Notes under the pieces: generated by a model
What the model was told of the DNA's origin: nothing
Seen by the model: only the letters and a program-made list of their open reading frames with translations
Databases searched by the model: none
Source of the DNA: Pseudomonas sp. B21-056
Lineage (GTDB): Bacteria; Pseudomonadota; Gammaproteobacteria; Pseudomonadales; Pseudomonadaceae
DNA length: 64,000 nt
Assembly (NCBI RefSeq): GCF_026016325.1
Contig: NZ_CP087203.1
Location: 806,001 to 870,000 of the forward strand
Direction of reading: 5' to 3'
Shown: piece by piece, positions 1 to 64,000 of the stretch
Numbering within the stretch: the stretch's first letter is position 1
How the letters are laid out: each line of letters opens with the position of its first letter
Program-made: the position numbers and the translations under genes

Positions 1-2
1 CT

Positions 3-569
3 GCCGCCAGGCAAGGCGTGGCAATGGCCGATGCGCCGGTTTCGGGCGGAACTGGCGGCGCGGCGGCCGGCACCTTGACCTTCATGGTCGGCGCCACCGC
101 CGAGTTGTTCGCCACCTTACAGCCGGTGCTGGCGCAGATGGGCCGTAACATCGTCCATTGCGGCGAAGTCGGCACCGGCCAGATCGCCAAGATTTGTAAC
201 AACCTGCTACTTGGAATCTCGATGGTAGGCGTCAGCGAGGCCATGGCCCTGGGCGATGCCCTGGGGATCGACACCCAGGTTCTGGCCGGCATCATCAACA
301 GTTCCACGGGGCGTTGCTGGAGTTCGGATACCTACAACCCTTGGCCGGGCGTGATCGAAACGGCACCGGCCTCCCGTGGCTATACCGGTGGTTTCGGCGC
401 CGACCTGATGCTCAAGGACCTGGGCCTGGCCACCGAAGCCGCGCGGCAGGTTCATCAGCCGGTGGTGCTGGGGGCTGTGGCGCAGCAGCTGTATCAGGCG
501 ATGAGCCAGAGGGGCGAGGGCGGCAAGGATTTTTCGGCCATCGTTAACAGCTATCGCAAGCCACAATAA
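3..569 (+). CDS. mmsB: 3-hydroxyisobutyrate dehydrogenase, C-terminal part (5' end outside window)
   Basis: NAD-dependent oxidation of 3-hydroxyisobutyrate to methylmalonate semialdehyde in valine degradation; cytosolic. About 189 codons are visible of a family length near 295, so the Rossmann N-terminus lies before the window. The visible part opens in the linker motif DAPVSGGTGGA, typical of beta-hydroxyacid dehydrogenases. GTGQIAKICNNLLLG follows and contains the catalytic lysine and the conserved NN. The all-alpha C-terminal domain ends in KDFSAIVNSYR. A strong hairpin terminator follows the stop. No frameshift is seen. The family assignment is firm; the exact substrate within the beta-hydroxyacid dehydrogenase family is inferred from the close fit to Pseudomonas MmsB. 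Confidence 0.9.
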   Translation, partial: AARQGVAMADAPVSGGTGGAAAGTLTFMVGATAELFATLQPVLAQMGRNIVHCGEVGTGQIAKICNNLLLGISMVGVSEAMALGDALGIDTQVLAGIINSSTGRCWSSDTYNPWPGVIETAPASRGYTGGFGADLMLKDLGLATEAARQVHQPVVLGAVAQQLYQAMSQRGEGGKDFSAIVNSYRKPQ

Positions 570-579
570 TTGCGTAAGG

Positions 580-630
580 CAGCCATTGTGGCGGGGATGA
601 GTCCTTTCGCCACAATGGCTGTGTCTGTTT
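580..630 (+). terminator. Rho-independent terminator after mmsB
   Basis: A perfect 13-bp stem, AGCCATTGTGGCG (581-593) with CGCCACAATGGCT (608-620), encloses a 14-nt loop and is followed by a T-rich stretch (TGTCTGTTTT). Confidence 0.8.
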
Positions 631-670
631 TATTGAAGCTGTAATAAACCCTGTTTAATGTACACCGCAC

Positions 671-721
671 CCGGGTTATTCCTGAGTTTCATATCAATGG
701 AACTTTAGTGAATTAACCCGG
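671..721. promoter_or_regulatory. Inverted repeat upstream of the operon promoter (candidate operator)
   Basis: CCGGGTTA (671-678) and its complement TAACCCGG (714-721) lie about 43 bp apart, centre to centre, which is close to four helical turns. They sit just upstream of the candidate -35 box at 742. A regulator binding both half-sites is an inference; no regulator gene lies in the operon itself. Confidence 0.35.
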
Positions 722-741
722 TTTATCGTGTTTATGGAGTG

Positions 742-770
742 TTGACAGAAATAAATCATTGCACAATACT
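742..770 (+). promoter_or_regulatory. Candidate sigma-70 promoter of the six-gene operon
   Basis: A perfect -35 TTGACA (742-747), 17 bp spacing and AATACT (765-770) as -10. The first gene starts at 812 after a good ribosome binding site (AAGGAG at 798-803). Confidence 0.6.
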
Positions 771-811
771 CGGCGCTCAGGACGAGCGACACATATCAAG
801 GAGCGATACCC

Positions 812-1774
812 ATGCCTTCGCAGGAAACATGCGTACTTACCTCTGCCGGCCTTAAAAAGTTGGCGCTGAATCAAGAATGTCGAGAGGCTTTCAACAAAGA
901 CTCGCTGTTCTTCAAATTATTCGAGCGAGCCGCTCAGCGCTATATAGTCTCGTCGAACCTGGAAAGCCTCCCCGATAAGCTGAAACTGCTCTGCGACAAG
1001 GGTTATCAGCTCGGCGTCGAATATGTCGGCGAAGAAAACCATGACCCGCGCGTCGTACAGTCTTTTGTCGATGAATACCTGGCGTCCATCCAGACTTTCG
1101 CCAAAGCCGGATTAACGCCCCAGTTAGGTTTCGATTTAAGTGCGGTAGGGATGCTGATATCCCAGGAAACCGCTTATCGCAACGCCACTGCAATCTTGTC
1201 CGCCGCCGCAAAACATAATATTCCTGTGATGATCAGCATGGAACATTCTTCGGCGGTCGATAAGATCCTGGAAGTGTATTCCCAATTGGCACCCGATCAT
1301 TCCAATATTGGCCTAACTGTGCAGGCACACTTGCATAGAACCGTGAATGATCTGCCCGCCCTTATCCGTTATGGCCGCAAGATCAGATTGGTCAAGGGCG
1401 TCTATAACGAAGCGCCTGGAATCGCTCTTCCCCGGGGCGCGGAACTTGATGAACGCTATCTGAAACTGCTGGCGTCCATCCTGGACGCCGGGGTTCCGGT
1501 CAGTTGCGCGACGCAGGATCCAGACCTGATCAAGCGCCTCTTTGAAGAAGGTTTTCACTCCCGCATCGAGGAACTGGAAATGCTCCACGGCGTGCAACCC
1601 GAAGCGTTGCGCAAAGCCAAGGATGCAGGGTTGGCCTGTCGTATCGCGGCGGTCTATGGCGATAGCTGGTACCTGCATTTCCTGCATCGGCTGGCGGAGT
1701 CGCCGGTAAACGTCCTCGAGGCCCTGGCCGACTTCTACGATCCTTCTCGCATTGTTTTTGGCGCAGGTTATTAA
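812..1774 (+). CDS. Proline dehydrogenase-like flavoenzyme (stand-alone PRODH fold)
   Basis: Predicted FAD-dependent oxidation of proline or a related imino acid. The 320-residue length fits monofunctional PRODH rather than bifunctional PutA. Family motifs visible are RLVKGVYNE (classical RLVKGAY..E), CATQDPDLI in place of the usual ATH segment, EMLHGV, and the C-terminal VYGDSWYLHFLHRLAESP, which corresponds to the V.YG..W..Y..RRL.E.P substrate-binding helix. The start is supported by AAGGAG nine bases upstream. It is the first gene of a six-gene operon and has no P5C dehydrogenase partner. This suggests a biosynthetic rather than catabolic role, with substrate unknown. The VYNE and ATQ variations may mean a modified substrate. 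Confidence 0.75.
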   Translation: MPSQETCVLTSAGLKKLALNQECREAFNKDSLFFKLFERAAQRYIVSSNLESLPDKLKLLCDKGYQLGVEYVGEENHDPRVVQSFVDEYLASIQTFAKAGLTPQLGFDLSAVGMLISQETAYRNATAILSAAAKHNIPVMISMEHSSAVDKILEVYSQLAPDHSNIGLTVQAHLHRTVNDLPALIRYGRKIRLVKGVYNEAPGIALPRGAELDERYLKLLASILDAGVPVSCATQDPDLIKRLFEEGFHSRIEELEMLHGVQPEALRKAKDAGLACRIAAVYGDSWYLHFLHRLAESPVNVLEALADFYDPSRIVFGAGY

Positions 1775-1784
1775 CGGAGCATTT

Positions 1785-2846
1785 ATGTTTATCGATCTCA
1801 GAAGCGATACGGTAACCAAGCCAACGGAAGGCATGCGCAAGGCGATTTATCAGGCGGAAGTGGGTGATGACTGCTTCGGTGAAGACCCGACGGTGCGCGC
1901 ATTGGAAGAATACTGTGCCCAGTACTTCCAGAAGGAAGCGGCACTGTTCACTTCTGGCGGCACATTGAGCAACCAGTTGGCTATCAAGGCCATGACGAAC
2001 CCGGGCGACGAGATATTCCTGGACGCCTCGTACCACATCAACTTCTATGAATCCGCCTCGACCTCGGCGTTTTCCGGGGTCAACTTTTCGCTTTCAACCC
2101 ATGACAACGGGTTGTTTACCGTCAGTGACCTGGAAAAACTCCATGCCTCCAAATGCCGTTGGAGCCAGAACTACGCCCTGCCACGGGTGGTGGTGATCGA
2201 GAACACGCTCGGCTGCAAAGGCGGCGCAATCTTCCCGCTGCAACAGATGAACGATGTCTTTGCCTATGCCCAGGATATCGGCGCCTATCGTTACCTGGAT
2301 GGCGCACGCATCCTCCATGCGTCCATCGCGTCCGGTATTGATGTGACGTCGTATACCGACAACGCCGATCTTTTGTCCATGTGCCTGTCCAAGGGGTTGG
2401 GCGCGCCGATCGGTTCGATCATGGTGGGTTCCGAGGAGCTGATACAGCGAGCCAAGAAATACCGCAAATGGTTCGGCGGCGACTTGCACCAGGCCGGCAT
2501 GATGGCGGCTGCGGGCCTGTACGCGATGCACAATCATGTCGAGCGCCTGGCCGAAGACCATGAACACGCCGCGTTGCTGCATCAATTGCTCAACGACATC
2601 GACGAAGCGCCCGCCCGTTATAAGGGCACCAACATGGTGACCCTGGATATTGCCTCGCTGGACATCACCCCGGTGCAGTTCGCGGGCTACCTGCGCAGGC
2701 AAGGCGTGGGTGGGCTGCCTTATAACGCCAGGGAAATGCGCTTCATGCCGCATATCAACATTACCCGCGACGATATCCACAAAGCCGCCGGTATTATCAA
2801 GGATGCCGTTCGTGCGCTCAGCCAGGCCGGGGAGACGATCAAGTGA
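1785..2846 (+). CDS. Threonine aldolase-like PLP enzyme
   Basis: Fold type I PLP enzyme of the low-specificity threonine aldolase / beta-eliminating lyase family. It would catalyse reversible aldol cleavage or formation of a beta-hydroxy-alpha-amino acid. The N-terminus IDLRSDTVTKPT is diagnostic, GGTLSNQ is the phosphate-binding turn, and SKGLGAPIGS holds the PLP lysine. The length of 353 residues is normal. The chosen ATG at 1785 follows GGAG and is preferred to an in-frame upstream codon lying inside the previous gene. It is 10 bp from the proline dehydrogenase-like gene and overlaps the next gene by 4 bp. In this setting it may condense glycine with an aldehyde, perhaps one made by the neighbouring flavoenzyme (inference). 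Confidence 0.8.
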   Translation: MFIDLRSDTVTKPTEGMRKAIYQAEVGDDCFGEDPTVRALEEYCAQYFQKEAALFTSGGTLSNQLAIKAMTNPGDEIFLDASYHINFYESASTSAFSGVNFSLSTHDNGLFTVSDLEKLHASKCRWSQNYALPRVVVIENTLGCKGGAIFPLQQMNDVFAYAQDIGAYRYLDGARILHASIASGIDVTSYTDNADLLSMCLSKGLGAPIGSIMVGSEELIQRAKKYRKWFGGDLHQAGMMAAAGLYAMHNHVERLAEDHEHAALLHQLLNDIDEAPARYKGTNMVTLDIASLDITPVQFAGYLRRQGVGGLPYNAREMRFMPHINITRDDIHKAAGIIKDAVRALSQAGETIK

Positions 2847-4147
2847 TCTACAAGAAAAATGTCGTCCTGATCGTCGATGCCTATTCGATCGGCAGCCTGA
2901 TCGCCCCTGCATTCATTTCCCGTGGATTCGATTGCGTGCATCTGCGTTCGACCGCCAACGTCAACGCGTTCTACAAACCCTGGTTTCGCCCCGCCGATTT
3001 TATCGACGATATTCTCTACAGCTCGGATGCCGAGTTGCGTCAGGCCTTGTCCGATTATTCGGTCCAGTTCGTACTCGCTGGTTGCGAGTTCGGTGTAGAG
3101 CTGGCCGCCCACCTGGCCGAGCTGTTCGACGTGACGCGACGCAATGATCCGCGCCACGCCATTCGCTGGCGCGACAAGTTTGAAATGCACGAGGCTTTGC
3201 AACAGGCCGGCGTGCGATCGATCCGGCATTTCAAGTCGGGGTCGTTGACGGCCATTCAGGAGTGGGTGAAAGAGCAGAGAATCCTGCCCGTGGTGTTGAA
3301 GCCGATCAAAAGCGCCGGCTCCGACAATATCCATATCTGCACCTGTGAGAGCGAAGTCGAGCGGGCTTTCGAGGCGATCAAGTCGAGCCGGAATCTTTTT
3401 CTCGAAAGCAACGAAGAGGTTCTGGTTCAGCAGTACCTGGACAACTCGGACTTCCGCTCGGAACTGTCGGCGAGCAAGTCCAGCGATGTGGATATCGAAT
3501 ATTGCGTCAACACCGTGAGTGTCGATGGCCAGCACTATGTCAGCGAAATCATCCGTGTTTATCGCACGCGGATTGGTGATTCGCCGGTGCACGACTACAA
3601 CCAGTTGATGTGCCCGGTGGACAATGCCGATGTCTACGCTCGCCTGTCCCACTACATTTTTTCCGTGCTCGATGCACTCGGCATCCGGCAAGGGGTTGGT
3701 CACAGCGAACTGATGATTGTCGACGATGAGCCGGTACTGCTTGAAACCGCGGCACGCATGCCGGGCGGTATCGATCTGTCGGCCTACACCCGGGCCCTGG
3801 GGCATAACCAGTTGAGTCTGTGGATCGACTCGCTGGTCAATCCACAGGCCTTTCTCGATTACCGTCAGCGGCCGAGAACCAGGCTCTACTTCCATTCAAG
3901 TTGCGTGTTCCTGATCGCCCGGCAGGCCGGCCCGATCAAGCGGGCGCCCGAGCTGACGCGGTGGAAGGCGATTGCAGGGGTGCACAGCATCAAGATCCAG
4001 GATGAGGGTGTGCTCAAGGAAACCGTTTCCCTGGAAAACTGCCCGGGCCACGTTTTCATCCTCGGTCATGATCGCGCCGCCATCCAGCAAAGCATCGAGT
4101 TGCTGCGCGAGGATGAGCCCGGCGTCTACAGGGCCATGCTGACATGA
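2843..4147 (+). CDS. ATP-grasp ligase (amino-acid or dipeptide ligase-like)
   Basis: ATP-grasp enzymes activate a carboxylate as acyl phosphate and couple it to an amine. The protein has 434 residues. An N-terminal pre-ATP-grasp Rossmann part is followed by a nucleotide-binding strand (LPVVLKPIKSAGSDNI, about residues 148-163). The metal-binding segment LLETAARMPGG (about 302-312) resembles the E.N.R.PGG motif of L-amino acid ligases and of biotin carboxylase-like enzymes. It starts with GTG overlapping the previous TGA (GTGA), preceded by GGGGAGA. The MFS gene directly downstream is reminiscent of dipeptide antibiotic loci, where ligase and exporter are paired. Substrates cannot be read from the sequence. 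Confidence 0.75.
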   Translation: MIYKKNVVLIVDAYSIGSLIAPAFISRGFDCVHLRSTANVNAFYKPWFRPADFIDDILYSSDAELRQALSDYSVQFVLAGCEFGVELAAHLAELFDVTRRNDPRHAIRWRDKFEMHEALQQAGVRSIRHFKSGSLTAIQEWVKEQRILPVVLKPIKSAGSDNIHICTCESEVERAFEAIKSSRNLFLESNEEVLVQQYLDNSDFRSELSASKSSDVDIEYCVNTVSVDGQHYVSEIIRVYRTRIGDSPVHDYNQLMCPVDNADVYARLSHYIFSVLDALGIRQGVGHSELMIVDDEPVLLETAARMPGGIDLSAYTRALGHNQLSLWIDSLVNPQAFLDYRQRPRTRLYFHSSCVFLIARQAGPIKRAPELTRWKAIAGVHSIKIQDEGVLKETVSLENCPGHVFILGHDRAAIQQSIELLREDEPGVYRAMLT

Positions 4148-5358
4148 GCGACGTGTCGGGAGAGCTGGCCGTGCAGGACGGGGCCAAGGTCTATACGAGG
4201 CCTGTGATGCTGCTGCTGTCGGCGACGTTTATCCTGACCGTTGCCCGGGCCCTGGCGTTGCCTTATCTGGTCGTCTATTGCTCCCAGGTTTTCGGCCTGG
4301 GCGTGACGGATATCGGCCTTGTGGTCGGCGGCGCGCTGATCGTCAGCTCGCTGCTGGGGGTCTATGGCGGTTTTCTGGTGGACAGGTTTTCCAACTATCG
4401 GATCCTGCTCGGTGCGGCCACCTTGTTTGCCCTGGCATTTGCCGTGGCCTACCAGGTTGCCAGCCTGGTGCCGTTCATCATTGCGATCGTGGCGGTGAAC
4501 CTGTCCTATGCGGTGATCGATATCGCCGTGAAGTCAGGTATAGGTTTGCTGGTGATTCCCGATAAAAGGGGCAGTGTATTTTCCATGAAATACACGCTGA
4601 CCAATGTCGGTTACGCCATCGGTCCCTTTCTGGGCGTGTTGTTTGCCAAGATCAGTCCCGGCCTGCCCTTTGCCGTTTCGGCGCTGATCGGCGTGGTGTT
4701 CGTGGGACTGTACAGCGTACTGGGCGAGCGCCTTCCCCGGGGAGCAAGCGCGGAGCGTCCGAACAATGACTTTGTCCGTGTACTGGTTCATCTGGCGCGT
4801 CATTACCGACTGGTCTGCTTTACGATCGGCGGCGTTCTCAGTGCGATTGTATTCGGACAGTTCACCGCCTATCTCTCGCAATACCTGATCGTGACCAGCG
4901 ACCCGGAAAATACCTATCGGATCATCAATTACCTGGTCACCACCAACGCTTGCGTCGTCATCGGCCTGCAATACCTGATCGGCTCCAGGATCCACCCGAA
5001 CAACCTGTTTCGCATGTTGCTGCTGGGCATGTTGTTTTTCATCACCGGGCTCATGGGGTTCGCTTATGCACAGGCCTGGATGGTCTGGGTGGTTGCCATG
5101 ATCATTTTCACCGTGGGGGAAATCATCATCATCCCGGCGGAGTATCTGTTCATTGACTACATCGCACCGGAAGACATGCGAGGCGTGTACTACGGCGCGC
5201 AGAACCTGTCCAACCTGGGGGCGGCACTGGGGCCGGTATTGTGTGGCGCGGTGTTGTCGTTGTATGCGCCGCAGACCATGTTCTACGTCCTGTCGCTGTG
5301 CGTGGTCGCCGCCAGCCTGTTCTATTTCCTGGGTTCCAGGCGCTGGGGGAATGCATGA
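4144..5358 (+). CDS. MFS transporter, probable exporter of the cluster product
   Basis: A 404-residue integral membrane protein with about 12 hydrophobic segments in two halves. A basic loop after the second and third helices (GGFLVDRFSNYR) corresponds to the MFS motif A region. It overlaps the ligase gene by ATGA and the next gene by ATGA, so it is translationally coupled inside the operon. Export or self-resistance for the cluster product is inferred from position; import cannot be excluded. Confidence 0.75.
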   Translation: MSDVSGELAVQDGAKVYTRPVMLLLSATFILTVARALALPYLVVYCSQVFGLGVTDIGLVVGGALIVSSLLGVYGGFLVDRFSNYRILLGAATLFALAFAVAYQVASLVPFIIAIVAVNLSYAVIDIAVKSGIGLLVIPDKRGSVFSMKYTLTNVGYAIGPFLGVLFAKISPGLPFAVSALIGVVFVGLYSVLGERLPRGASAERPNNDFVRVLVHLARHYRLVCFTIGGVLSAIVFGQFTAYLSQYLIVTSDPENTYRIINYLVTTNACVVIGLQYLIGSRIHPNNLFRMLLLGMLFFITGLMGFAYAQAWMVWVVAMIIFTVGEIIIIPAEYLFIDYIAPEDMRGVYYGAQNLSNLGAALGPVLCGAVLSLYAPQTMFYVLSLCVVAASLFYFLGSRRWGNA

Positions 5359-6470
5359 TTCATTTCAACACGGCGGGTTCGGGGCTCATGTCCAGCGAGA
5401 CGCTGGATCGGATGCAGCGTTACTTGCAGGAAGAGTTCGAGTTGGGCGCCTATGAAACCGAACTGAATCATTCGCCCGTGCTGGACACCGAAGTCTATGA
5501 AAGCATTGGCCGATTGCTGGGTGCCAATGCACGCAACATTGCCCTGTTCGATGGGGCGACCAAGGCCTGGGTGACCGCGCTGGAGTCGCTGACCTGGACC
5601 GAGGGCGCACGGGTTCTGGTCACGCCTTACGAATACGCGGGCAACCTGATTGCACTGTCGACGTTGCAGCGTCTGCATGGGGTGGTGGTCGAAGTGATGC
5701 CGCTGCTGGCCGACGGCAACCTGGACCTGCAATGGCTGGCCCGGCACATGAGCGCGGAGGTCAAGCTGGTCTCGCTCGTCCATGTGCCTTCCTGTTGCGG
5801 CATCGTGAATGACGTCGTCGCGGTGGGGAACATTCTGCGTGATTACCCTTGCCTGTATTTTGTCGATGCCTGTCAGTCGGCGGGCATGCTCGCACTGGAT
5901 GTGCGGGCCATCGGCTGCGATGTATTGACGGCGGCCGGCAGGAAGTTCCTCTGTGGACCGAGAGGCACGGGATTCGCCTATCTTTCCGAGTGCTTCCTGG
6001 CGTCTGCACAACCGCGTTTCAGCGACCTCGGCCGGGCCAGTGTCGATCTGTCCGGCGTGGTCCATCGGCGTATCGATGATGCCCGTGGTTATGAGTTTGC
6101 CGAACGCAACAATGCGGCAGTGCTGGGCTTGAACCAGGCGATCAAGGAACGCCTGTCGAATGCCTACGGTGAAGAGTCCGACCTCTACCAATATCTTTTC
6201 CAGCGTCTGGCCCGGATGCCTGACATCCACTTGATTGCGCCAGGTACGCAGCATCAGGGAATCATCGCTTTTATTCATGCCCGCTGTGCGGCGACGGAAG
6301 TCGTCGGCTACCTGCGCACCCGAGGTGTCAACAGTTGGCCGGGGTATGCCTCCCATACGCCGTACTTTATGTTGAAGCAGGGGCATGAGCGTTTCGTGCG
6401 GATCTCCATCAACGCTCGGAACAGCGTTCGTGAGGCGGATGAGTTCATCGCCTTGCTGGCGCAGATATAA
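5355..6470 (+). CDS. Class V aminotransferase-fold PLP enzyme (cysteine desulfurase / isopenicillin N epimerase-like)
   Basis: A PLP enzyme of about 371 residues. The cofactor aspartate lies in YFVDACQSAG and the Schiff-base lysine in AGRKFLCGPRGTGF (around residue 197), both typical of the NifS/CsdA-like and epimerase-like class V group. The start MIHFNTAGSG at 5355 overlaps the MFS stop (ATGA) and begins with the family's usual FNTAG opening; a longer in-frame extension would lie wholly in the transporter gene. Family members perform desulfuration, epimerisation, beta-elimination or hydrolysis, so the reaction here is open. It ends 80 bp before the desaturase gene. Confidence 0.75.
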   Translation: MIHFNTAGSGLMSSETLDRMQRYLQEEFELGAYETELNHSPVLDTEVYESIGRLLGANARNIALFDGATKAWVTALESLTWTEGARVLVTPYEYAGNLIALSTLQRLHGVVVEVMPLLADGNLDLQWLARHMSAEVKLVSLVHVPSCCGIVNDVVAVGNILRDYPCLYFVDACQSAGMLALDVRAIGCDVLTAAGRKFLCGPRGTGFAYLSECFLASAQPRFSDLGRASVDLSGVVHRRIDDARGYEFAERNNAAVLGLNQAIKERLSNAYGEESDLYQYLFQRLARMPDIHLIAPGTQHQGIIAFIHARCAATEVVGYLRTRGVNSWPGYASHTPYFMLKQGHERFVRISINARNSVREADEFIALLAQI

Positions 6471-6550
6471 CCCGACGCAGGGCACGAAACTTCAAGGCAA
6501 GGACCGTGGGCGTCTGTATTGATCACGTTGAATCACGAAAGGGAATTCTG

Positions 6551-7537
6551 ATGAACGATATGACCAGGTTTAATCCTTCAGCTGAACTAAGGCAGCGCTT
6601 GCGACCCCTGTACCACAAGGATAACTGGCACTGGCTGGTTGCCCTTGGCGCAGACTTGCTGGTCATTGCCTCGGCAATCTACCTGAGCAATCGCTACAAC
6701 GTCTTGTATCCGCTGGCACTGCTCTTCATTGGCTCCCGACAACGAGCCCTCGCATCGCTTCTGCACGAAGCGGCGCACATGACCCTGGCCCGGAGCAAAG
6801 TAGTCAACAAGTGGGTCGGCGAGTACCTGCTGGCCTATCCCATCTTCCAGAACTACGAAGCGTACCGGCGCTCCCATGTGCAGATGCATCACCACCACCT
6901 GGGTGATCAGGACAAGGACCCCGACCATCGCTTCTACATCGAATCCGGCCTGTATGAAGCGCAGGATCGCCTGGACTTCCTGTTCCGGCATCTGTTCAGG
7001 AGCGTGACGCTGGTCAATACCTACAAGTACTTCCTCTACCTGGTAAAGAATCGGGCCGGTGACATCCTTGCCAACCCGCTACAAGGTGTGAAGCTCCTGG
7101 CAGTGCATGGGGTCATCCTGCTGCTGTTGAGCTATTTCGTCGGTCCATGGGGCTATGTCCTGTTCTGGTTGATTCCTTACTTCACGGCCTTCCAGGTGAT
7201 TGGCTGGTTCTCCGAGATTTCCGAGCACTTTGGCATGTTCGGCGTCTACAAGGAGGAGGTGAAACTGACGCGCAATCGCTTCCCGACCCTGCCCGAAAGA
7301 CTGTTCATTGGTATGCATGGCGACAACTATCACCTGACGCACCATCTGTTTGCGGGCGTTCCATTCTGGAACCTGAAGCAGGCACACCAGGTATTGATGG
7401 AGGATGAGAGCTATGCGGCCGCCAATCGCGGCTGTGGTGGGATTTTTACGGCGAGGAGAGATGCCAGGTCCAGCATCCATCAGATACTCGAGGCGTATCG
7501 AAGCGGCAAGATCAGCGCTATCAACGTCACGGTGTAG
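6551..7537 (+). CDS. Fatty acid desaturase-like diiron enzyme
   Basis: A membrane-associated non-haem diiron desaturase/hydroxylase of 328 residues. All three histidine boxes are present: HEAAH (about 72-76), HVQMHHHH (about 109-116) and HGDNYHLTHH (about 256-265), with hydrophobic helices between the second and third. The ATG at 6551 follows AAAGGGAA. It is the last gene of the operon and is followed by a hairpin. Relatives of this family act on small metabolites as well as on lipids (hydroxylation, desaturation, acetylenation). Being next to amino-acid enzymes, it probably tailors a small molecule; this is an inference. Confidence 0.75.
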   Translation: MNDMTRFNPSAELRQRLRPLYHKDNWHWLVALGADLLVIASAIYLSNRYNVLYPLALLFIGSRQRALASLLHEAAHMTLARSKVVNKWVGEYLLAYPIFQNYEAYRRSHVQMHHHHLGDQDKDPDHRFYIESGLYEAQDRLDFLFRHLFRSVTLVNTYKYFLYLVKNRAGDILANPLQGVKLLAVHGVILLLLSYFVGPWGYVLFWLIPYFTAFQVIGWFSEISEHFGMFGVYKEEVKLTRNRFPTLPERLFIGMHGDNYHLTHHLFAGVPFWNLKQAHQVLMEDESYAAANRGCGGIFTARRDARSSIHQILEAYRSGKISAINVTV

Positions 7538-7553
7538 CGGCGGGTTGCGGCAC

Positions 7554-7586
7554 TGCGCTGTGTTCGCATCGAGCGAGCACAGCGCA
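7554..7586. terminator. Hairpin between convergent genes
   Basis: TGCGCTGTG (7554-7562) pairs with CACAGCGCA (7578-7586). It lies between the end of the desaturase gene and the end of the minus-strand cupin gene and could end both transcripts. There is no long T run, so strength is uncertain. Confidence 0.5.
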
Positions 7587-7611
7587 CCGGCCGCAGGCGT
7601 ATCGAACCGAA

Positions 7612-7956
7612 TCAGGCAAAGACGAAGTATTTGCGCACGGTTTCAACCACTTCCCAGGTGCCTTTCATCCCAGGCTCGATGACAAAGATGTCACCGGCCC
7701 GCAGATGGATGGGCTCCATGCCTTCCGGGGTGATGATGCAGTAGCCTTCCTGGAAGTGGCAGTATTCCCACTTCACGTATTCCACGTACCATTTGCCCGG
7801 CGTGCAGATCCAGGTGCCCATGATCTTGCTGCCATCTTCGCTGGTATAGGCGTTGAGGTTGACGGTGTGCGGGTCGCCTTCGAGCTTTTCCCATTTGCAG
7901 GCATCGAGTACGGGCAGCGGATGGGTATCGCGCAGGACGGTGATAGGTGCGGTCAT
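7612..7956 (-). CDS. Small cupin-domain protein
   Basis: A single-domain cupin of 114 residues, related to the EutQ/DUF861-type group. It shows the two cupin halves, with KWEYCHFQEGYCIITPEG as the first and the motif LRAGDIFVIEPGMKGTWEV as the second, followed by the usual VRKYFVF ending. The ATG at 7956 starts MTAPITVL; a longer in-frame start would run into the upstream intergenic region without support. The substrate is unknown; such proteins bind small ligands or isomerise sugars. It lies 100 bp downstream of a co-oriented LysR gene. Confidence 0.7.
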   Translation of the reverse strand: MTAPITVLRDTHPLPVLDACKWEKLEGDPHTVNLNAYTSEDGSKIMGTWICTPGKWYVEYVKWEYCHFQEGYCIITPEGMEPIHLRAGDIFVIEPGMKGTWEVVETVRKYFVFA

Positions 7957-8056
7957 GTGGACTCCGGGCAATGGACGTAAGCTGAAGAGGCACCCTATAG
8001 GCGTCTGCATTCTTCCAGTTGTCTGTGCTCGACATCGAGCTACCCAGAAACGCAAA

Positions 8057-8941
8057 TCAATGCTCGGACAGATGCAGGGCGAGGGCCCTGGCGTAGACGG
8101 GCAACGCCTCGAAATTGCGCGCCGCCAACAACAGGGCCCGTTGTGCCCAGGCTTCGTGCAGCGGCACGCACCGGTACGAAGGCTCCGCCGGGCGCCGTTC
8201 GATGGCAGCCCTTGGCACGACGGCGATACCTGCGCCATGGGCCACCATGCGAATCACCCCATCGAAACCGTCGGCGCGAATGCGGATCCGCATGCGCAGC
8301 CCGGTGTGCAAGGCCTGCTCCTCGAGGTACACCGCCAGGGCGTTGGAGGCGTTCAGGCCGACATAGTCGTGGCTCAGCGTCTCGCTGAAACTTACCGTGC
8401 GACCGTCAGCCAATGGGTGTTCGGACGGTAGGATCAATACCAACGGATCGTTGCGAAAGGGCCGGGTCTGAAGGTCATCGGTGTCGACGGCGCCGGATAC
8501 GATACCCAGGTCTGCCGCACCCTGGCGCAAGGCATGGGTGATGCGCGAGCTGGGCAGCTCCTGCAGGTCGATGTCGAGGTTGGGGTGGGCCTTGAGGAAG
8601 GTCGCCAGCAACTCGGGCAGGTATTCGCTCATGGCGCTGGTGTTGCACAGCAGCCGTACCCGGCCTTTCACGCCGCGGGCGTACTCGGCCAGATCCTGTT
8701 GCAAGTGCTCCGCGTGTTGCAGCAATACCCGGGCATGTTGCGCCAGGGCCTTGCCGGCCGGTGTCGGCGTTACGCCCCGCCGCCCGCGTTCGAGCAGGTC
8801 GGTTCCCAGGGACGCCTCCATGGCACGCACCCGCGCACTCGCCGCCGCCAGGGACAGATGGCTGCGGGCGGCACCGGCAGTGATGTTGCCGGTGTCGAGG
8901 ATGTTCAGGTAGAGACGCAGGTCGGTGAGGTCGAAATGCAT
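8057..8941 (-). CDS. LysR-family transcriptional regulator
   Basis: A DNA-binding regulator of 294 residues with an N-terminal winged helix (LRLYLNILDTGNITAGAA then LSLAAASARVRAMEASLG) and a periplasmic-binding-like effector domain (VRLLCNTSAMSEYLPELL onward). I use the ATG at 8941 (MHFDLTDL), because a longer in-frame reading to 9043 runs straight through the REP element upstream and encodes only REP-derived residues. The divergent TSUP exporter gene at 9179 is its most likely target, as is usual for LysR pairs; this is an inference. Confidence 0.85.
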   Translation of the reverse strand: MHFDLTDLRLYLNILDTGNITAGAARSHLSLAAASARVRAMEASLGTDLLERGRRGVTPTPAGKALAQHARVLLQHAEHLQQDLAEYARGVKGRVRLLCNTSAMSEYLPELLATFLKAHPNLDIDLQELPSSRITHALRQGAADLGIVSGAVDTDDLQTRPFRNDPLVLILPSEHPLADGRTVSFSETLSHDYVGLNASNALAVYLEEQALHTGLRMRIRIRADGFDGVIRMVAHGAGIAVVPRAAIERRPAEPSYRCVPLHEAWAQRALLLAARNFEALPVYARALALHLSEH

Positions 8942-8983
8942 GGTATGGGGGCCTGTACCGGGTTCTGTTGCGTCTGATCGATC

Positions 8984-9080
8984 GTCATCGCGAGCAGGCT
9001 CGCTCCCACAGGGATTCTCGGTGTACGCAAGACCTGTGTTCACAGCAACCCCCTGTGGGAGCGAGCCTGCTCGCGATGGC
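8984..9080. repeat. REP doublet (inverted pair)
   Basis: Two copies of the fluorescens-type REP core face each other at 8984-9013 and 9051-9080, separated by a 37-bp spacer. They lie in the divergent region between the LysR gene and the TSUP gene. Confidence 0.85.
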
Positions 9081-9178
9081 GTCAGTAGCCCATAAATTGT
9101 CCAGCCTCTTGTTATCCGAGAGGCAGCCTCAGTATATGGCAGATTTCAAAACACCCCTCATGGGCTCAGGATAACCCC

Positions 9179-9943
9179 ATGAACACATTCATCGCTTTCT
9201 ATCAGAACCTGGGCCCAGCGCTATCCCTATTGGTCGTCGCCACTTTCCTGCTGGCCGGCACGATCAAGGGTGTGATCGGCCTCGGCCTGCCGACCATTTC
9301 CATGGGGTTGCTCGGGCTGGCTATGGCACCGGTGCAGGCTGCCGCGTTGCTCATCATTCCGGCCACCCTCACCAACCTCTGGCAACTGGCCTCCGGCGGG
9401 CATCTGCGCAGCTTGATCCGGCGTTTGTGGCCACTGTTGCTGGCGATTTTCATCGGCACCGGCCTTGGCACCTTGTGGATCGGCATGGCCGGCGGGCCCT
9501 GGGTGGTGCGGGCCTTGGGCGGCGCACTATTGGTGTATGCCCTGAGCGGGCTGGCGCTGCCGACGCTGCGGGTCGGTGGCCGTGTTGAGTTGTGGCTGGC
9601 GCCGGTCTGCGGGCTGCTTACCGGCGTCATCACGTCCGCCACTGGCGTGTTCGTCATCCCGGCGGTGCCTTACCTGCAAGCACTGGGCCTGAGCAAGGAC
9701 GAACTGGTGCAGGCCCTGGGTCTGTCCTTTACCGTTTCGACGTTGGCCCTGGCGGCCGGCCTGTTGTGGCGCGGCGCCTTGGGCGGAGGGGAACTGAGTG
9801 CGTCGATGCTGGCGCTGGTGCCGGCGCTGCTGGGGATGTGGCTGGGGCAGTGGTTGCGCCGGCGGATCAGCGCCGTACTGTTTCGCCGGGTGTTTTTCAT
9901 CGGCCTTGGCGGGCTCGGTGCCCACTTGCTGATCAGCGGCTAG
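9179..9943 (+). CDS. TSUP (TauE/SafE) family membrane transporter
   Basis: A 254-residue integral membrane protein with seven or eight hydrophobic segments and the family's duplicated glycine-rich first helices: GTIKGVIGLGLPTISMGLLG near the N-terminus and the second-half counterpart GLLTGVITSATGVFVIPAVP. TSUP proteins export sulfite, sulfoacetate or related organosulfur or carboxylate anions. The neighbouring divergent LysR gene probably controls it. Its last 11 bp overlap the end of the convergent ABM gene. Confidence 0.8.
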   Translation: MNTFIAFYQNLGPALSLLVVATFLLAGTIKGVIGLGLPTISMGLLGLAMAPVQAAALLIIPATLTNLWQLASGGHLRSLIRRLWPLLLAIFIGTGLGTLWIGMAGGPWVVRALGGALLVYALSGLALPTLRVGGRVELWLAPVCGLLTGVITSATGVFVIPAVPYLQALGLSKDELVQALGLSFTVSTLALAAGLLWRGALGGGELSASMLALVPALLGMWLGQWLRRRISAVLFRRVFFIGLGGLGAHLLISG

Positions 9944-10244
9944 ACGATGGGCTGAGCATATCGACGCGGCGGATTTCGAAGTCGCGTTCCAGGTAATTCA
10001 TGCGTTGCTCGAGGAACTGTTTCATGTGCGGCAGATTCGAGTGCACGTCCAGATGGGCCTGGGATTGCCAGATTTCATAGAAGATAAACAGCGTCGGGTC
10101 TTGTTGGTCCCGCAGCATGTGATATTCGATGCAGCCCGGTTCGGCGCGACTCGGTTCGACGTAGGCACGAAACAGTGCTTCAAAGGCTTCGGCTTTTTCC
10201 GGGCGGGTCTTGGCGTGGAGGATGAAGCCGTGCAACTCGCTCAT
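9933..10244 (-). CDS. ABM-domain (YgiN-like) monooxygenase
   Basis: A small protein of 103 residues of the antibiotic biosynthesis monooxygenase superfamily, a ferredoxin-like dimeric fold. It shows the typical sequence of FILHAKTRPEKAEAFEALFR, EPGCIEYHMLRDQQDPTLF and YEIWQSQAHLDVHSNLPHMK. The start follows AGGAGA. Family members oxidise quinol-like compounds or act in stress defence. The mdaB quinone reductase lies divergently next door, an arrangement that recalls the functional pairing of YgiN and MdaB in E. coli. The two could share the 198-bp divergent promoter region. Confidence 0.8.
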   Translation of the reverse strand: MSELHGFILHAKTRPEKAEAFEALFRAYVEPSRAEPGCIEYHMLRDQQDPTLFIFYEIWQSQAHLDVHSNLPHMKQFLEQRMNYLERDFEIRRVDMLSPSSSR

Positions 10245-10442
10245 CGCGTGTCTCCTGAATGAAAGTGAATTGAATTCTACGGCAACAATCCGTTGTTGAT
10301 TCGTGCGTATAGGTCAAATCATTTTTGCCGTTGCAGCGCTTACTCCACGTGAGGCTCATCGGTAGTCTGCGCCCCATCATTTCAACCTTTCCATTCGGCA
10401 GCCCTTCGACGGTGCCTGCTGTGGAACCCGATGAGGCTCCCC

Positions 10443-11033
10443 ATGAAAAAAGTCCTGCTGCTCAACGGTGGTAAACAGTTCGCTCATTCCGACGGTCGCT
10501 ATAACGCGACCCTCCACGACACGGCCCTCAGTGTGCTGGACCGGGGTGGCCTGGACGTCAAAAGCACCTTCATCGACGGCGGCTACGACATCCAGGAAGA
10601 AGTCGCCAAGTTTCTCTGGGCCGACGTCATCATCTATCAGATGCCGGGCTGGTGGATGGGCGCCCCATGGACCGTGAAGAAGTACATCGACGAAGTGTTC
10701 ACCGAAGGCCATGGCAGCCTCTACGCCAGTGACGGCCGCACCCGCTCCGATGCCTCGCAGAAGTACGGCAGCGGTGGCCTGGTGCAGGGCAAGCAATACA
10801 TGTTGTCGCTGACCTGGAACGCCCCCCGACAGGCCTTTGATGACCCGACCGACTTCTTCGAAGGCAAGGGGGGGGACGCGGTGTACTTCCCATTCCACAA
10901 GGCCAACCAGTTCCTGGGCATGACCGGCTTGCCGACCTTCCTGTGCGTGGACGTGATGAAGCGCCCCGACATCGAGGCCGATGTGGCGCGGTATGAACAG
11001 CATTTGATCGAGGTGTTCGGTCTGGAGGCATGA
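10443..11033 (+). CDS. mdaB: NADPH:quinone reductase MdaB
   Basis: A flavodoxin-like FAD enzyme of 196 residues that reduces quinones by two electrons and protects against oxidative stress. The sequence is strongly conserved with MdaB: LLNGGKQFAHS at the N-terminus, QMPGWWMGAPWTVKKYIDEV, FTEGHGSLYASDGRTR, KYGSGGLVQGK and LPFHKANQFLGM-like FPFHKANQFLGM. The ATG at 10443 matches the usual N-terminus. Divergent from the ABM gene and followed by a large palindromic repeat. Confidence 0.93.
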   Translation: MKKVLLLNGGKQFAHSDGRYNATLHDTALSVLDRGGLDVKSTFIDGGYDIQEEVAKFLWADVIIYQMPGWWMGAPWTVKKYIDEVFTEGHGSLYASDGRTRSDASQKYGSGGLVQGKQYMLSLTWNAPRQAFDDPTDFFEGKGGDAVYFPFHKANQFLGMTGLPTFLCVDVMKRPDIEADVARYEQHLIEVFGLEA

Positions 11034-11060
11034 TATTTCAGCGCACATGCCGCTACTATC

Positions 11061-11193
11061 TTGTGGCGAGGGGATTTATCCCCGCTCGCCTGCGAAGCAG
11101 GCGCCGAAGTTGATAACGCGACCATCCAGGCACATCGCGTGTTGACTCAAGGTCCGCTTCGCGGCCCAACGGGGATAAATCCCCTCGCCACAA
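11061..11193. repeat. Long palindromic intergenic repeat (second REP family)
   Basis: The arm TGTGGCGAGGGGATTTATC near 11062 is matched by the complementary arm ending at 11193 (GGGATAAATCCCCTCGCCAC). An inner pair of GC-rich arms and about 60 bp of non-repeated loop lie between. The same element occurs at 32959-33092, and half of it near 37257. It occupies the leader of the LysR gene. Confidence 0.85.
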
Positions 11194-11216
11194 GAGAACA
11201 ATCGATAGGAACATTT

Positions 11217-12122
11217 GTGAAAGCCAGATCCGACGAATTGCAGATCTTCGTCTGCGTGATCGAGTGCGGGTCGATCTCCGCCGCCGCCGAGCAGGTCGGG
11301 CAGACGCCCTCGGCGGTCAGCCGCACCTTGTCGCGGTTGGAAGCCAAGCTCGACACCACGCTGATCAATCGCACCACCCGGCGCATGGACCTGACGGAGG
11401 AGGGCCGGTATTTCTTCGAACAGGCCAAAGGCATTCTTGACCAGATGGAAGCGCTGGAAGAGCGCCTCTCGTCCCGCCAGCAAAAACCGTCCGGGCGGTT
11501 GCGGATCAACGCGGCGTCGCCGTTCATGCTGCATGCCATCGTGCCGCACATCGACGAGTTCCGCAGGCTCTACCCGGACATCCAGCTCGAGCTCAACAGT
11601 AACGACCTGATCATTGATTTGCTGGAGCAGAGCACGGACATCGCCATCCGCATCGGCACCCTCACCGATTCGACGTTGCATGCCCGTCCCCTGGGTTGCA
11701 GTCCGTTGCACATCCTGGCCAGCCCCGCCTATCTGAAGCGCTGCGGTACGCCTTCAACCGTCGCTGAACTGGCGGAGCATGCGCTGCTGGGTTTTGCTCA
11801 GAACGATGGCCTCAACCAATGGCCCCTGCGCCATCTTCACGGCGACCGCTGGCCCATCCAGGCGGCCATCAGTGCCTCCAGTGGCGAAACGGTGCGACAT
11901 CTGGCGCTGCAAGGTCAGGGCATCGCCTGCCTGTCGGACTTCATGACCCGCGACGACATCCGTGCCGGCCGGTTGAAAGTGCTGCTGGCCGAAGCCAATA
12001 GCGGGTACCGCCAGCCGATCAACGCGGTTTACTACCGCAACTCCCAACTGGCGTTGCGCATCCAGTGTTTCCTGGATTTCATCCAGGACAAGCTCGCCGA
12101 ATACGCTTCGCGCTCAGGCTGA
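11217..12122 (+). CDS. LysR-family transcriptional regulator
   Basis: A 301-residue regulator with the HTH in ECGSISAAAEQVGQTPSAVS and LSRLEAKLDTTLINRTTR, followed by the usual effector domain. I choose the GTG at 11217 (VKARSDELQIF) after ATAGGAAC, because the upstream in-frame ATG lies inside the palindromic repeat. The likely neighbour target is mdaB, which is co-oriented upstream, but this is weakly supported. The REP array follows the gene directly. Confidence 0.85.
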   Translation: MKARSDELQIFVCVIECGSISAAAEQVGQTPSAVSRTLSRLEAKLDTTLINRTTRRMDLTEEGRYFFEQAKGILDQMEALEERLSSRQQKPSGRLRINAASPFMLHAIVPHIDEFRRLYPDIQLELNSNDLIIDLLEQSTDIAIRIGTLTDSTLHARPLGCSPLHILASPAYLKRCGTPSTVAELAEHALLGFAQNDGLNQWPLRHLHGDRWPIQAAISASSGETVRHLALQGQGIACLSDFMTRDDIRAGRLKVLLAEANSGYRQPINAVYYRNSQLALRIQCFLDFIQDKLAEYASRSG

Positions 12123-12154
12123 TTCGTGACTCCCAGGCTCCTGGGGTTCATCAC

Positions 12155-12926
12155 GATCCCCCTGTGGGAGCGAGCCTGCTCGCGAAGGCGTCGGGTCAGT
12201 CAATCCTGGGTTGGCTGATGCACCGCTATCGCGAGCAGGCTCGCTCCCACCCTCGATCATCCGCGCCCACAAAATCCCGGTTCAGCACGATCCCCCTGTG
12301 GGAGCGAGCCTGCTCGCGAAGGCGTCGGGTCAGTCAATCCTGGGTTGGCTGATTCACCGCTATCGCGAGCAAGCTCGCTCCCACCCTCGATCAGCAGCGC
12401 CCACAGGATCCCGGTTCAGCACGATCCCCCTGTGGGAGCGAGCCTGCTCGCGAAGGCGCCGGGTCAGTCAATCCTGGGTTGGCTGATGCACCGCTATCGC
12501 GAGCAGGCTCGCTCCCACCCTCGATCATCCGCGCCCACAGGATCCCGGTTCAGCACGATCCCCCTGTGGGAGCGAGCCTGCTCGCGAAGGCGTCGGGTCA
12601 GTCAATCCTGGGTTGGCTGATTCACCGCTATCGCGAGCAAGCTCGCTCCCACCCTCGATCAGCAGTGCCCACAGGATCCCGGTTCATCACGATCCCCCTG
12701 TGGGAGCGAGCCTGCTCGCGAAGGCGCCGGGTCAGTCAATCCTGGGTTGGCTGATTCACCGCTATCGCGAGCAGGCTCGCTCCCACCCTCGATCAGCAGC
12801 GCCCACAAGATCCCGGTTCAGCACAGACCCCCTGTGGGAGCGAGCCTGCTCGCGAAGGCGTCGGGTCAGTCAATCCTGGGCTGGCTGATACACCGCCATC
12901 GCGAGCAGGCTCCGCTCCCACAGGTT
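12155..12926. repeat. Tandem array of six 134-bp REP-doublet units (BIME)
   Basis: Units start at 12155, 12289, 12423, 12557, 12691 and 12825, a strict 134-bp period; the last is shortened. Each unit contains one forward REP (GGGAGCGAGCCTGCTCGC), a spacer with GTCAGTCAATCCTGGGTTGG, one inverted REP and a second spacer. Small variants alternate between successive units (GATGCACC with CATCCGC against GATTCACC with CAGCAGC), which suggests duplication in steps of 268 bp. The array fills the 812 bp between the LysR gene and the SulP gene and contains no gene. Short open frames that run through it are products of the repeat. Confidence 0.95.
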
Positions 12927-12934
12927 TTTTCTTT

Positions 12935-14380
12935 TCAATCGTGATGCACGCCCGCCCGCTTGAGCATCTGCTTGCAGCGCTCCGAGAGGTGGAAGACCCG
13001 CAGGTGTTTGCCGGCCTTGCTGTAGCGTTCACGCAAGGTCTTCAGCGCGGCGATGGCCGAGTAGTCGACGAAGCTCAGGTGGCGGCAGTCCAGGGTCACC
13101 TGGATCGGATCGTTCGCCGGGTCGAACTGGTTGAGAAAGGGTGTGGTCGAGGCAAAGAACAGTGTGCCGTGCAGGCGATAGAGTTTGCTGCCGTCAGCCT
13201 CCAGGTGGGTATCGGCGTAAAGCTCCCGGGCCTGTTGCCAGGCGAAGTTGAGCGCTGCGACGATGATGCCGCACAGCACCGCCACGGCCAGGTCGGTGAA
13301 CACGGTGATGACAGTCACGGCAACGATGACCAGTACGTCATTCACCGGCACTTTGTTGATCACTCGCAGCGAGGCCCAGGCAAAGGTCTGTTGCGACACC
13401 ACGAACATCACGCCCACCAGCGCAGCGAGCGGAATGCGCTCGATCAGTGGCGACAGGAACAACACGAACAGCAACACCATCACCCCGGCCACCGCGCCGG
13501 ACAAGCGGCCGCGGCCACCGGAGCTGAGGTTGATCACCGTCTGGCCGATCATGGCGCAGCCGCCCATGCCGCCGAACAGGCCGGAGGCAATATTGGCCGC
13601 GCCGAGCGCCACGCACTCGCGATCCGGGTAACCACGGCTCTCGGTGATTTCATCGGTCAGGTTCAGGGTCAACAGGGTTTCGAGCAAGCCGACCATCGCC
13701 ATGATCACCGCATAGGGCGCTACGATCTGCAGGGTTTCCAGGTTCCAGGGAATGTCCGGCAAGGCCAAGTCGGGCAAACCGCCGGCAATATGTGCCATGT
13801 CGCCCAGGGTACGGGTCGGCAGGCCGAGCAGGTAGACCGCCAGGCCGACCCCGAGAATCGCCACCAGGGCCGGCGGCACGCTGCGGGTCAGACGTGGCAG
13901 CAAATAGACGACGGCCATGGTCAACGCCACCAGGCCCGCCATCCAGTACAGCGGGGCGCCACTGAGCCAGGTTTCGCCGTTCTTGAAATGCTCCAGTTGC
14001 GCCAGCGCAATCACAATCGCCAGGCCGTTGACGAAGCCGAGCATCACCGGATGCGGCACCATGCGCACCAGCTTGCCCAGCCGCAACAGCCCGAACGCCA
14101 TCATGATCAGCCCACCCAGCAACACCGTAGCCAGCAGGTACTGCACGCCGTGCTGCACCACCAGCGCGACAATCACCACGGCCATCGACCCCGCCGCGCC
14201 TGACACCATGCCGGGCCGTCCGCCAAACAGGGCGGTCAGGGTGCAGATGATGAATGCGCCATAGAGCCCCATCAGCGGGTTGAGGTGGGCCACCAGGGCG
14301 AAAGCGATGCATTCGGGGAGCAAGGCGAAAGAGGTGGTGAGGCCGGCGAGAACGTCGGCGCGAAGGCGTGCTGGTTTCAT
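12935..14380 (-). CDS. SulP-family inorganic anion transporter with STAS domain
   Basis: A 481-residue transporter with about ten to twelve hydrophobic segments, starting with RADVLAGLTTSFALLPECIA, the SulP signature region. Further SulP features are GFVNGLAIVIALAQLEH, GGMGGCAMIGQTVINLSSGG and a soluble C-terminal STAS domain from about residue 405 (VTLDCRHLSFVDYSAIAAL). Family members carry sulfate, bicarbonate or other anions; the substrate cannot be read. The gene faces the REP array at its 3' end, and no separate terminator is evident apart from the REP hairpins. Confidence 0.85.
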   Translation of the reverse strand: MKPARLRADVLAGLTTSFALLPECIAFALVAHLNPLMGLYGAFIICTLTALFGGRPGMVSGAAGSMAVVIVALVVQHGVQYLLATVLLGGLIMMAFGLLRLGKLVRMVPHPVMLGFVNGLAIVIALAQLEHFKNGETWLSGAPLYWMAGLVALTMAVVYLLPRLTRSVPPALVAILGVGLAVYLLGLPTRTLGDMAHIAGGLPDLALPDIPWNLETLQIVAPYAVIMAMVGLLETLLTLNLTDEITESRGYPDRECVALGAANIASGLFGGMGGCAMIGQTVINLSSGGRGRLSGAVAGVMVLLFVLFLSPLIERIPLAALVGVMFVVSQQTFAWASLRVINKVPVNDVLVIVAVTVITVFTDLAVAVLCGIIVAALNFAWQQARELYADTHLEADGSKLYRLHGTLFFASTTPFLNQFDPANDPIQVTLDCRHLSFVDYSAIAALKTLRERYSKAGKHLRVFHLSERCKQMLKRAGVHHD

Positions 14381-14456
14381 GGTTTACCTGACTGGGCGCC
14401 GGTTGAGGGGGCCGGGGGACGTGATGCAAAAGCAGAAGGCGATAGTACGGAAATTC

Positions 14457-14490
14457 CCCTGTGGGAGCGAGCCTGCTCGCTCCCACAGGG
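14457..14490. repeat. Fused REP pair forming a perfect palindrome
   Basis: Two REP cores meet without a spacer: CCCTGTGGGAGCGAGC is followed by CTGCTCGCTCCCACAGGG, so that the 34 bp can fold on themselves. It is placed between the divergent SulP and GntP genes (14381-14669). The rest of this 289-bp interval shows no gene. Confidence 0.85.
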
Positions 14491-14669
14491 ACCGGTGCCA
14501 AGGGATGAAAATTTGCTGTGGGATTTTCATCGGTGCTGGGGCGCAATGCCCGTCAGCGACACGTCTTGTCCGTGCACGAAATTTACTTTCAAAACATTTG
14601 AAGATTATTCCTTGAAATGATTTATGAGTTTCACAACTCATAGACGTGACCCTGTTCAAGGAGTACCGC

Positions 14670-16019
14670 ATGGCACCTGCTTTCGGTTACTGGCTGTTGG
14701 TCTACGCGGCCATCGCCATCATTGCGCTGATCGTCCTGATCGCCCGCTACCGACTCAATCCGTTCATTGTGATCACGCTGGTTTCCATCGGTCTTGCGTT
14801 GTTGGCGGGGATGCCGCCGGCGGGTGTGGTGGGGGCGTATGAAGCCGGTGTGGGCAAGACGCTGGGGCACATTGCGCTGGTGGTGGCCTTGGGCACGATG
14901 CTCGGCAAGATGATGGCCGAGTCCGGCGGGGCGGAGCGGATGGCGCAGACGCTGATCGAGCGCTTCGGTGAGCGAAACGCCCATTGGGCGATGGTGTGCA
15001 TCGCCTTCCTGGTCGGGCTGCCGCTGTTCTTCGAAGTCGGTTTTGTGCTGCTGGTGCCCATCGCGTTCACCATCGCCCGGCGCGTGGGCGTGTCGATCCT
15101 GATGGTGGGGCTGCCGATGGTCGCCGGGCTCTCGGTGGTCCATGCCCTGGTGCCGCCGCATCCGGCAGCGATGCTGGCGGTGCAAGCGTTCCAGGCTTCC
15201 GTGGGGCAGACTTTGCTGTATGCCATCCTGATCGGTATTCCCACCGCGATCATCGCCGGTCCGCTGTACGCAAAGTTCATCGTGCCACGCATCCAGTTGC
15301 CGGCGGAAAGCCCACTGGAACGGCAGTTTCTTGACCGAGAACCCCGCGCCAGGCTGCCGGGTTTCGGCATTACCCTGGGGACCATCCTGCTGCCGGTAAT
15401 CCTGATGCTGATCGGTGGCTGGGCCAACCTGATCTCTACGCCGGGCAGCGGTTTCAACCAGTTCCTGCTGTTCATCGGCAACTCGGTGATTGCGCTGCTG
15501 CTGGCGACCGTCCTCAGCTTCTGGACCCTCGGCCTCGCCCAGGGCTTCAACCGTGAGTCGATCCTCAAGTTCACCAACGAATGCCTGGCACCCACCGCCA
15601 GCATCACTTTGCTGGTAGGGGCCGGTGGTGGCTTGAACCGGATCCTGGTGGACGCCGGGGTCACCCAACAGATCGTCGGGCTGGCCCAGGAATTCCAGTT
15701 GTCGCCACTGCTCATGGGCTGGCTGTTCGCCGCATTGATGCGCGTCGCCACCGGCTCGGCGACGGTGGCGATGACCACCGCCTCGGGCATCGTCGCACCT
15801 GTGGCGATTGGCTTGGGTTACCCCCATCCTGAACTGCTGGTGCTGGCAACCGGGGCCGGGTCGGTTATCTTTTCCCACGTCAACGACGGCGGTTTCTGGT
15901 TGATCAAGGAATATTTCAACATGACCGTTGCCCAAACCTTCAAGACCTGGACCGTGCTGGAAACGCTGATCTCCCTGGTCGCCTTCGGCCTGACCCTCGG
16001 GCTCGCGCGTTTGCTCTGA
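14670..16019 (+). CDS. GntP-family permease (gluconate / D-amino acid type)
   Basis: A 449-residue inner-membrane symporter of the GntP family with about twelve membrane segments. Characteristic stretches are LGTMLGKMMAESGGAERMAQ, GLPLFFEVGFVLLVPI, VPPHPAAMLA and GSATVAMTTASGIVAP near the C-terminus. The ATG at 14670 follows AAGGAG at 14658-14663; an upstream in-frame GTG is less likely. It forms an operon with an RpiR regulator and a D-aminoacylase, so its probable cargo is an N-acyl-D-amino acid or D-amino acid rather than gluconate (inference from context). Confidence 0.85.
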   Translation: MAPAFGYWLLVYAAIAIIALIVLIARYRLNPFIVITLVSIGLALLAGMPPAGVVGAYEAGVGKTLGHIALVVALGTMLGKMMAESGGAERMAQTLIERFGERNAHWAMVCIAFLVGLPLFFEVGFVLLVPIAFTIARRVGVSILMVGLPMVAGLSVVHALVPPHPAAMLAVQAFQASVGQTLLYAILIGIPTAIIAGPLYAKFIVPRIQLPAESPLERQFLDREPRARLPGFGITLGTILLPVILMLIGGWANLISTPGSGFNQFLLFIGNSVIALLLATVLSFWTLGLAQGFNRESILKFTNECLAPTASITLLVGAGGGLNRILVDAGVTQQIVGLAQEFQLSPLLMGWLFAALMRVATGSATVAMTTASGIVAPVAIGLGYPHPELLVLATGAGSVIFSHVNDGGFWLIKEYFNMTVAQTFKTWTVLETLISLVAFGLTLGLARLL

Positions 16020-16046
16020 GTGCCACGCAACCACACAGGAACCGTC

Positions 16047-16907
16047 ATGGACATCCTCTATCAGATCCGCGCCCGTCAGGATTCCTTCAGCGCCGGCGAA
16101 GGAAGAATCGCCCGGCTGATGCTCGACGACGTAGGATTTGCCGCCTCCGCCAGCCTGGACGACCTGGCCCGGCGCGCTGAAGTCAGCAGCGCCACGCTGT
16201 CGCGTTTCGCCCGTACCGTCGGTTGTCGCGACCTGCGGGACCTGCGCCTGCAACTGGCCCAGGCCAGCGGTGTCGGCAGCCGTTTTCTCGACCCGGCGGG
16301 CGCGCCCGAACAATCGGCGTTCTATGGGCAGATTGTCGGCGATATCGAATCCACGTTGCGTCAGCATCTGTCAGGATTCGAAGAGACGCGCTTCGCCGAT
16401 GCCGTGCGGATGCTCGGCAAGGCGCGGATGATTCATGCATTTGGACTCGGAGGCTGGTCGGCGTTGTGCAGCGAAGAGTTGCAGGTACGGCTGGTGCGTT
16501 TCGGCTATCCGATTGCCGTGTGCCGCGACCCGGTGATGATGCGCATCACCGCCACCTCGTTGAGTGAGGCGCATGTGGTCATCGCTTGCTCGCTCACCGG
16601 CATCACTCCCGAACTGCTCGGTGCGGTTGAGCTGGCCCGCAGTTACGGCGCGACGATCCTGGCGATCACCCGGGCCGACTCACCGCTTGCCGGCCTGGCC
16701 GATGTGGTACTGCCCCTGCAAGGCGCCGAGACCTCGTTCATCTACAAACCCACGGCGGCGCGCTACGGCATGCTGTTGGCCATCGATGTGCTCGCCACCG
16801 AGCTCGCACTGGCCAACCCTGAAGACAATCAAGAGCGCCTGCGGCGAGTCAAACTCGCCCTGGACGACTACCGCGGCGGCGACGATGATCTGCCGCTGGG
16901 AGACTGA
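16047..16907 (+). CDS. MurR/RpiR-family transcriptional regulator
   Basis: A 286-residue regulator with an N-terminal RpiR helix-turn-helix (FSAGEGRIARLMLDD, then SLDDLARRAEVSSATLSRFAR) and a C-terminal sugar isomerase (SIS) domain (IHAFGLGGWSALCSEEL and VVIACSLTGITPELLGAVELAR). It starts 27 bp after the permease stop and ends one base before the D-aminoacylase start. It probably senses a phosphorylated or amino-acid effector and controls this three-gene operon. Confidence 0.88.
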   Translation: MDILYQIRARQDSFSAGEGRIARLMLDDVGFAASASLDDLARRAEVSSATLSRFARTVGCRDLRDLRLQLAQASGVGSRFLDPAGAPEQSAFYGQIVGDIESTLRQHLSGFEETRFADAVRMLGKARMIHAFGLGGWSALCSEELQVRLVRFGYPIAVCRDPVMMRITATSLSEAHVVIACSLTGITPELLGAVELARSYGATILAITRADSPLAGLADVVLPLQGAETSFIYKPTAARYGMLLAIDVLATELALANPEDNQERLRRVKLALDDYRGGDDDLPLGD

Positions 16908-16908
16908 C

Positions 16909-18357
16909 ATGCGGTACGACACCCTTATCCGTAATGCGCGAGTCATCGATGGCCGCGACACGCCCGGCTACACCGCCGATGTCGCGATTCATGCCGGGCG
17001 CATCGAGCGCATCGGCGACCTGGGCGCTGCCCGGGCGACTGCCGAAGTCGACGCCGCCGGCCGCGTGCTGGCGCCGGGGTTTATCGACGTACATACCCAT
17101 GACGACACCATGGTCATCCGCCAGCCACAGATGCTGCCCAAGCTCAGCCAGGGTGTGACCACGGTGATCGTCGGTAACTGTGGCATCAGTGCTTCACCGG
17201 TGTGCCTGCGGGGCGATCCTCCGGATCCGATGAACCTGCTCGGCACGGCCCAGGCGTTCGTGTACCCGCGCTTCAGCGATTATCGCGGCGCGGTAGAAGC
17301 GGCTGCTCCGGCGGTCAACGTCGCCGCGTTGGTAGGCCACACCGCGTTGCGCAGTAACCACATGGACGATTTGTTGCGCACGGCCAGCGTGGGAGAAATC
17401 GCCGCCATGCGTCAGCAACTGCGCGAAAGCCTGGAGGGCGGTGCGTTGGGTTTATCCACCGGCCTGGCCTACGCCAACGCGTTTTCCGCCTCCACCGACG
17501 AAGTCATGCAACTGACCGAAGAGTTGAGCGCATTCGATGCGGTCTACACCACGCACCTGCGCAGCGAATTCGAACCGGTGCTCGAGGCCATGAGCGAGGC
17601 CTTCCAGATCGGCCGTCATGCACAAAGCCCGGTGATTATTTCCCACCTCAAATGTGCCGGCGTCGGTAATTGGGGGCGTAGTCCGCAGGTGCTTGCGGCG
17701 CTGGAAAACGCCGCGAAAAATCATCCGGTCGGCTGTGACTGCTACCCCTACGCGGCAAGCTCTTCGACGCTGGATCTCAAGCAAGTGACCGATGCCCATC
17801 CCATCACCATCACCTGGTCGACGCCTCATCCATTGATGGGCGGTCGCGAACTTGTCGACATTGCCAACGAATGGGGCGTGTCGCTGCTGGAGGCGGCGCG
17901 CCGCCTGCAACCGGCTGGCGCGGTGTACTACGGCATGGACGAAGCTGATGTAAGACGAATCCTTGCCCATCCGCTGTCGATGGTCGGCTCCGACGGTTTG
18001 CCCGAAGACCCGTTTCCCCATCCGCGCTTGTGGGGCGCTTTCCCACGGGTGTTGGGACATTTCAGTCGTGACGTCGGGCTTTTTCCGCTGCACACCGCCG
18101 TGCACAAAATGACCGGTCTTTCCGCGACACGTTTCGGCCTGAAAGAGCGTGGTGAAATTCGTGAGGGACATTGGGCGGACCTGGTGCTGTTCAATCCGCA
18201 CACCGTTCGTGATGTTGCCGATTTCGTTGAGCCGCAACGTGCTGCCGAAGGCATTGATGGGGTGTGGATCAACGGCGTTCTGAGCTACAGCGATGGGCAG
18301 GCGAACGGACGCAGGGAAGGGCGGTTCCTGGCGAGAGGGGCTCGGTTCATAGGGTAG
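16909..18357 (+). CDS. D-aminoacylase (N-acyl-D-amino-acid deacylase)
   Basis: An amidohydrolase of 482 residues, the standard family length, that hydrolyses N-acyl-D-amino acids to a carboxylate and a D-amino acid. It has the N-terminal composite beta-sandwich (YDTLIRNARVIDG), the metal motif DVHTHDD (about 61-67), the conserved cysteine in GNCGIS (about 90), SHLKCAG (about 245) and the SDGLPEDPFPHPR segment (about 361). The C-terminal LKERGEIREGHWADLVLFN is typical. The ATG at 16909 fits the family start. The end of the gene overlaps a terminator hairpin at 18340-18370. Confidence 0.9.
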   Translation: MRYDTLIRNARVIDGRDTPGYTADVAIHAGRIERIGDLGAARATAEVDAAGRVLAPGFIDVHTHDDTMVIRQPQMLPKLSQGVTTVIVGNCGISASPVCLRGDPPDPMNLLGTAQAFVYPRFSDYRGAVEAAAPAVNVAALVGHTALRSNHMDDLLRTASVGEIAAMRQQLRESLEGGALGLSTGLAYANAFSASTDEVMQLTEELSAFDAVYTTHLRSEFEPVLEAMSEAFQIGRHAQSPVIISHLKCAGVGNWGRSPQVLAALENAAKNHPVGCDCYPYAASSSTLDLKQVTDAHPITITWSTPHPLMGGRELVDIANEWGVSLLEAARRLQPAGAVYYGMDEADVRRILAHPLSMVGSDGLPEDPFPHPRLWGAFPRVLGHFSRDVGLFPLHTAVHKMTGLSATRFGLKERGEIREGHWADLVLFNPHTVRDVADFVEPQRAAEGIDGVWINGVLSYSDGQANGRREGRFLARGARFIG

Positions 18358-18370
18358 GTATGAACCGAGC
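18340..18370. terminator. Bidirectional hairpin spanning the D-aminoacylase stop codon
   Basis: GCTCGGTTCATA (18340-18351) pairs perfectly with TATGAACCGAGC (18359-18370) around a 7-nt loop. The TAG stop (18355-18357) lies in the loop. Only 19 bp separate the convergent D-aminoacylase and TccC-like genes, so the hairpin probably serves both. Confidence 0.7.
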
Positions 18371-18376
18371 TTCCAG

Positions 18377-21175
18377 TCAGGGCCTGACGTCATCACGCTG
18401 ACGTCGATTGATTGTCAGGACATGGGCGTTGTACGCCTCATAGTTCCTGGGGTGGCGCCCCGTCTCGATGTTGACGCTGTCGGGGATAATGCCGCTGCAG
18501 TTGAAGCAGGCAATGAAAGGTTCCGGTTGGATCACGCCGGTCAATTTTTCAGTAAACAGATGGGTATCCGAAAGTACCCTTTCTGCCTGGCCCGGATAGA
18601 GCGCAACGACTGTGTTCAGCATCCGGACTTCCCCATGCGCCCCCGGCCCCCCGGTGCGCACGGGGATGATTGCGTTGGCTTCCTCGATATGTCTCGCGAT
18701 GAGATGCTGGGTGTGTTGCTGGAGTTCGGACAGGGTGTCGATGGTTCTACTCAGCGTTGGCTCGAGCTTCAGCACTTCGGGATCGATCTCGAGTTTATGA
18801 GTCGGGTCGCTTTTCGTGGCGCGGTATCGTTCGGCCAGGTCTGTCAGGTATTCATTCGTATTGCCGATCCTGTAGCTGCCGAAATTCAGGTAGAAACTCT
18901 CGCTTTTGGCGCCGCCTTCGTAGCTCTTGTCTACGCCGCGATAACCCGCCGGACCGGATTTGGGGCCGGTGAGATTATAGGATTCGTACAGCCCCCTATG
19001 TTTACCCTCCGTGCGATCCTTGACCACGCCAAACGAGTGGACAACCAAGTCCTTGCGCTTTGTTTTGCTGAAGCTGGGGGTGGGGCTGAGGGCGAGTCCG
19101 GGAGCGGAGTCATCTCGAGCGCTCCTGGCCGCTCTCCTGGATGGCGCCGCAGGATCCTGCATCATCCTCTGGGAGCGAGCATGACCATCGCGCCGCACCG
19201 ATTCGACGACGTCATCCTTCAGCCATCCCAGATGATCGACAAACCTGAGCGGGTTGTTCCCCACCATGCAATACAGATTCAACCCATCCACCGCCCCCGC
19301 CGGGTCGGGGCTGATCCAGCGTTGCAACCACGGCGCGTAGTAGCGTTGCCCGTAGTAATACAGGCCGCTGGCATCACGCTCCTTGCAGGAGTAACGGATA
19401 GTCCGGTAGTCGGCTTCCACGGCCGAACGGGATGCCAGCCAAGCGGTTCCACCGTAGGGCAGGTAGCTTTCCTGGCTGATCAGCCCGCCCTGATCGTCGA
19501 GTTCCAATGAGCTGGAGCCCAGGTGGTCGCCGAGGCTGTAGCGCACCTGGTTGGCGGCGATACCGGACGGACGACCTTCGGTCCAATGCAGATAACGCAC
19601 GTTGTAGCGACCGGCTTGCAGGGTGATGACTTCCAGGCGTTCATTAGGGCGGGTGTGGATTTCCAGCCCCGGCAGATAACGGACTTCCCGGGAGTGCGTC
19701 ACCGTGGAGGCGTGGGTGGTGTGTATCTTGCGCACCCGCTGCCCGTTGCTGTCGTAGTCATAGCGCTCAACATCATCGCGCCCGTCTTCACGGCGGACCA
19801 ACGTCACCTTGGCGAGTTGATTGCGGGTATTCCATTCCAGTGCCTGGCCGGGTGATAACGCCTGCTGGTTGCCGCTGGCATCGAAGTCCACCGTGATGTC
19901 GGCCGCCGAGTTGCCCGTGTTCCAGGACAGGAGGCGATTGCTTGAGGGGCTGACGTTCAGTGTCCGCGTGTAGTGGTTGCGATCGCGAACATGGCGCAGT
20001 TCGGTCAGGTTGCCGCCGGCGTCGTACTGGTAGTGTTCGGTGTAGTTGAACAACTGGCCGGCGTCGGTCGGAGTGCTGAAAGTCGCGACGGCCAGGCCTG
20101 CGGCTTCGCGCCCCGTGGCGCTGGTCAGTTGGTAAAGGCTGTCGTACGTGAAGGTGCTGGTGGCTTCGACCCGCTGGTTGCTGCCGAACTGCACCGGTTG
20201 GGCCCTGTCCTCGATATGCGTCACGTTGCCCACCGGGTCGTAGGTGTAGCGCAGGTCCTGCAAGGCCCTTGCCGACAGCGAGGTGCTGAGTGCGGTCAGT
20301 CGCCCGCTGGCCGGATCGAACACGGCGCGACTGATGACCCCGTTGCCGGCTGTCTGTGATTCGACCTGACCAGACGCGTTGTAGGTGAGGTGGCTGACGA
20401 TGGTTTTTCCGATGGCGGCGTCTCTGGTCTTCAGGCTCACGGCGCTGAGCTGACCTGCGACATCGAACGAGTAGCGCCGTTGGTGCTGCGCGGCGTCGGA
20501 CTGCTGGATGACTTGCGCGAGTGCGTCATAGCGCCAGCTCGTGGCATGGCCGTCGCCCTTTTCCAGCAGTCGGTCACGGCCTTTTTCGTCCGTGGGCCAG
20601 TCAGGTGTTCCGGCGTCGGCCAGCATGTGCCTCGTCTGGCTGAGGGGTTTGGCGCAGAGCGCATAGCCATGGGTGAGCAGGCTGCCTGCGCTGTCATCGT
20701 GACGGACCAAGGCACCGCACAGGTTGAGCGCGGCAGACGCTGGTGAACTGTCGCCGTAGCGCAGGCATTCGACCGTGCGTGAGTGTTGTCCTGGGGGTTG
20801 CTCGCGCAGGGTAGTCGGCCGCAATTGATCGTCATAGGTGGTGCGCCAATGGTGTCCCCGTTGATCCCAACTGCGCAGCAACTGCCCGGCGTCACCCGGC
20901 AGGCTCAGGCGCCATCCGGCGTCGACGCTGCTCACCCGCAGCGTCTTGCCGGACAGGCTGTAGACGGTTTGCAGATTGGCCTCGGATGCGTTGCCAAACA
21001 GTCGCGGGTCCCACTGCGCCACCTGGCGTCCGGCCACGTCGTGGTGTTGCCGGGTAATGCGCGCCTGGGGTTGCTCATCTGCGTTGCGTCGGCAGTAAGC
21101 CACCTGCCGCACGGGCAGGCCACGGTTGTCGATGACGCTGAGGGTCGGTGTCCTGTGGTGAAGGCGGGCGCTCAT
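18377..21175 (-). CDS. Tc toxin C subunit (TccC-like RHS protein) with a deaminase-like C-terminal toxin
   Basis: The C component of an ABC insecticidal toxin, 932 residues. The RHS core ends with LGDHLGSSSLELDDQGGLIS, SYLPYGGTAW, RYSCKERDASGLYYYGQRYY and SPDPAGAVDGLNLYCMVGNN, after which the self-cleaving core motif (RFVDHLG, about 650) separates a variable tail of about 282 residues. The tail contains GAHGEV (His about 847, Glu about 849) and FIACFNCSGI (Cys about 890 and 893). These match the H.E ... C..C zinc site of the cytidine deaminase-like superfamily, resembling YwqJ-type toxins. The gene overlaps the B-subunit gene by 4 bp. The RHS identity is firm; the deaminase reading is motif-based. 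Confidence 0.85.
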   Translation of the reverse strand: MSARLHHRTPTLSVIDNRGLPVRQVAYCRRNADEQPQARITRQHHDVAGRQVAQWDPRLFGNASEANLQTVYSLSGKTLRVSSVDAGWRLSLPGDAGQLLRSWDQRGHHWRTTYDDQLRPTTLREQPPGQHSRTVECLRYGDSSPASAALNLCGALVRHDDSAGSLLTHGYALCAKPLSQTRHMLADAGTPDWPTDEKGRDRLLEKGDGHATSWRYDALAQVIQQSDAAQHQRRYSFDVAGQLSAVSLKTRDAAIGKTIVSHLTYNASGQVESQTAGNGVISRAVFDPASGRLTALSTSLSARALQDLRYTYDPVGNVTHIEDRAQPVQFGSNQRVEATSTFTYDSLYQLTSATGREAAGLAVATFSTPTDAGQLFNYTEHYQYDAGGNLTELRHVRDRNHYTRTLNVSPSSNRLLSWNTGNSAADITVDFDASGNQQALSPGQALEWNTRNQLAKVTLVRREDGRDDVERYDYDSNGQRVRKIHTTHASTVTHSREVRYLPGLEIHTRPNERLEVITLQAGRYNVRYLHWTEGRPSGIAANQVRYSLGDHLGSSSLELDDQGGLISQESYLPYGGTAWLASRSAVEADYRTIRYSCKERDASGLYYYGQRYYAPWLQRWISPDPAGAVDGLNLYCMVGNNPLRFVDHLGWLKDDVVESVRRDGHARSQRMMQDPAAPSRRAARSARDDSAPGLALSPTPSFSKTKRKDLVVHSFGVVKDRTEGKHRGLYESYNLTGPKSGPAGYRGVDKSYEGGAKSESFYLNFGSYRIGNTNEYLTDLAERYRATKSDPTHKLEIDPEVLKLEPTLSRTIDTLSELQQHTQHLIARHIEEANAIIPVRTGGPGAHGEVRMLNTVVALYPGQAERVLSDTHLFTEKLTGVIQPEPFIACFNCSGIIPDSVNIETGRHPRNYEAYNAHVLTINRRQRDDVRP

Positions 21176-24100
21176 GCTTCACCCCCGGCGGTCGATGTGA
21201 CCTCTTGCAGGGTGTCGTTCTCGTCCTCGTCCACGGTGTACCAGGGATGGCGCGCGTGGCGACGCATGTAGCAGAGGCCATCTCGTCTGGCGAGCAGCGT
21301 GTGGGTAGGGCGCCCGAGCGGGTCGTAGAACTGCTGGTCGAAATGACCGGACTGGCGCAACGACGCATCGTTGATGTGGGTGTGCCGATCGGCAAAGTAA
21401 GGGCGATAGACGCGGACCGTCAGCCCTTTGCTGTTGTATTCCACCCGTTCGCTGACCCGCCAGCGGAGTGCGGCGATCTGCTCTTCCGGCTTTCCATCCG
21501 TCAGCGTCAGGTCGCCTTTGACATCGACGACATAGGCCAGCCCCGACTCGACCCGTTGCTTGCTTTGCAGCGTTCGACCGAAGCCATCGAAGCTGGTGAT
21601 GGCGATGCGGATCTGTCGCAGTTCGTCGTCGGGATAACGGTCGGCGACCAAGGTCGCGACATGCACGGGTTCACGTGTCGAGGTCTCAAGTTCGTTTTTC
21701 AGCTTCAGGTCATCGACCGAAAGCGCTTGAGCAACGAGCAGCCTGGTCCGGGCCGACGCGCAGACATGTCCGCTGGGAAGCAGGTCACCCCTGGCCACGC
21801 AACGCGCTAGCCAATCGGTGTCGGCCAAGGCCGCCTTCGATACGCAACCCATCCAGCTGAAGGGCGCGTAATAGCTGGCCGTGGCGGCGTCCTGCAAAGC
21901 GTTCCTCTCCTGGCTGATTGCGTGTGCCGGGTTACTAAACGAAGGCTGCTTGAACTGCGCGAGAGGTTTGAAGCCCACTCGCTTGTTGTGCTCATCGCCA
22001 TAAAAGGAGGTGGCCAGTCCCTGACCGAAAGCATCGAACAGGCCTTCCTGTACGTTACCGTTGGGATCGATGATGCGCAGGGGCTGGAGTGAGCGGTAAT
22101 CGTGGATTGCCTGGGTGCTACAGCCATCGGGCAGTTTGAAGGCGGTGACGAAGCAGGCGTATTTGTCGTAGCTGACCTCGGACACTCCCTGGCTTTTGCT
22201 CGGCTGGACGGTCCTGGTTCTGTAAAAGCCCTCCAGTGGCGCATAGGTCGCGAAACCGCTTTTCACTGACCAGAGTTTTCTCGGGGGCGTGGTCGCGGGA
22301 AGAAAGGCGGTCATTCGGTGATAGCCCATGTGTTCCAGCTCTTCTTCGTTGGGGCGGCTGTCCTGTGGCAGTAACTGGAAAGCGTCCAGGGCCGTTTCAT
22401 CCAGCTCGGCGCTTTCCAGGTGGTCGGCCAGGGCCTGCAAATCGGCGACGCCATCCGGCAAGGTTGTTGCGTTCGACGCATCTTTGTAGCGCTGTACGGA
22501 CAGGCCGGTCAGCACGCCCTGGGTATTCCAGTCTGATTGCTTCACGCGTTCGCGGAATGTCTCGAAAGACAGGTCCTGTGGGGCCAGCCCCCGGTTTTCA
22601 GGGGCCTTGGGTCGTTGCAGCGCCTGGGTGCGTTGGCGATAAGGCAGGCCAAGTCGCCATTGCTGAGGTGCTTGCAGGTGGATGAACTCGGTGCGGGTCT
22701 CGTTCAGGCAGTAGAGCTGCTGCGCCGGATCATGAGCATCGCGCCACCACTGTTGCTGGTCGGCGTCGCTGAACGGTGGCGTATCGCTGGCGGTTTTTCG
22801 TCGGGCGTAATGGATGTCCACGCTGTGGGTCAGTGCGCCGTACAGGTCGTGTTGCAGGTTCAGGCTGTGCCGGCATTGCGGGTCATCGGTAATGCCTTCG
22901 TACTGATAGGTGATGGTCTCCAGCAGCAGTGGCAGGAGGCTGGCATGGCGCCGAACGCGGTTGGGTGCTTGCAGCAGACGGAGCCCATAACGGTTTTCCT
23001 GGACCGAATACAGGCGAGCGTTTTTCAGGTGTCTATCGATGCCGAAGACCTCGCTGCGCAACACGCGACCGCTCAAGGCGCGGGCCATTTCCAGATTCAT
23101 TGTCGCGTCTGCCGGGGCAATGATCCGGTCGTCCTGTGACTCCGGCGGGTATTGGCAAAGTAGTGTCTTGCCCAGGGGGAGGGCTTCCTTGTCTACGCGG
23201 CTGTAACCGTTACGTGGCAGATCCACCTTGCGCCCGGTGTGGAACCAGGTTTTTTTCAGGCACGTTGCCGTGAAGCCCTGGGGGGCGGTTTCGCCGGGGC
23301 TTGCCTCAGTGTCGGTGTGCAGCAACAGACCAAAGCCACGAAACTCCCGCTCGATGCCGTCGTAATAGCCTTGGCGATAGGAGAACCCCTGGGTCAGTCG
23401 ATTACCAGTCGTTTCATCCAGTTGGGTCTGGCTGCAAACCAGGTGCAGGGCCAAGGGCAGGCGACAGGTAAGGGGCTTGTCGGCCGCTGTTCTCTCCAGC
23501 TTTTCGTCCAGCCACTCCTGTACCGAACTGCGATAGCGGATGCGATGGTCGGCGCCCATGTTGTTATTGGTGCCAGTGAGCAGATACGGTTTGGCGCTGA
23601 CGAAGTCGTAGCGCCAATGTTGCGACCGCATGTACGGCGAGCTCAGGATCAGGCTGGAACAACCGAGCCCTTGCAGGTCGGCGATGCTCACTTGGCACAA
23701 AGGGTCATAGCGCAGGTCTTGCGGCCAAGGCAGCGCAACCGCAGGTCCGAAACCCTGGCCGCAGCGGTTCATGAAGATCAGTGCCTGATCCGCTTGCAGA
23801 TAAATCAGGTCGACGGCGCCGGAGCCATCCAGGTCCGCCAGGCGAACACGCGAGGCGTCGAAGCTCTCGTAGGCAAGCCCGGGGAAGTCCAGCCGCTTGC
23901 CTTTGCCGAAGCGACCACGGCCGAGGTTTGGCCAGCACTTCACTTCGTCGTGACGAATGCGCACCAGATGCTGTTGGCCGCTGCCCAGTACATCGCTGAA
24001 CGCCACCAGCTCGCCGGGAGAGCCGGTGAATACGGGCAGGGCGTCTTCATGTTCCTCTCGAGGCACCTCGAACGGAGGTGAAAAACCGTACTCGCGCTGG

Positions 24101-25647
24101 TTAGCATACAGGCGAACGCTGCGCGGGCCGATCAACGCCAGGTCGCCGAGCCCGTCGCCCATCAGGTCGGCCAACTGCCCTTGAGGACTGAAAAACTCGG
24201 GGGCAAATGCATTGAACGTGGCGAAGTCCGACCAGCTTCGATCGGCACCGAGGGAGAAGAAGCCGCTCACTTGCGGCCGGGCGACGAGCCAGTCCAAACG
24301 ACCGTCACCGGTGAGATCGCTCAGTGTCTGCTGTACCGGCACAGCGGTGTCGCTAACCGGGACGTTGGGCAGCGTTCGCCACGGTGCGTAGGTCACTTCG
24401 TTGCCTTTGGTGCTGGCCCGCACGGGTTCGCGGTAATGCCAGCCGTTGTCGTTTCGATGGAGCACGCCCGGCAGACCTTCGCCGTACAAATCCACCAGTT
24501 GAAAAGTCTGACCGTCGTCGAGTCCCGGCATGTCCTGGAAACGCCGCCAGGCGAGGGGCTCAGGCGCAAGCCTGAACTCGCTGTAGCTGAACTCGACGGG
24601 AGGGCGGCTCTTGGCGGTTTCACCTTCGCCGAACGCCTGCTCATGGGCGGAGCTCAAGTGCTGGTAGCCCAGGGGCGTCTGACGATAATCCAGCAGCAGG
24701 CGCCGCACCAGGACGGGAGCCACGCCCAACTCATCGGGGAAACGGTGAAACATCAGGACCTGGCGGCACAGCCGTTCGGTGCGGACTTCAAAACCGTAGG
24801 CGAAGCTGGAAAACCCATCGCCGCGGGCTTGCCACTGCTGGCCCTCATACAGCGGTTTTTCTGTGTAGGCGGTGGTCCGTTCGCCATAGTCGAATACCAG
24901 TTCGAAGTGCCATTGCACGGGGGCGAGCCGATCCGCGGTCCATGAGTAGAGATGTGCGTCGGCCTTGAAGTTGCCATAGCTGACCTGGCTCAAATAACGC
25001 TGAGCGGTGGTGTCTGATTTGTATCGGTAAAGGATGTGTTCGCCGTGGGCGTTCAGGCTCTCCTCCAGCAGCCATTCGCCGACACGGCTCGTATTCTGGG
25101 GATCGGCCCGACGCGATGCCGGGTCTTTTCCAAACAAGTGAAGACTGCCATCGGCGTCGTGTACCAGCCAGAAGCCTGCTTTATCGCCTTGCGAGGACCA
25201 ATGTTCAATGCGGTCGAAGCGGCTTTCGGTCCTGGGAAAATGCCGGGTGACAGTGTAGGCCGTGCCCAGCTCCAGATCGTTGTAATGGTCGATGCGGGTC
25301 GAGACGATGACGTCTTGCGAATTGCGCTCGGGTAGCCATATCACTCCGGCGGGGCCGACGATTTCGTCATCCTCGGTATAGGCCGGCACGCCCTTGTTGG
25401 TGCGTCGCGCCACGCTGGGCAGCGACAGACCCCAACCGATGCCGAACGCGCCGTTGCCGAGCGAGCTGGCGTAGTCCAGGGACAAGGGTGGCGCAAAGCC
25501 GCGCCCCGGTGAAATGGGCAAGGCTATTTCATAGGAAGCCGTACCGTGGGCGCCGACGGGGTTCCATCCTTTTCCGATGCTTTGAATGGCGCCACCGCCC
25601 TTGGGCAGTGAGGGCGGGGTGACTGGCAATGGGGATTGTTCATTCAT
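21172..25647 (-). CDS. Tc toxin B subunit (TcdB/TcaC-like)
   Basis: The 1491-residue B component forms, with the C subunit, the shell that encloses the cytotoxic tail and docks on the A pore. The N-terminal SpvB domain is clear (PSLPKGGGAIQSIGKGW, GTASYEIALPISPGRGFAP, GNGAFGIGWGLSLPSVARR). FG-GAP/VCBS-like repeats of the propeller follow (DLTGDGRLDWLVARP, DLMGDGLGDLALIGPR, DLDGSGAVDLIYLQ), then the TcdB middle and C-terminal regions (FSYRQGYYDGIEREFRGFG). Both ends overlap neighbours by 4 bp (ATGA type), which points to translational coupling and stoichiometric expression. Confidence 0.93.
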   Translation of the reverse strand: MNEQSPLPVTPPSLPKGGGAIQSIGKGWNPVGAHGTASYEIALPISPGRGFAPPLSLDYASSLGNGAFGIGWGLSLPSVARRTNKGVPAYTEDDEIVGPAGVIWLPERNSQDVIVSTRIDHYNDLELGTAYTVTRHFPRTESRFDRIEHWSSQGDKAGFWLVHDADGSLHLFGKDPASRRADPQNTSRVGEWLLEESLNAHGEHILYRYKSDTTAQRYLSQVSYGNFKADAHLYSWTADRLAPVQWHFELVFDYGERTTAYTEKPLYEGQQWQARGDGFSSFAYGFEVRTERLCRQVLMFHRFPDELGVAPVLVRRLLLDYRQTPLGYQHLSSAHEQAFGEGETAKSRPPVEFSYSEFRLAPEPLAWRRFQDMPGLDDGQTFQLVDLYGEGLPGVLHRNDNGWHYREPVRASTKGNEVTYAPWRTLPNVPVSDTAVPVQQTLSDLTGDGRLDWLVARPQVSGFFSLGADRSWSDFATFNAFAPEFFSPQGQLADLMGDGLGDLALIGPRSVRLYANQREYGFSPPFEVPREEHEDALPVFTGSPGELVAFSDVLGSGQQHLVRIRHDEVKCWPNLGRGRFGKGKRLDFPGLAYESFDASRVRLADLDGSGAVDLIYLQADQALIFMNRCGQGFGPAVALPWPQDLRYDPLCQVSIADLQGLGCSSLILSSPYMRSQHWRYDFVSAKPYLLTGTNNNMGADHRIRYRSSVQEWLDEKLERTAADKPLTCRLPLALHLVCSQTQLDETTGNRLTQGFSYRQGYYDGIEREFRGFGLLLHTDTEASPGETAPQGFTATCLKKTWFHTGRKVDLPRNGYSRVDKEALPLGKTLLCQYPPESQDDRIIAPADATMNLEMARALSGRVLRSEVFGIDRHLKNARLYSVQENRYGLRLLQAPNRVRRHASLLPLLLETITYQYEGITDDPQCRHSLNLQHDLYGALTHSVDIHYARRKTASDTPPFSDADQQQWWRDAHDPAQQLYCLNETRTEFIHLQAPQQWRLGLPYRQRTQALQRPKAPENRGLAPQDLSFETFRERVKQSDWNTQGVLTGLSVQRYKDASNATTLPDGVADLQALADHLESAELDETALDAFQLLPQDSRPNEEELEHMGYHRMTAFLPATTPPRKLWSVKSGFATYAPLEGFYRTRTVQPSKSQGVSEVSYDKYACFVTAFKLPDGCSTQAIHDYRSLQPLRIIDPNGNVQEGLFDAFGQGLATSFYGDEHNKRVGFKPLAQFKQPSFSNPAHAISQERNALQDAATASYYAPFSWMGCVSKAALADTDWLARCVARGDLLPSGHVCASARTRLLVAQALSVDDLKLKNELETSTREPVHVATLVADRYPDDELRQIRIAITSFDGFGRTLQSKQRVESGLAYVVDVKGDLTLTDGKPEEQIAALRWRVSERVEYNSKGLTVRVYRPYFADRHTHINDASLRQSGHFDQQFYDPLGRPTHTLLARRDGLCYMRRHARHPWYTVDEDENDTLQEVTSTAGGEA

Positions 25648-28600
25648 TGCACACCTCCGCCGACCCTGGCCGTATAGCTCACGTGCACGATGATGTCGGT
25701 CAGCGATTCAAGCAGGTCCTTTTGTGCCTCGGGGTTCGGAAAGGTCAGCTGCCATTTGGAAATGGCGCCGGTGTATTCGAATGGCAGGTAGCGTTCATCG
25801 TTGAAGTTCAGGGTAAACAGGCCGCTGTCGTCGATCCCTGTCGAAAGGGCGATCTGCTGGTTGGCGCGCCAGCTCTCCATGGCGTTGCCGTGCTCACCTG
25901 CAGACATGTATACCTTGCTGGCGGTCTGGGTCAGTGTGGCTCGGATGTTTTCATAAGGACCGACGACGGCCGGCAAGGTCACGCTGATGGTCTTGATGCG
26001 CCGCAGGTAGTGTTGTTGGTCCTTGTAATCGTCTTCGAATAACTGATGGGTCAGCTCGAACTCACATCCTCCTTTCTTTAGATCGTTTTGCATCTCTGGC
26101 CATTCCTTGTTCAGGTGGCTGGTAGCGGTTTGGCTCTTGAGTTGTCGCAGCGATACCGTTTTGTGGATCTCCAACTCCCGCTCGTGACGTTGCAGGTACC
26201 CGGCGTGCATGTTCAGCAGGTTCAGCTTCAGCAACTCGCCAGCACCGAGCCCTCGATAGGTCGTATGCCATGCCCCAGGTTGAATGAATCGGCTGTTGAA
26301 GTCGGCGGTCTCATACTGCCAACTTGCCTCGGCGGCCAGACAAAGGCTCAGTGTCGCGTCGTAGGCCTGGCGATACACCGTGGCCAACTGGCTGTTGAGC
26401 CATTGGTACAGTTGCGTTCTGGTGAAGCGCTTGCCGAGGAAGTCGTAGTTGGCCTTGGCCTGGCCCAGGGTCGCTTCCGCCAGGCGCAATTGCAGACGGG
26501 TGGCGGTTTCCTGTTCGGCGAAATGCGCCAGTTGTGCGTCGATCTGGGCCAGTTCGAGCCGCGACTGATCGTAGGCGTGATGCCATTCATCCTGACGGCG
26601 ATCGAATATGGCCTGACGGTCGAGTTGGGCCGCTACCGTACGGCTGATAATCGCGGCGCTATGGGCGGCGGCAGAGGCTGCGAGCGCCGGCCCTTCCCAA
26701 CGGCTGCCGCCAATGCAGAGCCCCGCCATGTTCGGCGCCATCATCAGGCCCGCTGCCGCGATTTGGCAGGCCATTGCGCCGGCTTCCAAGGTGCCGCTGG
26801 TCACGTAGAAGTAACTGGCCTTTACTTCGGTGTCACTAAGGTCATCGTCCAGCAGCTTTTTGTAGTGGGTGCTGCGGTTTTGAACAATGGCTTGGCTAGC
26901 CAGCAATGCCTGGCGGTTTTGACGCTCGATAATCAAGGTCTGGCGTTGCAAGTCCAGGGAGATTTTTGCCAGATCCCAGGCTTGCTGTTGTTGCAACTCC
27001 TGCAACTGCGTCTGTTCCTTGCGCTCGATCAGCGACAGCAGCAGGGTGCCGAACTGGCTGAGACTTTCTACGGCGTTCTGGGCATGGCTGTGCATGACGG
27101 TGAAGCGATAGTGGGGAATGGCGACGCTCGGCAGGCTTGTCGACGCGCTGTCCGAAAGGCTCAGTGCATTGGTGCGGAGGAGGGTGCGAGGGTCCAGCGG
27201 CGCCGCGATGACCGGCAGGTGCAGCGGCTTGCCGGCGATGTCGAGGTTATGTCGCAGGTTATGCAGGCGACTTTCGGCCATGTCCCAGTACTTGAGCAAC
27301 TGCGGATTGAACGGCAGATGCAGGTACGGGCTATCGATAGCCGGCAGGGTCGAGCGCGAGCTGCCTTCGCTAAGGACCAGCGCGCGGTTGGCGGTCAAGC
27401 GGGTCACCGAGTATTCAAAGGTGCGCAGGTCGTCATTGGGGGTATCGACCAACGTCTGTAGGCTGACAGCCGTCCAGGGATCGGCCAGTTGAACGACCGG
27501 ACGTGGGCCCAGCAGGTCGAGCACCCGCACGTACCAGAGTTTCGCTTCGCTGAGACCGTCAGTCGTCATTGCGCGGTACGCGGCATCGCCTCGGTTGATC
27601 AGAATGTCCAGATACAGAAAGTACAGGGCCTTGCAGAAATGCACGGGATGACTAAGGGCAATCTGGTACGGATCATGAGGCGCCTGATTGGCGTATGACG
27701 GCACGCTGTTATCGACCAGGGGGGCGCTCCTCCAGCACTCATCCCTGTTGCGACCCGGATCGAAGGTGTAGCGCAGCCAGCGTTCGGCTTCCTCGTACTG
27801 ATGCTCGACATTCAAGCGATGGGCGACCAGCCATGGCACATGGAGGAACAGTTCGGTGAAGTAACGGCCATAGGCACCGTGAAAATCCATTACGTTGGCC
27901 GAGTCGCCGGGTATCGGAGGTTCCGGCAGGTGTTGTGTGGTCCAGTCGAACAGTTCATCCAGGCTGTTCTCGGTGCGACGGATCAGTTCGGCGGCGAATA
28001 TGGTGTTCAATCTGATCGGCGAGCGTAGTCGGTTGGAGGCGTCGCTGTTTTTGATTGCGGACTGGGTGAGGTCAATGAACTGGGTGGTTCCCAAGCCAGG
28101 TGTCGTGACGTGGGTAATGGTCGGAGGTTGCCGGCGCTTCTCAGGGCGTTTCAGCCTGAAAGCCTTGAGAACGGAATAGATCTTCGTTGCCGGTTCGACG
28201 GGATGGACAAATGCCACACCCAAAAAGAAGGTGGCGTCGTCGTTGCCGAGATCAGGACAAGGCCACGTGAACTCAAAGGACTCCGCCAGATGCTCCGAGG
28301 GGACGGACTCTGCCATGACGACCAGGTCTTCGTAGGTCAGCGGCCGGCTTCCTGACACGGGTGGTTGCCGGAAGACGACATATTGCTTGTCTAACGGTTC
28401 GTCACGGAAAACGGTGACCCCATTTACTTCAAGCGACTCGGAACCCTCAGCCTTCAGGGTTATTTTTTCTGTTCCCGAGTTATGGGAGCTGTCATTGGTT
28501 TGCCGACCCACCTTGATCAGGTGTCTAACGGCTTCTGTGGAAATGAATTTCCCTTCAAGACTGGTATCCAGGGATAGCTTGATACCGGGCGAGTGTTCAA

Positions 28601-30212
28601 TGTCTCTAAGCGCATCGGCCGTGTCTGTGAGGAAAACGTTGACGCTTTTGTCGAAATTGAACGGGGCTTTTTGGAAACGAAGGAATGACCCTCCATGAAG
28701 CTTCATGTAAGGGGTTTGCGGCAGGCTCTGCGCAGGAAGTACCAAAAAGCTGGTCACGTGAGGAGATTTACTGGGGGCGTTAGATACTCTTAGACGCATT
28801 GAATTGCGCGATATAAAACCATTGTCTCCGGCTCCCAGGCCGGTAAGGTTGATGGTTGCAGTCATGCGCAGTGTGAACGTGGGCCCGTTCTTGGCGTCGG
28901 TGATGCGGATCCTATTGCGATAGGCGCCTTCGAAATCCGACATGGTAGGTGCCATGTCGCTGGGGAGGTCGGTTTCTATTAGTTCGACATCTGTGGAAGG
29001 CATTGATTGGATACGCTGTGCGGCAACGTCCAGGAGGGCGCTCCCGGTGGAAAAGGTGTCTGAGCCACCCGGCGCAGGACTGAGATTCTTATCGATGCAA
29101 GTCATCTTGATGAAAGCCAGGTGGTTGCCGGTCTTGATGGCCGACTCTGTCTTGGGCTCATACACACACAAGGCGAAAAACAATGCGTCGCGCTGACACA
29201 CGGCCACCGTGCTGATCAACGCCTTGATCGCGCCGACGTCCTTTCTTCCAAGCGTCTTGTCCTCGCAATAACCTTGCAACCCCACCCGTGGGGTGCTCCA
29301 GCTGCCATCCTGTTTCTTGAAGCAGTAACTCAAACGCAATAGCGGGTGACTCTGGTCCGGTGGATGGGTATCGGCATCCGAAGGAGCGCTGCTCGAGGCA
29401 GACGGCTCCTGATGGATGCATTCGGCCCAGATAACGAACAGGCGATTGTTGAACCAGACCGGCCGTACCGAGTGTTCAGCCGCATGCTCGGGGATGGGCA
29501 CGTCGGCTTTTTCCCAGTCCGACCAAGCGTATGGAGCCGGCTGGTCCAGCTTGGGCGAGGTGGCCGGCGGTTGTGGCGGCGCGCCATCGAGCGGGCGCTG
29601 GGCCATGTCCAGCGAACGCCAGAAATAACTGTTTTCGGTGCGGGATTTGGCAATGAAATAGTAGGTGCCGTTGGCGAAGTCTTCGCCGTCGATGTAGCCA
29701 TTGAGGATATTCAGGTTGGCGACTTCTTCGAAGCGCGCCAGGTAAGCCATGATCGCCGATTGAACGGCATCGGGTTGGATCTGGTTCTGGCTGAGGGCGT
29801 TTTCCAGTTGCTGGAAATTGGCGCTTTTATTGGCCCTCAGGGTCGGATCGAGATAAGTCGCAGGGAAGTAAAGCAGCTTTTGATGGGCGGCCCAGGTGGG
29901 GTACTGATGCATCTCATCGCGCCACGTTTGCGTAAGCCCGGCGCTGATACTGGCCGGGTCGTAACCGGGCTCCAGGTTCATCAGGATGCGGTTGATGTAC
30001 TGCTGCAAACTGGCAATGGCGCAGGCGACGGGCGTGGTGGGTACGTCCTGGCTGACCAGTACATCGAGCAGCCAGTATTCGTAGAGGTCCCGGGTCGTCT
30101 TGATCTTGTAGGGTCTCAACCTGTGCTGGTCAGGCGCTACCTTGTTCAGGTAGAGCGCCAGCAGTGCATCGCGCAGGCTTTCATCCAGCTGCTTTTTAAT
30201 GGCAACGGTCAT
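25644..30212 (-). CDS. Tc toxin A subunit, C-terminal part (TcaB-like)
   Basis: A 1522-residue protein matching the C-terminal portion of TcdA-type A subunits. Features in order: an N-terminal ABC-toxin region (LRPYKIKTTRDLYEYWLLDV, ASLQQYINRILMNLEPGYDP), a neuraminidase-like/receptor-binding part (about 200-650), then the pore-forming alpha-helical region rich in coiled coil (about 1060-1340). The TcB-binding domain is at the end (SKVYMSAGEHGNAMESW, DDSGLFTLNFNDERYLPFEY). It is larger than Photorhabdus TcaB. Bases 28400-29000, encoding about residues 405-605, are visibly less GC-rich than the surroundings and may be a divergent receptor-binding insert. It begins 34 bp after the TcaA-like gene. 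Confidence 0.9.
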   Translation of the reverse strand: MTVAIKKQLDESLRDALLALYLNKVAPDQHRLRPYKIKTTRDLYEYWLLDVLVSQDVPTTPVACAIASLQQYINRILMNLEPGYDPASISAGLTQTWRDEMHQYPTWAAHQKLLYFPATYLDPTLRANKSANFQQLENALSQNQIQPDAVQSAIMAYLARFEEVANLNILNGYIDGEDFANGTYYFIAKSRTENSYFWRSLDMAQRPLDGAPPQPPATSPKLDQPAPYAWSDWEKADVPIPEHAAEHSVRPVWFNNRLFVIWAECIHQEPSASSSAPSDADTHPPDQSHPLLRLSYCFKKQDGSWSTPRVGLQGYCEDKTLGRKDVGAIKALISTVAVCQRDALFFALCVYEPKTESAIKTGNHLAFIKMTCIDKNLSPAPGGSDTFSTGSALLDVAAQRIQSMPSTDVELIETDLPSDMAPTMSDFEGAYRNRIRITDAKNGPTFTLRMTATINLTGLGAGDNGFISRNSMRLRVSNAPSKSPHVTSFLVLPAQSLPQTPYMKLHGGSFLRFQKAPFNFDKSVNVFLTDTADALRDIEHSPGIKLSLDTSLEGKFISTEAVRHLIKVGRQTNDSSHNSGTEKITLKAEGSESLEVNGVTVFRDEPLDKQYVVFRQPPVSGSRPLTYEDLVVMAESVPSEHLAESFEFTWPCPDLGNDDATFFLGVAFVHPVEPATKIYSVLKAFRLKRPEKRRQPPTITHVTTPGLGTTQFIDLTQSAIKNSDASNRLRSPIRLNTIFAAELIRRTENSLDELFDWTTQHLPEPPIPGDSANVMDFHGAYGRYFTELFLHVPWLVAHRLNVEHQYEEAERWLRYTFDPGRNRDECWRSAPLVDNSVPSYANQAPHDPYQIALSHPVHFCKALYFLYLDILINRGDAAYRAMTTDGLSEAKLWYVRVLDLLGPRPVVQLADPWTAVSLQTLVDTPNDDLRTFEYSVTRLTANRALVLSEGSSRSTLPAIDSPYLHLPFNPQLLKYWDMAESRLHNLRHNLDIAGKPLHLPVIAAPLDPRTLLRTNALSLSDSASTSLPSVAIPHYRFTVMHSHAQNAVESLSQFGTLLLSLIERKEQTQLQELQQQQAWDLAKISLDLQRQTLIIERQNRQALLASQAIVQNRSTHYKKLLDDDLSDTEVKASYFYVTSGTLEAGAMACQIAAAGLMMAPNMAGLCIGGSRWEGPALAASAAAHSAAIISRTVAAQLDRQAIFDRRQDEWHHAYDQSRLELAQIDAQLAHFAEQETATRLQLRLAEATLGQAKANYDFLGKRFTRTQLYQWLNSQLATVYRQAYDATLSLCLAAEASWQYETADFNSRFIQPGAWHTTYRGLGAGELLKLNLLNMHAGYLQRHERELEIHKTVSLRQLKSQTATSHLNKEWPEMQNDLKKGGCEFELTHQLFEDDYKDQQHYLRRIKTISVTLPAVVGPYENIRATLTQTASKVYMSAGEHGNAMESWRANQQIALSTGIDDSGLFTLNFNDERYLPFEYTGAISKWQLTFPNPEAQKDLLESLTDIIVHVSYTARVGGGVQ

Positions 30213-30246
30213 GTTCGATCCTTGAATGTTGAAGTGAGGGCGCCGG

Positions 30247-32805
30247 TCAATGGCAGGCTGCGATCAGTGCTTCGCCAACGGTTTTCCAGTCCGATACCGG
30301 GCTTTGGGTGTTCAATGCGGTTGCCTGAAGCAACAGGTCTGCCGACAGCCCTGTGCTGACGCAGCACGCCTGGCAGCGCATGAGCCAATCCACCGCTTCC
30401 ATTGACGTCGCACGTCCCGGCGCCAGCTGCGCCGTCAGGCGACTGACTTCCTCAGCGCTCCACTCCAAGAGGTTGGCCAGCAGGCTATTGGTGTCTTTTT
30501 CCGAGTGTTGCCCGTCCTGATTGGCCACTTGCAGGTAGTGCAGCAGGTTCTCTTCCGACTTCGCTTGATGGCGGGCGCAATGACTGAAGTGCTCGAGCAG
30601 GTACAGCATCTGGGGTGTGAGGGTTTTAGAGGGGGTCGAGGACAGCCATGTCGGGTTCTCCATCAAGGCATTCAGCGTGCTGCTGCCCAGGTGCAGACGC
30701 TGACAAGCCTCGGCGGTGCGAAGTACGGTTGCCAGCACAGGGGGCATGATGCCCGGGGCGGCCTTGATGGCCGTGACGATCGCCTTTGCGTCGGTACCGG
30801 CCATTTGCGTCACGCAATGGACGTATTCGGCCGGAAGGTCCGCAATGTCATGCAACAGGGTTTCAATCAGGCGCTGAGGGTCCTGGGCCGTGGTGGCGTC
30901 CGTTCGCAGTCTCGCCAGTCGTTCCTCCAGCTTCTGATTCAGCGGCAAGCTCGTTCCTGATGCATCGAACAGACGACACCACGGCAGTACATCAAGCTCG
31001 TTTTGCCTGAGCCAGTCGACGGCCCAATCCAATGCCATCAGCACGTCGAGAATGCCCGGCCCTGTGGACTCCGAGCTGTGCAATCGACCTGTTACCAGCG
31101 CCTTGCAGAAGCCATCCCCCCCTAATAGCCGGGCCAGCTCGGTGCATTCCAGAGGGGATAGGCCCAGCATCCGGGCGACACGGGCCTGGCGGTAAAGTGA
31201 AGAGACCGTAGGTAAATCGTGTTTCACCGACCCCAGGTATTTTTCGCTCTGTCGCACAAGCAACAGCAGCGAATCCTGGGTCATGGGGAGTGCGAGACCG
31301 GCGCTTAGATAGCTGAGGGTTTGCTGGTCCGTGGTGGTCAGTGGGCTCTGGGGGAGTTGCCACACGGGGCCTTCAAACAAGCGGGTGCGGTTGAACACTT
31401 GATCGAACAACGGCATACGGTCGCCGCAAGCATCAACCGGCATGTCGTGCAGCAAAGAGGCAAACTCTTCCGGGGCAATGCCATGGCGTTGATTCAGGTA
31501 CCGATAGACGCCAAGTGTGCGCAATGTGTTGACGTTGGGTGTGTCATTCCCCTCGGAGCGCTGGGCATTGACGATCAGTGTGTCGAGCTCGGCAACGGGG
31601 ATACCGGTCCAGCGATGCAGGCGGATCATTCGCTGGGTACGGTCGAAACGATCGTGGGAGTGGTGGGTGAACACCTGCTGCTCCCCCTGGCTTTCAACAC
31701 CCAGGGCGGAAGTCTTCTCCGGCCCGTTGATGTAACTGGCGCCATAAACAGTCTTCTCGGCGTCGGGGCTATTGATCGAGCTCCGAGGGCTGTAGCTGCC
31801 TTGCGCCAGTAGCTGTTCCACCTGCTCAGTCGTCAGTTCAGTGCGTTCCTTGAAAAACTCCAGCTGAGCCAGGTTCGTCAGGTTGCGGGTACCGTAGCTC
31901 CTCTTCAGCGCCTCAGGCTTGGCGCTCGAGGCAATCGGCGCGAGCAGCAGGTTCTGTTGCTCCGGACTGAGCCCGGACAGCAGTTTCTGCGCGTCGAGAT
32001 GAGACGTCGTTACGCTTCCGTAGGTTGAGCGGCCTCGTGAAAACGGCATTTGCAGGCTGATCCGATAGTTCAGTTCGCCCAATGCGGGTTTGCCTGCCCC
32101 CAGCCCGAGCAGGCACTGGTGATGGTGCAGGTTGTAGGGCAGCGAAAAGGGATAGCGCTCGTTGGCCAGCACCTGCTGGACGGTTCTGCCCTCGTTTTGA
32201 ATTTTCAGGTACGCCCCGATGTTGCTGCGCAGGGTGTCATTGACGATGTCGAGCATCGGACGTGTAGTGAAGGCGCTTTGTCGGTCGAGTCTCAGTTCCT
32301 TGAGGTCCGGGCGCCGCTCCTCCAGGGGGATCCTGGCGGGTAGTGCGGGCGCCGCCGGGAGTTGCTCCAATTGTCTGGCAAATAGATACAGGGCTCGCAG
32401 ATACGCCACGGGCGAGTCGATCGCAGCGATATCGCCTTCGTTGCAGAACTGATCCCAGTTTTCTTCAAAGAGCGCCTGATAACCGGCGGACGTTGACGAC
32501 GAATCCGAATCCAGGCTGCGCCGGACACGTTGCGGGGTATCCCCCTTGGGCGAGACGCGATGCTCCTGGTACAGGCGACTGATTTGTCCGGCATAGCTGG
32601 CAGCGTTGTCATAGGCTTGCCCGGCATCCACGTCGCTGTGCCTGGCAAGTTCGAGGGCGAACTGCGCCTTGCCCATGCGCACGATGTCGAAGACCGACGT
32701 CAACCCCATCTGTTGCATGGCGGTTCTGAAGTTGGCTTTTGCGCTGCCGTTGTCGTCGGGGAAGGCGACGAGCCTGTGCAACAGCGAGTCGTTGCTGACA
32801 TCCAT
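30247..32805 (-). CDS. Tc toxin A subunit, N-terminal part (TcaA-like, SpvA/VRP1-related)
   Basis: First gene of the Tc operon, 852 residues. It resembles the N-terminal half of TcA proteins and the SpvA/VRP1 family: FRTAMQQMGLTSVFDIVRMG near the start, YQALFEENWDQFCNEGDIAAIDSPVAYLRALYLFA, and LKELRLDRQSAFTTRPMLDIVNDTL. Helical shell repeats follow. I choose the ATG at 32805, preceded by AGGAGA, over an upstream in-frame TTG at 32871. Together with the TcaB-like protein it would form one split A pentamer. Confidence 0.88.
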   Translation of the reverse strand: MDVSNDSLLHRLVAFPDDNGSAKANFRTAMQQMGLTSVFDIVRMGKAQFALELARHSDVDAGQAYDNAASYAGQISRLYQEHRVSPKGDTPQRVRRSLDSDSSSTSAGYQALFEENWDQFCNEGDIAAIDSPVAYLRALYLFARQLEQLPAAPALPARIPLEERRPDLKELRLDRQSAFTTRPMLDIVNDTLRSNIGAYLKIQNEGRTVQQVLANERYPFSLPYNLHHHQCLLGLGAGKPALGELNYRISLQMPFSRGRSTYGSVTTSHLDAQKLLSGLSPEQQNLLLAPIASSAKPEALKRSYGTRNLTNLAQLEFFKERTELTTEQVEQLLAQGSYSPRSSINSPDAEKTVYGASYINGPEKTSALGVESQGEQQVFTHHSHDRFDRTQRMIRLHRWTGIPVAELDTLIVNAQRSEGNDTPNVNTLRTLGVYRYLNQRHGIAPEEFASLLHDMPVDACGDRMPLFDQVFNRTRLFEGPVWQLPQSPLTTTDQQTLSYLSAGLALPMTQDSLLLLVRQSEKYLGSVKHDLPTVSSLYRQARVARMLGLSPLECTELARLLGGDGFCKALVTGRLHSSESTGPGILDVLMALDWAVDWLRQNELDVLPWCRLFDASGTSLPLNQKLEERLARLRTDATTAQDPQRLIETLLHDIADLPAEYVHCVTQMAGTDAKAIVTAIKAAPGIMPPVLATVLRTAEACQRLHLGSSTLNALMENPTWLSSTPSKTLTPQMLYLLEHFSHCARHQAKSEENLLHYLQVANQDGQHSEKDTNSLLANLLEWSAEEVSRLTAQLAPGRATSMEAVDWLMRCQACCVSTGLSADLLLQATALNTQSPVSDWKTVGEALIAACH

Positions 32806-32958
32806 TTGCGGTCTATCTCCTGTTTGAACGGAAGGTGCGTGTTCAGGAGAAAACCGTACAGGAACGGACAAAAAAGAGCGGTAGGACGAGGGGGGAAGAA
32901 TTGTACGAAAGGGCGATACGTAGGGTGTAATGCTATTTACTTAAGGACGTAGATCGAC

Positions 32959-33092
32959 CTGTGGCGAGGGGATTTATCCCCGCTGGGCTGCGCAGCAGCC
33001 CTAAAAAGGCTGGGTGCAAACAGCTCGGCCCGGCCCGGTGGCTGGGTTCAGGGCTGCTGCGCAGCCCAACGGGGATAAATCCCCTCGCCACA
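32959..33092. repeat. Long palindromic intergenic repeat (second REP family)
   Basis: The same element as at 11061-11193: outer arms TGTGGCGAGGGGATTTATC and complement, inner arms GGGCTGCGCAGCAGCCC and GGGCTGCTGCGCAGCCC, and a short loop. It occupies the interval between the divergent Tc operon and the end of the chemoreceptor gene (32806-33249), which holds no gene. Confidence 0.85.
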
Positions 33093-33205
33093 AAGAGTCG
33101 GGCATGTCAGAAGTTTGTGTTCGGGCATAACATGAGCTTGCCCGCGATGAAAAAGTCCCAGGAATTGAAATCATCAACCCCTGGAACGCTTGAGTCGTGC
33201 CTCAC

Positions 33206-33244
33206 AAAAAAACGCCCATCTCCTGCCGGAAACGGGCGTTTTTT
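33206..33244 (-). terminator. Rho-independent terminator of the chemoreceptor gene
   Basis: AACGCCC (33211-33217) pairs with GGGCGTT (33234-33240). On the minus strand the hairpin is followed by seven T; on the plus strand it also ends in a T run, so it may act both ways. Confidence 0.85.
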
Positions 33245-33249
33245 CATGA

Positions 33250-35169
33250 TCAGACCCGGAAATGGCTCACCATCATCTGCAACTGATTACCCAGTCGCGC
33301 CAGTTCGACGCTGGAAGCAGCGGTTTCCTCGCTGGCGGCGGCGGTCTGTTCGGACACGTCGCGCACGTTGATGATGCTGCGGCTGATTTCCTCGGCGACG
33401 GCGCTTTGCTGTTCGGCTGCGGCGGCGATCTGCTGGTTCATCGACTGGATGTTCGACACCGTGCGGGTGATGTTCCCCAGTGATGCTCCGGCCTTGCGGG
33501 TCAGGGCCACGCTGCTGTCGGTGAGGCTGCGGCTGTTGTTCATCACGGTCGCCACTTGCTGGGTGCCGTTCTGCAGGCCGGCCACCAGGCCTTCGATTTC
33601 CTCGGTGGATTTCTGTGTGCGTTGGGCCAGGCCACGGACTTCGTCGGCGACGACCGCAAAGCCACGACCGGCTTCACCCGCGCGCGCCGCTTCGATCGCC
33701 GCGTTGAGGGCCAGCAGGTTGGTCTGTTCGGCCACAGCCTTGATCACGTCCATGACGCTGCCGATCTTGTCGCTTTCCTGTTGCAGCACGGTCATGGCGT
33801 CGGTGGAGCGTGCCACTTCGCTGGCGAGGCGTTCGATCTGGGCGATGGCTTCGCTGACCACCTGATCGCCGGCGCGGGCTTCGCCGTCTGCTGCGGCTGC
33901 GGCATGGGAGGCGTCTTCGGCGTTGCGGGCCACTTCCTGCACGGTGGCGGTCATTTCGTGCATGGCGGTCGCCACCTGATCGGTCTCGACTTTCTGGCTG
34001 TTGACCCCGGCGCTGGTCTGCTCGGTGACGGCGGACAGTTCCTCGGCGGCGCTGGCGATCTGGGTCACGCCGTCGCGGATGCCGCTGATGAGATCGCGCA
34101 ACGTCACGCCCATGCGAGCGATGCCCTGCTGCAGCACGCCCAGCTCATCACGACGGGTGACGATGACGGTGTGGGACAGGTCGCCGTTGGCAATGCGCTC
34201 GACCACGGCCAGGGTATCGCTCAGCGGCCGGGTAATCTGTCGCGTGATGATCACGGCGGCAATGATGCCCACCAGCAAGGCGAGCAACGTGCTGATCAGT
34301 TGCAGTGTGCGGGCCTGGGCGCTTTCGGCGTCGCGGCGGTCGAGCTGGATCTGATACAGCTGTTCGCTCAGGTTGACGATGGTCGCGCCCTGCTCGGTCA
34401 TTTCCTTGCGCGCCTGCACGGCGTCGGCAGTGGCCTGCTTGAAGGCCTGCAAGGCGCTGCGGTATTGGGTCAGCGCGTTTTCCAGCTGGCGCAGCTCATC
34501 TTGACGAGTGCTGGCGAAATGCAGGTTCAGCGGTTTGAGCGAAGCGATGGCGGCGTCCAGTTGGGCGACGGCTTTGTGCTCCGTATCGGCGTTGCTGTTG
34601 GCGGTGTAGCCACGGACTTCATAACGGGCCAGCATGAACGCCTGCTTCGCCTGGGTAATCGCCTGGAACTGTTCGAAGCGCTCATCGCCCGGGGCCATTT
34701 GCGCCACATCGGCGCCGATCACTTCGATCAGCTTGTAGGCAGCTTCGGCGTTGGCACCCATGGCATCGCGGGCCGTGTTGCCGGTGCGGTAGGCGCTGCG
34801 CATTTTGTTCAGAGACGTCTGATAGGCGCCGATGGTTGCGCTCTGCTCCTTGAGCAGCTTGACGTTTTCCGGGCTCTTGAAGCTGTTCAGCAGCGCGTTC
34901 TGTTGCGTCACGAAACCATCGAGGGTGGTCTGCACATTCTGTGCGGCCGTCTCGTCGCCATTGGTCAGCATGTATTGCAGGCGGGTGACTCGGAGCTTGG
35001 TCAGCCCGGCGTTGAGTTGGGTGATGTCGCTCATCCAGTTACTGCGGTCGATCAGCCCGCCCAGGCTGTTCCAGCCGGTCACGGCCAGGATGCAGGTCAG
35101 GAGCAGTACCAGGCCGAAGCCCAGGCCCAGTTTCATGTTGACGCTAATATTGCCAAACCAGCTATTCAT
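33250..35169 (-). CDS. Methyl-accepting chemotaxis protein with HBM-type sensor (McpS-like)
   Basis: A transmembrane chemoreceptor of 639 residues. It has a first membrane helix near residues 10-33, a large periplasmic all-helical domain of about 250 residues (helical bimodular type, matching McpS length and opening [10 protein letters not shown]), a second membrane helix near 290-312 ([21 protein letters not shown]), a HAMP domain, and a cytoplasmic signalling domain with the invariant hairpin tip [19 protein letters not shown]. McpS of P. putida senses TCA-cycle acids; the same ligands are plausible here but unproven. The ATG at 35169, after GGAGGAATT, is preferred to the TTG just before it. 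Confidence 0.85.
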
Positions 35170-35398
35170 CAAATTCCTCCAGGAACGTTGTGCTGCTTGA
35201 TCGTCGGTTGGCTGGAAGATTGTTGTTGTTAAGCCAGCAAAATAGGGAACAGGCCTGTATCGGCTGCCGACTCGATATCTGAAAGATTTTTTCCCGGCTT
35301 CAGGTTGCTCGCCGAATTTTCAGGCGTATGTCCCAAGCTTTTTTTCACATCCATTTCACTGGCTACCTACGCAGCCCTCTCTACTGTCACGCCATTGA

Positions 35399-36103
35399 AT
35401 GACTGGATGGATGCCGTCGGGGCGGCTTGATGTGGAACTGAGACTGAGTTTTTTCGGCCTGACGCGCTCGATCGAGACAAGCCGGTTTGCCCGATACCGA
35501 AACGCCGCAGTCGTCCTGGCCTCGGCGCTGCTGGTGTTTCCGTTGACTCTCTGGTTGCTGAGCCCGGCGGCGTTGCCGGACCTGGCCCATGGCAACCTCG
35601 CCGGGGCCCGGAGCCTGGCCGACGGTTGGGCCAAGGGCGAGATGATCGTGCTGGTGCGCCATGTCGAGCGGTGCGATCACGCCAAGGCGGCGTGCCTGAA
35701 TGATCCTTCTGGCATCACTGACCGGGCCCGTGCCGTCGCCGTTGGTCTCGGTGCCCGGTTCGAGCAACTGGGCCTGGACAATGCCGACATCTACAACAGC
35801 CCGACCACCCGCACAGCCCAAACGGCGGGATACATGTTCAACAAGGTGAGCGCTGGCGACGATTGGTTGATCAATTGCCGGCATGACCTGTTGCGCAATG
35901 CCTTGGCCCACAAAGTGGCCGGGCGCAATCTGATCCTCGTTACCCATAGCGAATGCATGCAGGCAATGGAAACCGCGCTCAAGCGACCGACCTCGACGTT
36001 TGGTTATGGTGCGTCGCTGTTTGTTTCCACCGCCAAGCCACAAGCGCCTCGGTTGCTCGGTTTTATCGAAGCGTCTGACTGGCGCTCGGTGACGTTTCAG
36101 TAA
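35399..36103 (+). CDS. Membrane-anchored histidine phosphatase family protein
   Basis: A phosphoglycerate mutase-like hydrolase of 234 residues (or 223 from the GTG at 35432, which gives MELRLSFFG). An N-terminal membrane anchor (AAVVLASALLVFPLTLWLL) precedes the catalytic RHVERC motif, with the arginine and phospho-histidine. The second-half motif is VTHSEC, where family members have a catalytic histidine. Similar proteins remove phosphate from lipopolysaccharide heptose (Ais) or other surface sugars. The adjoining PAP2 phosphatase gene 24 bp downstream suggests a shared role in envelope phosphate removal (inference). Neither start has a strong ribosome binding site. Confidence 0.75.
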   Translation: MTGWMPSGRLDVELRLSFFGLTRSIETSRFARYRNAAVVLASALLVFPLTLWLLSPAALPDLAHGNLAGARSLADGWAKGEMIVLVRHVERCDHAKAACLNDPSGITDRARAVAVGLGARFEQLGLDNADIYNSPTTRTAQTAGYMFNKVSAGDDWLINCRHDLLRNALAHKVAGRNLILVTHSECMQAMETALKRPTSTFGYGASLFVSTAKPQAPRLLGFIEASDWRSVTFQ

Positions 36104-36127
36104 CTTTTCCCACGATCAGGACCGCCC

Positions 36128-36976
36128 ATGCTGACGTCTGCTCGCGCCCGTTTCTACGGGCTCAATCTTGGAGTCCCACTGCTCTGTGCCGCCGTGGTGT
36201 TCCTGCTGTTCGACATGACCCGCATCGACATCGCCATCAGCGATTTCTTCTACGACCCGCTGCAGCAGGTGTTTCCGTTGGAACATGTGCACTTGTTCGA
36301 GAAAATCACCCATAAGTGGGCCAGGGTCATTCCGAACTGGACCGGCGAGGTGGCCATTATCGGTGCACTGTTGTCGTTTTTCTGGCCCCTATTCAAGCCG
36401 GAAAAACGCCCCGGACTGCTTCGTCTACTGGACACGCTCAGGCTGAGCGAGCCGCTGCGTTTTGCCCACAAGCATCGTCGAGATTTCCTCTACGTCGTCT
36501 TCGCTTTTTCCCTCAGTACCGGGGTCATTCATTACCTCAAGGGCCACACCAGTGTGTACTGCCCGGTGGAAACCACCCAATACGCCGGCAAGATCGAACA
36601 CAAAGAGTGGTATCAGAATTTCGACCTGCTGAAAGTCGCCGGTGACGGCCGCTGCTGGCCCGGCGGTCATGCTTCCGGTGGCTTCACCATGCTGGCGCTG
36701 TATTTCGTCGCACGCCGCTATCGCTGGCGTCACTCGAAAGCGCTGATGTATGGAGCGCTGGTCCTGGGGTTTGTCTATGGCACAACGCGAGTCCTACAGG
36801 GTTGGCACTACATGTCCCACACCTTTTGGGCTGGGATCTTCGTCTGGTTGAGTTGTTGGGTGATGGCATTGGCTTTCTATGGGCGAACGGCCTTGGAACA
36901 ACCTTTATCCACCAGGGCTTCATTGAAGGGGCCGGATGGCCTGTCTGAGCTCGGTGACGCACAGCCCTCCGCTTGA
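36128..36976 (+). CDS. PAP2-superfamily membrane phosphatase
   Basis: A 282-residue integral membrane phosphatase. The three PAP2 motifs are visible: KGHTSVYCP (about 138-146), GGHASGG (about 178-184) and TRVLQGWHYMSHTFWAG (about 221-237), with the catalytic histidines in the second and third. The N-terminus has a membrane helix and the motif DMTRIDIAISDFFYDP found in lipid phosphatases. Candidate substrates are lipid A, undecaprenyl pyrophosphate or phosphatidylglycerol phosphate. Follows the histidine phosphatase gene by 24 bp and probably forms an operon with it. Confidence 0.85.
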   Translation: MLTSARARFYGLNLGVPLLCAAVVFLLFDMTRIDIAISDFFYDPLQQVFPLEHVHLFEKITHKWARVIPNWTGEVAIIGALLSFFWPLFKPEKRPGLLRLLDTLRLSEPLRFAHKHRRDFLYVVFAFSLSTGVIHYLKGHTSVYCPVETTQYAGKIEHKEWYQNFDLLKVAGDGRCWPGGHASGGFTMLALYFVARRYRWRHSKALMYGALVLGFVYGTTRVLQGWHYMSHTFWAGIFVWLSCWVMALAFYGRTALEQPLSTRASLKGPDGLSELGDAQPSA

Positions 36977-36983
36977 ATCGCGG

Positions 36984-37012
36984 ACAAAAAAAAGCCCGCG
37001 GGAGAGCGGGCT
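36984..37012 (-). terminator. Orphan minus-strand terminator
   Basis: AGCCCGC (36993-36999) pairs with GCGGGCT (37006-37012). The run of A before it means that on the minus strand the hairpin is followed by at least eight T, an ideal terminator. On the plus strand the tail is AAAACC, so it serves the PAP2 gene poorly. No minus-strand gene lies just upstream, so a small RNA reading leftward through 37013-37110 is possible. Confidence 0.6.
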
Positions 37013-37126
37013 AAAACCTTAGTTTCTTGAATGAGCGAGGGGACTTTACCGAATAACAGAAGTGCTTAGGGTGAAGAAAAGTTCATGCGATTTCTCGCCT
37101 CGGCCTTTCCTTGGCGCAGGCCGTCG

Positions 37127-37226
37127 AAAATCCCTGTGGAGCGAGCCTGCTCGCGAAGGCGGACTGAGATTCAGCATTGATGTTGACTGATCTGCCGTCA
37201 TCGCGAGCAGGCTCGCTCCCACAGGT
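37127..37226. repeat. REP doublet
   Basis: A forward REP (with one base missing in GTGGGAG) at about 37130-37160 and an inverted REP at about 37197-37226 face each other. A half copy of the second palindrome family follows at 37257-37305. The interval 36977-37486 holds no gene other than the possible small RNA noted at its left end. Confidence 0.8.
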
Positions 37227-37486
37227 TCGGTGGTGTCTGGTCTCTCGACAACTCCGTGGCGAGGGATCTTGCTGCCGCTGGGCTGCGCAGCGGCCCTTCT
37301 TTGTGGGCTCATCTACAGTCGAGGTTTACGACGCGTCTTGTGAGACACGTCGCTTTTTTCAACAGAAAATTCCCTCCCCCTTGAACCGAAATCGATGTGC
37401 CGGGTCTGGTGTGCGCGTGGTTTTGCGTATTAACAGCGTGAGTGGTTTTCGAGGCGCGCTGTCATTTCCGTATCGAGGGATCGAAC

Positions 37487-39193
37487 ATGTTTCCACCCGC
37501 CCTTTGGGCGAGGTTGTGCCTGGCTTTGCTGTGGCTGTCTTCGCTTACTCCGGCTCATGCCGCCCCCACTCCCGGTGAAACCGACCTGATCCGCGAGCGC
37601 CAGAATCGTTTGCTCGAAGAGCAGCGCCGGCGTCTGGAAGAACTCAAGGACTTGCCCGGTCAGGAGGCCAAGCCGACCCAGCCGACCGCGCCGGCCGATA
37701 CCCGTTGCTTCCCCATCAAGACCATTGAACTCAAAGGCGCCGACAGCCTTTCCGCCAGCGAGCGCGAGCGTCTGCTCAAACCCTACCTCGGCCAATGCCT
37801 GGGCGTGCCCCAGCTCAATGAGCTGCTCAAGGCCATCACCGACCACTACATCGAGAAAGGCCTGGTCACCAGCCGTGCCTACTTGCCGCAGCAGGACCTG
37901 TCCAGCGGGCACCTACAGGTGCTGGTGGTCGAGGGACGCCTCGAAGGCTTGAAAGGCGCCGAGAACAGCAAACTGTCGGACCGTGAATTGGCGATGGCGT
38001 TTCCCGGCAAGACCGGCGAGTTGGTCAACCTGCGGGAAATCGAGCAGATGGTCGACCAGCTCAATCGCCTGCCGTCGAACCAGGCGAAGATGGAGCTGAC
38101 CCCCGGCCAGAACGTCGGCGGCAGTGAAGTGCTGGTTAAAAATACCCCGCAGAAGCCCTGGCGCGTCGGCCTGTCCCGCAGCAACGACGGCCAGCACAGC
38201 ACCGGCGAGCAGCAGTGGGGTACCCGCTTCGAGTGGGACAGCCCACTGGGCCTGGCCGATCAGTTGATGCTGCGTGGCGGGCATGACGCGATGAGCGATC
38301 ACCAGCACACCTCGCGCAACGCCATGCTCTATTACAACGTGCCCTGGGGCTGGTGGAACGTCAGCTACACCTACAGCCAGAGCGAGTACCGCTCGCAGAT
38401 CGCGGCCAATGGTTTCAACTTCAAGCAGACCGGCGACAGTCAGAATCATCAACTGCGGGTCGAGCGGGTGATTCATCGCGACGCCGTGAGCAAAACCTCC
38501 CTCAACACGGGGCTGGCTTACCTGCGCAGCAACAACTTCATCGAAGATAGCAAACTCAGCGGCAGCAGCAATCGCATCAGCGAGGTGCAGTTCGGCGTCA
38601 ACCACGGCCGTCGGGTCGGCAATGCCTTCGTCAACCTGGACCTGGGCATGCAGCAAGGCATCGGCGCCTTCGATGCCCAGGGCGACCATGACCCGGGACC
38701 CGGGCTGCCGAACGCGCGCTACCGCAAATACACCGCCACCGTCAGCTATTTGCAGCCGTTCCAGCTATGGGGTGAGTCCTTCAGCTTCAGCAGCCTGATG
38801 ACCGGGCAGCGCAGCGAGGATGCGCTGTTCGGGCCGCAGCGCATGAGCCTGGGCGGGGAGTCTTCGATTCGGGGTTACAAGGACCAGTCGCTGGCCGGCG
38901 ACAGCGGCGGCTACTGGCGCAACGACCTGCGCTGGAGTCGCCCGGTAACCCTGGAATGGTTGCGCCCGGTGTTCGCCGAGTACGGCACCAGCCTGGGCTA
39001 TGACCAGGGCGTAATACGCGGTAATCACTACAACAAAGAACCGAACGGGCGCATGTCGAGCAACTCCCTGGAGTTGTTTGCCCGCGGCGAGCACCTGAGC
39101 GCCAGTGTCACTTTTGCCCACTCCCTGGAACGCCCGGATGCCCTGACCGAGCGTGAAGCGCCGATCTACTTCCGCATAGACGTATCTATTTAA
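37487..39193 (+). CDS. Two-partner secretion outer-membrane transporter (FhaC/ShlB/CdiB-type)
   Basis: Omp85/TpsB-family transporter, 568 residues, that exports the large partner protein across the outer membrane. A signal peptide (LCLALLWLSSLTPAHA) is followed by a helical plug segment rich in Glu/Arg, a POTRA domain beginning at about residue 74 (CFPIKTIELKG) and GLVTSRAYLPQQDLSSG. The C-terminal beta-barrel carries the conserved loop-6 motif SIRGYKDQSL near residue 460. The ATG at 37487 follows GAGGGA and gives the signal peptide; an upstream in-frame GTG would spoil it. The stop overlaps the start of the exoprotein gene (TAATG). Confidence 0.9.
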   Translation: MFPPALWARLCLALLWLSSLTPAHAAPTPGETDLIRERQNRLLEEQRRRLEELKDLPGQEAKPTQPTAPADTRCFPIKTIELKGADSLSASERERLLKPYLGQCLGVPQLNELLKAITDHYIEKGLVTSRAYLPQQDLSSGHLQVLVVEGRLEGLKGAENSKLSDRELAMAFPGKTGELVNLREIEQMVDQLNRLPSNQAKMELTPGQNVGGSEVLVKNTPQKPWRVGLSRSNDGQHSTGEQQWGTRFEWDSPLGLADQLMLRGGHDAMSDHQHTSRNAMLYYNVPWGWWNVSYTYSQSEYRSQIAANGFNFKQTGDSQNHQLRVERVIHRDAVSKTSLNTGLAYLRSNNFIEDSKLSGSSNRISEVQFGVNHGRRVGNAFVNLDLGMQQGIGAFDAQGDHDPGPGLPNARYRKYTATVSYLQPFQLWGESFSFSSLMTGQRSEDALFGPQRMSLGGESSIRGYKDQSLAGDSGGYWRNDLRWSRPVTLEWLRPVFAEYGTSLGYDQGVIRGNHYNKEPNGRMSSNSLELFARGEHLSASVTFAHSLERPDALTEREAPIYFRIDVSI

Positions 39194-42100
39194 TGCTGCT
39201 GCAACGAGACCTGATCATGGACGACCGCCAACCCTCTGCTGCCCTGAAACCCCGCGAGCTGTTCTGGGGCATGCCCAAGCGTGGGTTGGCGTTCCTGCTG
39301 GCGAACGTCATGCTCTGGCAACCGATGTGGGCCCAGGCCGACGGCATCGTCGTCAGCGCACCGGGCACCAGCCTCGGCCAGGCGGGCAACGGCGTGCCCA
39401 TCGTCAATATCGCCAAGCCCAACGGCAATGGTCTGTCCCACAACCAGTTCAAGGACTACAACGTCGGCAGCAACGGCGTCATCCTCAACAACGCCACCAA
39501 CCCCGCCCAAGCCACGCAACTGGGCGGAATCATCCTTGGCAACCCGAACCTCAAGGGCACGGCCGCCCGGGTCATTCTCAACGAAGTCAACGGCGGCAGC
39601 CCCAGCCAATTACGCGGTTACACCGAAGTGGCGGGGCAGTCGGCCCATGTCATCGTCGCCAACCCCTATGGCATCACCTGTAACGGCTGCGGTTTCATCA
39701 ACACCCCGAAGGCGACCCTGACCACTGGCAAACCCATTGTTGAAAACGGCCAGGTGAGTCGCTACCAGGTCGACCAGGGCAGCATCGCTATCGAAGGTGC
39801 GGGCCTCAACGCCAACAACGTCGACCGCTTCGAAATCATCACCCGCAGCGCCAAGATCAACGCCGAGATCCAGGCGAAAAACCTGACCATCGTCGCCGGC
39901 CGCAACGACGTCGACGCCGCCACACTCAACGCCACCACCCGCGCCGATGACGGCAGCACCAAACCGCAACTGGCCATCGACTCCTCGGCGCTGGGCGGCA
40001 TGTACGCAGGCGCCATCAAACTGGTAGGCACCGAGGCCGGTGTCGGCGTGAAGCTGGACGGTCAGATGATCGCCAGCGGCGGTGACATCCAGCTCGACGC
40101 CAACGGCCATTTGAGCCTGGCCCAGACGGCTGCCGCCGGCGCCGTCAACGTCAACGCTGTCAGTCTCGATGCCCAAGGACCGGTCTATGCCGGCACCGCA
40201 TTGACGGTGAAAACCCAAGGCGACCTGACCAGCCAGAACAACCTGGTGGCCCGCAACAGCATTCATCTGGACAGCGGCGGCACCCTCCGCAACAACGGAA
40301 TCATCGAAGCCGGGGTCAATGCGGATAACACGCGCAATACCAGCGGCGACATCACCCTCACTGCAAAACAACTGAACAACGGCGGCAAAACGGTCGCTGC
40401 CAGCCACGACCTGAGCGTCACCACCACTGATGCACTGAACAACCAGGGCGGCACCCTCAGCGGGCAGCGCAAGACCACGGTCACGGCCAACGTTGTCGAT
40501 AACCGCAACAAAGGTCGCATCCTGGGCAACACCGAGGTGAACGTTAAGGGCGATCAAGTACTCAACGGCAGCGGCGGCCTGATCAATAGCCAGGGCACCT
40601 TGCAGGTGACGGCGGGCCATCTGGACAACAGCGCCGGTGAACTGTCGAGCCTGAACACCGCGACGCTGGTACTCGGCAGCCTGGACAACCTCACCGGCCT
40701 GGTGATGACCGGCAAGCAGCTGGATATCACGGCGACCGGCGCCGTCAACAACCAGGGCGGCGAACTGTCGACCCAGGGCCTGATGACCCTCAAGGCGGGA
40801 AGCCTGAACAATCGCGACAAGGGCACCGTCGCCGCCAACGGCAATCTGGTCGTGACTACCACGAAAGGGGCGATCAACAACGCCAACAATGGCCTGATTG
40901 CCAGTCGCAACGCCGAGCTGAAGGTGACCGCCGCCAGCCTGGACAACGCCAAGGGCACGCTGCAAGGCAAAGGCCTGGTGACGGTCGATATCGCCGGCGA
41001 CATCGATAACCAGGTCGGCTCGATCATCGCCCAGGACGCGAACCTGAATGTCTTTGCGACCAATCTGGACAACCGCGGCGGTGTACTGTCCAGCGTCAAG
41101 GCCGCCTTGGAGGCGCGTGTCACTGGCGTGCTGAAAAACGGCCATGACATGAACGGCCAGGGCGGCACGATCCAGGCGCAAGGCCTGACCCTCGACGCCC
41201 TCGCCGGGCTGTTCAACGACGGCGGACGCATCGCGGCGCAGGCTGGGGATGCCGTGCTCAATACCGGTAGCGCCAGTTTCGACAACAGCAACGGCGGCCT
41301 CTATGCCAGCGGCAAGGTGAAGCTCGACGCGCTGAACCTGGACAACAGCAGCGGCCAGATCAGCGCCGGGCAGATCGATCTCAACCTCAACGGTACCCTG
41401 GACAACACCCAGGGCATCATCGAAGGCGACAGCAGCCTGGATGTCCTCGCGGCCAGCCTCGTCAATCACAATGGCCAACTGCGCACCCTGGGCCGTAACA
41501 GCACCACCGTGTTCTCCATCGGCGGCCTGTTCGACAACAGCAACGGCACCCTGGAAACCGTCAGCAGTGACGTCGGCTTCACCCTCGGCAGCCTGAACAA
41601 CCAGAGCGGCAAGCTGCGCCACATCGGTGCCGGCGCATTCGGCCTGAACCTCACGCAATTGGGCGCGGTCGGCGGCAGCCTGGTGACCTACGGCACCCTC
41701 GTACTCGACGCCGACAGCTGGACCAACAGCACCTCGATCCAGGCTGAACACCTCACCGTCAACGTCGACCACCTGACCCAGACCGCCACCGGCCAGTTGC
41801 TCAGCGCCAACAGTTTCACCGGCACCGGGATCGACTGGCGCAACGATGGCCTGATCGGTAGCGACGGCCTGATCGATGTGCAGCTCACCGGCCAATACGC
41901 GGGTAACGGCCGCTTGAGCAGCCTGGGTACCTTGGGTCTCAGGGCCGCGTTGATCGATCTGGAAAAGAACGCCAGCATTGCCGGCGGCGCAGCCACCACC
42001 GTGCACGCCGATGGCGTCTTCAATAACCGTGGCCGCGTGACCTCGGCGGCGGGTGTGAATGTCACGGCGCAGGGCATCAACAACTACGGCACCCTGGGCG

Positions 42101-45100
42101 GCGCCGGATTGCTGAGTGTTGGCACCGGTGCATTGCGCAACGAAAACGGCCTGATCTTCAGCGGCGCCGACATGGCCCTGAAGGTCGACAGCCTGACCAA
42201 CCTCAACGCCGACATCTACAGCCTGGGCAACCTGAGCATCGACCGCGACGGCCTGGGCACATTGGCTTCCAGCATCGTCAACAGCTCCGGTTCGCTGCAA
42301 AGCGACGGCGACATGAGCCTGGCCGCCAGCACGATTGAAAACGTGCGAACTGTGTTGAACACCAACGACGCCGGCATCTACACCGCGTCGATCAGGGAAA
42401 TCGCCTGCATTGAAGGCGTCAACGCCGGGGATTGCAGCGGCGGCAAGGAAAACCACGTCTGGCAGATTATCCAGCGTGACAAGTTCGAAGTGACCGAGGC
42501 CTCGGCCGGGTCGAGCATCACCTCCGGCGGCAACCTGAATATCCAGGCCAAGAGCCTGACCAACCAAAGCAGCACCATCGGCGCGGGCGGCACCCTCACC
42601 GCCAGACTCGATAGCCTGGACAACATCGGCATCGAAACCCACGACACCGAAACCTCGCGCACCTTCATGTCCGAGCGCACGCGCAACCCCGGCGGCTGGC
42701 GTACCCTCGCCAACAATTTCACCAACAAATACTGGTTCCAGAGCCCCGGCTACAACCCTGCCAACCTCGGCGGCCTGGAAGCTGACATGAGCCGCTTCAT
42801 CGGCACGACCGAACGCGAACTACTGCAATTCGGCAGCAGCCGGGCCCTGTCCCACGATACCCAGACCTACGCCGCCATCATCCAGTCCGGCGGCCCCGTC
42901 GACGTCCGCGTCCAGGGCGTTGCCGACAACCGAGTCATCCGTGGTGGCTACAATTACGTCGGCGCCGGCCCGCGCACCGACACGGGCGCCGATGGCGCAT
43001 TCTCAACCCGCATCACCGTCAACCAACAGCTACCGCCAAACCTCGCCCAGCAGCAGGTCAACCCGGTAACCCTGCCCGGCTTCGACCTGCCCACTGGCCA
43101 GAACGGCCTGTTCCGCCTGAACGAAGGCAACGGCACTCCGACCCAAAGCAGCGGCCTGATCCAAGTACGCGGCCTGCCGGACCGCTCGTTCCAGGCCAAC
43201 CCACAGAAATACCTGATCGAAACCAACCCGGCGCTGACCGACATGCGCCGGTTCATGAGCTCGGATTACCTGCTGTCCAACCTGGGCTACAACCCGGACG
43301 ACGCGGCCAAACGCCTGGGCGACGGTTTTTACGAACAACGCCTGATCCAGCAAGCCGTCATCGCCCGCACCGGCCAGCGTTTCCTCGACGGCCAGACCTC
43401 TGACGAAGGCATGTTCAAGTACCTGATGAACAACGCTATCGCCAGCAAGGACGCGCTCAACCTGTCCTTGGGCGTAAGCCTGACCGGCGAACAGGTCGCG
43501 GCGCTGACCCACGACATCGTCTGGATGGAAAACCAGACAGTGAACGGCCAGCAGGTGCTGGTGCCGGTGCTTTACCTGGCGAACGCCAACCATCGGCTGG
43601 CGGCGAATGGGGCGTTGATCCAGGGCAGCGATGTCACGTTGATTGCCGGCAAGAACCTGAACAACGCTGGGACGTTGCGGGCGTCGAATAACCTTGTTGC
43701 TACGGCGAATGACAGCCTGGTCAACAGTGGGTTGTTGGAGGCGGGGAATCGGCTGGATGCGTTGGCGAGTAACAATCTCACTAACCGGGCGGGTGGGGTT
43801 ATTTCTGGCCGAGATGTCAGCGTTGTTGCCCTGACGGGCGACGTGATCAACGAGCGCACCGTCACCACTCACGAAAGCAGCAGCGGCTATCGCACCGAGC
43901 GCACCGACTTCATCGACAGCGCCGCCCGTATCGAGGCTGCCAACAACCTCACCGTCGGCGCCGGGCGCGACATCAACAACGTTGGTGGTGTGCTGAAAAG
44001 TGGCAACGACACCATTCTCGACGCCAAACGCGACGTCAATCTCGTCGCCGCCGAACGCATCACCAACGGCACCCGCGGCCGTCATCGCGACGAAGACATC
44101 AAGCAATACGGCTCCAGCCTTGAGGCCGGTCGCGACCTGACCGCCAACGCCGGACGCGACCTCAACGTCGTCGCCAGCCAGATCGATGCCAAACGCGACA
44201 TCGCCATGGCCGCCACGAGCAGCTTGATCCTGGCCTCGGCGGCGGATGAACAGCACTCCTACAGCAAGAGCAAAAAGGTCACCCGTCAGGAAGATCACGT
44301 CGATCAGGTGTCTTCGACCGTGACTGCTGGGGGCCGCGTTGCGCTGAGTGCCGGACAGGATCTGACGCTGGTGTCCAGCAAGGTGAAGGCTGAGCAGGAA
44401 GCCTATCTGGTGGCGGGGCGCAAGCTTGAGCTGTTGGCTGCGCAGAACTACCACTATTCGCTGTATGACATGAAGAAGAAGGGCGGATGGGGGAGTAAGA
44501 AGACGCAGCGTGACGAGGTGACTGATGTAAGGCATATCGGCAGTGAGATCGCTACCGGGGGCGATTTGATATTGCTCAGTGGAGATGATCAGCGTTATCA
44601 GGCGGCCAAACTGACAAGTGGAAATGACCTGACTTTGCAGAGTGGCGGTTCGATTACCTTCGAAGGCGTCAAGAACCTTAATCAGGAAAGCCACACAAAG
44701 AGCGATTCCAGCCTGGCCTGGAACTCGATGAAGGGTAAAGGTCACACCGACGAGACGCTGATTCAGAGCCAGTTGCAGGCTCATGGGAACTTGGCAATCA
44801 AAGCCGCCGATGGCTTGCACATCGACGTTAAACACATCAATCAGAAAACCGTCAGTCAGACCATCGACGCCATGGTCAAGGCTGATCCGAAGCTGGCGTG
44901 GCTCAAGGAAGCCGAGCAGCGTGGCGATGTGGATTGGCGGTTGATCAAGGAAACTCACGAGTCGTTTAAATACAGCCACTCGAGCTTGGGCCAGGGCGCG
45001 ATGTTGGCGATCATTATCATCGTTACCGTGCTGACGGCTGGTACAGGAACCGCGGCGACTGTAGGCGCATCTGCCGGCACCGCAGCTTCCGGGGCGGCAG

Positions 45101-47046
45101 CGGCGGCCGGTGCATCGGCTGCCACGGCAGCGACTGTAGGTGCTGCTGCATCGGCCGCCGCAACGGCGAGTTTTTCAGCAGCAGTGGCGCAAACTGCGGT
45201 CAGCACAATCAATAACAAGGGTAATTTGGGCGCGACCTTCAAGGATGTCTTTTCATCAGAAAGCTTGAAGGGCTATGTCATTGCTGGGATCACGGCCGGT
45301 TTTACTAAGGGCGTTATCGACCCCGCGCTTGGTGGCAATACAGTGCCGTTCAATAACCTCACAAAAGGTTTTGATTTAAATACGCTTCAAGGCGTTGGTG
45401 GTTTTGCACTGCATGCCGGGGCTCAAGGTGTTGCGAGCGGTGTCATCAAAACAGCCATCAATGGAGGGAGTTTCGGCGAGAACCTCGGTGACGGGTTGAT
45501 TTATCAGGCGGGTAACGTCGCAGCCGCCACAACATTCAACTTTGTCGGTGGTTATGCGCAAGACCATTGGCAGGCTGCGAAGAACTCCGGTGATGTTACG
45601 GGCATGGCCATGTGGGCCGAAGGTGGCGTTGCTCGTACCGCCATGCACGCATTGGCGGGAGGGGCGATTTCCAGCGCAACGGGTGGAGACTTCAAGACCG
45701 GCGCTATCGCGGCAGGTGCCAGTCAAGCCATGGCTCAAGCTCTCAACACCACCTTCGATACACAACCTGATCTACGGCAGGCGTTTTCTCAGGTTGTCGG
45801 TTTGACGGCCGCCGGACTTGCTGGCGGTGACGTCGAGAAAGCCTCATGGGTTGCGTTGATGGCTGACGAATACAACCGTCAGCTTCACCAGAAAGAAACA
45901 GTTGCGCTTGAAAAGCTGCAAAAGGAATCACCAGAAAAAGCGTATGAACTTAAAGCTGCTGCGTGTGCTTTGGTTCATTGCTCTGCTTCGGTTCCTGTGG
46001 ATGATCCTCACTACCAAGACGTTAAAGCACTTGAAGCGGACGGGAAGGGTTTCCAGGATGCTCAGGGTAAGCTTTTCGCTACCGGTGCCTTCGACGAATA
46101 TTCGAACTGGGATCGAGTCAATGATGATCTGCTGCTTAATGATAAGGAAGCCAGGGAATCAGCCCTCACGAGCCGAGCGGTAATCGGCGCGATGACTGCC
46201 GCCGCAGGATTTGGCGGCGCAATAGCCGGCACGCCGGCTTGTGTCACCGGTGTCGGTTGCGCTATACCAGCCTTCTCCGGTTTAGCAGGTGCGGCGGCGT
46301 TTGCTGATGGGTGGCAGGCCACCGGGCAGCTGTTTGCTCCCTACGACTACACTCAAGGAAGCAAGGTTCTCGCGTCCTTCAGTAGTGCTACCTACCCGGG
46401 TGACGTAAACCCGCTTCGTGACTATGGAACAGAGGCCGCCAAGGCTGCGTTGGAAATAGCGCTGCTCAAGGGGGTGGGGAAGTATCTGGATGGGAGTGGG
46501 GCTTCGGTCCTGGTTTCGGGGGTTAAGGGGGGTGGGGCAAAACCAACTGGGACCACCGATATAGCCTACGGGGAGATGGGGCCTTTTGTACCTCAGCTCA
46601 GTCGGTATGAAGATCGAATTAAACTGACGCCAATTAACGGAGGCTCGTGGTCAGGAGCCAGAGGTGAATCAAAATTTGTATTCGATAACCCTGAGCTAAA
46701 GGCAATTTTACCTGATGGGATTGCGTATAAAAATGGCTACCCGGACTTCTCTCCCGTTGCTGTGCAAGAAATTAGGCTTCCGGGGCTGATATCTACAAAT
46801 CGAGACTCTAATTTTCGTGCTGCAAATCAGATGCTGGCTAGTAAGCTTGGTGTGAAAGAGTCTGATGTGGCTCTCTTTATGAGAGAGCAGAAATATACAT
46901 GGCATGAAGTTGAAGATATGCGAACGATGCAGTTGGTTCCCTCGTTTATCCATACTGGCAAGGTTGGTTCGATGGATTTTGGTGTAAAGTATGGTCATTT
47001 GGGCGGAGTGGCCGAGAAAAATTTGTTGGAGGGGCTTAAAAAATGA
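39193..47046 (+). CDS. CdiA/FhaB-type exoprotein with C-terminal HNH/Endo VII (WHH-like) nuclease toxin
   Basis: A contact-dependent growth inhibition or filamentous adhesin protein of 2617 residues. It has an extended signal region (residues 1-49), a TPS secretion domain ([54 protein letters not shown]), long runs of 20-residue FHA repeats (LDNSAG-type), a second repeat region after residue 1500, and an alanine/glycine-rich pretoxin region. [10 protein letters not shown] stands where other CdiA proteins have VENN. From about residue 2456 base composition drops and a new module starts. It ends in [16 protein letters not shown] (Trp about 2570) and KYGHLGG, matching the WHH-type nuclease pattern with Glu instead of the second His. 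Confidence 0.88.
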   Translation: [2617 protein letters not shown]

Positions 47047-47525
47047 CTGTTGTGTTAGATGGGGATTTTGGTAAGTTGCATTTTGATGGGGCTTGGATAG
47101 GAGTATGTGAAATATTTATTTTTGGAAGCGTATGTGAGGTGGAGCTTGTCGTTCAGACTTTTGATAATGCTTCTATCTCTGAAATTCAACGGCTTGCGTT
47201 TCGAGAATTCAATTTGCATAAGGCTGCTATTTCTTCGATGGTAGAAAAAGCTGTATTTGATTATTACTTATGTCGGGTTGAGGAGTATCGAGAGTGCTTT
47301 GATGCTGATGAGGTTGATATCAACGCGCCCAAGGTCCATGCAATTAGTGAGATGCGGGATCTGATTTCTCTAAGATGTATAAAAATAATGTCTCCTTTTG
47401 ACGCAGGAGCACGTCAAATTGGATTTATTTTTGATGCGATGTTCGACCCCCAACTTGGTTTAGGGGTTCTGGTTACCAACGGCGCCGTGGAAGCCGTCGA
47501 TACTCAGGATATCTTGCTAGGATGA
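47043..47525 (+). CDS. Putative immunity protein to the CdiA nuclease
   Basis: A 160-residue acidic, cytosolic-looking protein without signal peptide or membrane helix. It overlaps the exoprotein stop by ATGA and shares the AT-rich composition of the toxin module, the standard position and style of a CdiI gene. I do not recognise a family with confidence; the layout (LHFDGAWIGVCEIFIFG opening, mixed alpha/beta) is like small immunity domains of the DUF6985 kind. Its function, neutralising the WHH-like nuclease in siblings, is inferred from position. Confidence 0.65.
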   Translation: MTVVLDGDFGKLHFDGAWIGVCEIFIFGSVCEVELVVQTFDNASISEIQRLAFREFNLHKAAISSMVEKAVFDYYLCRVEEYRECFDADEVDINAPKVHAISEMRDLISLRCIKIMSPFDAGARQIGFIFDAMFDPQLGLGVLVTNGAVEAVDTQDILLG

Positions 47526-47530
47526 AGGAA

Positions 47531-47598
47531 CTCCTCAGGGACAGACCACGATTAGGAACTGGCTGGAAATCAGATCATCTTTAATCGTGATCTGTCCC
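47531..47598. repeat. Palindromic repeat, copy A
   Basis: CCTCAGGGACAGACCACGAT and an imperfect complementary arm (ATCGTGATCTGTCCC) flank a 26-bp centre containing GGAACTGGCTGGAAATCAG. The same element recurs at 48138-48208 and, with a broken right arm, at 50723-50779. It stands directly after the immunity gene and could act as its terminator. Confidence 0.75.
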
Positions 47599-47688
47599 GA
47601 TAGTCCCCTGGGAAGGAACCCTGATGCAGGGATATCCGCCGCTAACGTGTCGAAAGCATCGAATGCCATAGGGCTGCAAAGGTTTGGG

Positions 47689-48024
47689 ATGCCTTGGTCG
47701 AAAAAGCTAGTGAGATTTTTGAAGGTGACTAATGCAAATAAAATTTTGTATAGGTATAGATATTTTTTAGGTGGGCTTTTATTGGTTGGGGCGCTGGCTA
47801 ACTGTTTTTTACGATTTTTTGGAGAGTGGAGGCCTTTCTTTAGTGCGTTATTACTTCAGTTTTGGTTTGGGCAAGCGGTTTTCTCCTATTTAAGGGGAGG
47901 CTGGGTATCGATAGGTCCTGGAGGTCTCGCTAATCATGTCAATCCCATCGGTCGCGCATCATTAGCAGGGGTTTCTTTTTTGGTGTATTTACTAAGTTTT
48001 TTCTTAAGTTTTGGTTCTGTGTGA
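47689..48024 (+). CDS. Small hydrophobic protein, unknown function
   Basis: About 111 residues with three predicted membrane segments (YFLGGLLLVGALANCFL, FFSALLLQFWFGQAVFSYL, ASLAGVSFLVYLLSFFLSF). AT-rich, like the toxin/immunity module before it. The ATG at 47689 follows AAAGG; the open frame extends upstream into the palindromic repeat (GTG at 47587), which I regard as accidental. I do not recognise it. Its place between a CDI module and an insertion sequence would fit an orphan immunity protein, but nothing in the sequence proves this. Confidence 0.45.
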   Translation: MPWSKKLVRFLKVTNANKILYRYRYFLGGLLLVGALANCFLRFFGEWRPFFSALLLQFWFGQAVFSYLRGGWVSIGPGGLANHVNPIGRASLAGVSFLVYLLSFFLSFGSV

Positions 48025-48137
48025 GGGAATGGGAAGGGGAGGAATTTATTTAATTTTGCCTAAATTAAGTCGGCCTCCCGGCAAGACCCGAAGCGCTTGT
48101 ACGCAACAGCAATTCGCTTCGATGTCGTAGAAAAACT

Positions 48138-48208
48138 CCTCAGGGACAGACCACGATTAGGAGCTGGCTGGAAATCAGCTCGTCTTTAATCGTGGTCTGT
48201 CCCTGAGG
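48138..48208. repeat. Palindromic repeat, copy B, abutting the IS end
   Basis: A perfect 22-bp inverted repeat: 48138-48159 (starting CCTCAGGGACAGACC) and 48187-48208 (ending GGTCTGTCCCTGAGG). The last eight bases of the right arm are also the first eight bases of the IS terminal repeat that begins at 48201. Confidence 0.85.
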
Positions 48209-49527
48209 AATCCCCACAAAACTATCCCAGGCCCTGCATCTGTCGCATCGCCTCGGAGCGTAACATTTGCTCGGTCTCCTCCAGCGCTTGTTGAGCCTCC
48301 GATGGTGGCCGACAACGCCAGTACTCCAGACCCAGGCGCCATAGGGACAAGACATGTTTGTCTTTAACGCTATTGCTTTGAAAACGCCTCTCATGATCGG
48401 CCTCGCGGGCCTGGAAGCCGGTTAGAAAAATAATGTAGTTGGCGAGCATTGCGATCAGGAGCAGCACCTCAATGCGTTTCGGGCAACGGCTGCGATGCAG
48501 GTTCAGGCCGATGCCCAGGTGCTCGCTTTTGACATCCCGAAAGCCTTCCTCAATCTGCATTCGCTTCTTGTAAAGCGCTACCACCTTCGCTGGATTCCAT
48601 TCCAGCTCAGGTAGATTGCTGGCCAATAACCACGGCTCCAGTTCACGCCGCGCTGACTGACGGCTGAGTTTGTTTTTGGCGATTGATCCTGTAACGCGCT
48701 TGTGTTTGCGGCCCTTGGCCGGGTGCCTGACGCAATACAAATGAATGAAGTGTGGGGCACTCTGAGTCATTTCGATCAAGCCCAGGGATTTGGGTGAGGC
48801 CGTCGCTAAGGCGTAAAGATTTTTCACCGGTTTCCACGCTTGAGAGTCGCGACGGCATAACTCACGGTTGCGGATTCGCCCCACGTAATACCAGCCCTGG
48901 GCCTCGATGGCTTTGAACCAGGGACGTCGGAAACCAGCGTCAGATACGAGCACCGGAATGCAGTCAGCAGGCAACATCAGCGCCAACGCTTGCAACATCC
49001 GCTTCTGGTGGGCCGGACAGCTCTCGCGCTCGTGAACGGATTCATAAATTGGGTATGAGCGCCCGGCAAAAGGAATGGCAGCTCTTAACAAAAATGCTTT
49101 GCCAGGCGCATCGATTCTGGACCAGTCGACCAGAATCAGCGGATGCTTCAATGTCCCTAACAGGGCTCGCAAAATGACCCAGTAGAACAGCGGTCGCTCA
49201 GCTTGCAGGCGAGCATCTCCAAGCAATCGGTCCACTCGCTTTATCGAGTGTTTGGGGTATGCCTGACCCAGCATGGCACGACCGATTCCGGTCAAGGTCA
49301 GGCGCCGGCCTTGCAGCAATGCGCTGACACAACACATCAGGGCGGTCAGGCGGCGAGAGTGGAGCGTGGGCAGTGCTTGGGCGAGTGCATTGTGTAAAAA
49401 TTGGATGGCTTGCATGAGTTCGGGATCTTGCTTTTGTGTGGTGCAAACCAAGCTGCCGACTCATGCAGGCTTCTTCAATATTCCAACTTCTTGATTTCAT
49501 GTAGGAAAAAGTGGGGATTCCTCAGGG
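48201..49527 (-). mobile_element. IS4-family insertion sequence, copy 1
   Basis: 1327 bp bounded by perfect 17-bp terminal inverted repeats CCCTGAGGAATCCCCAC (48201-48217) and its complement (49511-49527). It encodes one transposase on the minus strand. The flanks (GGTCTGT on the left, ACAGACC on the right) are inverted copies rather than a direct duplication, unlike copy 2. The 206 bp after it (49528-49733) hold no gene. Confidence 0.9.
48222..49451 (-). CDS. IS4-family transposase
   Basis: A 409-residue DDE transposase with LILVDWSRID (first Asp), VSDAGFRRP (second Asp) and YKKRMQIEEGFRDVKS, which is the IS4 Y-R-E-K signature carrying the catalytic Glu. It appears full length and intact. 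It differs from the copy at 50966-52195 at about eight residues (for example GDAR against GNAR, and LANY against LAHY). Confidence 0.93.
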   Translation of the reverse strand: MVCTTQKQDPELMQAIQFLHNALAQALPTLHSRRLTALMCCVSALLQGRRLTLTGIGRAMLGQAYPKHSIKRVDRLLGDARLQAERPLFYWVILRALLGTLKHPLILVDWSRIDAPGKAFLLRAAIPFAGRSYPIYESVHERESCPAHQKRMLQALALMLPADCIPVLVSDAGFRRPWFKAIEAQGWYYVGRIRNRELCRRDSQAWKPVKNLYALATASPKSLGLIEMTQSAPHFIHLYCVRHPAKGRKHKRVTGSIAKNKLSRQSARRELEPWLLASNLPELEWNPAKVVALYKKRMQIEEGFRDVKSEHLGIGLNLHRSRCPKRIEVLLLIAMLANYIIFLTGFQAREADHERRFQSNSVKDKHVLSLWRLGLEYWRCRPPSEAQQALEETEQMLRSEAMRQMQGLG

Positions 49528-49733
49528 ACAGACCACGTTTTCACGGTAAGACAGATTTTCCAACGCAGATCGTTGACCCCCGGCATTTAGTACCCGTACC
49601 TTCGGCGAAACTCATCAACTGATACACCAGCAAACCAGTGCAACTTCCAAAGTCTGGGTGGGGCCTATTTCTCCGTTGCATAGAATAGAGATCCCCGATT
49701 GGTCAACGCCCCTGGCGCCAAAACGGTGAAGGT

Positions 49734-50549
49734 ATGAATCTCAAAAAGACATTTCAGGTACTAGGATTGCCGGCAGTGCTGGGTGCATGTGCGGATGGAA
49801 GCATCCGTCCGCCCATCTGCACGCTTGACGCTCCGGCGCAGTGGTATGGGTTTCCACCAGCGTTGATCCCGCTGTGGAGCGATGGATCGCGGCCGACTTA
49901 TATAGGCTATTGGAAGCACTGGTTTGTCGACCGCGAACCCTGCTTCGTCAAGATGTATGTAGCGTCCGAGCATATGACGATCGAGATTGCCCGCACTCCC
50001 GCCCAGTTGATGGGTGTTATGGCAATGATGTCCATCAGTGTCGAAGACGGTGCCACCCCAAAGCTTGAGCAATTTGCCCAAGCGGTTGGACTTGATTGTC
50101 TGGAAGCGCTGGAGGCGCAGTCACTGAATACCGGTGACGATCCCCAAGGCTTCGCCAACGTCGAATTGTTCAGCAAGCAGACGCCGCTGGAGAGCATCGC
50201 TGAAGGCTCTGGACCCTACAGCGGAGACTTTCCCAACCCGTCCGACCTCGGGCCATGGTGGGAAAGTAGTTGCTCCTTCGAAATCATCGACAGGGATGTG
50301 CCCGCGCCGAAAGGTAGCCAATTGCCGGCGTGGTTTGATCCTGATCGAGAGAAAAAGCCATTGTTTGAGAGCTTCTTGCAAGCCGGACGCTTGGACCATG
50401 CGTGGCTGACCCTGAACTCCACAGGTTGGTCGATAACCGATGCGCGGCAGGCGCTTGTGGCGTTGCAGACACGGAGCAACGACAGAGGCTTCGATGCAGT
50501 AGTGGAGTATTGGTTGTCGGTTGCGGATGTCTGCGCCGGGGGATACTGA
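49734..50549 (+). CDS. Uncharacterised protein, possible orphan immunity-type protein
   Basis: 271 residues with no signal peptide of clear type (a short hydrophobic start, FQVLGLPAVLGACADG) and no membrane helix. It contains PAQWYGFPPALIPLWSDGSR and YIGYWKHWFVDREPCFVKMY, an aromatic-rich N-terminal half that recalls SMI1/KNR4-type and other immunity domains acting on secreted toxins. I do not recognise the family. GAAGG lies close to the ATG. The gene sits alone between two IS4 copies downstream of a CDI locus, which makes an orphan immunity role conceivable but unproven. Confidence 0.5.
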   Translation: MNLKKTFQVLGLPAVLGACADGSIRPPICTLDAPAQWYGFPPALIPLWSDGSRPTYIGYWKHWFVDREPCFVKMYVASEHMTIEIARTPAQLMGVMAMMSISVEDGATPKLEQFAQAVGLDCLEALEAQSLNTGDDPQGFANVELFSKQTPLESIAEGSGPYSGDFPNPSDLGPWWESSCSFEIIDRDVPAPKGSQLPAWFDPDREKKPLFESFLQAGRLDHAWLTLNSTGWSITDARQALVALQTRSNDRGFDAVVEYWLSVADVCAGGY

Positions 50550-50593
50550 ACCCCATGTCCAACCGGTTCAAAGAAGGAAAAGGGGACAAAAGG

Positions 50594-50647
50594 AAAAGGG
50601 GACGGATTTATTTAACTTTGAGGTGGAAAATAAATCCGTCTCCTTTT
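50594..50647. terminator. Palindromic element with T run (intergenic repeat or terminator)
   Basis: AAGGGGACGGATTTATTT (ending 50612) pairs with AAATAAATCCGTCTCCTTTT (50628-50647), followed by a T run. It can end transcription of the preceding gene in both directions. A decayed relative (GGGGAGGAATTTATTT) lies near 48037. Confidence 0.65.
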
Positions 50648-50939
50648 TGATTGAAGTTGCAAGCTCAAGGATAATCTTTTGGGAGCCGGGATTCCTAGGA
50701 TATTCCTCAGTTCCTCAGAGTTCCTCAGGGACAGACCACGATTAGGAACTGGCTGGAAATCAGCTCATCTTTAATCGCGAGGAAAACGGGGGCAGACCAC
50801 GTTTTTAATTAGGTTTGCAGTTAATGATATTTATATGCATTGTAATGCACGATTTACTGCGAAGCCGAGGCTATGATCGAACGTCGAGTTCAAGAAGAAT
50901 ACTCAAGGAAGCCGGTAAAGCATTCAGTTTCATAGCTGG
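50648..50939. other. Gene-free repeat-rich interval before IS copy 2
   Basis: Contains three short CCTCAG repeats (50705-50728), palindromic repeat copy C with a broken right arm (50723-50779), another GGCAGACCACG motif near 50791, and about 140 bp of AT-rich sequence without a convincing gene. Confidence 0.6.
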
Positions 50940-50944
50940 TCTGT

Positions 50945-52271
50945 CCCTGAGGAATCCCCACAAATCTATCCCAGGCCCTGCATCTGTCGCATCGCCTCGG
51001 AGCGTAACATTTGCTCGGTCTCCTCCAGCACCTGTTGAGCCTCCGATGGTGGCCGATAACGCCAGTACTCCAGACCCAGGCGCCATAGGGACAAGACATG
51101 TTTGTTTTTAACGCTATTGCTTTGAAAACGCCTCTCATGATCGGCCTCGCGGGCCTGGAAGCCGGTTAGAAAAATAATGTAATGGGCGAGCATTGCGATC
51201 AGGAGCAGCACCTCAATGCGTTTCGGGCAACGGCTGCGATGCAGGTTCAGGCCGATGCCCAGGTGCTCGCTTTTGACATCCCGAAAGCCTTCCTCAATCT
51301 GCATTCGCTTCTTGTAAAGCGCTACCACCTTCGCTGGATTCCATTCCAGCTCAGGTAGATTGCTGGCCAATAACCACGGCTCCAGTTCACGCCGCGCTGA
51401 CTGGCGGCTGAGTTTGTTTTTGGCGATTGATCCTGTAACGCGCTTGTGTTTGCGGCCCTTGGCCGGGTGCCTGACGCAATACAAATGAATGAAGTGCGGG
51501 GCACTCTGAGTCATTTCGATCAAGCCCAGGGATTTGGGTGAGGCCGTCGCTAAGGCGTAAAGTTTTTTCACCGGTTTCCACGCTTGAGAGTCGCGACGGC
51601 ATAACTCACGGTTGCGGATTCGCCCCACGTAATACCAGCCCTGGGCCTCGATGGCTTTGAACCAGGGACGTCGGAAACCAGCGTCAGACACAAGCACTGG
51701 AATGCAGTCAGCAGGCAACATCAGCGCCAATGCTTGCAACATCCGCTTCTGGTGGGCCGGACAGCTCTCGCGCTCGTGAACGGATTCATAAATTGGGTAT
51801 GAGCGCCCGGCAAAAGGAATGGCAGCTCTTAACAAAAATGCTTTGCCAGGCGCATCGATTCTGGACCAGTCGACCAGAATCAGCGGATGCTTCAATGTCC
51901 CTAACAGGGCTCGCAAAATGACCCAGTAGAACAGCGGTCGCTCAGCTTGCAAGCGAGCATTTCCAAGCAATCGGTCCACTCGCTTTATCGAGTGTTTGGG
52001 ATACGCCTGGCCCCGCATGGCACGACCGATTCCGGTCAAGGTCAGGCGCCGGCCTTGCAGCAATGCGCTGACACAACACATCAGGGCGGTCAGGCGGCGA
52101 GAATGGAGCGTGGGCAGTGCTTGGGTGAGTGCATTGTGTAAAAATTGGATGGCTTGCATGAGTTCGGGATCTTGCTTTTGTGTGGTGCAAACCAAGCTGC
52201 CGACTCATGCAGGCTTCTTCAATATTCCAACTTCTTGATTTCATGTAGGAAATAGTGGGGATTCCTCAGGG
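50945..52271 (-). mobile_element. IS4-family insertion sequence, copy 2
   Basis: 1327 bp, the same length and terminal repeats as copy 1. It is flanked by a probable 5-bp target duplication, TCTGT (50940-50944 and 52272-52276). Removing the element and one TCTGT restores GGTCTGTCCCCGTTTT, a motif similar to those scattered around it. Confidence 0.88.
50966..52195 (-). CDS. IS4-family transposase
   Basis: Intact 409-residue transposase, about 98 percent identical to the product at 48222-49451, with the same DDE residues and Y-R-E-K motif. The eight substitutions are scattered. Both copies look functional, which points to recent transposition within the genome. Confidence 0.93.
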   Translation of the reverse strand: MVCTTQKQDPELMQAIQFLHNALTQALPTLHSRRLTALMCCVSALLQGRRLTLTGIGRAMRGQAYPKHSIKRVDRLLGNARLQAERPLFYWVILRALLGTLKHPLILVDWSRIDAPGKAFLLRAAIPFAGRSYPIYESVHERESCPAHQKRMLQALALMLPADCIPVLVSDAGFRRPWFKAIEAQGWYYVGRIRNRELCRRDSQAWKPVKKLYALATASPKSLGLIEMTQSAPHFIHLYCVRHPAKGRKHKRVTGSIAKNKLSRQSARRELEPWLLASNLPELEWNPAKVVALYKKRMQIEEGFRDVKSEHLGIGLNLHRSRCPKRIEVLLLIAMLAHYIIFLTGFQAREADHERRFQSNSVKNKHVLSLWRLGLEYWRYRPPSEAQQVLEETEQMLRSEAMRQMQGLG

Positions 52272-52616
52272 TCTGTCCCCGTTTTTCCCGGAGCTGTTGA
52301 TGCTGGACGATTTGGCGTCTACGATTCACTCGGGCTGTGTCCTTGCTTGATCGGTGTGTGTTCGCAACTATCACCGTAGACCAAGGTCAGCCTTTTTTCC
52401 CTTTTTTCCCTTTTTTTCGTCCCACCGTCTCTACCGCGCCCTCCAGCTATCCCGCCGCCCCCTCACCAGTGCCAAAGCTATCACCTCCTCGCACCGTCTC
52501 AAAATGCTCAATGCTGGTCCTCGAATCGGTAGGTAACATTTTTTTCATCTTCCGTCAGCGTCCGAGCTCTGCGTTAGGATAACGGAAAGCAATAAGTAGC
52601 CTACTAACGGAGTAGC
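52272..52616. other. Gene-free interval after IS copy 2
   Basis: 345 bp starting with the target-site motif TCTGTCCCCGTTTTT. A pyrimidine-rich stretch (52389-52420) is visible. I see no convincing gene or RNA. Confidence 0.5.
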
Positions 52617-52892
52617 ATGGCGATTTCAGAAAAAGAATCATCAGGATCTTGGGGAGATGGAGTGGCGGCGATAATTGACGCCATTGCAAATCTCTATAAT
52701 GCCGTTTCTGCGATGTCGCCTGGCGTAGCTGACATCTTAGTCATACTGGTGGCACTTTTACCGTTCTTCGGGCTTATCTGCCGGTACATGGGGATCAGTG
52801 TCCGGGAGAAACAATCCACTTTGCGTGTCAAAGACGCCAGAAAGGCAACAAAGAAAGGCGCTAAGAAAATTACCGGAGGATCTCGAACATGA
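52617..52892 (+). CDS. Small membrane protein, unknown function (first of a gene pair)
   Basis: 91 residues with one strong hydrophobic segment (VADILVILVALLPFFGLIC, about 38-56) and a basic cytoplasmic tail (REKQSTLRVKDARKATKKGAKK overall very Lys-rich). CGGAG precedes the ATG. It overlaps the next gene by four bases (ATGA), so the two are probably co-translated. I do not recognise the family. Confidence 0.55.
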   Translation: MAISEKESSGSWGDGVAAIIDAIANLYNAVSAMSPGVADILVILVALLPFFGLICRYMGISVREKQSTLRVKDARKATKKGAKKITGGSRT

Positions 52893-53380
52893 CACACTCA
52901 ATGGTAGTGTTTGCGTCAGCACTGTTGATAGTGATGTATTGGATCGTTTGTCGTCGCCGCTCTCTTATTCACCGGGAGAAGGCCGCAGATCTACTGGTTG
53001 CTTTTTTTGAGAAGAGAGGCGTCAGTGAACGTGACAAAGATGCCGCTGAATTCTTTTACCGTTTCGCGGGCTATTGGTTCTTTCTACCGTTCATGACGAT
53101 TCTTGCGCTCCCCGTGATTGTGGGAAGGACCCTCTCAAAGCGCATGATCAGCACAGATGGAGGGAAGGAGAAAGATCTCATTAGTGACCAAGTAATGAGA
53201 ATGTATATGTTCCGGAACCCGATTACTGGGGCTACTTGCCTGCTTGTATTTTTCGTAATAGCTACCACTACTATGCTCTTGGGGCTTTTTGCTAACAGGC
53301 TGCGTGCTATGCCTTCACCCTCAGCTGTCTATATGACTACTGCTGCCAAGGTGTACCCTCCTCGTCGTCCGGCACTTTGA
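52889..53380 (+). CDS. Membrane protein, unknown function (second of the pair)
   Basis: 163 residues with three hydrophobic segments: residues 4-21, about 67-83 (WFFLPFMTILALPVIVG) and about 117-136 (GATCLLVFFVIATTTMLLGL). Between the first two lies a charged stretch (EKRGVSERDKDAAEFFYRF). Coupled to the preceding gene by a 4-bp overlap. No family recognised; it may be part of an accessory island gene pair. It is convergent with kptA 30 bp away. Confidence 0.55.
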   Translation: MTHSMVVFASALLIVMYWIVCRRRSLIHREKAADLLVAFFEKRGVSERDKDAAEFFYRFAGYWFFLPFMTILALPVIVGRTLSKRMISTDGGKEKDLISDQVMRMYMFRNPITGATCLLVFFVIATTTMLLGLFANRLRAMPSPSAVYMTTAAKVYPPRRPAL

Positions 53381-53410
53381 ATGAAGCCCTGTCTTATTTT
53401 TTGAAATGAC

Positions 53411-53956
53411 TCACTCTGAAATCAGACTGGCTGGCACATGGTCCGTCAACCAAACCCCATTTTCGGCCTGGAAGAACTTGAAACCCTGTTTGTGCATTCG
53501 AAGAGCGTCAACTTTCAGTACCACAGGCTTTCCATAACGCTGCCCAACAGCAATAGCCATTTGCATGTCCTGCGACAGATGCACATGGTGACGAGAGCCG
53601 GCAATCAGGCCTTTTTCCCTGATCGACTCCAAGAAGCGCGTGGCGGTGCCATGGTAAAGAAACTCCGGTGGTTCTTTCTCTACATGTTGAAGGCTGACGG
53701 TTCCGGTTGAGTGCCCCTGCACGGCGCGAATGCGCAGGCCATCGTCGGAGAGACTGAAGCGCTTTTTATCACTGCTGCTGACGACGGCTTGAATAAGATC
53801 CATATCCAACGGCCGGCCATCTTCAGCCGCACCGGCTATCAAAGATTCGATATCGGCCCAGCCTTCGCTGTCCAACTGCAAACCAATCGCTTGTGGTTCA
53901 TGCCTGAGGACATAGCTAAGAAACTTGCTGGTCTCGTTGAGTCGCTTGGTATCCAT
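53411..53956 (-). CDS. kptA: RNA 2'-phosphotransferase (Tpt1/KptA family)
   Basis: A 181-residue NAD-dependent enzyme that moves an internal RNA 2'-phosphate to NAD, giving ADP-ribose 1'',2''-cyclic phosphate and nicotinamide. Family motifs are complete: SKFLSYVLRHEPQAIGL (Arg18, His19), GWADIESLI, VQGHS, FLYHGTATRFLESI and HVHLSQDMQMAIAVG, covering the RNA-binding N-lobe and the ADP-ribosyltransferase C-lobe with its basic residues. The length is normal. Bacteria lack the eukaryotic tRNA splicing route that creates the usual substrate, so its role here is open. A decayed gene fragment lies directly upstream. Confidence 0.92.
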   Translation of the reverse strand: MDTKRLNETSKFLSYVLRHEPQAIGLQLDSEGWADIESLIAGAAEDGRPLDMDLIQAVVSSSDKKRFSLSDDGLRIRAVQGHSTGTVSLQHVEKEPPEFLYHGTATRFLESIREKGLIAGSRHHVHLSQDMQMAIAVGQRYGKPVVLKVDALRMHKQGFKFFQAENGVWLTDHVPASLISE

Positions 53957-53982
53957 ACTGCTTGAAGCCTCAATGTCATTCT

Positions 53983-54225
53983 TTAATCGGGCAGCAACTG
54001 CCCATCCTGGATTTTACAGAAATGGTCACAAAGGGTGAGCGTGTCCGTGGTAAAGCGCCTCGACATGCCGACGTAGCCTATCCCGTTTGTGTCGCGTTGT
54101 CCGAGATAGCCATATAAATTGGCAAAGCCGAAGAGAACTAAACACTTTGTGGAGAGACCTTTCCCATTGACTTGCAGGACATTTCCTAGAAAATCCCAAC
54201 CCCTTGCGCCTGCCGTTTTCGGTGC
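53983..54225 (-). pseudogene. 3' remnant of an unknown gene
   Basis: On the minus strand an 80-codon open frame with no usable start codon ends at TAA (53983-53985) and is preceded by an in-frame TAG. It reads like real protein: WDFLGNVLQVNGKGLS, LVLFGFANLYGYLGQRD, and GIGYVGMSRRF. Composition and phrasing suggest the C-terminus of a once longer protein that lost its 5' part. I do not recognise the family. Confidence 0.45.
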
Positions 54226-54280
54226 CTAGTCTTCGTCCACCGCTGCCAATTCAGCGGTCGGGTTTAGCAGCTCGGAAATC

Positions 54281-54468
54281 ACGTTAGGCGCATGGCAATC
54301 ACCATGAGTGCGGGCAGCTTTTATCGTCCGAATTCTTATGGCGGCTGTGCGCAGGGCATCTTCGGGTGCGCCGGTTTCCTAACGTACCGGTCTGCTAACC
54401 TGCGCATGGCTGCCACCCACTCGTTTAGCAGCGAGCGTGGCGGCTCCCACTTACGTTAGGAGTGCCCC
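54281..54468 (+). promoter_or_regulatory. Structured mRNA leader with alternative pairings over the ribosome binding site
   Basis: ACGTTAGG occurs twice, at 54281-54288 and at 54453-54460, where it overlaps the TTAGGAG ribosome binding site of the next gene. Both copies are complementary to a single CCTAACGT at 54378-54385, so two mutually exclusive helices can form. One hides the ribosome binding site and the other frees it. Between them lies a nested hairpin, GCTGCCAC (54409-54416) with GTGGCGGC (54437-54444) and CTCG (54420-54423) with CGAG (54432-54435). This resembles a riboswitch or attenuator; I recall similar leaders before related genes in other Pseudomonas but have not compared them here. 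Confidence 0.5.
54292..54459 (+). CDS. Possible 55-codon leader peptide
   Basis: Open frame from ATG 54292 to TAG 54457 within the structured leader. It begins MAITMSAGSFYRPNSYGG, is rich in Ser and Gly, and its stop overlaps the ribosome binding site of the following gene. No good ribosome binding site of its own is visible. Translation of this frame would disrupt the leader hairpins, so it could be a regulatory leader peptide or simply an accident of a structured RNA. Confidence 0.3.
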   Translation: MAITMSAGSFYRPNSYGGCAQGIFGCAGFLTYRSANLRMAATHSFSSERGGSHLR

Positions 54469-54810
54469 ATGGACAAACTCATCCCAGACCCACCCGTCCC
54501 ACCGCTGCACCTGGACATCGCTGCCGATGCCAACGCCGAACGCGTCATCGATTCCTACCTGAACTCCAAACCCGCCCAGCCCGACGAGAAACCACTCCCC
54601 GATCAGCTCTTCACCATCGTGGAAGGTGTCGATGCCGAAAGCCTGCTTGCCAACCTCAGCGAAACCCTGGCCTCCGCCAATGTCATGGCTGGTGACCTGG
54701 CATTCGAACTGGAAGGTTCCCGGCGGCATTTTGCCCTGGGGCTGCAGCAGTTGATCGAACTGGGTCAGCTCTTGGCAAACCGGGCGTTGGATACGGTTGA
54801 TCCCAGATAG
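54469..54810 (+). CDS. DUF6124/DUF3077-type small protein
   Basis: 113 residues, soluble. The pattern of a Pro-rich start (PDPPVPPLHLD), a variable middle and a helical end with ESLLANLSETLASANVMAGDLA, HFALGLQQLIELGQLLANRALD matches a family of short proteins common in Pseudomonas and of unknown function. The start is set by TTAGGAG eight bases upstream of the ATG. Expression is probably governed by the structured leader. It is followed by a terminator hairpin. Confidence 0.7.
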   Translation: MDKLIPDPPVPPLHLDIAADANAERVIDSYLNSKPAQPDEKPLPDQLFTIVEGVDAESLLANLSETLASANVMAGDLAFELEGSRRHFALGLQQLIELGQLLANRALDTVDPR

Positions 54811-54823
54811 AAACTGAAAATTC

Positions 54824-54853
54824 GGGTTTGGTCGATGATCAAACCCATTTTTT
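54824..54853 (+). terminator. Rho-independent terminator
   Basis: GGGTTTG (54824-54830) pairs with CAAACCC (54840-54846), followed by ATTTTTT. It ends the DUF6124-type gene and separates it from the leucine-rich-repeat gene. Confidence 0.8.
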
Positions 54854-54894
54854 ACGGCAGCATACGCACCATGCTCACTTCGGACGCGTAGACC

Positions 54895-56376
54895 GTGCAG
54901 ACCCCCAACCGCAGCGCCCTCTTGGCCCAACTTTCCGCCGCCCCCGATGACATTGCCGTACGTGCCGCGCTTTATCGTGATCTGCTCGACACGGCAGAGG
55001 TTTCGCTGGAGGGTTTGCGCGTTGCTGCCGGTCTCTGCGATCCGGCCGCCATGGCTGTGATTGCCCAGTTGAACACTACACCCCACAGGAATCGCCCCGG
55101 CCCCTTGTTGCCGCAGCTTCGCGGCCTGCCAGTGGACCATGTGGAGTTGGACAACGCCGAGCCACACTGGCTCGACGCCCTGGCCGGGGTGCCGTTGCGC
55201 ACGCTGATACTCAACAGCCCGAGGTTCATCTGTGGCCCGGATGTATGGCGACGTTTACCGGGCATTGCCCTGGAAAACCTGGAGGTCAGCAGCTTTTCCC
55301 GCGACGATAACGCGACCAGTCTCCCGTCACTCGAACGCCTGCGCCGCCTCAAGCTGGAAACCTACGGCGAAGACTTCGACGACAGTTTCCTCAGGCAACT
55401 GGGCAGCAGCGGGTTACAAGAGTTGTCGTTGAACCGTTGCGATGACATCACCGACGACGGCCTTCGGGCGCTGTCGCCGCTCAAGTTGCGCTCACTCACG
55501 CTGCAACGCGCAGGAGAACTCACTTCAGCGGGGATGCGGCACCTATGCGCGCACCCACTCGAACAACTGACCGTCAGCTCAAGCGGCGCCATCCTGCGGG
55601 ACCCTTCCTGGCTTACCGATATGACCGCCTTGCGCTCGCTGAGCCTCGATGACTGCTACGCCTCGGACACCCTGCTTGACGCCATCCGCGACCTTCCGAT
55701 CGAACGGCTTTCGCTGCATGGCGCATACCTCTGCGAGGATGACTTCGAGGGACTCGAAGGCATGCCGCTTGCCGATCTGGATCTCAAAGGTTCACGCCAG
55801 ATGATCGAGCGCCTGGACGTGCTGCACGCGTTTCCACTCAAACACCTGGGGCTCTCCGATGTGCAAGGCATCGACGCGCAGACGTTGCGTGATCTTGAAG
55901 GGCTGGGCTTGGAGTCGCTGGACCTGTCGTTGAACGCGGTGAGCTGGAAAACGCTGAAACAACTGGCCTGCCTGCCGCTGAAACGGCTGAATCTCAGTTT
56001 CTGCGAGGGCGTTGATGGCAAGACGTTGCGTAAGCTGACAGAACTGGGCCTGCCGTTGGAGCAACTTGAAATCAGTGGGTTGGACCTGCGCGATGCCGAC
56101 CTGGCTTGTCTGCGTGACTTGCCGCTGCAACGTCTCGGCTTGTATGAAAGCCCCTGGCTGACCGACGCCGGCGTCGCCCATCTTGCGGGGTTGCCGTTGC
56201 GGGATTTGACGCTTGAGGCGGGGCCGGGGGAGTCGCGGCTTACGTCAGCTATGGTGTCGGTGCTGGAGCGGCTGCCGTTGGAGAGGTTGTCGTTGCGTAA
56301 TGGCTCGGAGATCAGTGGAGAGGGGTGGGATCGATTGGCGCGGTTGTCGGCGCGGGTGAGAGGGCCTGGGATCTGA
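54895..56376 (+). CDS. Leucine-rich repeat protein
   Basis: 493 residues. After an N-terminal helical part (LLAQLSAAPDDIAVRAALYRDLL) resembling the repeat-companion domain seen beside bacterial repeats, about fifteen leucine-rich repeats follow, of the cysteine-containing F-box-like type (LQELSLNRCDDITDDGLRAL, LKRLNLSFCEGVDGKTL, LTDAGVAHLAGLPL). No signal peptide is seen. The start is a GTG with only a weak ribosome binding site (GGACG), so the N-terminus is uncertain. The function is unknown; the fold suggests protein-protein binding, perhaps with a host or regulatory partner. Confidence 0.7.
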   Translation: MQTPNRSALLAQLSAAPDDIAVRAALYRDLLDTAEVSLEGLRVAAGLCDPAAMAVIAQLNTTPHRNRPGPLLPQLRGLPVDHVELDNAEPHWLDALAGVPLRTLILNSPRFICGPDVWRRLPGIALENLEVSSFSRDDNATSLPSLERLRRLKLETYGEDFDDSFLRQLGSSGLQELSLNRCDDITDDGLRALSPLKLRSLTLQRAGELTSAGMRHLCAHPLEQLTVSSSGAILRDPSWLTDMTALRSLSLDDCYASDTLLDAIRDLPIERLSLHGAYLCEDDFEGLEGMPLADLDLKGSRQMIERLDVLHAFPLKHLGLSDVQGIDAQTLRDLEGLGLESLDLSLNAVSWKTLKQLACLPLKRLNLSFCEGVDGKTLRKLTELGLPLEQLEISGLDLRDADLACLRDLPLQRLGLYESPWLTDAGVAHLAGLPLRDLTLEAGPGESRLTSAMVSVLERLPLERLSLRNGSEISGEGWDRLARLSARVRGPGI

Positions 56377-56390
56377 CTCTCGCACCGAGG

Positions 56391-56414
56391 AAAAAGTCGC
56401 ACCACCGGTGCGAC
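56391..56414 (-). terminator. Terminator between convergent LRR and tautomerase genes
   Basis: GTCGCACC (56396-56403) and GGTGCGAC (56407-56414) form an 8-bp stem with a 3-nt loop. The preceding AAAAA gives a T run on the minus strand, so it mainly ends the tautomerase transcript. Confidence 0.65.
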
Positions 56415-56462
56415 ATTGTCCTGGTCGCACAACCTGAGTCAGGGGCTACCGAAACCTGGCCC

Positions 56463-56876
56463 CTACACGGCAGAGACATCACCGGTTTGTTGCACCAACG
56501 CCATTGCAAACTTGCCCAGGCCCACCGACCAATCCGAATAGTCGTTCTCATGCATGAAGATGAAAATATCCTGCGGACGAACCTGGGCTTGAGCGCCGAG
56601 ATTGTCAGCGATTTTTTTGTACAACTCCCGTTTCATGGCGTCACTGCGACCTCTGCGCATCGTGATTTCAATCACGACGAGCTTGTTTGAACGGGCGACA
56701 CCATTGAAGGTGCGGCTGTAGAAAAACTGCTCCGGGTCATAGTCAGTGACCAGGTTGAACAGCTCATCCTCAGGCATGCCGATGCTCTCTATCAGCGCTT
56801 GGTGTATGCCGTCGACGATGTGTTGACGTTGCTGCTGGCTGGTACCTTTGATGACGGCGGTACGGACGAATGGCAT
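56463..56876 (-). CDS. Tautomerase-superfamily protein
   Basis: 137 residues. MPFVRTAVIKG places the catalytic proline right after the start methionine, as in 4-oxalocrotonate tautomerase relatives. I therefore choose the ATG at 56876 and not the in-frame one 15 bp upstream. The rest (YDPEQFFYSRTFNG, VVIEITMRRGRSDAMKRELY, FIFMHENDYSDWSVGLGKFA) matches the longer tautomerase group, which holds enol-keto isomerases and dehalogenase-like enzymes. The substrate is unknown. A divergent LysR gene 140 bp away probably regulates it. Confidence 0.8.
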   Translation of the reverse strand: MPFVRTAVIKGTSQQQRQHIVDGIHQALIESIGMPEDELFNLVTDYDPEQFFYSRTFNGVARSNKLVVIEITMRRGRSDAMKRELYKKIADNLGAQAQVRPQDIFIFMHENDYSDWSVGLGKFAMALVQQTGDVSAV

Positions 56877-57016
56877 GTGAGACTCTCTCAATTGCTTTGG
56901 GATTTGTACCTACGGCTCTGGCTAACAGGGCGTAGAGGTACAGCAGGATTTTCCAGAGCCAGGGCGGCGCAGGAAAACGATTTATGGGCCCGAAGTAATT
57001 GAGTTAAAGTCACTTA

Positions 57017-57928
57017 ATGAAACGTCGCCTTCCTCCACTCAATGCTCTGCGCTCCTTCGAAGCCGCCGCCCGGCTGGGAAGGATGACGTCTGCCGCCGAT
57101 GAACTTTCGGTCACACCTGGCGCCGTGAGTCGCCAGGTACGCCAGTTGGAACTGAGTCTGGGGGTGGACCTGTTCGAAGGGACAAAGAACAAACCGCAAC
57201 TCACCGCTGCCGGCAAAGAACTCCTGCCGGACCTGACGGCTGCGCTGGATCAGATCGAGGCGGCGGTAGGCAGAGTCAGAGATACCGCGACGGGTATTCT
57301 GGACGTGTCCTGTTTCAGCACCTTCACGGTCAAATGGTTGATACCCCGACTGTTCGATTTCAATATGAAGTACCCGGATATCAAGGTTCGCTTGAGCTCC
57401 TCAGGCGACACTAGCGATCCGGGGCGTGATCGGTATGACGTGATGATCACGGCTGAACAGGGAAGGCTCGAGGCTCAGGAAAACACCCTTCTGCTATTCC
57501 CCGAAAGATTGGGCATCGTACTGTCACCGGCGTTATCCGCGGGTATCCAGCTGACTGAACTCAGTTCGATTTTCCAGCATCCGTTACTGCACACCAAAAC
57601 GCGCCCGAATGCCTGGGCCAGCTGGGGTGATGCGATTGGCTATCAGGCCACCGCACCGGCGGGGTTGGAGTACGAGCATTACTATTTTACGTTGGAGGCT
57701 GCGATTGCCGGCCTGGGGATCTGCGTTGCTCCCTGGCACCTGGTGGCTGACGACATTCGTCTTGGCCGGCTGCTGGCACCGTTTGGATTTCATCAGAGCA
57801 GTTATTCCTATGTTGCGAAGCAGAGTTCGCAACGCAGTAAAAAATTGGAGTTGTTCTCTGGGTGGTTGGTGGCTCAGGCAGAGCGGGATAGCTTGCCAAG
57901 CTCAATCTATGGTCCACCATCCGCGTAG
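57017..57928 (+). CDS. LysR-family transcriptional regulator (GcvA-like)
   Basis: 303 residues. The opening LPPLNALRSFEAAARLGRMT and SAADELSVTPGAVSRQVRQLE is the GcvA/AmpR-type helix-turn-helix, followed by a standard effector-binding domain. It is divergent from the tautomerase gene, and the 140-bp gap probably holds both promoters and the regulator's own binding site. Ligand unknown. Confidence 0.87.
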   Translation: MKRRLPPLNALRSFEAAARLGRMTSAADELSVTPGAVSRQVRQLELSLGVDLFEGTKNKPQLTAAGKELLPDLTAALDQIEAAVGRVRDTATGILDVSCFSTFTVKWLIPRLFDFNMKYPDIKVRLSSSGDTSDPGRDRYDVMITAEQGRLEAQENTLLLFPERLGIVLSPALSAGIQLTELSSIFQHPLLHTKTRPNAWASWGDAIGYQATAPAGLEYEHYYFTLEAAIAGLGICVAPWHLVADDIRLGRLLAPFGFHQSSYSYVAKQSSQRSKKLELFSGWLVAQAERDSLPSSIYGPPSA

Positions 57929-58098
57929 CCTTCAGACTGCTGGTACGTGTTTTGGGACAAGACAGGGCGTGCCGATATTTTATTGAAGTTGATGGATACG
58001 GTATCGAAACCGCTTACAATCAACGCAGCGATGAGCAACAACCAGGTCCTGTTGCTGATAGCTACTGATTTTTTATATTTTTTGGAGAGAGTTAAGAG

Positions 58099-58737
58099 AT
58101 GACGGCGGCAAGTTTTTCAAAAGACGAAATTGCATTGAGTGAGATTTTTTTGTTTTTTGCTCGGCAGATACGGACCATTGTATTAGTTTTTGTTGTGATT
58201 TTTTCCATAGGCCTGGGCTATGCGATCACCAGACCTACGGTGTACATCAGTGTTGCGAAGGTAACGATAGGTGATAGTTTAAACGTGGATTCGAGCGAGT
58301 CCAATCAACTCGAGAGTCCGGAAACGATAATTTATAAATATTCTCAAGTCGCGACAATAAAGCCTATAACGAAAACCAATATAGTTGAGGTCTCGGTTGT
58401 TGCTGCGAGTCGCGAAGACTCAGTTAAAAAGCTCTCGTTCGTTGTAAATGAGCTGGTTACGACGCAGAATCATATTTATCAGGAGCAGGAGAGTAAATTT
58501 ATTAAGTATTTAGGTTTGTTGGAGGTTGCAGGTGCGAAAGAAATGCAAATTTTAAGTCTGTTGCAGAATGCATCTCACTCTTCAATGACCCACTCGTCAG
58601 AGATCACGACCGCTGAGCTTTCTTACAGCGGCAAAATGTATAAAATTTTACTTGGCACCACGCTCATTGCTTTTCTCGCAGCTTTGGTCATTGGCGCCAT
58701 TAAGGAATGGATTGGACGGGGGCGTGAAGTTGTTTGA
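58099..58737 (+). CDS. Wzz-type chain-length determinant-like membrane protein
   Basis: 212 residues with two membrane helices (about 22-46, RTIVLVFVVIFSIGLGYAI, and about 187-206, ILLGTTLIAFLAALVIGAI) and a periplasmic part between them, the layout of short Wzz polysaccharide co-polymerases. YISVAKVTIGD after the first helix fits the family. It is smaller than usual (about 320 residues), lacks any neighbouring polysaccharide genes and is AT-rich, so it may be an acquired or reduced member. GGAGAGAG precedes the ATG. Confidence 0.55.
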   Translation: MTAASFSKDEIALSEIFLFFARQIRTIVLVFVVIFSIGLGYAITRPTVYISVAKVTIGDSLNVDSSESNQLESPETIIYKYSQVATIKPITKTNIVEVSVVAASREDSVKKLSFVVNELVTTQNHIYQEQESKFIKYLGLLEVAGAKEMQILSLLQNASHSSMTHSSEITTAELSYSGKMYKILLGTTLIAFLAALVIGAIKEWIGRGREVV

Positions 58738-58871
58738 TTATGAATGTCAAACAATAGAGGTATAGATATAGGCTACTTGTAATCGGCCGAAAGGGAACGT
58801 TTCCGCCTTTGTGCTTGTTGGATGGCCCCTGGCAACTCGAGGCCATCTAACATGTTTTGCAATCGGTAATT

Positions 58872-60230
58872 TCAGCTTTGTGCCGCAAGTCGTTCTGATT
58901 GCTGGATTGTGGGTTTTGGCAATGCCATGCGCAGGCTTTCGCGATACTGTTCCGCCGGGGCTTCGTGGATGACCTCGACAACAGCATCGTAGTTTTCTCG
59001 AATGACCGACTCAATCTCAACAATGTCCGCACGGAAGAACTCCTTGCGCCCATTAACTTTGTTGAGGCGACCTGCGGCGAAGCGTTCATGCAGTTTTGCT
59101 TCCAATGCCGGAGCGTTATTCGAGAAGACCATCGCGTGCACGTCAAACCAGAATGGCACTGACGCATCACCGAGCTCATCAACCCGATCCATGGGCTCCA
59201 GGCGGCGGGTCATACCGATCTTGTAAATCCCTTCCCCGAATGCCCCTAGGTTGGAGATCACGTACACATAGCCGGCTTTGGCATTCTGTTCGCGATAGTC
59301 AATGAGCTTCTCTTCGCTCTCTAGCTCGGCCCGGCCCGCTTCAACCTCGGCTAGCTTCGCCAGCAGGGCGGCCCGCTCTTCTTCGGATTCTACTTTGTCC
59401 AGGCGAGCCTGGAGGTCACGCATGGCGGTGGTAAAGTGTTTGCGCTCCTTGGCGATTTTCTCCCGCGCTGCGCGAATCTCCTGCTCCAGCTTCTGCTGTT
59501 CCCGCAACTCTTCTCGGGCACGCTTCGCTTCTTCCTTTTCCTCTTGCTTCTTGATCTGAAACTCTTGGGCAAGGTGCAGTTCATCAAGCTTGAGGCTCAG
59601 ATAAGTACGCGATATTTCTACGCTCATAATCTTGCCAAGGCGGTTGCAGGTTTCGAACGATTTGAGAATTCGTTTCTCGCCCAGTTCAACGTTGTCAAAT
59701 TTCACGTTGTCCACACAGACATCGGCTTCGTTGTTGAACGAGCGAATCACCAGCTTGATCATGTCGTTCACAAGCTTCCGACCTTGGGCCTTGCTGTTGT
59801 TGACCGTCCAGTCCATGTTCCCGGTTGCTGCCTCCCCACCCTTAATCATTGTTTTCTGACGTTCGCGGACACTGTCCAGTCGGGACTTGTATTCTTGGCT
59901 GGTGACTAGCTTGAACTTGGGTTCATAGAGCGCAAAGCTTTCTAGCAGTAACGTCTCCTCCCACACGAGTATCTGCCCCTGCAAATCAGCTGAGCGCTGC
60001 GCTAGCGAAGCCACCTCGCGCTCAGCGCGCTGAGTTTCTTGGCGGACGGCAGTAAGTTTCTCTTTCTCTTGCTCGATCAGCCTTTGAACCTCCAAGACGT
60101 CCATGGCACCAATCTTGGTAGTGAACGCTTGGAGCTGCGCATATTGCGTTTGGAGATCCGTAAGCTGAGCTTGCAAATCATCCGCGCGTTGCCGGTGTAC
60201 GGGGCCTTTCCAATAGTCGCTAAGGGACAT
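58872..60230 (-). CDS. DUF4041 and GIY-YIG (MUG113/T5orf172-type) protein
   Basis: 452 residues. The N-terminal third is coiled coil (Gln/Glu-rich), then a DUF4041-like domain (LYEPKFKLVTSQEYKSRLD, NNEADVCVDNVKFDN, KIMSVEISRTYLSLKLDELH), a second long charged coiled coil (EEKEEAKRAREELREQQKLE), and a C-terminal GIY-YIG nuclease-like domain at about 315-395 (GYVYVISNLGAFGEGIYKIGMTRR with LEAKLHERF and KEFF). Such proteins are common in prophages and islands. DNA cleavage or binding is likely, but the role is unknown. GAGGAAGG precedes the start. It lies close to the 3' end of ssrA, a typical insertion point. Confidence 0.8.
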   Translation of the reverse strand: MSLSDYWKGPVHRQRADDLQAQLTDLQTQYAQLQAFTTKIGAMDVLEVQRLIEQEKEKLTAVRQETQRAEREVASLAQRSADLQGQILVWEETLLLESFALYEPKFKLVTSQEYKSRLDSVRERQKTMIKGGEAATGNMDWTVNNSKAQGRKLVNDMIKLVIRSFNNEADVCVDNVKFDNVELGEKRILKSFETCNRLGKIMSVEISRTYLSLKLDELHLAQEFQIKKQEEKEEAKRAREELREQQKLEQEIRAAREKIAKERKHFTTAMRDLQARLDKVESEEERAALLAKLAEVEAGRAELESEEKLIDYREQNAKAGYVYVISNLGAFGEGIYKIGMTRRLEPMDRVDELGDASVPFWFDVHAMVFSNNAPALEAKLHERFAAGRLNKVNGRKEFFRADIVEIESVIRENYDAVVEVIHEAPAEQYRESLRMALPKPTIQQSERLAAQS

Positions 60231-60762
60231 AGGTTCCTTCCTCGTTTCTGAATCAATTGGTCGTTCAGTTCCGAACCAACGCAGACGCCTTCACAGCGCA
60301 AAGCCTGGAGGCCGGTCGCGTAGTAATTCAATCGATTTCAGCGTTGATATGCATCGGGTTGGGGTGGGGCTCGTCAGGAAGGGGAAATTGCACGGCCTTC
60401 TTTCCTTGTGCGCCGAGCCATTGTTAGGCCATTACTGTGTAGAATGAGCTGAAATAGCCATTCGTGCAAATCGTTGATGTGCTGGGGCCAGCAACCCTCC
60501 CCCTGATGGAATGCGAGATGCAGCGAGCAAACTTTCAGGCTGACTCCCGACTGGCAACGTTGCTCAGAGAACGTACCCAATCCTATGTTGACCCGTTTCT
60601 TGAAAGGCGTGTGGCTTGGGCGCCCATAGGTACTCCAACGCTGTTTGTGTATTCCAAAATTTACCAGCCGAATGCTTGGAATACCGCTTGGAATACATTT
60701 CAGAATGGATCTGGGGGAGCCCAATGGCGCTGAAACCCCCGTATTTACTGGATTTCAGGCAC
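60231..60762. other. Gene-free interval beside tmRNA with short repeats (possible island edge)
   Basis: 532 bp without a convincing gene. It contains a 12-bp tandem repeat with TTGGAATAC at 60676-60684 and 60688-60696, and the inverted copy GTATTCCAA at 60649-60657. This arrangement resembles arm-type recombinase binding sites next to an attachment site. No integrase is present, so this may be what remains of an element. Confidence 0.4.
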
Positions 60763-60788
60763 AAAAAAAGACGTCCGTGGACGTCTTT
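60763..60788 (-). terminator. Rho-independent terminator of ssrA
   Basis: On the minus strand AAAGACGTCC pairs with GGACGTCTTT and is followed by a run of T. It lies 12 bp after the CCA end of tmRNA. Confidence 0.88.
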
Positions 60789-60799
60789 AGATGATGAAG

Positions 60800-61193
60800 T
60801 GGTGGAGCCGGGGGGATTTGAACCCCCGTCCGCCAGTACTCCGCTGTCGGTACTACATGCGTAGCCGTGTCTATTAAGTTAACCCTCAGCGACCCGACGG
60901 GCAGGGTGCTTTGGGCGAGTTGTGTAAGTTTTAGCCGCTTCGTCCACAACGTACTGCACGGCGATTCTGTTCTATATGACAATCACTTTGGGTTTACAGA
61001 CATCCCCTGGTGATTGCTGGACCCGAAGGTACCAGAAGGGAAGGGCTAAGGCTGCTTACGCAGCGAGAGCGTATTCCCCGTAGGTTTCGTCATTGGCAAC
61101 TATAGGAAGTTGCAACAGTGGATTTACGAGTTCTGTTACCAACTCGGCATGCACCTAAAGTTTCGCAACCGGCGTCGAATCCTGAACGGCCCC
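60800..61193 (-). ncRNA. ssrA: Transfer-messenger RNA (tmRNA)
   Basis: 394 nt. The 5' end GGGGCCGTTCAGGATTCGAC and the 3' end CCCCCGGCTCCACCA form the tRNA-like acceptor stem, with TTCAAATCC in the T loop. The resume codon GCC at 61097 begins a tag reading frame (61097-61056) encoding ANDETYGEYALAA before TAA. tmRNA with SmpB rescues stalled ribosomes and marks the incomplete protein for proteolysis. The sequence is complete and intact despite lying at a likely integration hot spot. Confidence 0.97.
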
Positions 61194-61196
61194 GAA

Positions 61197-61264
61197 CCTG
61201 TCACTCGGTCGAGCTGTTGAGTGACAGGCATGTGCAGTGTACGCCAATACTTGGCGGAGGCCAA
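61197..61264 (-). promoter_or_regulatory. ssrA: ssrA promoter and 5' leader hairpin
   Basis: Reading leftward, TTGGCC (61264-61259) and TACACT (61241-61236) are spaced by exactly 17 bp. A transcript starting near 61229 would carry a leader that folds into a perfect 10-bp hairpin, CCTGTCACTC with GAGTGACAGG (61197-61228), directly before the mature 5' end at 61193. Confidence 0.55.
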
Positions 61265-61277
61265 CCCGAGGGCGATG

Positions 61278-61559
61278 TTACTGAGGATCGCCTTTGGCGT
61301 TGTTATCCAGCTTCTGCATGGCCTGGGTGGTGATTGCAATGCAATCCTTGGTGCCTTCCTCGGTACCTTTTTGGTGAGCCTGCTCGGCATTTCTTATGTC
61401 GGTGTCCAGCTCGGTCTTCAAGCTTTCGCTCAATTGCTTCGTGCTGACCATGTCATTTCGAATCTTGGTCAGATTGGTCTCGCAGAGGTCGGCTGCAAAC
61501 ACCGGAGAGGCCAACAGTGCAGCGGAAATGAACAAGCCAGCAAATGCGGTGTGCTTCAT
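61278..61559 (-). CDS. Small exported protein, unknown function
   Basis: 93 residues with a clear signal peptide (MKHTAFAGLFISAALLASPVFA, cleavage after AFA-like VFA) and a mature part of about 70 residues with a single pair of cysteines (DLCETNLTKI and TKDCIAITT), mostly helical. AAGGAGA lies before the ATG. It is upstream of ssrA in the same direction. I do not recognise a function; a small periplasmic helical protein with one disulfide is all that can be said. Confidence 0.7.
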   Translation of the reverse strand: MKHTAFAGLFISAALLASPVFAADLCETNLTKIRNDMVSTKQLSESLKTELDTDIRNAEQAHQKGTEEGTKDCIAITTQAMQKLDNNAKGDPQ

Positions 61560-61654
61560 GTGTATCTCCTTGAACGTATGGTCTCGGTGCTGCCGGTCAC
61601 GGTCAGGCCGAGTCGTTGTCGAAGGGCCCGACAGAGCCGGGCCTATTCAAGTGA

Positions 61655-64000
61655 CTACAGCGAAGCGCAGGAATTCGATTTTTCGTCGAACCCTGCAGAA
61701 GAACCTTTACCGCTGGCGGGTTTGGCCCGGGTGACGCGGTCTACCAGATACACCAGCCCGTGGTAATCAATTGCACCGTGTTGCGTCAGACCAATCTCAC
61801 AGGTGCGGCTGGTGGAAATGCCCTCGGTGCAGTCCTGAACCGCATCCTTGAGTGTGCGCAGTGCGTGGGCATTGAGTTCAGGCGTGGTAAAGCCTTTGTC
61901 GCCGGCGAAACCGCAGCAGTGGATGCCTTCCGGGATGACGACGTGTTTGCTGCACTTGCGCGCCAGTTCGATCAGGGCCTGGCTCTCGCCAAGGTGCTGG
62001 GTGCTGCACGTGACATGCACGGCAATCGGTTCATCCTGGGGGCTGAATTCGAGGCGCTCCATCAGATGTGTGCGGATGAAGCGCACGGGGTCGTACAGGT
62101 CGAGGCGTACTTCGCCGAGGTCCTGGGCCAGTCGCAACGTGCAAGGGCTGGTGTCACAGTAGATCGGATCGAGGCCGCCGCGACTGGCGTGTAACAGTGC
62201 CCCGATCAGTTCCTGGCGTTTGTGCTCGGCTTGTTCGGCATAACCTTTTGAGGCGAAAGGCTGGCCGCAGCAAAGACTGTCCACGTTGTCGGGAAAGACC
62301 ACTTGGTAACCGGCTTTTTCCAGCAGATGTCGGGTTTTTTCGTACAGGGACGTTTGCTCCTTATCCCCAGCGGCCGGGCCCATGACCCGTGATACGCAAG
62401 CTGCCAGATACACCACTCGCGGGCGTTTGTCCGCCGTGGCGGGGCTGAAGCGGATAGGGCGCTCCGGTTGTGGCATGGCGTTGGTCCATTGTGGAACCTG
62501 TCCCTTGGACAATCGGCTTAGCTTGCCGGACAGCCGGGCCAGGCGAGGCGCTCCCAGCAACATGCGCGCCCCGTTGGCGACGTGCAGGGTAAAGCGCGCT
62601 CCTTGCAGGGCCAGGGCGAAGTTGCTCGCGAACCAGTCGGCAGTTTTCGTACGCGTTGCGGTGCGGCCGCGGAGCTTTTTCACCAGGTCGCCGGTATTGA
62701 TGCCTACCGGACAACGTTGTGCACACAGCCCGGTGGCGGCGCAGGTGTCGATGCCCTGATATTGATAGGCCGTTTCCAGTTCGGAAGTGTCGATGCCGGC
62801 GCGCTTTTTCGCCTGGATGTCCCGCCAGATCACAATGCGCTGGCGCGGGCTCAGGGTCAGGTCCTTGGAGGGGCACACCGGTTCGCAGAAACCACACTCG
62901 ATGCACTTGTCGACGATTTCGTCGGCGGCCGGCAGCGGTTTGAGGTGTTTGAGGTGGATCTGCGGGTCTTCGCTGAGCACCACATCCGGGTTGAGGATGC
63001 CGTTGGGATCGAGCAGGCGCTTGAGTTGCCACATCAACTGGTAGGCATCGCTGCCCCATTCCAGCTCGACGAAGGGCGCCATGTTGCGTCCGGTGCCGTG
63101 CTCGGCCTTCAGCGAACCGCCGAACTCCACCGCGACCAACTGTGCCACGTCATCCATGAACGCCTGGTAGCGTGCGACTTCTTCAGGGTTGTTGAAGCCT
63201 TGGGTGAAGACAAAGTGCAGATTGCCTTCCAGCGCGTGTCCGAAAAGGATCGCCTCGTCGTAGTGATGTTTGTCAAACAGCCCGATCAGGCGGTTCACGC
63301 CGGCAGCCAGTTGTTCCACCGGAAAGGTCACGTCTTCGATGATCACCGTGGTCCCGGTTTTGCGCACCGCGCCCACCGCCGGAAAGGTGTCCTTGCGGAT
63401 GGCCCAGAGTCGGGAGTTTTCCTTCGGGTCTTCGGTAAAGTCGACCTGCTTTTCCACCGGGAAATCGGCCAGTGAAGCCATGATCCGGGTGAGTTGCTCT
63501 TGCAGCAGGGACGAGGACGCGGCGCGGGATTCGATCAGCAGGGCGCAGGCATTGATCGACAGGTGTTGTACGAAATCCGGCATGCCTGGCTTGTTCTGGA
63601 CTGAGCGCAGGCTGCGACGGTCCAGCAGCTCTACGGCCGATACCGGCTGGCTCTTCAGCACGGTGACGGCGTTGCAGCAGGTTTCCACGTTTGGGAAGAC
63701 GATCAGCGCCGAGGCCTTGTTTGGATGGTCGATCACTGTGTTGTAGGTCACCGCGCTGATGAAGCCGAGGGTGCCTTCCGAGCCCACTAGCAAGTGGCTC
63801 AAGATATCCACAGGCTCGTCGAAATCCACCAGGGCGTTGAGTGACAGGCCGGTGGTATTTTTCAGACGGTATTTGTGGCGAATTCGTGCGGCCAATTCGG
63901 TGTTGGCGCGGGTTTCGCGGCCAAGGGTGGCGAGGCGGTCCAGCAATTCGCTGTGACTGGCGCGGAACGCGGCCACGCTGGCCCCATCTTCGGTGTCGAG
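61655..64000 (-). CDS. dld: FAD-binding and Fe-S dehydrogenase (D-lactate dehydrogenase-like), N-terminus outside window
   Basis: About 781 C-terminal residues are visible, and the frame is open to the window edge, so the gene starts beyond 64000. It shows part of the FAD-binding PCMH domain (LLVGSEGTLGFISAVTYNT), the FAD-oxidase C-terminal domain (GHALEGNLHFVFTQGF, LKAEHGTGRNMAPFVE) and two 4Fe-4S motifs (CIECGFCEPVCPS and CAATGLCAQRCPVGI). Two CCG-type cysteine motifs (DSLCCGQPF and IHCCGFAGDKGF) follow. This layout fits the large quinone-linked D-lactate dehydrogenases of Pseudomonas. Other 2-hydroxyacids (for example D-2-hydroxyglutarate) cannot be excluded. Confidence 0.82.
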   Translation of the reverse strand, partial: LDTEDGASVAAFRASHSELLDRLATLGRETRANTELAARIRHKYRLKNTTGLSLNALVDFDEPVDILSHLLVGSEGTLGFISAVTYNTVIDHPNKASALIVFPNVETCCNAVTVLKSQPVSAVELLDRRSLRSVQNKPGMPDFVQHLSINACALLIESRAASSSLLQEQLTRIMASLADFPVEKQVDFTEDPKENSRLWAIRKDTFPAVGAVRKTGTTVIIEDVTFPVEQLAAGVNRLIGLFDKHHYDEAILFGHALEGNLHFVFTQGFNNPEEVARYQAFMDDVAQLVAVEFGGSLKAEHGTGRNMAPFVELEWGSDAYQLMWQLKRLLDPNGILNPDVVLSEDPQIHLKHLKPLPAADEIVDKCIECGFCEPVCPSKDLTLSPRQRIVIWRDIQAKKRAGIDTSELETAYQYQGIDTCAATGLCAQRCPVGINTGDLVKKLRGRTATRTKTADWFASNFALALQGARFTLHVANGARMLLGAPRLARLSGKLSRLSKGQVPQWTNAMPQPERPIRFSPATADKRPRVVYLAACVSRVMGPAAGDKEQTSLYEKTRHLLEKAGYQVVFPDNVDSLCCGQPFASKGYAEQAEHKRQELIGALLHASRGGLDPIYCDTSPCTLRLAQDLGEVRLDLYDPVRFIRTHLMERLEFSPQDEPIAVHVTCSTQHLGESQALIELARKCSKHVVIPEGIHCCGFAGDKGFTTPELNAHALRTLKDAVQDCTEGISTSRTCEIGLTQHGAIDYHGLVYLVDRVTRAKPASGKGSSAGFDEKSNSCASL

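Follow-up and report, generated by a model that had tools for sequence, protein, structure and literature searches.

A run of six genes in a 64,000-nucleotide window of the Pseudomonas sp. B21-056 genome (positions 806001–870000 of the single 6.45 Mb contig of this host) raises the question of what such an operon makes and from which starting material. The window here means this whole stretch of DNA. The first-pass annotation had described an unrecognized biosynthetic operon in which imino acid oxidation, aldol chemistry, ligation and diiron chemistry were combined. The analysis reported here indicates that the operon probably makes a small exported guanidine compound, with arginine and not proline as its probable starting material.

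Layout of the operon and families of its products

Six ORFs on the plus strand were found between 812 and 7537, in agreement with the first-pass annotation (Table 1). The starts used for genes B and F are ATG codons internal to longer listed ORFs. Four of the five junctions are tight, as had been stated: A and B are 10 bp apart, and the following pairs overlap by GTGA at 2843 (B/C), ATGA at 4144 (C/D) and ATGA at 5355 (D/E). Genes E and F are separated by 80 bp. The one good promoter claimed earlier was recovered as a site that ends 41 bp upstream of the first ATG. However, the region scanned contained 2 promoter-like sites compared with a mean of 4.3 in shuffles. As the site count was not above that of the shuffles, the promoter scan alone was taken as no evidence. 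The end hairpin was likewise found again, and none of 200 shuffles was equally stable; it has no T-run and was absent from the output of the terminator scan.

Table 1. Positions within the window of the six genes and of the associated signals.
Feature	Position	Strand	Description
Promoter-like site TTGACA-17-AATACT	742-770	+	10/12 positions match
Gene A	812-1774	+	PRODH-fold flavoenzyme with remodeled active site (Pfam Pro_dh)
Gene B	1785-2846	+	Threonine-aldolase-type PLP enzyme, GntG family (Pfam Beta_elim_lyase)
Gene C	2843-4147	+	ATP-grasp ligase, L-amino acid ligase type (Pfam ATP-grasp_4)
Gene D	4144-5358	+	MFS exporter (Pfam MFS_1)
Gene E	5355-6470	+	Class V PLP enzyme, SufS fold without catalytic Cys (Pfam Aminotran_5)
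Gene F	6551-7537	+	Membrane diiron amino acid oxygenase, FA desaturase superfamily, GntB family (Pfam FA_desaturase)
End hairpin	7538-7600	.	Between convergent genes; dG -42.3 kcal/mol, z -4.77

A Pfam scan of the six proteins agreed with the six families named in the first pass, and no NRPS or PKS was found among the six genes. The proposal of an operon that builds a small molecule from an amino acid, equipped with an ATP-grasp ligase and an exporter, was supported. The product of gene B scored 304.6 against the subfamily-level model NCBIfam NF041359 (GntG-type aldolase; cut-off 230) and matched L-allo-threonine aldolase (PDB 1jg8) at 4.2e-79. The product of gene C matched an L-amino acid ligase (PDB 30vh) at 1.5e-46 over residues 4–423 of 434; it belongs to the family of L-amino acid ligases and dapdiamide synthase DdaF, but stayed below the cut-off of PRK07206 (289.7 vs. 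302) and well under that of DdaF (214.7 vs. 840). For gene D, the score against the YdeE model was 224.8 bits, under the cut-off of 582.

Distribution of the cassette and of its three-gene core

A search with gene C gave 10 named Pseudomonas loci, the closest match being that of Pseudomonas sp. PSB18 (97%). All six genes were present in the same order at nine of these loci, including those of P. corrugata, P. mediterranea, P. reactans, P. cedrina and P. mosselii, and the protein identities ranged from 57 to 99%, except for E of locus L007, where a C-terminal piece matched at 46%. In L007, gene E is split by an insert of approximately 2.5 kb with an ORF resembling an IS21-type transposase, a family judged by eye. 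The tenth locus (L012) retains only part of C together with gene D. The flanks of L003–L006 are those of the window, namely, genes for 3-hydroxyisobutyrate dehydrogenase, a cupin and a LysR regulator, and none of these three was found in the stretches examined of L007–L011 (L010 being a short contig). Given these differing flanks, the cassette occupies more than one chromosomal place. The conserved gene order in other Pseudomonas makes the operon more than a chance arrangement. The six genes do co-occur elsewhere, so the absence of co-occurrence that the first-pass annotation had named as grounds for refutation was not observed, and they are a genuine conserved cassette.

In a survey of 398 genomes of the genus, an F homologue (GntB-like; E of 1e-40 or better) was detected in 23. 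Genes A and C (both at E 1e-40) accompanied it in 16 of the 23, and gene B (E 1e-90) in 11. The version of the window, type 1 (A, B, C and F), was accordingly represented by 11 genomes with F identities of 76–100%, and D and E adjoin F in 10 of them; in the remaining one (L020), the short stretch examined showed no more of E than a C-terminal piece. One type 1 genome (G267) carries a second F copy adjoining an exporter gene. Type 2, present in five genomes, starts with a LuxR-type regulator, followed by F, A, C, D and E in this order, and has no B; its proteins are 37–40% (F), 46–47% (A), 30–33% (C), 24–26% (D) and 41–44% (E) identical to those of the window; in one of these genomes (L040), F was detected by tblastn and was absent from the ORF calls. 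Neither version includes an NRPS or PKS among the cassette genes. The other seven F-bearing genomes were without A or C. Outside the genus, the cassette is rare: gene A at 1e-55 was found in 1 of 398 phylum genomes, which is the host itself. The GntB model at 1e-40 was matched in 5 of 369 class genomes, with the host alone above the cut-off.

The core that recurs is F, A and E; the aldolase B was encountered in no cassette but type 1. On a plasmid of Streptomyces sp. NBC_01006, the three genes are adjacent, and their neighbors are two ATP-grasp genes, a peptidase, an NRPS protein with A-PCP-C organization (Pfam: A-PCP-condensation) and a P450. On a Pseudosulfitobacter plasmid, genes for Lrp, AzlC and AzlD precede the trio, and the stretch in the record stops after E; a related Roseovarius plasmid carries the trio with a short F and an IS3 element alongside, and no further biosynthetic gene was found beside it. 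When the proteins A, E and F were used as queries and the best 120 of 183, 2638 and 169 matches, respectively, were considered, the matches listed included F homologues at 50–51% identity from Burkholderia thailandensis, B. savannae, B. ubonensis and Chitinimonas naiadis. Equal contig sizes were shared between the lists 23 times for A/E, 12 for A/F, 18 for E/F and three for all, as counted among 120, 119 and 120 listed rows in which short contigs may agree by chance. Judged from these equal contig sizes, the trio is probably co-located in Burkholderia as well. As B. ubonensis and Chromobacterium occurred among the homologue matches, bulgecin was considered as a product; the accessible portion of PMC5472815 gives no gene cluster for it.

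Enzymes F, A and E

The product of gene F scored 430.9 bits against NCBIfam NF041365, the equivalog model of the guanitoxin L-arginine gamma-hydroxylase GntB (cut-off 380). Since F matches an arginine hydroxylase, the starting material of the operon is most likely arginine, and the likeliest predicted reaction of F is Arg 4-hydroxylation. The first pass had placed this diiron enzyme in the family also found here, FA_desaturase, but had missed its match to GntB. When the GntB model was run on 10 relatives of F, the cut-off was passed by DMT-exporter-linked (487 and 399) and NRPS-linked (383 and 391) proteins and by another type 1 protein (428). The proteins of type 2 (331), Streptomyces (287), Pseudosulfitobacter (288), Robbsia (312) and Eleftheria (348) were below it. 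Because the F proteins of the type 2, Streptomyces and Pseudosulfitobacter trios fall below the cut-off and the family also takes in proteins of rhizobitoxine-like clusters, the arginine activity of F rests on homology. A tree built from 50 F-type proteins divided the trio-linked enzymes into two groups, one with the F of the window, the Burkholderia-type and some NRPS-linked enzymes, and the other with those of type 2, Streptomyces and Pseudosulfitobacter. The latter group joined the rhizobitoxine-type enzymes, but the support for this was weak (87/65) and a long-branch warning was raised.

In the case of A, the AF2 model (pLDDT 93.7) had its best PDB match in the T. thermophilus PRODH 2ekg (TM 0.78, 26% identity, E 7.5e-21), and the D. 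radiodurans PRODH was also matched. Compared with true PRODHs, the pocket is altered by K99 to D, D133 to S and R288 to H in all 120 homologues listed, with R289 kept; in true PRODHs, the residues at these positions hold the proline carboxylate. The Q of the EFQ motif is E in 117 and D in three of the same homologues. The PutA of the host itself retains K, D, Q and RR. Such a pocket would be expected if the substrate were cationic and lacked the carboxylate of proline. As the proline-binding positions are replaced in every listed homologue, proline was rejected as the substrate of A, and the proline oxidation of the first-pass annotation was not supported. The D/S/H pocket is not exclusive to the trio, since a lone Metabacillus PRODH shows the identical pattern with no F or E beside it. 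Three lone A homologues in clusters resembling enediyne clusters, as judged from their neighbors, vary at the pocket sites.

The product of gene E was nearest in fold to cysteine desulfurases by structure comparison (50 matches listed). The SGHHC of SufS aligns with PGYAS in E, and the catalytic Cys is missing from the C-terminal loop. A Cys at this position occurred in none of the 120 E homologues listed, two of which have one four residues earlier. With no Cys, a role as a cysteine desulfurase was rejected. Desulfurases break the Cbeta–gamma bond and release alanine. The fungal enzyme Fgm3, a distant relative, matched E over nearly its whole length (9e-8) and ranked below many desulfurases among the sequence matches; it was absent from the best 60 of 79 matches to the E profile and from the 50 structural matches listed. 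According to the alignment, the residue that is presumably stacked over the PLP is Tyr in E and His in Fgm3.

Proposed route, competing routes and known systems

The route favored here, as a tentative reading, is Arg to 4-hydroxyarginine, then to Ala and guanidinoacetaldehyde, followed by oxidation, ligation and export; its first step is predicted from sequence, and we infer the others. In favor of this route are the GntB score of F, the repeated joint occurrence of F, A and E, the altered pocket of A, and the desulfurase fold and Fgm3 match of E. F would hydroxylate L-arginine at C4, and E would cleave the Cbeta–Cgamma bond of 4-hydroxyarginine to give L-alanine and guanidinoacetaldehyde, as is reported for Fgm3. 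The aldehyde would cyclize to a carbinolamine with a five-membered ring, and A, as a proline dehydrogenase adapted to a cationic ring that lacks a carboxylate, would oxidize this towards glycocyamidine or guanidinoacetate. The altered pocket of A would suit such a cyclic amine, which has five ring members and no carboxylate. The product would then be coupled to an amino acid by C in an ATP-driven reaction and exported by D. In type 1 only, B may add or use a glycine-derived beta-hydroxy amino acid, perhaps from guanidinoacetaldehyde and glycine; alternatively, it may supply an allo-threonine-like partner.

The model for this route is the guanidinoacetate starter pathway of fusaoctaxin in Fusarium (Fgm1, Fgm2 and Fgm3), in which Arg C4 hydroxylation is followed by a PLP lyase, according to the accessible portions of PMC10967133 and PMC10367076. 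The former has Fgm3 convert 4-hydroxyarginine to "5", in our reading guanidinoacetaldehyde, and L-Ala, with glycociamidine and a "cyclization-based alcohol dehydrogenation" among the later steps (PMC10967133, in part); the latter describes a retro-aldol reaction on gamma-hydroxyarginine (PMC10367076, in part). The fungal pathway differs in its P450, where a diiron hydroxylase is present here, and in its NRPS, where an ATP-grasp ligase is present here. It also uses an amidohydrolase, and no Fgm2-like amidohydrolase was found by Pfam among the six genes, which speaks against the favored route. The low rank of Fgm3 among the sequence matches of E, the Tyr of E in place of the His of Fgm3, the F proteins under the GntB cut-off and the lone Metabacillus PRODH count against it as well.

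F, A and E may form an undescribed bacterial three-enzyme module, found across Proteobacteria and Actinobacteria, in which arginine would be converted to a guanidine building block via a PRODH-derived flavoenzyme no longer acting on proline and a Cys-less desulfurase-fold lyase. The finishing enzymes would vary by lineage: some would have an ATP-grasp ligase, others an NRPS protein, and others no more than an AzlCD exporter. We offer this as a possibility somewhat short of likely. No description of the trio was found in the literature searched, with most subscription papers lying outside that coverage. Should the proposed route be correct, a catabolic flavoenzyme fold has been recruited to guanidine chemistry, and annotations as "proline dehydrogenase family protein" in such clusters mislead. 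A GntB-family hydroxylase, a D/S/H-type PRODH and a Cys-less class V enzyme provide a searchable signature for arginine-derived metabolites.

An unlikely alternative begins with the same 4-hydroxyarginine, which E would cyclize to enduracididine, as GntC does in guanitoxin biosynthesis; A would oxidize the ring to 2-aminohistidine, and the resulting alpha-amino acid would be coupled by C into a dipeptide. The pairing of a GntB-family F with a GntG-family B, shared with guanitoxin, agrees with this, as do the amino-acid-handling partners found elsewhere (AzlC/AzlD, the amino acid ligase and the A-PCP-C NRPS protein). However, GntC is not known to be a class V enzyme, and A has lost the carboxylate-aligned residues that an alpha-carboxylate substrate might need. 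In the accessible portion of PMC10367076, GntC is compared with VioD, OrfR and AspC. Aminohistidine natural products were not found in the literature searched.

A further alternative, considered improbable, would use the same genes to reach similar end products: after hydroxylation of Arg by F, A would oxidize the alcohol or C–N bond to 4-oxoarginine, and E would cleave this hydrolytically to alanine and guanidinoacetate. The precedent is kynureninase, a PLP enzyme of class V whose substrate is a gamma-keto amino acid; its absence from the 50 structural matches listed for E decides nothing. The difficulty lies with A, as PRODH-type enzymes oxidize amines and are not known to oxidize alcohols. 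The scheme of the first-pass annotation, with imino acid (proline) oxidation, a glycine aldol reaction and late diiron tailoring, agrees with the fold of A and the family of B, but is very improbable given the replaced pocket of A, the lack of B in five of the 16 Pseudomonas genomes that carry both A and C, and the match of F to an arginine hydroxylase.

In line with the first-pass view, neither the libraries nor the literature searched yielded a pathway already described that matches the whole operon, although two members match guanitoxin families. As in the gnt cluster of Sphaerospermopsis, a GntB-family Arg gamma-hydroxylase and a GntG-family aldolase, both above the cut-off, lie in one cluster. 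The operon differs in having PRODH-fold, class V PLP, ATP-grasp and MFS genes instead, and neither GntC, GntD nor the later Gnt enzymes were found among its six proteins (Pfam and NCBIfam). In the loci that we take, from the producer, to be the rhizobitoxine cluster, a diiron enzyme of the same superfamily lies beside PLP enzymes and an exporter. Those loci differ in their AEP-transaminase-like, transsulfuration-type, homoserine succinyltransferase and glutamine synthetase genes, and no PRODH or ATP-grasp gene was listed in the stretches examined. Mangotoxin (mboABCDEF, P. syringae) was rejected as the identity of the operon because its genes are different: in the accessible portion of PMC13185094, no PRODH or class V enzyme is named, and MboA is a heme-oxygenase-like enzyme acting on a tripeptide. 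The likeness of the two lies in a small six-gene operon with ATP-grasp ligases, a diiron oxidase and an arginine-containing peptide (PMC13185094, in part).

GntB-like genes beside exporter or NRPS genes

Diiron enzymes of the gene F family (GntB-like) were found in several other settings. At the loci L042, L043, L044, L045, L061, L064, and L069, the GntB-like gene was paired with an amino-acid-type exporter gene (DMT or LysE), and such two-gene pairs were also carried on plasmids of Peribacillus, Salmonella, and Staphylococcus epidermidis. For Priestia and Peribacillus, database records give the GntB-like gene of the pair the name gntB. A possible role of each pair is to produce a single modified amino acid and export it.

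In a Pseudomonas locus (L041:8411-14521), the neighbors of the GntB-like gene included a LuxR-type regulator and one C-A-PCP NRPS protein. The product of the GntB-like gene scored 383 bits with the GntB model, barely above the cut-off, and was near-identical to an enzyme named in P. syringae pv. atrofaciens. The GntB-like gene of Eleftheria terrae (L063:11797-13056), the teixobactin producer, was flanked by two NRPS genes, and its product scored 348 bits, which was under the cut-off. A PLP transferase and a gene with a beta-hydroxylase domain occurred in the same stretch. This GntB-like gene could bear on enduracididine supply.

Rhizobitoxine-like clusters and lone PRODH-like genes

Two Pseudomonas clusters (L046 and L048) resembled Robbsia/Paraburkholderia plasmid clusters, which we take to be rhizobitoxine clusters. 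Their type comprised an AEP transaminase-like protein, a PLP transferase, a diiron enzyme, an amidotransferase, LysE, homoserine succinyltransferase, and glutamine synthetase. Lone PRODH-like genes were located within enediyne-looking clusters of Streptomyces plasmids (L056, L058, and L059), and their proteins had still different residues at the pocket positions, i.e., those aligned with the proline-binding residues of true PRODHs.

Other features of the window

The two transposase genes were of equal length and separated by 1.5 kb. C4 antisense RNA is known from P4/P1-like phages.

Further features located in the window
Feature	Position	Strand	Source
Transposase gene (DDE_Tnp_1)	48222-49451	-	
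Transposase gene (DDE_Tnp_1)	50966-52195	-	
C4 antisense RNA and its a1/b1 targets	54226-54420	+	Rfam
tmRNA gene	60800-61193	-
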